Virus record (IMG/VR): IMGVR_UViG_3300032223_001056
Location: 1 to 34,521 of that record
From: a virus
Length of the DNA: 34,521 nt
Strand: one strand, 5' to 3'
The notes under the pieces: generated by a model
The model's database searches: none
What the model saw: the letters and a program-made list of their open reading frames with translations, nothing else
What the model was told of the DNA's origin: nothing
Part shown: positions 1-34,521 of the stretch, in pieces
How positions within the stretch are numbered: the first letter of the stretch is position 1
Layout of the letters: each line of letters opens with the position of its first letter
Translations under genes and position numbers: made by a program

Positions 1-204
1 CCTCGCTTTCAGCATTTCATCTGCAATTTCGTAGCTGATTCTTGCAACTACAGGCGGCTTCAACTTTGCATCCGGTGGCATAGACGCTAACCATCCTTGC
101 ATCGCCTTCGCCGCGAAGTAGTCGCGCAGGGTCATGCCATATTCACCGTTGCATCCGTGTACTGCGGCATAGGGGAATGCCCTTCCTCCATCATTTTCGC
201 TCAT
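1..204 (-). CDS. Small phage hypothetical protein, 3' end beyond window
   Basis: Starts at the ATG at 204 and runs open for 68 codons to the window edge, so the C-terminus is missing. The N-terminal part contains the string MTLRDYFAAKAMQGW, which I recognise from many short phage and prophage proteins of unknown function. The start overlaps the stop of the upstream gene as ATGA (201-204), which points to translational coupling. It is the last visible gene of the minus-strand chain that begins near 1816. No catalytic motif is visible, so no function is assigned. Confidence 0.75.
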   Translation of the reverse strand, partial: MSENDGGRAFPYAAVHGCNGEYGMTLRDYFAAKAMQGWLASMPPDAKLKPPVVARISYEIADEMLKAR

Positions 205-347
205 GCTTCCCCCCCGGCGGCGTATCTGGCCCGGTCGCCGTAAACGATAATCCGCGTTCCTTCCGCGCACCAATCAACGCCGGGACTAATACTCCATCCA
301 TCTTGATCTTTCTCCCACATTGCCACGATTTTGCTAATGTTTATCAT
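201..347 (-). CDS. Hypothetical 48-aa protein
   Basis: A 48-residue ORF with a good AGGGAGCGAGC ribosome-binding site just before the ATG at 347. It encodes a short, Trp-containing soluble-looking protein (N-terminus MINISKIVAMWEKDQDGW). Its TGA overlaps the ATG of the next gene (ATGA), and its own ATG overlaps the stop of the 16-codon ORF upstream. Tight packing and an SD site support it as real. I do not recognise a family. Confidence 0.65.
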   Translation of the reverse strand: MINISKIVAMWEKDQDGWSISPGVDWCAEGTRIIVYGDRARYAAGGEA

Positions 348-394
348 TGCTCGCTCCCTATGCGGTGTGATGTGCCAATCACCGGATCACTCAT
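344..394 (-). CDS. Possible 16-aa leader ORF
   Basis: An ATG at 394 follows a clear AAAGGGAGAAT ribosome-binding site and opens a 16-codon frame (MSDPVIGTSHRIGSEQ). It ends with a TGA that overlaps the next start as ATGA. It sits between two small genes with almost no spare sequence, so ribosomes probably translate it. It may act only as a coupling leader, or it may be chance. Function unknown. Confidence 0.35.
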   Translation of the reverse strand: MSDPVIGTSHRIGSEQ

Positions 395-521
395 TTCTAT
401 TCTCCCTTTCCTCTTCCCACCGTGAATGTTTTGAACTCACTTTACAAATCGCGTATAGCAAAATTAAACCCGATAGAGCAATCACTACAAACAGCATCCA
501 CAAGACGATCTTAGGCTCCAT
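387..521 (-). CDS. Small single-pass membrane protein, 44 aa
   Basis: Starts at ATG 521 after a GCGGAGGACTC ribosome-binding site. Residues about 4-26 form one hydrophobic helix (IVLWMLFVVIALSGLILLYA), followed by a charged tail rich in Glu, Arg and Asn. This is a typical tiny phage inner-membrane protein. It overlaps the end of the upstream CxxC gene by 11 bases, and the next tiny ORF begins inside its 3' end. It is far from the lysis genes, so a holin role is not implied. Confidence 0.65.
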   Translation of the reverse strand: MEPKIVLWMLFVVIALSGLILLYAICKVSSKHSRWEEERENRNE

Positions 522-681
522 GAGTCCTCCGCTCTATTTTTTCCTTTTCGTCTTTTGCAAAGAACGATACTGATTTACGATCCAAGCATCCTTGACATTT
601 CCAGAGCTTGCCTCTGCCATTGATACTAAGAACCTTCTTCACGCCGGGGACACGGCGACAGGACATGCATGTTGGGTTCAT
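511..681 (-). CDS. Small zinc-ribbon-like protein, 56 aa
   Basis: From ATG 681 the protein carries two CxxC pairs (C5/C8 and C29/C32) about 20 residues apart, the pattern of a small zinc ribbon. The tail is basic and charged ([10 protein letters not shown]). The frame stays open further upstream through the hexamer repeat and would add a Val/Gly-rich stretch. I chose 681 because it forms an ATGA overlap with the ORF before it and because the upstream extension is pure repeat. There is no strong SD site, so translation may depend on coupling. A DNA- or RNA-binding role is possible but unproven. Confidence 0.6.
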
Positions 682-827
682 ATTGACCACGACCCCGACC
701 GCGACTCCGACCGCGACCCCGACCCCGACCGCGACCACGACCCCGACCACGACTCCGACCACGACCGCGACCCCGACCCCGACTCCGACCACGACCCCGA
801 CTCCGACCGCATCTTCATGGGCATCAT
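678..827 (-). CDS. Low-complexity Ser/Gly/Arg/Trp repeat ORF, copy 2 (49 aa)
   Basis: Begins [11 protein letters not shown] and continues as alternating Ser with Gly, Trp, Glu or Arg, encoded by hexamers of the type GGTCGN. It ends with TGA overlapping the ATG of the zinc-ribbon gene (ATGA at 678-681). Its first codons duplicate those of the ORF at 846-1055. The hexamer contains no stop in any frame, so an open frame here is weak evidence. The conserved start segment and the exact overlap with the next gene are the main support. It may be an expanded repeat inside a formerly short coupling ORF. Confidence 0.35.
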
Positions 828-1079
828 TTCAAAACCCCAAAGGATTCAATATGACCGCGACCGCGACCCCGACCACGACCACGACCGCGGCCCCGACCCC
901 GACCCCGACCGCAACCGCGACCACGACCGCGACCCCGACCGCAACCGCGACCCCGACCGCGACCGCGACCACGACCCCGACCCCGACCACGACCCCGACC
1001 GCGACCGCGGCCCCGACTCCGACCACGACCACGACCGCATCTTCATGAGCATCATTTCAAAACCCCAAAGGATTCAATA
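685..1079. repeat. Degenerate hexamer tandem repeat with duplicated 44-bp segment
   Basis: Two blocks (about 685-807 and 853-1035) are built from hexamers GACC(C/G)C, with variants GACCAC and GACTCC. A 44-bp non-repeat segment occurs twice, at 808-851 and 1036-1079, with one mismatch, 228 bp apart. That segment carries the last codons and stop of the gene at 1052-1309 plus the first codons of the following ORF. The structure therefore looks like a tandem duplication of a 228-bp unit containing a repeat array. All reading frames on both strands remain open through it. Confidence 0.9.
846..1055 (-). CDS. Low-complexity Arg/Ser/Gly/Trp repeat ORF, copy 1 (69 aa)
   Basis: Starts [11 protein letters not shown] at 1055, overlapping the stop of the preceding gene as ATGA, and continues as alternating Ser with Arg, Gly and Trp to a TGA at 846. 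The downstream ORF at 678-827 starts with almost the same residues. If translated, the product would be a strongly basic, disordered SR/SG-like peptide. The frame is favoured over the others by the start overlap, but repeat-driven openness means it could be non-coding. There is no homology to any family I know. Confidence 0.35.
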
Positions 1080-1309
1080 GACGAGATTTGCACATACCAT
1101 TTATTTGGCAATGGTTGCGCGTCCTTCCAAGGCCCTTGATTGAACGCTCCAGTTTCATAGACGATGGAGGCACTCTCCAGCAGTACACAAGTGTCGTTCA
1201 CCACTGTCAACTTCCCCGTGTAGATGTAGTTCATACAGAAGAGCGTTACCGTCTCGCCCAACAAACCCTCAAGTCCTTCACCTTCAACTTGCTCTACGAT
1301 TTTTTTCAT
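1052..1309 (-). CDS. Conserved phage hypothetical protein, 85 aa
   Basis: I place the start at ATG 1309 because it overlaps the previous stop (ATGA) and has GGGGA seven bases upstream; an in-frame ATG at 1321 lacks such a site. The protein is a compact alpha/beta-looking sequence (TLFCMNYIYTGKLTVVND, later [15 protein letters not shown]). I recall similar short proteins in environmental phage genomes, without known function. The last codons and stop are duplicated downstream at 808-851. The following repeat ORF starts within its stop codon. Confidence 0.8.
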   Translation of the reverse strand: MKKIVEQVEGEGLEGLLGETVTLFCMNYIYTGKLTVVNDTCVLLESASIVYETGAFNQGPWKDAQPLPNKWYVQISSIESFGVLK

Positions 1310-1446
1310 TTGTTTCCCCATTTAGGTTGACGACCATTCTCAAGCACCCACAGATTTTTGCGACGCAGATATCGCACCGCTAGTACCCACTTCGCCGCGT
1401 TGCGACGGCAGGGGTGCAACGCTGCTGCTCTTGTTGTCAGGCTCAT
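1306..1446 (-). CDS. Small basic hypothetical protein, 46 aa
   Basis: ATG at 1446 follows a TTGGAGATAAAA ribosome-binding site. The 46-residue product is Arg/Lys/Trp-rich (RRNAAKWVLAVRYLRRKN), so a nucleic-acid-binding role is possible. The stop overlaps the next ATG as ATGA. A GC-rich hairpin with a UACG loop (1461-1474) lies just before its ribosome-binding site. I do not recognise the family. Confidence 0.6.
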   Translation of the reverse strand: MSLTTRAAALHPCRRNAAKWVLAVRYLRRKNLWVLENGRQPKWGNK

Positions 1447-1460
1447 TTTTATCTCCAATA

Positions 1461-1474
1461 GGGGCCGTAGCCCC
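1461..1474 (-). promoter_or_regulatory. UNCG-loop hairpin in intergenic RNA
   Basis: On the minus-strand transcript this is GGGGC-UACG-GCCCC, a five-pair GC stem closed by a C(UNCG)G tetraloop, the most stable loop class. No T run follows it on the minus strand, so termination is unlikely. It may protect the 3' end of the upstream gene or tune translation of the small gene starting at 1446. A related hairpin with a UUCG loop lies at 31902-31917. Confidence 0.6.
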
Positions 1475-1498
1475 ATTTGTTTTTAAAAATTAGGTTGA

Positions 1499-1816
1499 TT
1501 AGGCTATGGGGGTCACGGTAATTCGTGCAGCCGATTCCTTGCGGAACTTGTCAAGATCAGCATTGGTGATGCCGAAGTGCTTGCAGAGAGCGTCATAATC
1601 AACGGTGCCCTTGACGTTGGAAATGACGACTTGGACGCCATACTTCTCGCCACGGAATTTCCCTTCACCGTAGGTGTTGGCGATACCGTCCTTGAGAACC
1701 TTGCACTTTGCGGTCAGGTCTTTGACTTGACGGTCAAGCACGGCCAGCGTGTCAATGTTGTTGGTGAGGGACTCAACAGAAGCGAGGGCTTGAATGGTTG
1801 CTTGAACTTCAGTCAT
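1499..1816 (-). CDS. Conserved phage hypothetical protein, 105 aa, coiled-coil N-half
   Basis: First gene after the promoter at 1858-1886, with an AAGGAGATCTAA ribosome-binding site. The first 50 residues are helical and heptad-like (ALASVESLTNNIDTLAVLDR, then KDLTAKCKVLKDGI). The second half contains a YGEGKFRGEKYGVQV strand region and a Lys/Arg-rich segment. The layout (N-terminal coiled coil plus small beta/HTH-like domain) suggests a DNA-associated or nuclease-modulating protein, but that is inference. Being promoter-proximal, it is probably well expressed. Confidence 0.8.
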   Translation of the reverse strand: MTEVQATIQALASVESLTNNIDTLAVLDRQVKDLTAKCKVLKDGIANTYGEGKFRGEKYGVQVVISNVKGTVDYDALCKHFGITNADLDKFRKESAARITVTPIA

Positions 1817-1857
1817 TTAGATCTCCTTGTTAAACCTGCCTCGTTGGCAGTGATGAG

Positions 1858-1886
1858 AGTATCTAACAATAAATTAGACCCGTCAA
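1858..1886 (-). promoter_or_regulatory. Sigma-70-like promoter P1 with hairpin 5' leader
   Basis: On the minus strand: -35 TTGACG (1881-1886), exactly 17 bp spacer, -10 GATACT (1858-1863). The spacer and -10 contain CTAATTTATTGTTAG, an imperfect palindrome CTAA-N7-TTAG, nearly identical to the one at 3687-3701. The leader has a small CTGCC-N5-GGCAG hairpin (1836-1850) and then AAGGAG before the ATG at 1816. The -35 overlaps the stop of the HNH-like gene. Confidence 0.7.
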
Positions 1887-2158
1887 CACCTTTTTGGAAG
1901 ATTTTTAAAAATATTCCTAAGTGTTTGATTTAATGCATCAATTGGCTCTATTTTGGCAATTGCCCACGCCCGTTTTTGCCCATGCCACCCCATTGTGCTG
2001 CCCTGATGGCAGCTCTTACACAGGGACACGCACGTATAGTGCAAGCCCTGCTTGATGTGGTGGGCGTCAGACGGCCCCGGCTGTCCACACACAGAGCATT
2101 CCTGCTCTTTGACCATGCCTACCCAGCGGCGTTCTGCCTCATTCATACTGCTATTCAT
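1883..2158 (-). CDS. HNH/Ref-like zinc-binding nuclease family protein, 91 aa
   Basis: Start ATG 2158 has GGAGAGAATC upstream and overlaps the previous stop as ATGA. The protein has CSVCG (C21, C24), then DAHHI (H33, H34), then C43, C47 and C50-H51 (CKSCHQG). This Cys2...HH...Cys-His pattern matches the Ref/HNH-type recombination nuclease proteins found in phages, which are short zinc-stapled HNH domains acting on DNA. The usual C-terminal asparagine/histidine of classical HNH is not obvious, so activity is uncertain. Its 3' end holds the -35 of promoter P1. Confidence 0.7.
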   Translation of the reverse strand: MNSSMNEAERRWVGMVKEQECSVCGQPGPSDAHHIKQGLHYTCVSLCKSCHQGSTMGWHGQKRAWAIAKIEPIDALNQTLRNIFKNLPKRC

Positions 2159-2337
2159 ATGATTCTCTCCACATGGCAACTGTGATTTAAAGATGATTGA
2201 CTTGATTCATTTTTTGTCACCACATATCTCGTTCCGGCTGGGGTCGTGTGTTCTCGACGCAGTAAGGTGTATTGCTCAATCGTCCTAAGCAGAATAAAAC
2301 TGTCTCCGGGCTGCATGTTCCTAACACACTGGATCAC
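2155..2337 (-). CDS. Hypothetical 60-aa protein, GTG start
   Basis: Starts with GTG at 2337, overlapping the previous stop (GTGA), with AAGGTGAC just upstream. An in-frame ATG seven codons later (MQPGDSFILL) is an alternative start. The sequence QPGDSFILLRT...RYVVTKNESS resembles a short beta-rich domain seen in many small phage proteins of unknown role. The stop overlaps the next ATG. No catalytic residues stand out. Confidence 0.65.
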   Translation of the reverse strand: MIQCVRNMQPGDSFILLRTIEQYTLLRREHTTPAGTRYVVTKNESSQSSLNHSCHVERII

Positions 2338-2675
2338 ATCGTCACCTTGTCCATAGTGCGATTGGAGGCCTCCTGAGACCGCCAGACGTCAATCCGGGCC
2401 TGCGCTGATACCAAAGCCCATCTCAACTGCTCTTCGCGCTCTACAGCGGCCTCCAGACCCTCCAGCATCTTGACGTAGGTCGGATCTGAGTACGCCTCTA
2501 TCTCTGCAGCAACCGCGGTCTTCGCCCTTCCATCCGCCATCGCCGACTTCATCAGCATTGCCTTCTGACTCTTGCGGTACTCCTCCAGATATACCCGATG
2601 ACCCTTTGCCTCCGCATACTTGGCACCGTGCGTGTACAAAAAATCCACCGCATCATTGATGTCCTTGTGGTTCAT
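2334..2675 (-). CDS. Conserved phage protein, 113 aa, helical
   Basis: ATG 2675 overlaps the RuvC-like stop as ATGA. The protein is mostly helical and charged (KGHRVYLEEYRKSQKAMLMK, ending ARIDVWRSQEASNR). I recognise this signature from conserved hypothetical proteins of proteobacterial phages, often found next to recombination or replication genes. Possibly a DNA-associated accessory factor; no function is known to me. The position directly behind the resolvase suggests a shared role. Confidence 0.75.
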   Translation of the reverse strand: MNHKDINDAVDFLYTHGAKYAEAKGHRVYLEEYRKSQKAMLMKSAMADGRAKTAVAAEIEAYSDPTYVKMLEGLEAAVEREEQLRWALVSAQARIDVWRSQEASNRTMDKVTM

Positions 2676-3124
2676 TGCCCGTACCTCGCAATCAACGCTG
2701 CATCAGCCAGTGCCTGCCCCTTCCCCTTTTTGTTCAACTCCCTCCAGTCCGGCCACAACTGCAGTGCCCGCGCTCGAGCAGCGTCCTTATCCATCCCAAT
2801 CAATCCCGCGGCTTTCTTCCATTTTTGCGGAGCCACCAAAGTACATGGGATCAACAACGCCGCCACTACCCCCATCACAGTACCCACGCTGTGCCCAAAG
2901 TTGAACATGGAGACCACTCCCTGACCGGGCATTGCGCCAACCTGTTCGATATACACATGATCAACTTTTGACTCCAGTAAAAATGCCGTCACCGCGGGCG
3001 CATTGACCCTCGTTGCAGATCCCACTTTCACCGTCGGCATCTCCGTCCACTCAATCGGTTCACCATTCAACATCAATACCAACGCTCCTGATGCACCCGG
3101 ATCCACTCCAATCACCCTAGTCAT
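2672..3124 (-). CDS. RuvC-like Holliday junction resolvase
   Basis: The 150-residue protein has the RNase H-fold order of RuvC: strand-1 acidic motif VIGVDPGASGA (D8), second acidic residue in VYIEQV (E60), and C-terminal KGQALADAALIARYG (D141). The length is near that of bacterial RuvC (about 170) and typical of phage versions. These enzymes cut four-way junctions symmetrically during recombination and before packaging. The start ATG 3124 overlaps the previous gene by eight bases. A pairing with the RecB-like exonuclease and SSB-like protein encoded at 8516-10096 is likely. Confidence 0.9.
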   Translation of the reverse strand: MTRVIGVDPGASGALVLMLNGEPIEWTEMPTVKVGSATRVNAPAVTAFLLESKVDHVYIEQVGAMPGQGVVSMFNFGHSVGTVMGVVAALLIPCTLVAPQKWKKAAGLIGMDKDAARARALQLWPDWRELNKKGKGQALADAALIARYGQ

Positions 3125-3365
3125 ATCCTCTCCCCTGATCTTGAGACATACGATCTAACTCGTACATCTCGTCCTCAAATCGCTGACGCAACATCTTCAG
3201 CGCCTTCAATGCACCCTCATCTTCACCATTAAATGCCACACTGATCAGATCGCCCGTATTCAACCGCTCCAGAATATTGACCACCGCATTGACTTGGCTT
3301 GGGAGAATCGAAGCACTTTCCTGCATCCCAATCCAGTGAGCAAAATAATTGGATTCCGCTCTCAT
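3117..3365 (-). CDS. Hypothetical 82-aa protein
   Basis: I choose ATG 3365 because it overlaps the previous stop (ATGA) and follows GGGGGGTGCC; the open frame continues 11 codons further but without support. The product is alpha-helical and acidic (N-terminus MRAESNYFAHWIGMQ, C-terminal half with RQRFEDEMYELDRMSQ). It is made just before the resolvase and overlaps it by eight bases. No known domain recognised. Confidence 0.7.
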   Translation of the reverse strand: MRAESNYFAHWIGMQESASILPSQVNAVVNILERLNTGDLISVAFNGEDEGALKALKMLRQRFEDEMYELDRMSQDQGRGYD

Positions 3366-3670
3366 TTGGCACCCCCCTTCAGATCGAATCCGGGACACCG
3401 CTGCAACATAAATCGGATGTTGCTGTTGCTGCTTTTATAGTAAGAGCAGAACTTCCCTCTCAGGTTCTTGCACTCAAAACACACCCTCCTACCATCAGCA
3501 GGATCAAGATCCCGATCAAACAGAGACTCCGCCAGATCAAATGCCTCATCCGCACTCAATCCCTCCGCCTTAAAACGCTCCAAACGCCTCTGGTGCGTCC
3601 TGACAGCCTCTTCAATCAATTCATGCTTAATCGGTATGTACACCCCGTTCTCCTCAATAAACCACCTCAT
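3362..3670 (-). CDS. Four-cysteine zinc-binding-like protein, 102 aa
   Basis: First gene behind promoter P2. The N-terminal half is helical (RTHQRRLERFKAEGLSADEA) and the C-terminal half carries C64xxC67, C75 and C92 (VCFECKNLRGKFCSYY ... LQRCPGF). That spacing, ending in LQRCPGF, recurs in small proteins of proteobacterial phages and mobile elements and suggests one structural zinc. Role unknown; DNA binding is plausible. The ribosome-binding site is weak, so P2-driven mRNA structure may matter. Confidence 0.75.
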   Translation of the reverse strand: MRWFIEENGVYIPIKHELIEEAVRTHQRRLERFKAEGLSADEAFDLAESLFDRDLDPADGRRVCFECKNLRGKFCSYYKSSNSNIRFMLQRCPGFDLKGGAK

Positions 3671-3680
3671 GGTGGTAACT

Positions 3681-3709
3681 ACAAGACTAACATCAAATTA
3701 GGTTCTCAA
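3681..3709 (-). promoter_or_regulatory. Probable sigma-70 promoter P2, operator-like element
   Basis: Minus strand: -35 TTGAGA (3704-3709), 17-bp spacer, weak -10 TCTTGT (3681-3686). The spacer is CTAATTTGATGTTAG (3687-3701), the same CTAA-N7-TTAG element as in P1 and at almost the same distance from the -35. The shared element suggests a common repressor or activator site. It lies just 11 bases before the ATG at 3670 and just after a terminator. Confidence 0.55.
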
Positions 3710-3710
3710 G

Positions 3711-3735
3711 GAAAAAAAAGGGGGGGCCCGGCCCC
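3711..3735 (-). terminator. Rho-independent terminator (minus strand)
   Basis: The hairpin GGGGC-CGG-GCCCC (3723-3735 read on the minus strand) is followed by CCC and then eight T residues (3712-3719 on the plus strand as A). It would stop transcripts arriving from the right just before promoter P2, isolating the small-gene operon at 1883-3670. Confidence 0.75.
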
Positions 3736-4023
3736 TTATTTAATGCTTATCTTCTTATCACCCAAAGACCCCCCTACCCCACGCATGAGATAGAGAGGGA
3801 AGGTGCATCACCCCACTAGAGTGGATCATCATGCGACGGATTGGATACCGTCTGCCCCTCGGCTTGATGATTCGACCAGCCGCACGGATTGTTCAGGATC
3901 TGCCCCCTAGCCTTACGGCATACCGTGTCGCGGTTTCTTGGGTACGGCCCCACTTGCGGCCTATTAGCTTACGCGCCCTGACGCTTGGTAGCATTACTGC
4001 TTTCAAACCAAGTGCTGAACGTG
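3736..4023. other. Region without confident gene; structured-RNA-like hairpins
   Basis: Roughly 290 bases with no well-supported gene. Hairpins can be drawn: CTTGGT/ACCAAG enclosing AGCA/TGCT (3984-4012) with a GTAA (GNRA) loop on the minus strand, GACGG/CCGTC near 3835-3852, and CCAC/GTGG near 3813-3824. Minus-strand frames contain protein-like fragments broken by stops, so the stretch may be a decayed gene or a structured RNA ending at the terminator at 3711-3735. Confidence 0.4.
3893..3994 (-). CDS. Possible 33-aa basic ORF
   Basis: From ATG 3994 a 33-residue frame reads MLPSVRARKLIGRKWGRTQE and continues ATRYAVRLGGRS before a TGA. It is Arg-rich and looks like a small helix-turn-helix fragment. 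Beyond the TGA the same frame continues with an equally Arg-rich stretch for about 47 codons, so this may be the 5' piece of a broken gene. There is no strong ribosome-binding site. Confidence 0.25.
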   Translation of the reverse strand: MLPSVRARKLIGRKWGRTQETATRYAVRLGGRS

Positions 4024-4122
4024 AAAAACAAAAAAGCCGTTAAGTCTGACCCCGGTGGAAACCAACCTTTTTTTTAAGAAAGGCTGCACCCCATTCGGGG
4101 TCGGAGTCAGGCTTAACGGCTT
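4024..4122 (-). terminator. Large branched terminator-like hairpin after primase gene
   Basis: AAGCCGTTAAGTCTGAC (4034-4050) pairs over 17 positions, one of them a wobble, with 4106-4122. Three smaller stems lie inside: GGT/ACC (4054-4063), CCTTT/AAAGG (4066-4083) and ACCCC/GGGGT (4088-4101). On the minus strand the outer stem is followed by TTTTTTGTTTTT (4035-4024), so it should terminate the early transcript that ends with the primase. The multi-branched interior is larger than a normal terminator, so an ncRNA or a small palindromic element is possible. Confidence 0.65.
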
Positions 4123-4180
4123 ATTTGCTTGGGGTTCCACGCCTAGCAGTAATTGGATTCTAAACTTTTATAGAAACCTG

Positions 4181-5053
4181 TCAAGCATAGATTGCAGCTT
4201 TTTTGCGGCACTCCATAATTTTTGCCACAACAGCAAACAGCCCGTTTTTTTGATGAAGGTCATTAGCATCCCAGCCTACCTCATCTGCCATCACCCACGG
4301 TAATCCAGTCTTCTGCGCTGCCTTCTCTCCAGTCTGACTAGCATCATTGTCCGCGAACACAAACCGGTCTCCGGGAATCTGATCAGCCACTGCTACTAAA
4401 TTTATGGCCGAAAAAGCCACCACTACAGATGCTGGTAGACCCACACTCCTCAGTGCCGCTCGTAAGCTCAAACCAGTCGCAAACCCTTCCACCAGCCATG
4501 TCTGCTCGCATCCACGCAGACCTAAAGTCAGCACGGCATTTTTGGCCCTCATACCGGGCATCATCTTTTTTTGCCAGAGCCGATTATCGGGATCCCACCA
4601 GATCGATTGGTATCCCTGCAATTTATTCGTCACCACGTTACGCATCGGGACAAGCAACCTGCCATCCAACACCAATCCTCGAGAATCCTCAAAACCCTTG
4701 AATTTCAGGTAATCGTGATGCCCCTGTACTGCAGACCTCAGAATCGTTTCTGCCCGATTGGCAGCATCCTGATATGACCTCTCCTGATTAGATGCCTCTG
4801 AGGCTCGTTTATTCGCCCATAGACGCTTTTCCTCGGCAGTCCAAGGCTTACCCCTATCCCCATCAAACCAAACAACTCTAGCCTCTCCTGACCAGTCCAT
4901 GACCCATCCGCGCTCACCGTCCCAAAAGTACGCCCCATTGCCTGACCGGGGTTTTTCGGTGGTTCCACAACGCTGGATCTTGCTGGAGGGAAAAAATCGG
5001 TTTGGATTGATCTCAACTCCATGACCTCGAGCAAAACTGATGAAATCGCTCAC
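4181..5053 (-). CDS. TOPRIM-domain DNA primase
   Basis: The 290-residue protein has a primase-type TOPRIM core: strand VLTLGL then WLVEGFATGLSL (E189), VVAFSAINLVAVA, and RFVFADND (D235, D237), followed by WDANDL (261-266). These acidic residues bind Mg2+ in DnaG-type primases, which make RNA primers for replication. The N-terminal part (GAYFWDGERGWVMDWSG) resembles the region before TOPRIM in short phage primases; a classical CHC2 zinc finger is absent. Starts with GTG at 5053, overlapping the helicase stop (GTGA), so the helicase and primase are translationally coupled. It is the last gene of the early operon. Confidence 0.85.
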   Translation of the reverse strand: MSDFISFARGHGVEINPNRFFPSSKIQRCGTTEKPRSGNGAYFWDGERGWVMDWSGEARVVWFDGDRGKPWTAEEKRLWANKRASEASNQERSYQDAANRAETILRSAVQGHHDYLKFKGFEDSRGLVLDGRLLVPMRNVVTNKLQGYQSIWWDPDNRLWQKKMMPGMRAKNAVLTLGLRGCEQTWLVEGFATGLSLRAALRSVGLPASVVVAFSAINLVAVADQIPGDRFVFADNDASQTGEKAAQKTGLPWVMADEVGWDANDLHQKNGLFAVVAKIMECRKKAAIYA

Positions 5054-7392
5054 CTTATCCCCTTCTTGTAGGCAATGTTCATCTGCTTGATCTTGTTCAT
5101 CACGTTGCGACTGATTTCAACCTGCGGCGCAGTTTTGAATGACCACTTAGTCTCCTGCCCCGTAATCTTTTTGTACAGATGCCACGCCCGTCCTGACTGC
5201 TTTTCAGGCTTGCTGAACACTCTGGCATAAGCGCATACCTGATTCCACAGGTGTTGAGCATTCTCTGCCAGCTTTTTCTTGTTTTTACCTTCTCCCATGT
5301 AAATCTCGGTCATGTGCCCCGGCAGGGCTTCGCTGATTTGCCGGGAAACCTTCTCGTACCCACAAGCCATACACCGCTTGTGAAAAGGCGTGTAACCGCA
5401 CCGCGGGCACCCCGTCTTTTCAAACTCCTCTTGCTTGCGGATCGCCTTATCGAGCTTCTCCCCATCATCCAGCTTGTCCAGACCATTGAAATAGATTTCG
5501 TTGAAATCCTCCCAGAACCGGACGATATTCCCGCTGAAATCCAGTAGATGACAATCCTTCTTCCCAGTCTCGGGTGACGAACGCAAGCCCCGGCCCCACA
5601 TTTGGATCGCGGTGCTCAAACTCTTGCGCAATGGCCGTGCATCGCAGATGCATCCGACATCAGGCACATCAAAGCCCTTCGCCAAGGCTTCTACGCTGAT
5701 CAGCACCCGCAGGTAGCTACCGGGCTTCCTATACTCCTCCAACAACTTCTCACGCTCTTTACTGGTGGTCTCCGAAGTAAATACCGCTGCCATCACCCCA
5801 ACATTGATGAACTGCCTGCACAGCTCCTCGCAATGTTTGATCGTCGCCCCAAAAACAATCGTTTTGCGGTTATCACCATATCGCTGCCAGTCAAAAACTA
5901 CATCCCCGATAATTTCCATTCCCCGCTCTTCAGCAGCCTTGTCCGTCCATTCCCCACCGGCAGTGGCTGCGCCCGTCATATCGGGCTTGTGGCACGAAAA
6001 GAAACGAAATGGCACCAGAACCCCATTCTGGGTCAGATCGTGCATCGTGGTGGCATTTACGAGGTTTGTGAAAAGCTTTCCCAGACCAGATGTGAATGGG
6101 GTGGCCGATAACCCGATCACGACTGCCTTGGTTTCCTTGGCAAACTCAGTCCACGCCTTGTACGTGGTATGACAGTTATGAACTAGGATGCCATTTGCAA
6201 AATATGATGGATGACCTGAGACCCGTAGGTTGTATACAAGTTCATCGCTTCCTCGTTCTTCAATCTCAACACTTTCCACCCAAGAGAACGCACCAAGCAA
6301 TCCTTCTTCCGATCTTGCTCTTGCCTCTTTTTTGCGCAATGACTCATCCCGTCCAATTCGATTGCAATCATCAAACGAGCATTTGCCAAATCCAGCTTGT
6401 AATGATGTGGATATCCTTCCTTCGTTGACTTTTTCGTCGTCAGAACAAATTCCGTAACCCACTCGTCCCCGAGGGCAAGCAAAAAAGTACGCTGAGGTAA
6501 TGTCAGCCCACGACCATTGCCCCCCTGAATTTTTGGCTTGTGCCCAATCTTCAGCAGGGTCTCCCGCATTTTGTCCCGCGATGATTCGTTGTGCATAGGG
6601 TTCTTCAATCTCTTTGCACAAGATTGACCACAAGTCATGCGATTCCTGAATTGAGATTCCGCTTCCGACCTTGGGGTTCCGTTTGGATACTTCTCCATCT
6701 TTGGAAAAATTTTCGTCCCACAAACGCCGCAAACCTTGTATGCGAAACAACTTCTCACCGATACCCAAGGTGCCAGCGGATTTCCATCCCAACTCGGTAA
6801 ATACAGGATGGTCTGGTGTGCATCGGAATATTGTTCCATCAGTAGCCCTCACTTTGACAAATTTGGTTGCTGGCTTAGAGAAAACGGATTGAACTCGGCC
6901 AATACCCATGCTATTGTATATGAGATCGCCACTACGGACATTGCGTATTTCAACTAAACCTTGTGCGGTTGAAACCAAAGTGTCGCCGGGGAAACACTCG
7001 TCGACTACCAGAACATCCATCTGCGGCCAGAATTGGCGCTTGGCAATCGTCTGCACACTGGCAATCTGGAACAACTCATAGGGGCGGCGACGCCAGTGAC
7101 TGGCCTGAATCACCCCATGATCCTTCATGCCATAGCGGTCAGCTACCGCAGAAGTCTGATCAATAAGGGTAGTCCTGTCACACAGGAAAACCGCACGTTT
7201 CCCCTTCTGGACTGCCTCCCGGCATACCCTTAGTCCAAGGTACGTCTTACCAGCCCCCGTAGGGGCCATGATGATCTGGTTTTTGTGACCCTCCCGAAAC
7301 CCCTGCCGCAGAGCCTCATGGGCATTGGTTTGGAAGTCTCGGGGGGTTGGGAATCCATCATCACTCTCACGCGGAGCTAGGACTGCGTTCAT
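5050..7392 (-). CDS. SF2 DNA helicase precursor interrupted by intein
   Basis: The 780-residue precursor is a DEAD/H-type helicase: motif I APTGAGKT (43-50), motif II split as VLVVDE | CH, SAT (429-431, motif III), and motif VI MWGRGLRSSPE (598-608). Near the C-terminus a zinc ribbon has C662, C665, C674 and C677. Residues 133-406 are an intein; splicing would give a 506-residue helicase with an intact DECH box. Until splicing, Walker B is broken, so activity depends on it. ATG 7392 overlaps the ParB-like stop as TAATG, with AAAGG upstream. It probably unwinds DNA for phage replication together with the primase encoded directly after it. Confidence 0.92.
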   Translation of the reverse strand: MNAVLAPRESDDGFPTPRDFQTNAHEALRQGFREGHKNQIIMAPTGAGKTYLGLRVCREAVQKGKRAVFLCDRTTLIDQTSAVADRYGMKDHGVIQASHWRRRPYELFQIASVQTIAKRQFWPQMDVLVVDECFPGDTLVSTAQGLVEIRNVRSGDLIYNSMGIGRVQSVFSKPATKFVKVRATDGTIFRCTPDHPVFTELGWKSAGTLGIGEKLFRIQGLRRLWDENFSKDGEVSKRNPKVGSGISIQESHDLWSILCKEIEEPYAQRIIAGQNAGDPAEDWAQAKNSGGQWSWADITSAYFFACPRGRVGYGICSDDEKVNEGRISTSLQAGFGKCSFDDCNRIGRDESLRKKEARARSEEGLLGAFSWVESVEIEERGSDELVYNLRVSGHPSYFANGILVHNCHTTYKAWTEFAKETKAVVIGLSATPFTSGLGKLFTNLVNATTMHDLTQNGVLVPFRFFSCHKPDMTGAATAGGEWTDKAAEERGMEIIGDVVFDWQRYGDNRKTIVFGATIKHCEELCRQFINVGVMAAVFTSETTSKEREKLLEEYRKPGSYLRVLISVEALAKGFDVPDVGCICDARPLRKSLSTAIQMWGRGLRSSPETGKKDCHLLDFSGNIVRFWEDFNEIYFNGLDKLDDGEKLDKAIRKQEEFEKTGCPRCGYTPFHKRCMACGYEKVSRQISEALPGHMTEIYMGEGKNKKKLAENAQHLWNQVCAYARVFSKPEKQSGRAWHLYKKITGQETKWSFKTAPQVEISRNVMNKIKQMNIAYKKGIR
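6175..6996 (-). mobile_element. Intein in Walker B motif of helicase (274 aa)
   Basis: Encoded as precursor residues C133 to N406. Visible splicing motifs: block A CFPGDTLVST with Cys1; block B TDGTIFRCTPDHPVF with TxxH (TPDH); block F ELVYNLRVSGHPSYFANG; block G ILVHN followed by C+1 (C407). This is the set for a class 1 intein: Cys1, block B His, penultimate His, terminal Asn and a +1 Cys. The middle (about residues 225-365) does not look like LAGLIDADG or HNH in this frame. Instead the DNA there carries an out-of-frame endonuclease gene at 6183-6839. The insertion point DE|CH is a conserved catalytic motif, as is usual for inteins. Confidence 0.9.
6183..6839 (-). CDS. VSR/EDxHD-like homing endonuclease nested in intein, other frame
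   Basis: A complete 218-residue ORF, one frame off the helicase-intein frame and wholly inside it. ATG 6839 follows GTGAGGG with six bases spacing. Domains: zinc-finger-like C37xxC40 ... C70xxxC74; a NUMOD3-like DNA-binding stretch DKMRETLLKIGHKPKIQGGN (89-108); then a nuclease core with E130, YKLDLANARLMIAIELDG (147-164) and H167, followed by QDRKKD and GWKVLRLKN. This matches Vsr-like/EDxHD nucleases, a PD-(D/E)XK-related family that includes free-standing homing enzymes. It should cut intein-less helicase alleles and drive spread of the intein. Its TAG lies two codons before the intein end. The first 35 residues overlap intein block B and may not be conserved. Confidence 0.85.
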   Translation of the reverse strand: MEQYSDAHQTILYLPSWDGNPLAPWVSVRSCFAYKVCGVCGTKIFPKMEKYPNGTPRSEAESQFRNRMTCGQSCAKRLKNPMHNESSRDKMRETLLKIGHKPKIQGGNGRGLTLPQRTFLLALGDEWVTEFVLTTKKSTKEGYPHHYKLDLANARLMIAIELDGMSHCAKKRQEQDRKKDCLVRSLGWKVLRLKNEEAMNLYTTYGSQVIHHILQMAS

Positions 7393-8180
7393 TATTTACC
7401 TTTCAATTTGTCCAATTCTTTTTGCAATTTCTTGACCATCTTCACGGCCTCGTTGCGTTCATTCATCAAACCGTGCAGGCGCACTTCAAGTTGACCGTTA
7501 AGCAAATTCAACCTCTTGATTTCTTCGTGCGCCACCTTCAACGGATCGTCAGACTCCAAGAGCTTGTGCATCGCATCAACATCTGCCTGATGAGCCAATT
7601 CAGATGCCTTGATCTCGTCATCATCAGGATTTGCACCTGCATGCGGATCAGGATCACTACTAATCGGATTAGTAGTCGGACTACTAGTCGGACGAGTATC
7701 TCCAAACTTCTTCTCTGCGGACTTCTGACGGTTATTTTCTTGCCGTTCTTTAACTTTGGGATCACGAACTGACGCCACAAATGACTTTGACAGTTCGCAT
7801 AGCTTGGCGATCTCGTAGTTAGATTTCTCGGTGTAACCCGGGATCAACAATGCCATAGTGATCTTGTTGCGTTTGTCCTCGTTGGTCAAGGTCTTTCCAT
7901 GCTTGGCGTTGGCTTTGAGCGCAGCAAGGATGGCCTCTTCTTTAGTCCCCGGTTTGTAAATTACATCAATTTCTTTGATTCCAATAATTTTATATGCATG
8001 CCATCGGTGAAACCCATCCGTCAACCAATGTGTTGATCCATCAAATACAGTCTCAAGCGGAGGGAACTCGCTGCCTTCTTTCATATGCTCCGCGTAGCTG
8101 TAAACCGTTGGCTGGTCTATCACTATACGACACTGTGTCCCACCATCAATGCAAATGGATTCAAGCTTCAATTTCTTCAT
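7392..8180 (-). CDS. ParB-like nuclease/DNA-binding domain protein
   Basis: 262 residues. The N-terminal 100 residues form a ParB/Srx-type domain, with FPPLETVFDGSTHWLTDGFH around the key DGFHRWHA (55-62). The middle (about 110-140) looks like a helix-turn-helix region (NYEIAKLCELSKSFVASV), as in ParB. A Pro/Ser/Asp-rich linker follows, then a C-terminal coiled coil (about 205-262). Plasmid ParB binds centromeres; phage versions are often replication or regulatory factors. No ParA partner is present. A GGGAGAAAAA site precedes ATG 8180, ten bases after the Cro-like gene. Confidence 0.85.
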   Translation of the reverse strand: MKKLKLESICIDGGTQCRIVIDQPTVYSYAEHMKEGSEFPPLETVFDGSTHWLTDGFHRWHAYKIIGIKEIDVIYKPGTKEEAILAALKANAKHGKTLTNEDKRNKITMALLIPGYTEKSNYEIAKLCELSKSFVASVRDPKVKERQENNRQKSAEKKFGDTRPTSSPTTNPISSDPDPHAGANPDDDEIKASELAHQADVDAMHKLLESDDPLKVAHEEIKRLNLLNGQLEVRLHGLMNERNEAVKMVKKLQKELDKLKGK

Positions 8181-8189
8181 TTTTTCTCC

Positions 8190-8390
8190 CTAGTCAAAAA
8201 GATCTGGACGCAGTTCTTTAGCACTAACCAATCCCTGTGTAGCTTTTTCAATTTTCTTGGTTAACTGGGCTGACGGTCGCTTGGCTTTTCGGATCAGCAA
8301 TCCCAACCATGTCGGAGTGATGCCTAAGTAATCAGCCATCTCCTTCTTCGCCCCGTATGGTTCATCCTTGAAGTATTCACGCAGATTCAT
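8190..8390 (-). CDS. Cro/YdaS-like helix-turn-helix repressor, 66 aa
   Basis: Short HTH protein: KKEMADYLGITPTWLGLLIR is the helix-turn-helix, followed by KRPSAQLTKKIEKATQGLVS, typical of Cro/YdaS-type regulators. It is the first gene left of the divergent control region, with AAGGAGATAC before the ATG at 8390. The natural target is the pair of palindromes at 8453-8480, where it could repress both early directions. There is no CI-like partner and no integrase in the window, so a simple autoregulated early switch is more likely than full lysogeny control. Confidence 0.85.
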   Translation of the reverse strand: MNLREYFKDEPYGAKKEMADYLGITPTWLGLLIRKAKRPSAQLTKKIEKATQGLVSAKELRPDLFD

Positions 8391-8515
8391 GTATCTCCTT
8401 TCTGCAGCAACAATGCCACAGACGAAAGTCTAACACAGTATTTGATTATGTGGTACATTCTCTGTACGGTCAGGTGACCGGATATAGTCCTATGGGACGG
8501 TAAACAGGAGAGAAC
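8391..8515. promoter_or_regulatory. Divergent control region with two palindromes and facing promoters
   Basis: Minus direction: -35 CTGACC (8468-8473), 17-bp spacer, -10 CATAAT (8445-8450). Plus direction: -35 TTGATT (8442-8447), 17-bp spacer, weak -10 TACGGT (8465-8470); TATAGT at 8483-8488 is another -10 candidate. The palindrome GTACATTCTCTGTAC (8453-8467) fills the spacer of both promoters, and CGGTCAGGTGACCG (8467-8480) overlaps the minus -35. These are good operator candidates for the adjacent Cro-like protein. The plus gene has AGGAGAGAAC before its ATG. Confidence 0.6.
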
Positions 8516-9145
8516 ATGAGCTTTATTGTAGAAAACACGGGTAATTTTGAGCGGTGCCCATCAGGAATGCACCTTGCGCGGTGCTACCGAATTGTTGATC
8601 TTGGGACTCAAAAGTCCGAGTACTTGGGACAGGTCAAGTATCTCCGAAAGATAATGATTGCGTGGGAAATGCACGGCACAGATGACAATGGACAGCCCAT
8701 CAAAATGAATGACGGCAGACCCTTTGCCATCTTCAAAAACTACACTCTATCGTGGTCTGAAAAAGCCAACCTGCGCCTTGATCTGCAATCTTGGCGTGGC
8801 AAACCCTTTACGTCTGAGGAAATGCGCCGCTTCGATCTCAAGAATATCTTGGGTGCATGGTGCATGCTCAACGTTATTGACCGGGAAGGCAAGAACGGGA
8901 ACACCTACTCTAATATCAATGGAGTCACACCTGTTCCGGGAGTCATCAAGCAAAACGGTCTCCCCCAGCCCGTGAACAAGAACGAGATATTTAACCTGCA
9001 GGAACCAGATATGGTTCTGTATGAAACCTTCAGCGACAACCTCAAGGCAAAGATTGCATCTTCTCCAGAGTGGCAGAAGCTTCAAAACCAATCAGAGAGA
9101 GTTCCCGGTTCTGATGATGATGCTGGTGAAGATATTCCTTTTTAG
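8516..9145 (+). CDS. Probable single-stranded DNA-binding protein (phage type)
   Basis: 209 residues. I recognise the start (MSFIVENTGNFERCPSGMH) and the overall layout from a conserved phage family encoded beside RecB-like exonucleases. The last residues are acidic and end DDDAGEDIPF, like the SSB C-terminal tip that recruits partner proteins. The central part is beta-rich, consistent with an OB-like fold, though I cannot prove it. It is first in the plus-strand operon, upstream of the exonuclease, fitting a recombination/replication role. Alternative: a recombination mediator of unknown fold. Confidence 0.65.
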   Translation: MSFIVENTGNFERCPSGMHLARCYRIVDLGTQKSEYLGQVKYLRKIMIAWEMHGTDDNGQPIKMNDGRPFAIFKNYTLSWSEKANLRLDLQSWRGKPFTSEEMRRFDLKNILGAWCMLNVIDREGKNGNTYSNINGVTPVPGVIKQNGLPQPVNKNEIFNLQEPDMVLYETFSDNLKAKIASSPEWQKLQNQSERVPGSDDDAGEDIPF

Positions 9146-9155
9146 AGGAGGCAAT

Positions 9156-9323
9156 ATGAATAACATTGGAAGTTTTCTGCTTGTGGGATGGGTTGTGCTT
9201 GCATGGTTGACCCATGTTGTCTCTTGCATCAATGGAGGTAAATGGGTTTGTCTATTGGCCGGTTCAATCTTTTTTCCCATCGGCTGCGTGCATGGTACTG
9301 GAGTCTGGATAGGGGCATGGTGA
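9156..9323 (+). CDS. Small two-helix membrane protein, 55 aa
   Basis: Follows the SSB-like stop by ten bases, with AGAGGAGGCAAT before ATG 9156. It has two hydrophobic segments (FLLVGWVVLAWLTHVVSC and WVCLLAGSIFFPIGCVHG) and ends in GVWIGAW. I have seen this W-rich double-helix type in many phage early regions; the function is unknown. The stop overlaps the exonuclease start (TGATG). A larger frame open on the same strand belongs to upstream sequence only. Confidence 0.75.
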   Translation: MNNIGSFLLVGWVVLAWLTHVVSCINGGKWVCLLAGSIFFPIGCVHGTGVWIGAW

Positions 9324-10096
9324 TGACAACGATCATTGCAAGAGCTGCAGAATCCGTCCATTGGTATCAAAGAAATGGTGCCCCACAATACACAGTAAAG
9401 GCAAAAGATGGCTCTGATCGTCCCACAACGCTCAGAGACGCACGAAAAATGGATTTGGTGCCGTCTGTCACCACTATCCTAAAAATGGCTGCAAAGCCCG
9501 GTTTGGAACAGTGGAAGCTCGAGCAGATGCTTCTGGCCGCACTGACCCTTCCCAGATATCCTCAAGAATCCGAAAAGTCCTTCCTAACAAGGATTGTTGC
9601 CGATTCAAAGGAAACAGGCAAGCAAGCGGCTGAAGTGGGAACCAGAATCCACGAATCCATTGAGAAATGGTTTGCTGGCTCTCAGTCCGTTGAACATCAA
9701 CAATTAGCTCTTGCTGTTGAAGAATCCTTGGTCTTTCACTTCAAAACCGCACCAGATCAACAGTGGCTGGTTGAGCGCAGCTTTGCGGATCCTGCCGGTT
9801 TCGGAGGAAAGATTGACCTGTATTGCAATTCCGGCTCTGGAATTGTTATAGATGTCAAAACCAAGGAATTTGGCCCAAACGACAAAGTGATTGCCTATGA
9901 TGAGCACCTCATGCAATTAGCTGCCTACCGCAATGGTGTCGGTCTACCTGATGCCCGTTGTGCAAACGTCTTTGTCTCACGCACTTTTGGTGGACTAGTC
10001 AAAATTATTGAATGGGAACAGGAAGAACTGCAGAAAGGCTGGGAGATGTTCAAGTGTCTTTTGCAATTTTGGAAACTTAAAACAGGGAGCGTGTAA
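9323..10096 (+). CDS. RecB/Cas4-type PD-(D/E)XK exonuclease
   Basis: From ATG 9323, chosen for GGGG seven bases upstream and the TGATG overlap with the preceding stop; ATG 9317 is less likely. The 257-residue protein shows the RecB-like nuclease order: GTRIHESIEKWF (H110), FGGKIDLY (D165), IVIDVKTKEF (D177 and K179), then QLAAYR (Q198). These residues bind metal in lambda-type and Cas4-like exonucleases that resect DNA ends. With the SSB-like protein and RuvC it makes a recombination set. No Cas genes are near, so Cas4 adaptation is not implied. Confidence 0.88.
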   Translation: MTTIIARAAESVHWYQRNGAPQYTVKAKDGSDRPTTLRDARKMDLVPSVTTILKMAAKPGLEQWKLEQMLLAALTLPRYPQESEKSFLTRIVADSKETGKQAAEVGTRIHESIEKWFAGSQSVEHQQLALAVEESLVFHFKTAPDQQWLVERSFADPAGFGGKIDLYCNSGSGIVIDVKTKEFGPNDKVIAYDEHLMQLAAYRNGVGLPDARCANVFVSRTFGGLVKIIEWEQEELQKGWEMFKCLLQFWKLKTGSV

Positions 10097-10320
10097 TGTA
10101 TCTAACTGTCGAAGAAATAGTCGAAACTTTTATCAATACCAAACTTGAAGAAGACTACAACTTCCTGCGCAATGATTTGGTCACCCTTGCAGAAGCATTT
10201 TGTTCTGCCGCGGCTCCCAAGATTCAAATGCAAGAACGGGAAGCCTGTGTAGATATCGCAAAATCCGTCAACACATTAGTCGCTGACAAGATACTGCAAG
10301 TAAGAAACGCGACTAAGTAA
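10096..10320 (+). CDS. Small helical hypothetical protein, 74 aa
   Basis: Starts within the exonuclease stop (TAATG). The product is alpha-helical with a QEREACVDIAKSVN motif similar to short phage proteins that follow nucleases or replication genes; their role is unknown to me. It is the last plus-strand gene before the convergent terminator, so it is the end of the early rightward operon. Confidence 0.7.
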   Translation: MYLTVEEIVETFINTKLEEDYNFLRNDLVTLAEAFCSAAAPKIQMQEREACVDIAKSVNTLVADKILQVRNATK

Positions 10321-10326
10321 AAAAAT

Positions 10327-10401
10327 GGGCCTCCTCTGGATGGAGGAACAGAGGAGGCCCACAAGGGCCATCACGGCCCACATGCCGGGGAGGTCGGCAT
10401 G
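10327..10401. terminator. Three hairpins between convergent operons
   Basis: Hairpin 1: GGGCCTCCTCT (10327-10337) with AGAGGAGGCCC (10350-10360). Hairpin 2: GGGCC (10365-10369) with GGCCC (10375-10379). Hairpin 3: CATGCC (10381-10386) with GGCATG (10396-10401). On the minus strand hairpin 1 is followed by ATTTTTTT, giving a rho-independent terminator for the late genes. On the plus strand there is no T run, so the stack may act by stability alone. It separates the exonuclease operon from the late block. Confidence 0.75.
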
Positions 10402-10402
10402 A

Positions 10403-11827
10403 TCAAGGTTGTTCAGATGAACCTTGTCTATAATCTCTATAAGCATTTATTGCCGTTGGCGCAAACGAACCTCGTCTATAATCTCTATAAGCATTTATTG
10501 CCGTTGGCGCAAACGCCGCTGCGGCTGCTAATGGCAACGAAAATGGGCCTGTCAAAGCTAAAGCTGCCAGTGGGGCAATCGTTCCAAATGCAGATATTCC
10601 AGCGCCAGTAGGATCATCTTCTGTCATTCTTCTATATACATCTAGTGGCCCCAATATAGCACTAACAGCGGGCGCTGCTTTTGGCGCCATTGCCATCATC
10701 GCTCCTCCTGCCATACCAGTTCCTAAAGTTTTCAATGCTCCTTCAGTATTGCCTCTTTGATATTCTACTGCTGCTTGTGGAATAGACATGCCCGCACCCA
10801 TCCCAATAGATCCAAATCCACCAACAGTGCCTATATTTTTTTTGGCATTTGTTAGCAATTTTTTTGCAAATTCCTTTTGTTCTAAACTTCCATATTTCAA
10901 TAACGCTTGTATTTTTTGGAAAGTTCCTTCTGGCTCAACATTTCTTGGACGCAACTCAGGCGGTACTGCAATTCCTCCTATTATTTGACCACCTTGAAAT
11001 CCCGGTTCCCCATGTCTACCTACAATTTGTGCTAGACGTTGAGCTTCTTTTAAGCTTTCTTTGTTCATTTGAGCGCCGGGGATATCTACACCAGTTAATT
11101 CTTTACCCCAATTTTCTCCACCATGTGTTTTAGCCGATTCTGCTAAAGCAATTGGTAATGCAGATTTTTCAGAAGTAGTAGCCCAATCAAATGCTTTTTT
11201 CCCGGCCTTAAAAACAGGGATCTTTGTTACTCCTAACGCAGATCCACCAAGATATCCCAATTGGCCGAATTCTTGGATTTCTCTTGGATCAATCTTAGAT
11301 TCAGATTCAGTTTTAAGTTCAGATTTATCTTTAGATTCAGATTTTTGTTTATCTTCCATTAACACAGAAGGCAAGTTTCCACCTACATGATTGGCAATAT
11401 CATCAATATATGCAATCGTTTCCTCAGGCAACGCATCAATACCTTCTTCTAATGCTCTGTTTCGAGTCTCGGTGCCTGTGTTGTAACCAATCAATAGTTT
11501 AATTGGATCATTTCCAATTCTTTTGTCCTGAGAAAGTTCTTTGATTAGTTTTATGCCGCCAGAAATGTTTTGATCTACGTCGCTTGGATCAACCTTCAAT
11601 CCCTTAGCAGTCTCTGGCATCAATTGCATTACACCGAATGCGCCCTTAGGGGATTTTGCATCGGGATTAAACCCACTCTCTTGCATAACAAGAGGAAGGG
11701 AAAAATTAGGATTGACTCTTTGTTTTAACGATTCAGCGATTACCTTTTGGGCAATGGATCGCTGTTCATCATTGAGTTTTTCAAGCAATGACAATGATTG
11801 ATCGTTTAAGTTTTCAAGCAAATCCAT
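10403..11827 (-). CDS. Virion-associated lytic transglycosylase / ejection protein
   Basis: 474 residues. The N-terminal SLT domain has the catalytic Glu E50 in LPLVMQESGFNPDAKSPKGA, then FGVMQLMPETAK and LLIGYNTG, the usual goose-lysozyme-like fold. The middle is Lys/Ser-rich, and the C-terminal half is Gly/Ala-rich and hydrophobic (for example TIAPLAALALTGPFSLPLAA). That shape, a murein hydrolase plus a membrane-active tail, fits an internal protein ejected with the DNA to breach peptidoglycan, as in P22 or T7-type phages. AGGTGAAAC precedes ATG 11827. The end contains a 16-residue tandem duplication. It is the last gene of the late operon. Confidence 0.85.
   Translation of the reverse strand: MDLLENLNDQSLSLLEKLNDEQRSIAQKVIAESLKQRVNPNFSLPLVMQESGFNPDAKSPKGAFGVMQLMPETAKGLKVDPSDVDQNISGGIKLIKELSQDKRIGNDPIKLLIGYNTGTETRNRALEEGIDALPEETIAYIDDIANHVGGNLPSVLMEDKQKSESKDKSELKTESESKIDPREIQEFGQLGYLGGSALGVTKIPVFKAGKKAFDWATTSEKSALPIALAESAKTHGGENWGKELTGVDIPGAQMNKESLKEAQRLAQIVGRHGEPGFQGGQIIGGIAVPPELRPRNVEPEGTFQKIQALLKYGSLEQKEFAKKLLTNAKKNIGTVGGFGSIGMGAGMSIPQAAVEYQRGNTEGALKTLGTGMAGGAMMAMAPKAAPAVSAILGPLDVYRRMTEDDPTGAGISAFGTIAPLAALALTGPFSLPLAAAAAFAPTAINAYRDYRRGSFAPTAINAYRDYRQGSSEQP
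10419..10514 (-). repeat. 48-bp tandem duplication at 3' end of transglycosylase gene
   Basis: Two adjacent 48-bp copies (10419-10466 and 10467-10514) differ at one base. In frame they encode two copies of FAPTAINAYRDYR(R/Q)GS. The near identity suggests recent slippage or unequal crossover. The reading frame is preserved, so the protein simply gained 16 residues. Confidence 0.9.
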
Positions 11828-11838
11828 GTTTCACCTGT

Positions 11839-13386
11839 TTAAGATTGATTTCCTGTTAATTGTTTCTTGCGCAATTGTTCCCTGCGTGCCTGTATTTCTT
11901 CTAATGTAAATGCTGCTGGAGGTTTTGCAGCAGGAGTCTGTGCCGTAGGCGGCTTTGCCTTAGGAGTCTGTGCCGTAGGCGGCTTTGCCTTAGGAGTCTG
12001 TGCAGCAGGAGTCGGTTCAGTGCGTTCTTCTCTATTTCCGGGCACCACTGTTTCCACATCATCCACAGGCACTTGGTATGGAGAGTAAAAATCAGGAACT
12101 CGAATCTTCATAAATGAATTGTTCAGGATTGCTTCTTTTCTTGCTCTAGCATCTTTGGTAATAGATTGATATTCATGACTTTGTTGAATCGTATTCGGAT
12201 TGATTCTTCTTCCTTGCGCATCTGTGGTTGAAGCCATCAATCGCGCACGGTTTAGCATTTCGTTTGCTTGATTTGCTTGCAAATCTACTAACTTAATGAT
12301 TGCATCTTTAGTCATCCTGACATCAGGATTAGTAGACTGCAACAATTGTTGTGAAGCCACAGACGGATTCTGTATTCCTTCTCTAGCAGTAGCAAGATTG
12401 GTAGCAAGCGACTTTCTCAATATCTGGAAATCACTATATGCCGCAGGATCCTTTTCTGCTAATTGCCGTGCTGCCACACTAAGTTTGCTGAGATTGCTGT
12501 CAGTTCCATTGGACATCCAGCTGAAAAGGGTAGAGATAGCCGATGAGCCACTTTCCAATCCAAGCAATCTTTCTAATCTTGGTGATGCAGCAAGTTGACG
12601 AGCAACAGAAAGATTACCTAACACATTTGTTGAGTTATCAACCATATCTGCAGCAGTTTTGGAATTTTCCAAACTCTTTTCATAGAATTGATTGTCTTGC
12701 GCACTGGCAAGAGTCATCAATTCACTAACACCTTTATTCTTTAACTGATCTTTTGTGTAGTACCCCATAGCAGATATTTTGTCGATTAGAGAGTTTTTAG
12801 TCTCATCTAATTTGCCATTTTGCAGTCCAATTAAATAGTTACTCAAATCCATATAAGGATGTTCTGCGCTTGCTTTTTGTGCAGCAATTGATGTTTCAAC
12901 TCCAGTGCTGGCTGCGTCTATTTGCGCTTTGACTGCTTGTGCAGCAGCAGAAGTAGGATCAAGATTGTATATTTGACCGGCAAGCTTTATATCACCCGTT
13001 TTTTGCCATTCTGCAAATAGACGCTGTTGCTCTGCACGTTGTGTCATAGGCACTTTGCTTGCCTCAATCTGAGCACGCATTCTCGCTATTGTCGGTGCAA
13101 TTGCTCTTTGTTCTTCTACGTTCTCACCCATTGCTTCAGCAGCAGAACCAAGTGACGCAAGAAATCCCCCCAATTGAGGTTTGGCAAATCCTGCCGCAAC
13201 CTTGAACCAATTTGGTTGAGCATATCTTTGCTCAAGAGCACCAATAAGATCTTCGTTTGCCTTAATGGCCGATTCATATGATTGTTTGACAGCAGGAATA
13301 TCCATTCCGGCTGGGTTCATTTTTCCCGGTTCTATGGCAGGAGGTATATCAAACAAAGGCACGCTGTTTTCTGTTTTATTGGTCAT
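11839..13386 (-). CDS. Probable internal virion (ejection) protein, 515 aa
   Basis: A long, mostly helical, Ala/Gln-rich protein with AGGAAATAAA before ATG 13386. No enzyme motif was seen. The N-terminus is disordered; residues about 30-450 are coiled-coil-like (for example ARMRAQIEASKVPMTQRAEQ). The C-terminus has a Pro/Lys-rich linker with three copies of a ten-residue unit (TPKAKPPTAQ and variants), then a charged helix. Its place between the transglycosylase and the other large repeat-bearing proteins suggests it is one of the ejected inner-core proteins. Assignment rests on context. Confidence 0.6.
   Translation of the reverse strand: MTNKTENSVPLFDIPPAIEPGKMNPAGMDIPAVKQSYESAIKANEDLIGALEQRYAQPNWFKVAAGFAKPQLGGFLASLGSAAEAMGENVEEQRAIAPTIARMRAQIEASKVPMTQRAEQQRLFAEWQKTGDIKLAGQIYNLDPTSAAAQAVKAQIDAASTGVETSIAAQKASAEHPYMDLSNYLIGLQNGKLDETKNSLIDKISAMGYYTKDQLKNKGVSELMTLASAQDNQFYEKSLENSKTAADMVDNSTNVLGNLSVARQLAASPRLERLLGLESGSSAISTLFSWMSNGTDSNLSKLSVAARQLAEKDPAAYSDFQILRKSLATNLATAREGIQNPSVASQQLLQSTNPDVRMTKDAIIKLVDLQANQANEMLNRARLMASTTDAQGRRINPNTIQQSHEYQSITKDARARKEAILNNSFMKIRVPDFYSPYQVPVDDVETVVPGNREERTEPTPAAQTPKAKPPTAQTPKAKPPTAQTPAAKPPAAFTLEEIQARREQLRKKQLTGNQS
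11932..12003 (-). repeat. 30-bp tandem repeat (Pro/Lys linker)
   Basis: Two perfect 30-bp units (11932-11961 and 11962-11991) and part of a third encode repeats of the type TPKAKPPTAQ. The third unit departs after about 12 bases. The repeat lies in the C-terminal linker of the 515-residue virion protein. Confidence 0.85.
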
Positions 13387-13394
13387 TTTATTTC

Positions 13395-13454
13395 CTATTC
13401 AGGCTGATATACATAGTTGCCAGTATCATCCATCACCCATCCGGGATTCAAATT
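13395..13454 (-). pseudogene. Out-of-frame remnant of duplicated C-terminal segment
   Basis: This stretch repeats 13629-13677 almost exactly (49 bp at 13408-13456). In the repeated copy the DNA is in frame and encodes NLNPGWVMDDTGNYVY. Here the gene stops at a TGA at 13448-13450, and the remnant can be read only in the -1 frame, as NLNPGWVMDDTGNYVYQPE followed by TAG. It looks like the original C-terminus cut off by a frameshift. Confidence 0.65.
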
Positions 13455-14857
13455 ACAGATTCCGGATAAGACCATCCATCTTGGCCGGAATATCCCGTAT
13501 CAATAAATCCATCTTGGCCGGAATATACCGGATCAAACCCATCATAAATTGGAACCCCGCCTTGTTTTTCAGGCAAAGTTACTTCAGAAGGATCAGGTAA
13601 ATTTGGATTAGAATTTTGATACCCCTTATATACATAGTTGCCAGTATCATCCATCACCCATCCGGGATTCAAATTACCTTGGTCATCAACTGGTGTTCCT
13701 GCCGGATCAGCCCCTTCATTAATTGGAAACCCACCTTGTTCTTCAGGCAAATGTACTTTAGAAGGATCAGGTAAATTTGGATTAGACTTTTGATCCCCCT
13801 TAAATATACCTTTCAATATATCCAAAGGACTGCTATTGGGAATTACGTTTCCGTTTTTATCATATTTGGGCGTCATAAGTCCCAATGCTCCAGAACCCAC
13901 CGTTCCCAATGCAGAAAGGGGAGACATATCAAGCGTTGTTTTTGTTCCAGTAGGTACAGCCTGTCCCTGCATAATCCCAGACAAATTGGATAACGTGGTA
14001 AGCGGAAACATCTGACGGTTTTGTGCAATCGTTTGCTGTTGACCGCCCAAAGTAGATAGTGCGTTAATGTCTGCAAGGCTCATCTGTTGACCTTGCGCAC
14101 CCAAAGTGCCCAGACCTAATCCTGCCTGACGTTCCGCTTCTGCTTGTTGTGCTGCTTGTGTTCCCGAAGTTTGTCCTGCCTGCAAAAGAGATTGATTGTA
14201 GGAATTCTGCGCCGTTGATGCCGTCGATCCCAGTTGACCCAGCAATTGTTGCCGTTGCCCAGCCGCAGTGAGTGCCTGCCCATATCCTTGCCCAAGCATG
14301 TCACTGATGTTCTTGTTCAGATCCTGTTCTGCCTGAGCTTGTATTTGCCCCAAAACTTGAGCGCCACGTTGCGACCCAAATTGCCCAGATCCCACCGCAG
14401 CCGCGGTTGCAGCCGGGGAAAGATTTTGCCGGATGTTCCTCTGCGCAATATCCGACATCGACTGCACAGCAGTATTGATGAACGGATTCATGTACTGAGC
14501 AGCCAGTTCTGCCGGTGAAGTGCCTACTGCTTGTCCAGCCAATGGTGCAAACGCCGCCAATGGGTTAATTGCAGTACCAGCTGCTAGATAACCAGCCCCT
14601 GCACCCGAAATGTCCTGCGCTCCAGATTGTCCTACCAACTGCTGCCCAGCCTGTACGGAAGGCTGATAAGCACCCGCATTTTGCGCTACTTGAGAAAATG
14701 CCTGCTCTTGTAGAGGTTGCGCACCTACATATTGCGGCGCATTCTCACCCCCGGGCATCATCGATGTTGCAGATGATGCCAGACCACTCAGATAATTCTT
14801 GTAATAGTCTGGGGCTTCAGTAGTTTTGGTTTGCGCAGATTGCAGCAGGTTTGCCAT
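13448..14857 (-). CDS. Probable ejection/structural protein with repeat C-terminus, 469 aa
   Basis: An Ala/Gln/Gly-rich protein: residues 1-340 are low-complexity helical (for example AEQDLNKNISDMLGQGYGQA). The C-terminal 120 residues contain imperfect repeats (SNPNLPDPS, LPE(E/K)QGG, YSGQDG). Such a mix is common in proteins that pass through the tail during DNA ejection, but no specific family is recognised. AAAGG lies before ATG 14857, just after the previous stop. The present C-terminus is probably truncated by a frameshift (see the remnant at 13395-13454). Confidence 0.6.
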   Translation of the reverse strand: MANLLQSAQTKTTEAPDYYKNYLSGLASSATSMMPGGENAPQYVGAQPLQEQAFSQVAQNAGAYQPSVQAGQQLVGQSGAQDISGAGAGYLAAGTAINPLAAFAPLAGQAVGTSPAELAAQYMNPFINTAVQSMSDIAQRNIRQNLSPAATAAAVGSGQFGSQRGAQVLGQIQAQAEQDLNKNISDMLGQGYGQALTAAGQRQQLLGQLGSTASTAQNSYNQSLLQAGQTSGTQAAQQAEAERQAGLGLGTLGAQGQQMSLADINALSTLGGQQQTIAQNRQMFPLTTLSNLSGIMQGQAVPTGTKTTLDMSPLSALGTVGSGALGLMTPKYDKNGNVIPNSSPLDILKGIFKGDQKSNPNLPDPSKVHLPEEQGGFPINEGADPAGTPVDDQGNLNPGWVMDDTGNYVYKGYQNSNPNLPDPSEVTLPEKQGGVPIYDGFDPVYSGQDGFIDTGYSGQDGWSYPESVI

Positions 14858-14859
14858 GT

Positions 14860-17640
14860 TTAACCTTTCACCTTCTCAATGTACTCCAACGGAGATTTGG
14901 CTTTCGGAGGAATTTTGCCCAATGGCGCAGCACGTTTATGTGCCCTCAATTTCTCTCTCAAACCATCTAATATTTTAGCCCCACGCCTGTTATCGCCGGA
15001 ACCCAATGAAGTTACAAAAGATGCCGGAAAAACATATTCTCCATCAGCTATTTTGGCAGGAACAATTCGTCCACCAGTTGATTTACTGTGTGGAATCTTG
15101 TTTCTAAACCCATCCAAAACCTCTCGACCAGCCTTGCTAGAGCCATCACCCAATGCGGATACAGTCTCTGCATCCATAACATAGTCACCATCGTGCAGCA
15201 AAGCAGGAATATCATCAGACTGCCCAGTGCCACGACCATCAGCATAAAACCCAGTCAGCCCTGTAATGAACTCTGGATTGTGCCCAGCAGGACTGGCTTT
15301 TTCATACTTCTTCAGCAGACCACCAGAAGATAATCCTTCCATATTTCCTAAATGGGAAATCTTGGGTTTAATTTGAACAAGAGACTTCAAAGCAACTGGT
15401 TTGTGACTTTTATAAATCGGCATTTTTTGTTCATCAATTTCTTTAACAAATTCCGGCTGCATTTTTTTTAAAACATCATCATTCAATGGAGAAAGACCGC
15501 CAGCAATAACTGATAAAAAGTTTTCTACATTGTCAGTATTGTCTGATACCGAGCCTGCTTCAGCATATGCTGGCATATATGGCAATCCACCTTGATTACC
15601 ACCCATTGATGTTTCAAATTGAGTCATTTGAGGTAGTTTTGCTAGTTCCAATGGTTTATATGAACTGCGCTCACTCTTCAAAATATCAGGTGTAGAAGAT
15701 AGCCAAGGCACTCCTGAAGAATCAGATGAATCTCCCAAACCTGCATTCATTCCACCATCAATATTGGTTTTTGATGCAAGGGATTTTGTTACTGTTTTTG
15801 ATTTGCCTGTGCTACCAGTCAATCCACCTATAACACCAATGATTGGTTTTAATATAGCCCCTAGTTTGTCAATACCAATTTTGGGTTGATCTTCAGGTTC
15901 TTCAGTGGGTTGATCTGTAGGTTTTTCAGTGGGTTGATCTGGAGTTATATTAAAGGAGTCTTGAGAATCATCTGGCTGATTGATTGAATCAACCACATCA
16001 CCAGTCGTTATATCAACTACCAGTTTTGAACCATCGCCTACATCTATAGTAGTAAATTTATCAGGAGTAGATTCAGTGCTTGAAATTACATTCCCTTGAT
16101 CATCAGTTACAAGCATTGAACCAGAATCATCAATTGTGACGTTGGTTCCAGCAGGAAGTTGAGGCTCCCAAGTATTCAGAGCTTCCTCGGAAATGCCTCC
16201 ATTTTCACCAGATAACGAAGTCTTATTATCAGTAGTATTTTCAGTTGATGCAGTAGGAATTCCTAAAACCTGATTCATTGAACCAGTATCAAAGGAATTT
16301 TCTTCAATTGGTTGAGTAGTAGGAATTCCTAAAACCTGATTCATTGAACCAGTATCAAAGGAATTTTCCTGATTTGGTTGAGTAGTAGGAATTCCTAAAA
16401 CCTGATTCATTGAACCAGTATCAAAGGAATTTTCCTGATTTGGTTGAGTAACAGGGATTTCTGGTTCTTGATTAATTGAAACAGTATTAAGAGGACTTTC
16501 TTGAACCGGTTGAGTAACAGGGCTTTCCGGTTCTTTATTAGTTGAAACATTACTAAGAGGACTATCTTGAACCGGTTGAGTAACAGGGCTTTCTGGTTCT
16601 TTATTAGTTGAAACATTACTAAGAGGACTATCTTGAACCGGTTGAGTAGTAGGAATTCCTAAAACTTGATTCATTGAACCAGTATCAAAGGAATTTTCTT
16701 CAATTGGTTGAGTAGTAGGAATTCCTAAAACCTGATTCATTGAACCATTATCAAAGGAATTTTCTTGACTTGCTCCTGTAGCCCCTATTTGTCCTAGAGC
16801 TGCGTTTATGCCAGAACCTAGTGCCCCACCCAATCCACCAGATATTGCCCCCTGACCTGCACTCAACAAAACTTTTGCTACATCTGGTGATATTCCTGCC
16901 TTTTCTAGAGCACCACTTATCTCTGGCGCGAAAAATGCAGGTATTGCAGTTTTAGCCAACGCTTCTGGGTTAATATCTCCAGTCGTAATACCTTGCATGA
17001 TGGCTTGATTTATTACTGTATTTGCTATCACACTGCCAGTAGACAATCCCATCATTCCAAGGGGGCCACCGAATGATGACGCAACCGCTGTTATAACCTC
17101 ATTTGGAATGCCAAATGTTGTTCCATCATTCTGATGTTGTGAGTATTCAAAAGCAGCATTGCCCATTGCTTGAGACTGAGCAAACTGAGGGGTATTGCGA
17201 ATATTTTGAGCAGCTTGCTTTTTATTGGGCAAGTCTGATGCAGCAATGATCTTAAGAGCTGTTTGCCCGGGATCATCTGCACCACTAAAGAATCCAGAGC
17301 CAAACTGAGAAACTTGCTGGTCGTAAGCCTTTTTAATTGCATTAGACCAATCATATTTAGGAGCAATTGCTTCTAGATATGGAGCAACATTATCCGGCGT
17401 ACTGAAGGACGCCAGATCCATTCCACCCAATTTAGCAAGATTGTATTTAGTAGAACCAGCCGAGCCATATTGCAAATAAGGATCATCTAACCATTCTCGA
17501 GGTATTTCTTTGAAAGTCGTATCCTCGCCGGGAATGGAGTTATAAATCGGCCCGGTGTACCAAGACGGAATGTTTACCCCGCTCTCGTCCATTGCCGAGA
17601 CTAGACCATCATCACCTTGAATATAAACGTTAAAAGCCAT
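14860..17640 (-). CDS. Large virion protein with 22-residue repeats, 926 aa
   Basis: The N-terminal 300 residues hold a Gly/Ala-rich hydrophobic stretch (about 190-290) like those of ejection proteins. Residues about 293-468 are eight copies of a 22-residue unit (ENSFDTGSMNQVLGIPTTQP and a diverged DSPLSNVSTNKEPESPVTQP form). Acidic Pro/Thr linkers follow. The C-terminal domain has two related modules (DDIPALLHDGDYVMDAETVS and KIADGEYVFPASFVTSLG), a signature I recall from environmental podovirus structural proteins. The stop of the preceding gene overlaps its start (TAATG). Function: virion structure, probably DNA ejection or tail; enzyme activity not seen. Confidence 0.65.
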   Translation of the reverse strand: MAFNVYIQGDDGLVSAMDESGVNIPSWYTGPIYNSIPGEDTTFKEIPREWLDDPYLQYGSAGSTKYNLAKLGGMDLASFSTPDNVAPYLEAIAPKYDWSNAIKKAYDQQVSQFGSGFFSGADDPGQTALKIIAASDLPNKKQAAQNIRNTPQFAQSQAMGNAAFEYSQHQNDGTTFGIPNEVITAVASSFGGPLGMMGLSTGSVIANTVINQAIMQGITTGDINPEALAKTAIPAFFAPEISGALEKAGISPDVAKVLLSAGQGAISGGLGGALGSGINAALGQIGATGASQENSFDNGSMNQVLGIPTTQPIEENSFDTGSMNQVLGIPTTQPVQDSPLSNVSTNKEPESPVTQPVQDSPLSNVSTNKEPESPVTQPVQESPLNTVSINQEPEIPVTQPNQENSFDTGSMNQVLGIPTTQPNQENSFDTGSMNQVLGIPTTQPIEENSFDTGSMNQVLGIPTASTENTTDNKTSLSGENGGISEEALNTWEPQLPAGTNVTIDDSGSMLVTDDQGNVISSTESTPDKFTTIDVGDGSKLVVDITTGDVVDSINQPDDSQDSFNITPDQPTEKPTDQPTEEPEDQPKIGIDKLGAILKPIIGVIGGLTGSTGKSKTVTKSLASKTNIDGGMNAGLGDSSDSSGVPWLSSTPDILKSERSSYKPLELAKLPQMTQFETSMGGNQGGLPYMPAYAEAGSVSDNTDNVENFLSVIAGGLSPLNDDVLKKMQPEFVKEIDEQKMPIYKSHKPVALKSLVQIKPKISHLGNMEGLSSGGLLKKYEKASPAGHNPEFITGLTGFYADGRGTGQSDDIPALLHDGDYVMDAETVSALGDGSSKAGREVLDGFRNKIPHSKSTGGRIVPAKIADGEYVFPASFVTSLGSGDNRRGAKILDGLREKLRAHKRAAPLGKIPPKAKSPLEYIEKVKG
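16237..16764 (-). repeat. Eight 66-bp in-frame tandem repeats
   Basis: Eight consecutive 66-bp units encode 22 residues each. Units 1, 2, 6, 7 and 8 are type A (ENSFDTGSMNQVLGIP core), and units 3, 4 and 5 are type B (SPLSNVSTNKEPESP core). Some type A copies are identical at the DNA level over long stretches, so the array is recent or homogenised. The type B block lies between type A blocks, which suggests expansion by unequal crossover rather than simple slippage. Confidence 0.9.
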
Positions 17641-17876
17641 TATTTAACGTCCAAAGACATGATTCCGCACATTTTTTCAGCCCATTGTTGCCATGTATGA
17701 AATCCCCTGTGATCAGGTACTCCACTTTGCACAAAGTACCCTATCCCATTGAGACCATCAACCCAACTTCTCCAGTTTTCTTCTTCTACATATCCCAACT
17801 GATTGGACGCAAACAATTCAGCCATCAATTTACAGTACTGATCCCAAGTCATTCCTCTTGGATCATAGGTAATCAT
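17640..17876 (-). CDS. Small Trp-rich hypothetical protein, 78 aa
   Basis: ATG 17876 directly follows the previous stop. The 78-residue product has many aromatics (WDQYCKLMAELFA, FHTWQQWAEKMCG). It is coupled to the large repeat protein by TAATG. Possibly a small virion or chaperone protein for its neighbours; no family recognised. Confidence 0.65.
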   Translation of the reverse strand: MITYDPRGMTWDQYCKLMAELFASNQLGYVEEENWRSWVDGLNGIGYFVQSGVPDHRGFHTWQQWAEKMCGIMSLDVK

Positions 17877-19895
17877 TTACGGATTCCCTGTTCCGCGAAC
17901 ATCGCCCGTGTCAATGCTCAAAAGCACTCGTCCCATGAAATAATCGCCGTTCTGGGTATTACTCCTGAATCGTAACCGCATTTCACGACGCTGCTCTTTC
18001 ATGTCTATTTTTAGAGTGGTCGGATCATAGGGATATGGATCTGAATCCGTAGGTGATTCATCTGCATAACCATTACCAGTAATTACCACAGTCATCTCTC
18101 CAACTTGCACAAAGTCAGGCTCTATCCGTTCAATGCGCGTCCAAACATTTTCTCCGGCCTGTTCACCAGCTCCCACAAAACCCATCCGAGCACCAATTAC
18201 GTTCGTTTCAAACCATGAGTCAATAGCATTGACCCTGTTCGTATATATCTCATTGGTACCAGTTTCGTGTTGCCATAAGGTATAACTTCCGGTGTCGTTC
18301 TCGTCCCACCCCCCCCAGATGGGTTTACGAAAGACCTCAGAAAATACCCCTGCAGATCTACGAGCGCCTAAGGCTTGACCTGCGTCATACCAAGTCTTTT
18401 CTCGCACGTTGTAAATGATTGCATCATCACATTCTGTACTATTTCCACTTGGAAAAAACCACCATATTTCACCCCATCGCGGCACTTTGCTTACCCACAC
18501 TTTTTGACGCTGACTATAATTTAGCCGATCAAAAAAGTAATTGAAGTTTTGCCTATTTTCAACTTCTTGAACAACACCGTTGTACATCAAGAAACGGTCA
18601 GTGCCTGCCCAATAAAAGATACCGTCATACTCAATCACGCACTGGCTAGACATGATCGATGACTGCTGCGTGATTAAGTCATAGCGCCAATATAAGGTCT
18701 GATTGCCAACAGTAGTTGGAGCATAAGTAACCCGTACCACAGAATCCAATGTCCAAAACAATCCAGCAGGTGACGTCGTACCACCTCGAATAGGCAGTCC
18801 CTTTACTACCTTGGTGGAAGACACATTGTTCTGGTTGGAATCTGCCGAAGTCCAGTTGTTGAAATCACCGGCTGCACAGTTACCGATAAATCCACTGTTT
18901 CCATACACAAACAGGTACGGAAACAACATCACAATTCCACCAGAAACGCTTATATTGTTGTCAAAGTTTAAAGTGACAGTTCCACTAGCTGTGGCATTTG
19001 CACTAAGTGTTGCCGTCCAAACACCTCCTACTTCAAGCGCCGAGACTACAGTTGTACCTAATGGAATTCCAGCTCCAGAAATTGAGACACCAGCACCTAT
19101 GGCAGCAATCACAGAAGCAAATGTGACTGTGTTTGTTCCGATGGTTGTCGTGCCTGTAGCAGTGAAAATACCTATTGGAGTTAGTGTGGTGCCCGTGAAA
19201 GGCCCAAACATTGGTCTGGTATTAACTGTTGAACTGATGTCCGCAAGATTCTCGCCCGGATGTGCAATTAAATTATTTTTCCCATTACCAGAAGCGTCAT
19301 ATCCAATATCAAATTGCCATAAGGTTAATGAATTCGGAGCATATGTTGATAAATTATCTACATATCCCGCAAATCCAGATCCAGTCCCGCCAATATTAAC
19401 TGCATTGATTGTTACGGATTCAGTGTGAACGTATCCTGTGCCACCACCAGTAATAGTGACGCTAAACACAAGATTGCTCGATACCACCACAGTTGCAACC
19501 GCTCCTGTTCCAGCAGATGCATTTATTGGCACATTAGTATAAGTTCCATTCGTATACCCGGAACCTTGATTGGTGATGATTATTGACGCTACAGATCCAA
19601 TAGCTTCTATTGGAGTTGGGCCGAATCCAACACCATCATCATTATCTGTTACCCATCTTTCCACACCATTGTTGTAGCCTGAGATTACATAGTTCAGCCC
19701 GTTTTCTGAACTCATAATCATTCCACGGCTAATGCTTGTGGCGTTTAAAAATACTCCGACATAGCCCCCAATTTTTTTGGGACGCGCATACTGAAAGCGA
19801 ACCCACTTGCCATCAATGTAAGTGGGTGATGCAAAAGTTGTCCCGTCACGCTGAATGCCAGCGCCGACTTGTAATACGACAACCTTCGAAGTCAT
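17877..19895 (-). CDS. P22 gp10-like packaged-DNA stabilisation / tail protein
   Basis: 672 residues. The N-terminus GIQRDGTTFASPTYIDGKWV ... ARPKKIGGY is the signature I associate with gp10-type proteins of podovirus necks, which plug the portal-tail channel after packaging. The central part (about 110-330) adds Gly/Thr-rich beta repeats (GSGYTNGTYTNVPINASAGT), a decoration-like insertion. Two segments later resemble the beta-propeller-like body of this family (GEIWWFFPSGNSTE). ATG 19895 overlaps the preceding stop (TGATG). The insertion makes it longer than P22 gp10 (about 470). Confidence 0.65.
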   Translation of the reverse strand: MTSKVVVLQVGAGIQRDGTTFASPTYIDGKWVRFQYARPKKIGGYVGVFLNATSISRGMIMSSENGLNYVISGYNNGVERWVTDNDDGVGFGPTPIEAIGSVASIIITNQGSGYTNGTYTNVPINASAGTGAVATVVVSSNLVFSVTITGGGTGYVHTESVTINAVNIGGTGSGFAGYVDNLSTYAPNSLTLWQFDIGYDASGNGKNNLIAHPGENLADISSTVNTRPMFGPFTGTTLTPIGIFTATGTTTIGTNTVTFASVIAAIGAGVSISGAGIPLGTTVVSALEVGGVWTATLSANATASGTVTLNFDNNISVSGGIVMLFPYLFVYGNSGFIGNCAAGDFNNWTSADSNQNNVSSTKVVKGLPIRGGTTSPAGLFWTLDSVVRVTYAPTTVGNQTLYWRYDLITQQSSIMSSQCVIEYDGIFYWAGTDRFLMYNGVVQEVENRQNFNYFFDRLNYSQRQKVWVSKVPRWGEIWWFFPSGNSTECDDAIIYNVREKTWYDAGQALGARRSAGVFSEVFRKPIWGGWDENDTGSYTLWQHETGTNEIYTNRVNAIDSWFETNVIGARMGFVGAGEQAGENVWTRIERIEPDFVQVGEMTVVITGNGYADESPTDSDPYPYDPTTLKIDMKEQRREMRLRFRSNTQNGDYFMGRVLLSIDTGDVRGTGNP

Positions 19896-21115
19896 CAGAA
19901 AGCTCCACCTTTGATGCCAACAGGAAGCAAAAGTCCCGTAGCCGTCAATTGTCCAGCAGACACACCATTGATTGCAAAACCAAGCTGATTTGTTGCCGCC
20001 AAATACAAGCCAGTAGTCGTATCACCAGTAAAAGACAAGGAAGGGGATGCTGCAGATCCGTTTCCTAGTGTCAACGCATTGATGAAACTGGATGTTGATG
20101 TCTGAGCGTTATAAACGTTCGTTCCATCACAAATTGCAATAATGGTTTGGTTCTGAGGAAGCGTGACTGTTGAACCACCCAATACAGATGTCTTGAACGT
20201 CAACGTGAACGAACCAGTTGTCTTATTTTGGAACGAGTACAACTGCACCGTTGAAGGAACAACCACCGTGCAATTCGATGTCAGAGTGCCTTGGTACTCT
20301 TGAATGATACTTGACGCTTCTGCAGATGTCAGCGTCACCGTTCCACCAGTGACATTCTTTACCAACTGAGTAAAGAAAAACTGCGCAGACTGACCGTATG
20401 CATACGAATAGTAGTTTGTTCCGTTGGACACCAAAACAAAAGACTCTGCAATCTGCAATTGCGCAGATACATTACCGTCAATTGTATTGGAACCTGACGG
20501 CACGACATTCAAAATTCCTGTGCCATCATTCTTGAGAATTACAAACCAGTTTGCCCCAGTATTTGCCGCAGCTGGCAACGTCACCGTGCCAGCACCACCA
20601 GTCCACACATACATTGACGAACGGTCAGCAGTGTTAATAGTGTAGTTTGCCGAAAACAAATTGACGGGAGTGGCTGTATTAAGCGTGGTGTTAATGGCTT
20701 TTAGACCATATCCAGCCAAAGTAGCTGCGTTGGCTGCGCTGGTGCCAGCACCAAACGTTACTGTTTCCCACACTCCATTGATGGTTGTGTTATCAGTAAT
20801 GTAAATGTATTCAGCCACACCAGATGCAATTGAAACAATTGTGTTGCCGCTAGTATCAACTACCGTAAAAGCATTGGAACCTACGTTGCGAATCAATGCG
20901 CTCTGACCTACAGACACCTGAGTGGTTGGAGGCATGTACAGATTGAGACTGCCAACAGTCGCAGTAACCTCAATGATATTCGCCACTACATACGTCGTGT
21001 TCCCGTTAATGGGCCACTGCAGAATGGTGTCAGTAGAGATCGTCAGTGCTTCGTATCCCACTTGAGATGGGCTGATTGTCTGGCCGGTATATGGATTCGT
21101 GTAACTTACAGGCAT
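19895..21115 (-). CDS. Fibre-like virion surface protein, 406 aa
   Basis: An AAGGAGG site sits before ATG 21115. It is a Thr/Ser/Asn/Gly-rich beta protein without Lys-rich segments, and the last 60 residues contain LSFTGDTTTGLYLAATNQLG followed by GFAINGVSAGQLTATG. That is a common fibre shaft/tip motif in environmental phages. The N-terminus (TNPYTGQTISPSQVGYEALT) is another recurrent phage-fibre start. Probable role: tail or head fibre, maybe host recognition. It ends GIKGGAF, like the 1,079-residue fibre (SGGAF). Confidence 0.7.
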   Translation of the reverse strand: MPVSYTNPYTGQTISPSQVGYEALTISTDTILQWPINGNTTYVVANIIEVTATVGSLNLYMPPTTQVSVGQSALIRNVGSNAFTVVDTSGNTIVSIASGVAEYIYITDNTTINGVWETVTFGAGTSAANAATLAGYGLKAINTTLNTATPVNLFSANYTINTADRSSMYVWTGGAGTVTLPAAANTGANWFVILKNDGTGILNVVPSGSNTIDGNVSAQLQIAESFVLVSNGTNYYSYAYGQSAQFFFTQLVKNVTGGTVTLTSAEASSIIQEYQGTLTSNCTVVVPSTVQLYSFQNKTTGSFTLTFKTSVLGGSTVTLPQNQTIIAICDGTNVYNAQTSTSSFINALTLGNGSAASPSLSFTGDTTTGLYLAATNQLGFAINGVSAGQLTATGLLLPVGIKGGAF

Positions 21116-21143
21116 GGCTCTGCCTCCTTCTTGGATTTTATAT

Positions 21144-21779
21144 TCAGGAATCCACTACAACAGATTGACGATCACCAACTCGAGCAATATCTTCTGCTTT
21201 CAGAGATTGCAACGATTCAGTGTATTTTTGCTGAAAAATCTGGCGTTGATCGTTCTTGAGAAACGGCATTGCCTGCAGTAAGGTTCCAAACAACATTGCA
21301 TTTGGTGCATTTTGTGTCAGCCAATTAGTCTGGTTGGTTGAACTCAAAGGGGCAATGCGCTCGTAGTAGAGTACTTCAAAACTAAAATCGGTTGAAGGAG
21401 TGGGTGCCAAATACCAATGATCCCAATTTGTGTCTGCGTAATACAATGGAACATCAGTCTGTGTAGCATCAGGCCAATAGTTCTTCAGATACTCGTACTT
21501 GCGCAGCAGCACAGATTGCTTCTTTCCGTCTACAAGGACGTTCATTGACACAGTTTTTCGCCAACGAGCGGGTTTTTGCAAAACCGGGTTATCAGCAGTC
21601 ATGGTGGACTCGACAATTTGAAGCTGCCCAAGCGTCTTGATTTGCTCTGCAATCTCAAATTCTGCCAACGTGATAAAGGTCGGAATGGCATTGACTACCG
21701 CAGCATCCGTTCGCTCAAGATACTGCTTAACCGTTTCGGTCAGGCTGTCATAAGTCAAAACCCAAGATGGAGTAGTCAT
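21144..21779 (-). CDS. Head-tail adaptor (neck) protein
   Basis: 211 residues. The helical N-terminus (ETVKQYLERTDAAVVNAIPT) is followed by a beta region, then the recognisable LYYERIAPLSSTNQTNWL and APNAMLFGTLLQAMPFLKND. That order is shared by SU10-type/P22 gp4-type adaptor proteins, which form a ring between portal and tail. It lies between the lysis cassette and a fibre gene, unusual but consistent with a podovirus-like late operon. Confidence 0.75.
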   Translation of the reverse strand: MTTPSWVLTYDSLTETVKQYLERTDAAVVNAIPTFITLAEFEIAEQIKTLGQLQIVESTMTADNPVLQKPARWRKTVSMNVLVDGKKQSVLLRKYEYLKNYWPDATQTDVPLYYADTNWDHWYLAPTPSTDFSFEVLYYERIAPLSSTNQTNWLTQNAPNAMLFGTLLQAMPFLKNDQRQIFQQKYTESLQSLKAEDIARVGDRQSVVVDS

Positions 21780-21793
21780 TTCATTTTCGCTTT

Positions 21794-22312
21794 TTAATGA
21801 GCTTCAGCTATTTTTAAAGACTCAGATCTGACTTCTACAACTCTGCGTCCCCAGCCCTTCCCAAAAGCTCCCCAAGTAGGAAGAGATTGCAAAAACACAA
21901 TCCTCTGTTCGATCATCATTTCGATCAGCGTTTTTGGAGCAATATTTTGAGTCGCAGCAATAGTCTTTGGCCCAATTTTCCCGTCTGGAGTCGCCCCGAC
22001 ACACTGCTGAAGCCATTTTACAGAACGACCAACACCACTATTCACCGCCGCATCAAAAACGCAGTAATCCACTCCAGCGGGCAGATCGTCACACTTCGCC
22101 AAATCCCAGTACATTTCCTTGTAAAAAGGAGCAACCATCTCAGGCGTCAAATTCCTCATATCCTGTTCGGTTACTGGAGACTTTTTCCAAGCCTCCCATG
22201 CACGTTTTGTTACCCCCAGATTGGTCATACCACCGGGGTCTTGTGGATGATTGACAAACCCACCCTCATGGTAGAGGGTGGTAGCCAAGGACTTGGCAAA
22301 GTTATCTTTCAT
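21794..22312 (-). CDS. Endolysin, GH108 muramidase with PG-binding domain
   Basis: 172 residues from ATG 22312 (GAGAG site; a GTG at 22318 is less likely). The N-terminus YHEGGFVNHPQDPGGMTNLG carries the GH108 Glu (E16) and the conserved DPGG-TN-G pattern. The second half matches PG_binding_3 (FDAAVNSGVGRSVKWLQQCV, DGKIGPKTI). GH108 enzymes cleave murein glycan strands to release virions. No signal peptide is seen, so export relies on a holin. Holin-like genes lie just before it and overlap it. Confidence 0.9.
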   Translation of the reverse strand: MKDNFAKSLATTLYHEGGFVNHPQDPGGMTNLGVTKRAWEAWKKSPVTEQDMRNLTPEMVAPFYKEMYWDLAKCDDLPAGVDYCVFDAAVNSGVGRSVKWLQQCVGATPDGKIGPKTIAATQNIAPKTLIEMMIEQRIVFLQSLPTWGAFGKGWGRRVVEVRSESLKIAEAH

Positions 22313-22523
22313 CTTCACTCTCTGAAAACTTCATCCCAGCCAATAATCCAATGAATCCACCGACGATTGTCTGAAATGCAGGGCTGATAAGGGAAAATAT
22401 CTCGCTGTTGTCAATTTCTGGTGTGAAAAGACCAACACACATCACTCCCACCATAGACAATAGTATTACGCATAGCGTAACGCTTACCATTACAGTGACA
22501 GCAGATATAACCCTGTCTTTCAT
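22302..22523 (-). CDS. Small membrane protein, likely holin or holin partner, 73 aa
   Basis: Two hydrophobic stretches (VTVMVSVTLCVILLSMVGVM and PAFQTIVGGFIGLLAGMKF) separated by a short acidic loop, with a charged tail. It overlaps the endolysin start by 11 bases, and its own ATG overlaps the stop of the preceding holin-like gene. This two-TM layout and position match class II holins, though the sequence alone does not decide which of three small membrane genes is the holin. Confidence 0.7.
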   Translation of the reverse strand: MKDRVISAVTVMVSVTLCVILLSMVGVMCVGLFTPEIDNSEIFSLISPAFQTIVGGFIGLLAGMKFSESEDER

Positions 22524-22690
22524 TGATTGCCCGGATCAGACTTAACTGCACCACCAAGACCAAGAGCAGCAGCTACACCTTGTGCAAGCAACTGATACTG
22601 CGGAGGCACCATCGGAATAGCAATTGCAAAAATAACACCCAGTCCTGCCATCGTGGAAGGTTCACCAAAACGCTTTTTAAGCCAACCCAT
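22520..22690 (-). CDS. Holin-like small protein, 56 aa
   Basis: ATG 22690 follows AAGGATCAATC. The protein starts MGWLKKRFGEPSTMAGLG and has a hydrophobic middle (GVIFAIAIPMVPP, then LLAQGVAAALGLGGAV). The MGWLKKRF start and the following W/G-rich helix are familiar from phage holin families. It overlaps the next gene as ATGA. Could be holin or antiholin of the set. Confidence 0.65.
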   Translation of the reverse strand: MGWLKKRFGEPSTMAGLGVIFAIAIPMVPPQYQLLAQGVAAALGLGGAVKSDPGNQ

Positions 22691-22707
22691 GATTGATCCT
22701 TTCTTGG

Positions 22708-22974
22708 TTACTTACGCTCAATGAGGCGATCCAACTTGCGATTGACTTCTCGCAACGCCTCGTCTATTCGCTGTTGATAACGGAGTGAATCAGAGTCCTG
22801 CCGCGAATCTCGTTCCTGTTGGGTAACTACCGTAGCTTCCAATACGGCTAATCTACGATCTAAAGTGGAGTAAGCAACAATGATTGCAATACAGGCAGTG
22901 ACAAAAGCAACTAAATCCCCAACGGCCACTTCTTTCTTGAAGCGCCATCCTTGAGGTTCATCCTCGTATTTCAT
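22708..22974 (-). CDS. TM plus coiled-coil lysis-region protein, 88 aa
   Basis: I place the start at ATG 22974, preceded by GGGAGGACTGAAGAA; ATG 23007 gives 11 more residues and overlaps the previous stop, so it is an alternative. Residues about 18-36 form one membrane helix (VAFVTACIAIIVAYSTL), then a long charged coiled coil (LRYQQRIDEALREVNRKLDR). This looks like an i-spanin-like or holin-accessory protein. It sits in the lysis cassette. No outer-membrane spanin partner was found. Confidence 0.65.
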   Translation of the reverse strand: MKYEDEPQGWRFKKEVAVGDLVAFVTACIAIIVAYSTLDRRLAVLEATVVTQQERDSRQDSDSLRYQQRIDEALREVNRKLDRLIERK

Positions 22975-23003
22975 TTCTTCAGTCCTCCCGTACTGAATAA
23001 ATT

Positions 23004-23153
23004 TCATTTCTGCTCTGGATCATCAGGCTGAACTTGAGGAGCAGCTTGCCCCTGAATCTTCATAATCAAAGATTGAACCTGAACGAACGGCATTTGCCCA
23101 AGAGCATTCAGGATCCCATTAACCTCTGCCAACTCAAGTTCCAACTTGATCAT
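23004..23153 (-). CDS. Small conserved phage protein, 49 aa
   Basis: ATG 23153 overlaps the fibre stop (ATGA) and has GGAGTCAAA before it. The 49 residues (MIKLELELAEVNGILNALG...) match a small protein I have often seen next to lysis genes, with NAL(G)xxP and a VQ-rich tail; its function is not known. Its TGA forms an ATGA overlap with the 23007 ATG. Too short to interpret further. Confidence 0.7.
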   Translation of the reverse strand: MIKLELELAEVNGILNALGQMPFVQVQSLIMKIQGQAAPQVQPDDPEQK

Positions 23154-25585
23154 TTTGACTCCAGTTCAATAACGCGATTAGTAAGTTCCTGTATTTTTTT
23201 CAGCATCGGCACAATCAATTTGCTGTAGCTAATGCCTCTCAATTCAAGCTTTTCATCAACCAAATCATAAAAACAAAGCTCTGGATTTACTTTTTCTGTG
23301 TCTTCAGCAATAAGTCCGTACTCTTTAGGAGTTTCAGCCTCATCAGTATAAAAGCCATCCTTGTCTTTTTTACGATAGTTGAAGCTAACAGGGTTCAACT
23401 GTAGCAACCAATCAATATCCGAAAGTTCAGTGATATTTGTTTTGCTTGCCCTAATAGAAGAAACATACCCAAGAAGACCAGTGCTATCTACATATACGTC
23501 CCTATTGGTAGCTCCGACAGTAGACGAATAAACTCCAGTTGCGACTAAATTGCCATTAAACGTAGAGGTTGTCCCAGTAAAGTCAATAGCAGTAATTGCA
23601 GTTGTTGCATTTCGAGTAATTACAATTGGGTTTAGTGTTGCGGAATTTGCATCGTTAATAGCTCGCAAAACCAATTGAGAACCGGCTGCAACAAAATCCC
23701 ATTTGCTGTTATTGGCCGTAGCAGAATTATTTGACCAAACAAAAGCCGGAGCTGGTCCTCCAAGAGCCACCACGGTTGATGCAGTTGCAGAAGGATATGC
23801 GCCACCAGATGCAGTGATCGCCCCAGTTGCAGTGATTGCCCCGGTGACGGCGAGGCCGTTTGCAAGAGACACCGCGCCAGTATTTGCAACGCTGATGGCA
23901 AGCTGATCGGCGTCCGCTGCGGTGTGTACATACAGGGAGTATGTCGCGCCAGACGCCTTGAACACGCGGTCGATGGCGTTGCCGGATGCATCAAGGCTGC
24001 GTGTCAACGATGCGGTGTTTGCCGCGTTCGTGATGGTGTGCTGATAGCCGGATGCGAGTGTCTTAGACGGGTCGCTCTGGCTGATAGCTCCAGTTGCGAC
24101 TAAAGCGCCATTAAACGTAGAGGTTGTCCCAACAAAGTCAATAGCAGTAATTGCAGTTGTTGCATTTCGAGTAATTGTAATTGGGTTTACTGTTGCGCCA
24201 TTTGCATCGTTAATAGCTCGCACAATCAATTGAGAACCGGCTGCAACAAAATCCCATTTGCTGTTATCGGCCGTAGCAGAATTATTTGACCAAATAAAAG
24301 CCGGACTTGGTCCTCCAAGAGCCACCACGGTTGATGCAGTTGCAGAAGGATATGCGCCACCAGCTGCAGTGATCCCCCCAGTTGCAAAGATTGCCCCGGT
24401 GACGGCGAGCTTTGTGGTGTCCCACGTCCCGAGCGTTACGCCGGTACTATTACCACCTTGAAATGTCCACGCTCCAGAGGATGCAAAAATGGCTGCCGAA
24501 CGAATCCCGCTTGGCGTCGAAACTTGAAGGCCCGCAGCATCAGAGTCATTCCCCACTGCCACTGTATAACCAGCATTCGAGCCCGAAGCTTGACGAATAA
24601 TTACATTGGAGAAACTGCTGTCTACCGATGTGGAGTTGCCCGCACCGACAGTTCGCGTCAGAGTGCTTGTAAAATTTCCAGTCGTGAACGCCCCCGCCGC
24701 AGGCGTTGTCTGGCCCCATGCGCCGTTGCCGCCACTGGTATTAATCGTGACAGACGTTGTATTGCTGCCCGCATTGTTGCCGGGTGAGAGCGTGATTTGC
24801 CCGTAGCTCAGAATGTCAGTGGTGAAGGCCGAGCCGTCATAGCTGACCTTCCAGCGGCTAATATCTGTGCCGTTGTTTTGAAGGCGAATCTGAGAGCCGA
24901 GTCCGGCCCCGATTCCCGTGTTGTTGCTGGTAAATACGCTGCTGATTGAACTATTGGCGGACAAACTGCTGGTCATCGCCCCACTAAATGCCCCAGTCGT
25001 GAACGCCCCCGTATTGGGAGTCGTAGCACCAACCGTACCGTTAATGTTGATGGATGCGGTTCCAGTCAGATTTGTAACAGTTCCACTGGATGGAGTTCCC
25101 AATGCTCCACCGTTGACTACGAAAGCTCCTGCAGAGCCTGTATTCACTCCCAAAGCGGTGACAACACCAGTTCCGGTAGTAATCGTTGACGGAGCAGCAC
25201 CAGCGCCTCCACCAATCATCAACGCATTTGCAGCCAAAGCAGCAGAAGATGCCCAAGTAGATGCGGAACTAAAATAAGGCACACCACCGCTTGTTCCAGC
25301 TACAGTCAGAGCAAGAGTCCCAGATGTGGTGATCGGGGATCCACTGACAGAAATTAGACCACCAGTGAATGATTGCGCAACGCTAGTCACAGAACCACTA
25401 GCACCAGACTTGCTGGCAAGTAGCTGAACTGAGCCACCGTTGTCTTTGTAATACAACTTGCCATCAACGTAGTTCAATGCAAGTTCAGCGCCAGAAGAAC
25501 TGCTAGTTAAGTTAGACGCTGATGGAACATTCGTGGCAGTTCCACTAGCATAAATAAGAATGGGCGTATATCCGCTTTGAGCCAT
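23150..25585 (-). CDS. Tail fibre with C-terminal peptidase S74 chaperone
   Basis: 811 residues. The shaft is made of Ser/Thr/Gly/Asn-rich beta repeats. The last ~110 residues are an intramolecular chaperone: SSIRASKTNITELSDIDWLL, NPVSFNYRKKDKDG, EYGLIAEDTEKVNPEL, and a final coiled coil. Peptidase S74 domains trimerise the fibre and then cut themselves off, here probably at a Ser near the SSIRASK start. AAGGAAAAAAC precedes ATG 25585. A 320-bp segment is duplicated within the shaft. Role: host attachment, likely trimeric. Confidence 0.85.
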   Translation of the reverse strand: MAQSGYTPILIYASGTATNVPSASNLTSSSSGAELALNYVDGKLYYKDNGGSVQLLASKSGASGSVTSVAQSFTGGLISVSGSPITTSGTLALTVAGTSGGVPYFSSASTWASSAALAANALMIGGGAGAAPSTITTGTGVVTALGVNTGSAGAFVVNGGALGTPSSGTVTNLTGTASININGTVGATTPNTGAFTTGAFSGAMTSSLSANSSISSVFTSNNTGIGAGLGSQIRLQNNGTDISRWKVSYDGSAFTTDILSYGQITLSPGNNAGSNTTSVTINTSGGNGAWGQTTPAAGAFTTGNFTSTLTRTVGAGNSTSVDSSFSNVIIRQASGSNAGYTVAVGNDSDAAGLQVSTPSGIRSAAIFASSGAWTFQGGNSTGVTLGTWDTTKLAVTGAIFATGGITAAGGAYPSATASTVVALGGPSPAFIWSNNSATADNSKWDFVAAGSQLIVRAINDANGATVNPITITRNATTAITAIDFVGTTSTFNGALVATGAISQSDPSKTLASGYQHTITNAANTASLTRSLDASGNAIDRVFKASGATYSLYVHTAADADQLAISVANTGAVSLANGLAVTGAITATGAITASGGAYPSATASTVVALGGPAPAFVWSNNSATANNSKWDFVAAGSQLVLRAINDANSATLNPIVITRNATTAITAIDFTGTTSTFNGNLVATGVYSSTVGATNRDVYVDSTGLLGYVSSIRASKTNITELSDIDWLLQLNPVSFNYRKKDKDGFYTDEAETPKEYGLIAEDTEKVNPELCFYDLVDEKLELRGISYSKLIVPMLKKIQELTNRVIELESK
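23535..24409 (-). repeat. Two 320-bp direct repeats inside the S74 fibre gene
   Basis: Positions 23535-23854 and 24090-24409 are very similar over about 320 bp, at a constant offset of 555 bp, with scattered substitutions. Both are in frame and encode a shaft module containing SGGAYPSATASTVVALGG or its variant and NSKWDFVAAGSQL. The unrepeated DNA between them encodes another shaft piece. This looks like in-frame segment duplication followed by divergence. Confidence 0.9.
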
Positions 25586-25594
25586 GTTTTTTCC

Positions 25595-28500
25595 TTAGAA
25601 TGCGCCGCCAGATATTCCTGTTGCGGTGATGGTTCCGTTAAACGTGGTGTTGCCAGATGAATTGATATATTGCCTTACATTTCCATCACCATCTGACAAA
25701 ACAACGTAATTGTTGCCAGTTGCAGAAATCGGTGCCGCAGAACCTGTGTAGCTACCAATGATGACGTTCTTTTCTCCAGTTGTAATGCTGGAACCACTTG
25801 AAAATCCTAATGCAGTATTAGATGAAGCGGTAGCAGAAAAAAGCGCACTAATGCCAATTGCTGTGTTTTGAGAGCCAGTAGTGTTTGCATTAAGTGCAGA
25901 TTGCCCATTTGCTACATTATTAGTGCCGGTAGTGTTGTGGTTTAATGAAAAAGACCCAGTAGCTGTATTTTGATTTCCGGTTGTATTTGCTTGAAGCGTT
26001 GCTTCGCCTATTGCGGTATTATAATTTCCACTAATGTTGAATAACAAAGAGGAACTACCAATAGCAGTGTTTTGTATCCCTATGGTATTTGAATACAACG
26101 AATTAAGGCCAATAGCTGTATTTTCAAAACCAGTAGTATTTGCTTGAAGTGATTGCAATCCAACGGCTACGTTTGAATTTACACTGCCAGCGCCCATTCC
26201 TACCGTTATGCTGTTAATTGTTCCAGTAGTGGTCAGTGTAGAAAACGCACCAGTATTTACGGTTGTAGCGCCTACCGTACCATTAATGTTAATGCTGGCA
26301 GTTCCGGTCAAGTTTGTGACCGTTCCGCTTGATGGGGTTCCAAGCGCCCCGTTGAACGCCACAAACGCGCCATCAGAGCCTACATTAATTCCAAGTGCAG
26401 TAGAAACTCCAGTTCCAAGCCCACTAATACCAGTAGATACGGGTAGTCCAATTGCATTAGTCAAAGTGCCACTTGATGGAGTTCCAAGCACGCCACCATT
26501 AACAACAAAAGAGCCAGCCGTTCCAACATTGACCCCTAAAGCCGTTGCAACACCTGTACCCAGACCTGTAATGGAGCCTACCGCTGGCGTTACCGTAGTG
26601 TTGCTTGCCAGCGTCAACTGACCCTGTGCATTGACCGTGAATGTGCCTACCTGAGTGGCAGAACCATACGAATCCGCTGTGACAGCCGTGTTGGTGATGC
26701 TGAACTGCGTTCCCGTCAGGGTTAGACCCGTTCCTGCGGTATAGGAACCAACACCGGCAAATTGCACAAAAGTGATAGCGGTCGTGCCTATCGTGCCGCC
26801 TGCATTGGAAGTACACACCCAGCCGGTATCGGCTTGGGTGGTGCCTTGTTCGATGAACGTAAACGCCCCCGGCACCTCGGCCCACACATCCATATCTGTG
26901 GTGCGAGTCCATGCCCCTGAAGCCACCAAATAAATGCCGTTTTCCGCTGATGCCGTTTGGTTCTTAACTAAACAACGATTCCCTGCAATCAACGCAACAC
27001 CATCAATCGTCTGTGCCGCAGAGAGCGTGATATTGACGGTTGTAGCCGCAACACAGGATGCTTTCGGATCAAGCCCTTGGACCACGCTGTCAACGTATTG
27101 TTTTGTAGCGGCTTGCAACGCAGAAACGGGGTCTTGAGTCAGCGCGACTGAAGTAAGGCCACCCAGCGTCAAGGAGGACGATCCAAGCGAAATACTTGTG
27201 GTGCCGATTGTGACCGCACTGTTTGTCAGAGAACTGTTGCCGATATTGGTCAGGGTATTGGACGCACCGCTGATGGTTTTATTGGTCAACGTCTGCGTGC
27301 CGGTCAGAGTTGCCACCGTTGAATCTATGGCAATCGTGCCGGTCGAGGTGATCGTGCCACCACTCAGGCCAGTGCCTGCCGTGACGGAGGTGACCGTTCC
27401 CTGCGGGTTTGCAGCGGTCGTAATCGTCGTAACGCGACCGTAAGTGTCGATTGTGATCACCGGAATCAGGGCTGCCGATCCAGTCGTTCCCGCTGTAGCA
27501 ACTCCGCTGGCAAGGTCGATAACAGGTGTTACCCCACCCGTACTGGTAATTCGTCCAGTCGTTCCGCTGACTGAGTTGACGTATGTTCCAGCAGGCTGCT
27601 TTGCGTTAAATGTGGCCCAGTCTGTGCTGGTTAAGTAACCGTTCACGCTTGCTGTCGCAGCAGCCATGCTTATTGCTGGCGTAACACCACCAGACGATAC
27701 AACAGGAGCCGTTCCGGTTACGCTAGTCACAGTCCCCGTGGTCGGCGTCGTCCATGTCGGCGTTCCGGCTCCAGCCGAAGTCAGAACCTGACCAGAAGTG
27801 CCTGCTGCCGTATAAGCAATGGCAGTACCAGTACCGTATGCAATCGTTCCTGCTGTAGGCGCTGCCGTGCCATTTGTGCCGCCATTGGCTATCGGCAAAG
27901 TGCCGGTAACACCAGTCGTCAAAGGAAGACCCGTTACGTTGGTCATCACTCCAGATGCTGGAGTCCCCAAAGCCGGTGTTGTTAAAGTAGGGCTGGTTAG
28001 AGTCTTGTTGGTGAGCGTCTGCGTACCAGTCAGGGTGACAACAGTGCTGTCAATGGATATGGTGCCGCTGGAGGTTATTGGCCCACCCGTAAGACCCGTG
28101 CCGGTATTTATAAGCGTTAAAGCAGAACCCGCAACAATCGTTCCCCAGCCAGATACCGTGTAGCCCTCAAAGTTTGCAAGCGAGGTGTTGTAACGAATAG
28201 TCCCAATCGCTGGAGAAACAGACCTGTCGCCAGTAGTGCCAACCGGAAGAACCATCCCAGCAACACCGGGGATTGTCGGGTTATTGGATATAGCCAGCGT
28301 GACATCCCCAGCACCATTCCCATTGGTAACATTAATTTGGCTGGTGGTAGGAAGAATATTGACCTTGGCAACAGACCCGCTTTGGATCGCCAGCATGCCA
28401 GTGCCTGTAAGAGACACGAACTGCTGTAGGAACGTACCTAGACTTATAGTTGGGTTCCCTGATGTGCCGTCAGCATTGGCAACACTTAATCCCGCTCCCA

Positions 28501-28834
28501 CCCCCACAGACACGTTGCTAAGAGTATTTAAGCCTGTTTTGACCTGTATTCCAGTGCCGCTCGAGTCTAAAGATAGTGCTGCACCAGTCAAATTGATCTG
28601 CAGGCTCGAGCCAGCACCGCCGTCGGTAAGCGATAGACCGGTGCCCGCAGCAATTTGACGAGCCTGAGTGAGACCAACCGTTGATCCAACCGTCAGGAAC
28701 GGGTAATTGAGCGCCCCAGCACCAGAAATAGAACCTGTCGTGGTCTGAACCGTCACCCCGTTTTGAACGATGGGAACGGATTCTGTGCCTGTTAAAGCCT
28801 GAGCCTGCGGCAGTTGAGTGATTGAGACTTGCAT
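25595..28834 (-). CDS. Very long tail fibre, 1,079 aa
   Basis: Start at ATG 28834 ([20 protein letters not shown]), which follows the previous stop by one base; upstream codons in frame look non-coding. The shaft carries widespread fibre modules such as [10 protein letters not shown](L/I)Sxxxx[11 protein letters not shown] and [18 protein letters not shown] central region ([20 protein letters not shown]) is a domain seen in other phage fibres. The last 200 residues have at least seven TGxxNTAIGxxSL-type turns, a trimeric beta-helix like that of YadA-type stalks. No S74 domain. Likely a second host-binding fibre or the main fibre. Confidence 0.8.
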
Positions 28835-28835
28835 G

Positions 28836-29177
28836 TCAGGGTTGCGTTCCAATAATTTGTTGGTTTCCGTCCTGTGATGGTGTCTGACCACTTTGTTCGG
28901 TGCTCAAGACTTCGCCGCCATATGGCTCGGTCACGATGTCGTTCGGATTCACCGCCACACTGACATCTGGGCGAGGATACTGCAAAGTAATGCGCTCAGT
29001 CTTACGTGCAGGCAGTCGGTATGGGTCTTTTTCGTCAGCACAACCTTGTTGGCACACTTTCAGGCCGGGGAAGTTCGGATCAGGCATTGCTTCAATGATC
29101 GCCCTTTTCATGCGACAACGGTCGCAAATAAAAATCGCAATCGATGCATTGCCTTCGGTATTGAGGAATCTTGGCAT
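28836..29177 (-). CDS. Zinc-binding-like structural-region protein, 113 aa
   Basis: GAGGTAATCG precedes ATG 29177. Four Cys in two pairs, C18xxC21 and C42xxxC46, suggest one zinc. The context [10 protein letters not shown] ... [20 protein letters not shown] is a motif I recall from small phage proteins placed before fibre genes. The C-terminal half is acidic and disordered. It may link neck and fibre, but that is a guess from position. Confidence 0.7.
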
Positions 29178-29180
29178 CGA

Positions 29181-30251
29181 TTACCTCGTGTAGACGGAAA
29201 TGTTGGGTGCGTAGTAAATCGGCGACTTGTCGCGGTTTTCGTTCTCGGCCATCGTGAAGTACTTGTCAGCTTGGACTTCAAGATACTGGATGCGTGTCAG
29301 ATCTACACCCGGCATCACAAGACTCATCTGGTGAGCCAGCATGCACTGGATCGCCTGATAAAAGTACTGAGGAATTTCAATTTCACCGTACAGGTCGCCC
29401 ACATCCATAACTTGGCGCGAGTACCAAATGGTCATCTGCACGAAGGGATCAGACGGAGCAGGCCACAGCACGATCTTGGATTGAGGAATCGTGCGGTTGA
29501 ACCAGTATTGATACGGCTGGTTGGCCGTGAAATTCTTGTTGGGCAGGTTGGTGTAGTCGTCACGGTTCAGACGAGCCATGGTGATTTCAGTTGAGTTGTT
29601 GCCAACATAGAACTCGGCCACGCTCAATGTGCCGCCACCAGTCTCACGCATGCGGTAGTACTGGCAGGTCTGGCCGGGATCGATGTCGTACCACAGCCAT
29701 TCACCATTCACCCATGTGGTCACGCCAGTGTCTTGGAGCAGATTCCAAGTCACGCCATCGTTTGACCATTCCAACAAGATGTGGAACGAGCCAGAGGTGG
29801 CAGGCAAGATACCAATCGAGCCAGCGTAGACCTGATTGTTGTTGCCGTAGTTGATGCCGATGTAGCCGTTTGGCGATGTCTGCGTGTCAGCAGTCAAGAC
29901 GTTATTGTCGAACGCCAAGCCCACGTTGCCAGAGGAGCCGATGTATGTGCCTGTCGCACCGGGTGTAGGACGGTTTAAACGACGATACAGCGCGTTCAAA
30001 ACGTCATTGCCACCCAAGGGTAGCAAGTACTCGTACTGATCAGCCTTGAGGCCGTAGACCTTCTTGTCGATGCACCAGTAGTTGATGCCTTGATTGATCA
30101 GGTTGGATAGGATGAAAAACAGGGCCTGCTTGGAAGCTTGGACTTGCTCAACAGTCAACTCTTCAGCCAATTTGCCCGACATGCGAGCACCTTGGTCGAT
30201 GAATTTTTGTACCGAAACTACTGTTTGTCCGACAGTACCGCTGTAAGCCAT
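29181..30251 (-). CDS. Neck/tail structural protein with inserted beta domain, 356 aa
   Basis: N-terminal (1-95) and C-terminal (220-356) parts form one unit: helical KLAEELTVEQVQASKQALFF, then RTIPQSKIVLWPAPSDP and EIPQYFYQAIQCMLAHQMSL, similar in style to podovirus neck or tubular proteins. Residues about 97-218 look like an inserted beta sandwich (SGSFHILLEWSNDGVTWNLL, GQTCQYYRMRETGGGTLSVA), reminiscent of discoidin/F5-8 or carbohydrate-binding domains. It could display a sugar-binding knob on the virion. Family assignment is tentative. Confidence 0.65.
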   Translation of the reverse strand: MAYSGTVGQTVVSVQKFIDQGARMSGKLAEELTVEQVQASKQALFFILSNLINQGINYWCIDKKVYGLKADQYEYLLPLGGNDVLNALYRRLNRPTPGATGTYIGSSGNVGLAFDNNVLTADTQTSPNGYIGINYGNNNQVYAGSIGILPATSGSFHILLEWSNDGVTWNLLQDTGVTTWVNGEWLWYDIDPGQTCQYYRMRETGGGTLSVAEFYVGNNSTEITMARLNRDDYTNLPNKNFTANQPYQYWFNRTIPQSKIVLWPAPSDPFVQMTIWYSRQVMDVGDLYGEIEIPQYFYQAIQCMLAHQMSLVMPGVDLTRIQYLEVQADKYFTMAENENRDKSPIYYAPNISVYTR

Positions 30252-30254
30252 GAA

Positions 30255-30545
30255 TTACCACCCTTTGTGCTTAGGATTTTTGTGTTCTGCGGTGCTGATC
30301 TTTCCACCTTTTTTGTACCAATCAATGTTTGGTTTGATGCCGTGAGGTGTTGACTTTTCCTCACCATCTTCGCCGCGTTCGTTTGCCTCATGAAAAGCTT
30401 TCAACTTTTCGAGCATGTCTTTTCCGTGTTTTTTTTCAACAGCTTCGTATGCTTTTCTTTCGGCATCTTTTGATTGACCAATTGTTTTTCCATGCTTTGC
30501 ATAAGTCTTGGCGTACAAACTGCGAGCATTTATAGATGGTTTCAT
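30255..30545 (-). CDS. Lys-rich virion-associated protein, 96 aa
   Basis: Start at ATG 30545 with AAGGAGAAAATT; ATG at 30578 would overlap the previous gene and lacks a site. The product is strongly basic with many Lys and Gly (AYEAVEKKHGKDMLEKLKAF, KPNIDWYKKGGKIST). Similar Lys/Gly proteins lie beside it (30557-31078, 31926-33293). They may bind packaged DNA or the capsid interior. No family recognised. Confidence 0.65.
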   Translation of the reverse strand: MKPSINARSLYAKTYAKHGKTIGQSKDAERKAYEAVEKKHGKDMLEKLKAFHEANERGEDGEEKSTPHGIKPNIDWYKKGGKISTAEHKNPKHKGW

Positions 30546-30556
30546 AATTTTCTCCT

Positions 30557-31078
30557 TTACCAACCGGGGCATTTCCAACGCTTGAGTGATGCTTTCGCCC
30601 GTTCAGCATCGCCTTTTGAGTGTTTTACCACCCCAGACATTCTGGCGCAAAAGCTGTTTTTTCTGGCTCCTCCTTGCGGCTGCGGAGCCTTAAGATGAGA
30701 TCCAGTCTCACGGTTATATTTAGCCCGTCCTTTAGCAGTTAATCCAGCACCTCGAGAAACAGGTAATTTTTCACCACGACCAATAGACAGCCTCACGCCG
30801 CCACCCTTGGCGTTTTTAACCGTTTTTTCCGATTCTTCAAATGCTTTTGCAGTCGGTGCTCCCGTGGATCCGGGTTTGCGCATCTTCTCGCCAGAGCCAT
30901 GAGCAATACGCTCTTGCTTGGCGTGAATGTTGGCATAGAGGCCGCCCTTAGCGAACTTCTTGCCTTCATCGGCTTTGACAAACTCTTTGCCGACTTTCTG
31001 GGGCACATCACCAAATCCACCTTTAGTGTGGGCGGCGGCTTCCATCAAACGATGTTGAGCAGGTGACTTGCTTGGCAT
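30557..31078 (-). CDS. Basic phage protein with DUF6321-like C-terminus, 173 aa
   Basis: The C-terminal half (LPVSRGAGLTAKGRAKYNRE, then TGSHLKAPQPQGGARKNSFC) matches what I remember as DUF6321 in phage structural modules. The N-terminal segment SPAQHRLMEAAAHTKG...PQKVGKEF is another recurring phage motif. The protein is rich in Lys, Arg and Gly, fitting DNA or capsid binding. TAGGA sits before ATG 31078. Precise role unknown. Confidence 0.75.
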   Translation of the reverse strand: MPSKSPAQHRLMEAAAHTKGGFGDVPQKVGKEFVKADEGKKFAKGGLYANIHAKQERIAHGSGEKMRKPGSTGAPTAKAFEESEKTVKNAKGGGVRLSIGRGEKLPVSRGAGLTAKGRAKYNRETGSHLKAPQPQGGARKNSFCARMSGVVKHSKGDAERAKASLKRWKCPGW

Positions 31079-31080
31079 GA

Positions 31081-31881
31081 TCAGGTTCCTACACCAGTGA
31101 CGTTGTTGTTGTTTTCTATCAAAACACCGCCAATATTGATGCTCACCACTGCGGCTGTTGCGGCACTGCTTGCCACTTGGAATCTCAAATCCGATCCGGA
31201 CGGGTATGGAAATGGAAAATGCCTTTGAACTTCATAATTAGTATTGAACGGTGTTTGCACAATAACTTTTTGCACACCAGAAGAAGCATTGCTCAATGCT
31301 CTGTAGGTTGTGTAATTGGCGCTGTTGCCGTTGAAAGATGAATATGCACCGTATCTGTAACCATAAAATGTATAGCCATTAGGAACGGTATACACACCCA
31401 TTTGTGATGTACCAATACTACTGGTCACGCCATTAACAACCTGCGTGTTAATTTGCGCGTAAACAGTTGAACTCACCGACAATGTAATCACGCCTGTAGG
31501 GTTAGTTGCCGAACCAGCGGATACTGATATGTTGTTAATACGGAAATATGATTTAGTCGTTGGAACATTGGTTGTTCCATTCAAAACCAAGTTTTCAGAA
31601 ATTAAGTTGTAACTGGCATCAAGACCAGTAATTGTGATGGTGGCGGTATCTCCTGCGACGGTGCTTACCAAATTCATTGTGGACGCAGATGATGGAAACA
31701 CATAGTCGGCTGAAGCCATGTTTTCCCATACGGTTCTAAACAACCCTGCTGTGGCAGGTGTAGTTCCGTAAGCAAAAATATTTGCTATGCTGTGACCCAT
31801 GATTTGACCACGGGAAACTTGTAATTCAAACGGCTCGTATGCGCCAGCACGCGTGACTGAAGCAACAATTCCATTACTCAT
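31081..31881 (-). CDS. Virion structural protein, beta-rich, 266 aa
   Basis: Start ATG 31881, with TTGGA upstream; an ATG at 31893 is in frame but without a better site. The sequence is Ser/Thr/Asn/Gly-rich and beta-like (GVITLSVSSTVYAQINTQVV, then VPNGYTFYGYRYGAYSSFNG). It lies between basic proteins and the capsid genes, and resembles head decoration or minor capsid proteins in style. No domain is decisive. Confidence 0.6.
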   Translation of the reverse strand: MSNGIVASVTRAGAYEPFELQVSRGQIMGHSIANIFAYGTTPATAGLFRTVWENMASADYVFPSSASTMNLVSTVAGDTATITITGLDASYNLISENLVLNGTTNVPTTKSYFRINNISVSAGSATNPTGVITLSVSSTVYAQINTQVVNGVTSSIGTSQMGVYTVPNGYTFYGYRYGAYSSFNGNSANYTTYRALSNASSGVQKVIVQTPFNTNYEVQRHFPFPYPSGSDLRFQVASSAATAAVVSINIGGVLIENNNNVTGVGT

Positions 31882-31901
31882 GTTTTTTTCCAATTAAAAG
31901 C

Positions 31902-31917
31902 AGGGGCCGAAGCCCCT
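31902..31917 (-). terminator. UUCG-loop hairpin terminator (weak)
   Basis: On the minus strand: AGGGGC-UUCG-GCCCCU followed by GCTTTTAATT. The C(UUCG)G loop is very stable and the short T run suggests a partial terminator after the 455-residue gene. It precedes the start of the 266-residue virion protein by about 20 bases. Confidence 0.6.
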
Positions 31918-31925
31918 ACTTAGAT

Positions 31926-33293
31926 TTAGCACATCGCGGAGCCTCCGCGCTTGCGTGGAGCCACTGTGACCGATTTCTCGGTCTTAGTTACACTACCAGC
32001 AGGAGGCTTAGGGCTAGTAAAAACGTTTCTAACCTTGTTGCCTATATCCCTAAGAAACTCAGGAATCATTTCTTTGTCTTCCCGGTTCTCTTCAGGTTTC
32101 CTGCGCTCGTATTCTTCATAAGCACGCTGGTTTTTCCTCATCTGCAATTGGTCTGCAATGTCTGATGGAACATTTCCTCCGTCAGCCATCTTAACCTTGC
32201 CACCACTTTTGAAGGTGCCAGATTGCAAGCTGTTGGCTACGGGACGCGAGACGAAGTGACGAGGCATTTTTACTGCCTTGCCGTCATCAACGACTTGACC
32301 CCCCGTAGCAAAGGCTTTTTTTGAGGCACGCCCTCCACGCTTGTAGCCACCGCCATTCGCCTCCTTGACCTCACCAGTCTTGGTGTTGGTCTTACCGGAT
32401 TTGGAAGTGTTTGCAGGACGGTTTTCCCAATTGCCACCTTCAACAGTGGTACGGGTCAGCTTGGCGTCAATCTTTCCACCAGAAGCGTATTTCATGGCCT
32501 TGCCGCCATGCTTAAATCCACCAGCATTGCCCATCCGCACACCACCAGTACCATGTGCATGATCAGGCTTCGCCGTGTCCATCTTGGTGTTCTTGAATGG
32601 GCCTTCATTGCCCATAATCGAACCACCCATTGCATAACCACCCGGCTTGCCTTCCTTGACTTCACCAGTACCATGAGCACGATCACGCTTGTCCGTGTCC
32701 ATCTTGGTCTTGTCAAACTTGCCAGCACCCTTCTCAATGGTCGTGCGAGTTTCTGCCCTATCAATCGCTCCACCTGACGCTTTACCGTGAGCACGCTTGG
32801 CAGACATTGCCTCATGGTGCTTAAGTTCACGTTCCAGCTTTGCGCAGGAAGCCGCAGCAGCACCACCCTTCTTCATGCCAGTCAGCATACGACGAAGCAT
32901 CGCAGCCCTCGCTACTCGAGCATTCGGAGCCATTCCAGCAACGGCAGCGCGATTCATCGGAGCAATTGCAGCTCCAGTCCCCATCGGAGCCATCCCACCC
33001 AATGCTCCAGCACCTGCAGCACCCGGCATGGCTCCACCCATCTGCTTGTGCGCCACTTTGCCACCCTTGGCGTACATGTTGGGATTCATGGCACGGCGAC
33101 GTTCAGCCATCGACGGCCTCTTGGGTGCTTTACCTTTTTCCGCAGCAGCAAACGGATTCCCGCCAGATGTCTGAGACATCGACTTGAAACCCTCTGCATG
33201 TTTAGCAGATTTGACTTTGCCACCTTTTTTGAGTTTCAGAATAACTGAAGGCTCATCGGTGAACATCTTCACCATTGGTTTGAATTGACCCAT
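31926..33293 (-). CDS. Lys/Gly-rich low-complexity virion protein, 455 aa
   Basis: AGGAGGGCATC precedes ATG 33293. The protein is extremely rich in Lys, Gly and Met with short GGK blocks (YAKGGKVAHKQMGG) and near-repeats of KMDT(D/A)K(R/P)D(R/H)AHGTG in the middle. It ends with an acidic/basic tail. It is one of three adjacent basic proteins and probably binds packaged DNA or coats the capsid interior. No domain recognised, and repeat expansion is likely. Confidence 0.65.
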   Translation of the reverse strand: MGQFKPMVKMFTDEPSVILKLKKGGKVKSAKHAEGFKSMSQTSGGNPFAAAEKGKAPKRPSMAERRRAMNPNMYAKGGKVAHKQMGGAMPGAAGAGALGGMAPMGTGAAIAPMNRAAVAGMAPNARVARAAMLRRMLTGMKKGGAAAASCAKLERELKHHEAMSAKRAHGKASGGAIDRAETRTTIEKGAGKFDKTKMDTDKRDRAHGTGEVKEGKPGGYAMGGSIMGNEGPFKNTKMDTAKPDHAHGTGGVRMGNAGGFKHGGKAMKYASGGKIDAKLTRTTVEGGNWENRPANTSKSGKTNTKTGEVKEANGGGYKRGGRASKKAFATGGQVVDDGKAVKMPRHFVSRPVANSLQSGTFKSGGKVKMADGGNVPSDIADQLQMRKNQRAYEEYERRKPEENREDKEMIPEFLRDIGNKVRNVFTSPKPPAGSVTKTEKSVTVAPRKRGGSAMC

Positions 33294-33305
33294 GATGCCC
33301 TCCTA

Positions 33306-34286
33306 TTAGGAAACAAGGTTTTGGTTAACACCCAAAGCACCAACGCGAGTTGCGTTAGGGCCAACGGCGATACCGGGCAACAGAATTCCCATTACTGTGC
33401 GAACTTGACCGTCCGATGCAGTGGCGGGGACATAAGTGCCGCGAACGTCACCAGTGGTGGTGGTTGCGGTTGCGGTGTCGGCGGCTACGAAAGTGCCAGC
33501 GTCTTGAGCCAACGTGCTGTTGGACTTCACGCTGGCAATGTAGGCCACGTTGAACACGCGAACAGGCAGACCCAGAATGTCAGTTGTACCGACTGCAACA
33601 GTACCGCCAACAGCACCAGTGGTGGTGATGGAAGTAACGATGAAGAAGGCTTTCTTACCAGTCTTGGTGGTGGACTGAACTGTGCCAGTTGCAATTGCCT
33701 CACTCATTGGCTGACCATAGTAGTCATAGCCGCTGATGGTGATGGTTTGGTTTGCAATGGTGCCTGTGCCGATTGTAAGAATCAGGGCGCGAGGCAAATC
33801 AAGTTGGTAGCCAGTTGAGCCGTTGCTCAAAACTACAGACTTCACCGAGGTGCCAGCAGTCAAAGTGAATGTGGCGCTTGGCGATTGAGCCGTAGCGAGG
33901 TTGTTTGCAACTTTGGCTTGAGGAATCACATCCCAAACGTAGATGCGACCCAGAGGGCCAATACCCAAGTCCATTGGAGACGGATCATCAAACGCAATGT
34001 TGCCATGCGCGATCATCGTGGTGCTAGAGGCGGTCACAGATTGGTTGATCGTGTAAGTTCCAGTGCCGCCAGAGCCAGTGCCCATCGCGGTAATGTAAGT
34101 GCCGTCGGTCACGCTAGTGCCGTCAACATACATACCAACGACGATTGGTGCGCCTTGCAACAAGGCGGTAACGGTCAATGTCGTTCCCGACATCGAGCCA
34201 GTGAAAGTGGTGGTGTACGGGCGAATACCCGTACCCATGTACGTTTGGGCAGGGCCCAAAAACAAATCATCAGAAAATTGAGGCAT
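33306..34286 (-). CDS. Probable capsid decoration/structural protein, 326 aa
   Basis: ATG 34286 (MPQFSDDLFLGPAQTYMGTG) has AAGGAGACCTCAA before it; frames extending further upstream cross the terminator and are rejected. The protein is Thr/Gly/Val-rich beta, with TFTGSMSGTTLTVTALLQGA early on. The position directly after the major capsid gene and the N-terminal D-L-F-L-GPAQT style match head decoration or surface proteins of environmental podoviruses. Exact function is inferred. Confidence 0.7.
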   Translation of the reverse strand: MPQFSDDLFLGPAQTYMGTGIRPYTTTFTGSMSGTTLTVTALLQGAPIVVGMYVDGTSVTDGTYITAMGTGSGGTGTYTINQSVTASSTTMIAHGNIAFDDPSPMDLGIGPLGRIYVWDVIPQAKVANNLATAQSPSATFTLTAGTSVKSVVLSNGSTGYQLDLPRALILTIGTGTIANQTITISGYDYYGQPMSEAIATGTVQSTTKTGKKAFFIVTSITTTGAVGGTVAVGTTDILGLPVRVFNVAYIASVKSNSTLAQDAGTFVAADTATATTTTGDVRGTYVPATASDGQVRTVMGILLPGIAVGPNATRVGALGVNQNLVS

Positions 34287-34324
34287 TTGAGGTCTCCTTC
34301 TTGAAAAGTTTGACCATTTGACAG

Positions 34325-34359
34325 AAAAGGGGCGGTTTTTACACCGCCCCCATTTTTTT
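34325..34359. terminator. Bidirectional-looking terminator after capsid gene
   Basis: The stem GGGGCGGT (34329-34336) pairs with ACCGCCCC (34343-34350) around TTTTAC. On the plus strand ATTTTTTT follows; on the minus strand TTTT follows. It would reduce late transcription after the major capsid gene, giving more capsid mRNA than downstream mRNA. The T run on the minus strand is short, so read-through is expected. Confidence 0.75.
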
Positions 34360-34521
34360 ACACACCCGGAGTGCCATAAGCACAACGCGGATCGGTGAAG
34401 CCAACATCGTAACGCTCGGTTGCCTTGTAACGCATCGAGTCAGTCTCGAAGTCACCTTCCATCGTCTTTTCCAGACGCCGACGCATCAGAAGCTTGAACC
34501 CTTCCGGCGCATCAGTTTGCA
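34358..34521 (-). CDS. Major capsid protein, C-terminal fragment
   Basis: Only the last 54 codons are in the window; the start is beyond the right edge. The frame reads QTDAPEGFKLLMRRRLEKTM then EGDFETDSMRYKATERYDVG and FTDPRCAYGTPGV before TAA. The pattern RYKATERYD-G-TDPR is one I associate with the end of HK97-fold major capsid proteins of environmental podovirus-like phages. The following terminator fits a highly expressed capsid gene. Confidence 0.7.
   Translation of the reverse strand, partial: QTDAPEGFKLLMRRRLEKTMEGDFETDSMRYKATERYDVGFTDPRCAYGTPGV

What the first reader, a model, noticed from the sequence alone, without database searches (positions are those of the whole stretch)
6175..6996. 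Homing endonuclease gene written out of frame inside the intein it would mobilise
Seen: the helicase frame is open through the whole intein and keeps blocks A, B, F and G. A second minus-strand frame (6183-6839) is open for 219 codons in the same DNA and encodes a VSR/EDxHD-like nuclease with zinc-finger and NUMOD3-like parts. At 6183-6300 both frames show family motifs at once: intein VYNLRVSGHPSYFANG and nuclease GWKVLRLKN plus the C-terminal helix. The nuclease TAG falls inside the intein's last codons. A rough chance of a stop-free second frame over 219 codons is near 3 in 100,000 if codons were random. Known: homing endonucleases are normally fused in frame to inteins, and Dassa et al. 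(2009) described free-standing Vsr-like nucleases between split intein halves. Inference: a dual-coding intein, possibly an intermediate between contiguous and split forms. I do not know of a described case with a full alternate-frame nuclease.
Basis: partly seen in the sequence, partly recalled or inferred. Interest (0 to 1): 0.95.

Follow-up and report, generated by a model that had tools for sequence, protein, structure and literature searches.

The report
Intein with hidden out-of-frame homing nuclease
In this phage helicase gene, one stretch of DNA is read in two frames at once, as a self-splicing protein insert (an intein) and as the DNA-cutting enzyme that would spread it, and the same arrangement recurs in at least 158 related virus sequences, so it is a conserved and unusual kind of mobile element rather than an accident.

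Summary
Window 6175-6996 (-) is a 274-aa intein in a phage SF2 helicase, inserted at motif II (DE|CH). Its DNA also encodes, in the +1 frame, a complete 218-aa EDxHD/Vsr-like endonuclease (6183-6839). Scans of viral and phage collections gave 166 distinct nuclease loci. In 158 the nuclease lies in exactly the +1 frame of an unbroken intein; in 4 the intein is split around the nuclease. No in-frame fusion was found. Both frames are under selection. Nuclease codons that would make a stop in the intein frame if they ended in T never do so (0 of 2,284 against about 549 expected), and this avoidance is absent in the two split-intein loci tested. Nuclease-synonymous change falls by about half where the frames overlap the splicing blocks. 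Catalytic residues are invariant in 114 of 115 nucleases. Near-identical inteins sit in clearly diverged helicases, with identity dropping at the intein ends, as homing predicts. Splicing, translation of the nuclease and cleavage are untested. The closest published case found, the ShiLan domain, has a hidden HNH gene but no splicing domain. Xanthomonas phage FoX3 carries an independent second case, with a LAGLIDADG gene in the +2 frame.

The parts
5050..7392 (-). SF2 DNA helicase gene (precursor, 780 aa), one open frame through the intein
   Evidence: ORF; Pfam ResIII 7.5e-16 and Helicase_C 5e-13; phrog_16 DNA helicase 7.7e-73
6997..7392 (-). N-extein (aa 1-132), ends ...VLVVDE at helicase motif II
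   Evidence: alignment with intein-less L020 and L021
6175..6996 (-). Intein, 274 aa, Cys1 to Asn274
   Evidence: NCBIfam intein_Nterm and intein_Cterm; Pfam Intein_splicing; C1, T60, H63, H273, N274 conserved across relatives
6703..6996 (-). N-terminal splicing half of the intein (blocks A, B), Hint fold
   Evidence: pLDDT about 90-96 up to about residue 90, falling after; gp41-1 and DnaB inteins as Foldseek matches
6298..6702 (-). Middle of the intein frame, no known fold; apparently the out-of-frame reading of the nuclease
   Evidence: pLDDT mostly under 50 over intein residues 99-233; nuclease-synonymous change unconstrained here
6175..6297 (-). C-terminal splicing half (blocks F, G: VYNL...LVHN)
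   Evidence: intein_Cterm profile; pLDDT over 90
5050..6174 (-). C-extein, from the +1 Cys (6172-6174), DE|CH after splicing, to the stop
   Evidence: extein alignment with L020
6183..6839 (-). EDxHD/Vsr-like homing endonuclease gene, 218 aa, in the +1 frame of the intein
   Evidence: Pfam DUF559 6.2e-9, DUF559 in 16 of 16 aligned members; AF2 model and I-Bth0305I match
6846..6852 (-). Shine-Dalgarno-like gtgaggg upstream of the nuclease ATG, inside intein codons
   Evidence: duplex energy -8.3 kcal/mol here; family median -5.9 against -2.8 background
6618..6731 (-). Zinc-binding region of the nuclease (C37, C40, C70, C74)
   Evidence: conserved Cys set; pLDDT about 93-95
6540..6602 (-). NPM...SRxKMxxTLxxIGHKP segment, NUMOD3-like by eye only
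   Evidence: conserved in the alignment; no profile match
6186..6509 (-). Catalytic domain of the nuclease, D150, E161, H167, D176
   Evidence: these four invariant in 114 of 115; structural matches 3hrl, 3r3p, 1cw0 over residues 111-218
6183..6185 (-). Nuclease stop TAG, inside the Leu271-Val272 codons of block G
   Evidence: sequence; Leu here is NTA in 45 of 54 short-form relatives against 21% NTA among extein Leu codons

Best explanation
It is a mobile dual-coding intein. The helicase frame is translated straight through. The two ends of the insert fold as a Hint domain, which should splice itself out and restore motif II as DE|CH. The same mRNA should also be translated from an internal ATG with its own Shine-Dalgarno site, in the +1 frame, into a separate EDxHD/Vsr-like endonuclease. 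The nuclease would cut intein-less helicase alleles (DE|AH) in co-infecting phages, and repair from the intein copy would insert the whole element. The middle of the intein frame is mainly a stop-free shadow of the nuclease. Start, N-terminus, C-terminal helix and stop of the nuclease are written inside codons of the splicing blocks. Shown here: both frames, their families, selection on both, and mobility from sequence. Inferred: splicing, translation of the nuclease, and cleavage.
For: Families in both frames. +1 register with an unbroken intein in 158 of 166 distinct loci, found by nuclease-led and intein-led scans. Mid-region stops over 117 inteins (18,488 codons): intein frame 41, all in the two split loci; third frame 1,192. 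Stop avoidance 0 of 2,284 against about 549 expected, still 0 of 570 against 139 at under 50% identity; split controls 8 of 36 and 14 of 42. Nuclease-synonymous change 0.47 in the middle against 0.27 and 0.25 in the two overlaps. Catalytic residues invariant in 114 of 115. Internal ATG in 76 of 81 short forms with an SD signal, P about 7e-16 against in-intein background. Mobility: inteins 95-99% identical with flanks 66-83%, edges at the intein ends, as in L003/L005, L076/L082, L050/L061 and L014/L015. Empty sites in L020 and L021. Deletion derivative L011. No Rfam intron match.
Against: No experiment shows splicing, nuclease translation or cleavage. The four invariant residues were assigned by pattern, not by superposition on I-Bth0305I's active site. 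The intC profile used for counting was trained on this family and partly overlaps nuclease codons; the independent NCBIfam models, run on 17 members, matched 15. Most loci are metagenomic. Loci are related, so counts are not independent, although the test holds in 24 clusters under 50% identity.
Confidence: 0.9

Rival explanations
1. Ordinary intein with a decayed endonuclease; the +1 ORF is a chance open frame or a remnant of a frameshifted in-frame nuclease.
For: Inteins often carry decaying endonucleases; single cases of a damaged nuclease exist here, L011 and L171.
Against: The nuclease lies at +1 in 158 loci with catalytic residues invariant in 114 of 115. Nuclease positions 1 and 2 are conserved over position 3 in the middle. 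No in-frame relative was found.
Confidence: 0.03
2. The insert is a group I or II intron carrying an endonuclease gene, and the open helicase frame is incidental.
For: Phage introns often hold endonuclease genes.
Against: No Rfam intron match. Intein profiles and Hint fold at both ends. Intein frame kept free of stops against about 549 expected, which an RNA intron would not need.
Confidence: 0.02
3. The nuclease is made as a fusion through programmed +1 frameshifting within the helicase-intein gene, rather than from its own start.
For: The constant +1 register in 158 loci is compatible; frameshift sites were not searched for.
Against: The nuclease frame is closed by a stop just upstream of the ATG in most members, inside the intein. 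A conserved ATG with SD signal is present in 76 of 81 short forms.
Confidence: 0.07
4. The nuclease does something other than homing, such as defence or exclusion of competing phages, and the intein moves passively.
For: REase-fold nucleases of this kind occur in other roles (general knowledge); activity is untested.
Against: Location inside an intein at a conserved site, near-identical inteins in diverged flanks with edges at the intein ends, and relationship to the homing enzyme I-Bth0305I.
Confidence: 0.08

Closest known systems
ShiLan domain and Pacc40 insertion, mycobacteriophage methylases (Arsenault, Gosselin and Gogarten 2025, PMC11855218)
   Same: A homing-type endonuclease gene lies out of frame in an insertion that stays open in the host frame; spread by homing is inferred from distribution.
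   Different: That insertion has no splicing domain and is thought to stay in the protein; the nuclease is HNH and no RBS was found. Here the host frame is an intein, the nuclease is EDxHD/Vsr-like with an SD-like site, and both frames can be shown to be under selection.
Fractured genes: split inteins with a free-standing Vsr-like endonuclease between the halves (Dassa et al. 2009; paper not held, from memory and citations in PMC12350094 and PMC10448857)
   Same: Intein plus a separate Vsr-like endonuclease gene. Four loci here (L065, L075, L180, L181) have split halves with this nuclease between them.
   Different: In 158 loci the intein is contiguous and the nuclease is written over it in another frame. 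Whether Dassa et al. noted overlaps could not be checked.
Classical inteins with in-frame endonuclease (PI-SceI type; reviewed in PMC3943268)
   Same: Intein splicing blocks flanking endonuclease coding sequence, insertion in a conserved motif of the host protein.
   Different: There the endonuclease is part of the intein polypeptide; here it is another polypeptide in another frame. KLEP7 RNA ligase is an in-frame LAGLIDADG control.
I-Bth0305I, EDxHD homing endonuclease (PDB 3R3P)
   Same: Catalytic domain fold (best Foldseek match; Z 9.4).
   Different: Known as a group I intron endonuclease (general knowledge and PMC3943268), not written over an intein; only 21-23% identity.

Membership tests
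Intein (class 1) | N- and C-terminal splicing blocks with Cys1, TxxH, C-terminal His-Asn and a +1 nucleophile | tested here: met
Intein (class 1) | Hint fold | tested here: met
   AF2 ends over pLDDT 90; Foldseek gp41-1 TM 0.84 of target
Intein (class 1) | Self-splicing joins the exteins | not testable with these tools
   needs expression of the precursor
EDxHD/Vsr-like homing endonuclease | Vsr-like catalytic fold related to I-Bth0305I | tested here: met
   DUF559 and MTES_1575 profiles
EDxHD/Vsr-like homing endonuclease | Conserved acidic and His catalytic residues | tested here: met
   D150, E161, H167, D176 invariant in 114 of 115; mapping onto the I-Bth0305I active site was not done residue by residue
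EDxHD/Vsr-like homing endonuclease | Cuts the allele lacking the element and drives its insertion | tested here: inconclusive
   sequence signs of homing only; no cleavage assay
Classical intein with in-frame endonuclease | Endonuclease domain in the intein reading frame | tested here: not met
   nuclease at +1; no nuclease-family match in the intein frame
Fractured gene with split intein | Intein halves on separate genes | tested here: not met
   one unbroken frame in the window; met in L065, L075, L180, L181
ShiLan-type out-of-frame endonuclease insertion | Host-frame insertion lacking any splicing domain | tested here: not met
   splicing domain present; definition from PMC11855218
Group I or II intron | Catalytic RNA core | tested here: not met
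   no Rfam match to an intron family

The most novel reading that the evidence does not exclude
A third, widespread architecture of intein mobility. The homing endonuclease gene is overprinted on the intein that carries it, so start, stop and ends of the nuclease are welded into the splicing blocks. It arose at least twice with unrelated nucleases and frames: EDxHD/Vsr-like at +1, and LAGLIDADG at +2 in phage FoX3. It interconverts with fractured and free-standing forms. The entanglement could slow loss of the endonuclease, because changes in the overlaps that damage it often damage splicing too.
Probability: 0.7. Interest if true: 0.93.

Novelty: new variant of a known kind. Interest (0 to 1): 0.9.

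Why it matters
Inteins are described as carrying their endonuclease in frame or, when split, as a separate gene. Here an endonuclease gene uses the intein's own codons in another frame, in phages annotated as infecting Vibrio or Corynebacterium, in a Pseudomonas phage, and in many uncultured viruses. None of the 40 matched phage records listed shows a nuclease among the annotations under the match, so it has been missed by annotation. It gives a natural and testable case of overprinting with well over a hundred homologues, a possible route between contiguous and split inteins, and a possible reason why an endonuclease could resist decay. It also suggests re-reading inteins whose middle looks like nothing known.

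Tried and rejected
PDB sequence search with the nuclease gave only chance matches. Scans with the broad alignments failed for lack of conserved stretches. Internal promoter scan: none. Rfam: no intron. Polarity of dual-coding to split or free-standing was not resolved: the tree has 128 columns and many open forks; only the grouping of all dual-coding rows apart from split and free was rejected (p-AU 0.0024). Dassa et al. 2009 is not held. L241's host gene got no PHROGs match.

Full report
What is there. Window 5050-7392 (-) is one open frame of 780 aa for a phage SF2 helicase (ResIII, Helicase_C; phrog_16). It is interrupted at motif II, VVDE|C, by an intein of 274 aa, 6175-6996. NCBIfam N- and C-terminal intein models and Pfam Intein_splicing match. 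The same DNA, read in the +1 frame, gives a 218-aa protein at 6183-6839 that matches Pfam DUF559 at 6.2e-9.

Structure. AlphaFold2 on window plus IMG/VR relatives gives a Hint fold at both ends of the intein with pLDDT mostly above 90, and a middle, residues 99-233, mostly under 50. Its PDB matches are inteins such as gp41-1 and DnaB. The nuclease model has mean pLDDT 82, with a confident zinc-binding part and catalytic domain. The top Foldseek match is I-Bth0305I, probability 1.00 although E is 0.012. VIA-align puts NGO0050 (3hrl) at Z 10.3, I-Bth0305I at 9.4 and Vsr at 9.3, alongside mitoribosomal proteins and the FASTKD4 RAP module at similar Z.

Relatives. A single-protein scan of IMG/VR gave 11 loci and tblastn of phage records gave 42. 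All 18 examined first had intein and exteins in one frame and the nuclease at +1, with extein identity down to about 26%. Profile scans, led once by the intein instead of the nuclease, enlarged this. The final count is 166 distinct nuclease loci: 158 at +1 with an unbroken intein, 4 at +1 with a split intein, 4 without a recognised intein pair. Of the last four, L212 and L221 are free-standing and lie just upstream of SF2 helicase genes, L213 is free-standing beside an unassigned ORF, and L234 has only the N-terminal intein half recognised. No in-frame fusion was seen. Most inteins sit at DE|C; L229 and L260 are in terminase large subunits at DEAQ|C and DEASR|C.

Both frames are selected. With nuclease amino acids held and codons redrawn from host usage, the window's intein frame would hold about 11.5 stops and none of 4,000 draws was open. 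Over all clusters under 90% identity, codons that would create a stop by ending in T never do: 0 of 2,284 against about 549 expected, and 0 of 570 against 139 in 24 clusters under 50% identity. In the two split loci tested, where the frame need not be open, T is used 8 of 36 and 14 of 42 times. The third frame has 1,192 stops over 18,488 codons; the intein frame has 41, all in two split loci. On the nuclease side, catalytic residues are invariant in 114 of 115. In the middle its third positions vary most; in the N-terminal overlap the highest divergence is at nuclease position 2, the intein wobble position; nuclease-synonymous change is 0.47 in the middle and 0.27 and 0.25 in the overlaps. So the splicing blocks are truly dual-coding and the middle codes mainly for the nuclease.

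Start and stop are embedded in intein codons. In 76 of 81 short forms an ATG lies near +157, mostly as GAT GG or AAT GG, that is in an intein Asp/Asn-Gly, with median SD energy -5.9 against -2.8 kcal/mol in the background. In 45 of 81 the stop spans the fifth and fourth codons counted back from, and including, the +1 Cys codon; Leu there is NTA in 45 of 54, against 21% NTA among extein Leu codons.

Mobility. Inteins of 95-99% nucleotide identity lie in flanks of 66-83% identity, with the change at or close to the intein ends, in L003/L005, L076/L082, L050/L061, L014/L015 and L114/L121. Intein-less relatives read GACGAG|GCCCAC (DEAH) where the window reads GACGAG|intein|TGTCAT (DECH). L011 is a 155-aa mini-intein that keeps only the last 54 codons of the nuclease frame, a deletion derivative. 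L171, on a Rhodovastum plasmid, keeps the intein open while the nuclease motif has decayed.

Split and second cases. L065, L075, L180 and L181 have intein halves with 15-27 stops between them and the nuclease at +1, and the two read in full overlap both halves. The nuclease tree places the split loci as one clade; holding all dual-coding rows apart from split and free-standing ones is rejected (p-AU 0.0024), and free-standing rows are scattered, so changes of state happened more than once or the root is among them. Independently, Xanthomonas phage FoX3 has an intein at DE|C of its helicase with a LAGLIDADG_2 gene (1e-21) in the +2 frame; about 5 stops were expected in the intein frame, none occur, and 0 of 5,000 draws were open. 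Pectobacterium phages Amona and Abuela show a fractured helicase with a LAGLIDADG gene overlapping both halves.

Known work. Among papers held, the nearest is the ShiLan domain (PMC11855218), an out-of-frame HNH in a non-spliced insertion. The review PMC3943268 describes intein endonucleases as in-frame fusions. Dassa et al. 2009 could not be read. Literature searches cover only open-licence papers, so novelty is provisional.

Verdict. Homing is strongly suggested by sequence. Splicing, translation of the nuclease and cutting remain to be shown.

Noticed in passing
L172 1908-2708 (Xanthomonas phage FoX3, MT161383.1): A LAGLIDADG_2 endonuclease gene lies in the +2 frame inside a helicase intein at DE|C, annotated only as helicase: an independent second dual-coding intein.
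   Followed up: partly
L065, L075, L180, L181: Split-intein helicases with the same nuclease family at +1 between the halves, at site DE(A/S)HS|C...HNC|G.
   Followed up: partly
L175 and L176 (Pectobacterium phages Amona and Abuela): Helicase fractured into two genes with intein halves; a LAGLIDADG gene overlaps both.
   Followed up: partly
L229 2619-3467, L260 2403-3467, L241 2379-3425: Dual-coding inteins in other host genes: terminase large subunits in L229 and L260, unassigned in L241.
   Followed up: partly
L011 3730-4194: Mini-intein of 155 aa keeping only the last 54 codons of the nuclease at +1, an apparent deletion derivative.
   Followed up: partly
L171 1984-2835 (Rhodovastum atsumiense plasmid RHOApe): Intein in an SNF2-related protein after DEAH; the +1 nuclease frame is open but its catalytic motif has decayed.
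   Followed up: partly
L212 2827-3471 and L221 2785-3417: Free-standing relatives of the nuclease just upstream of SF2 helicase genes.
   Followed up: no
window 4181-5053 and 7392-8180 (-): Primase-like and ParB-like genes flank the helicase; the window also holds lysis, tail and head-type genes, as expected of a tailed phage.
   Followed up: no
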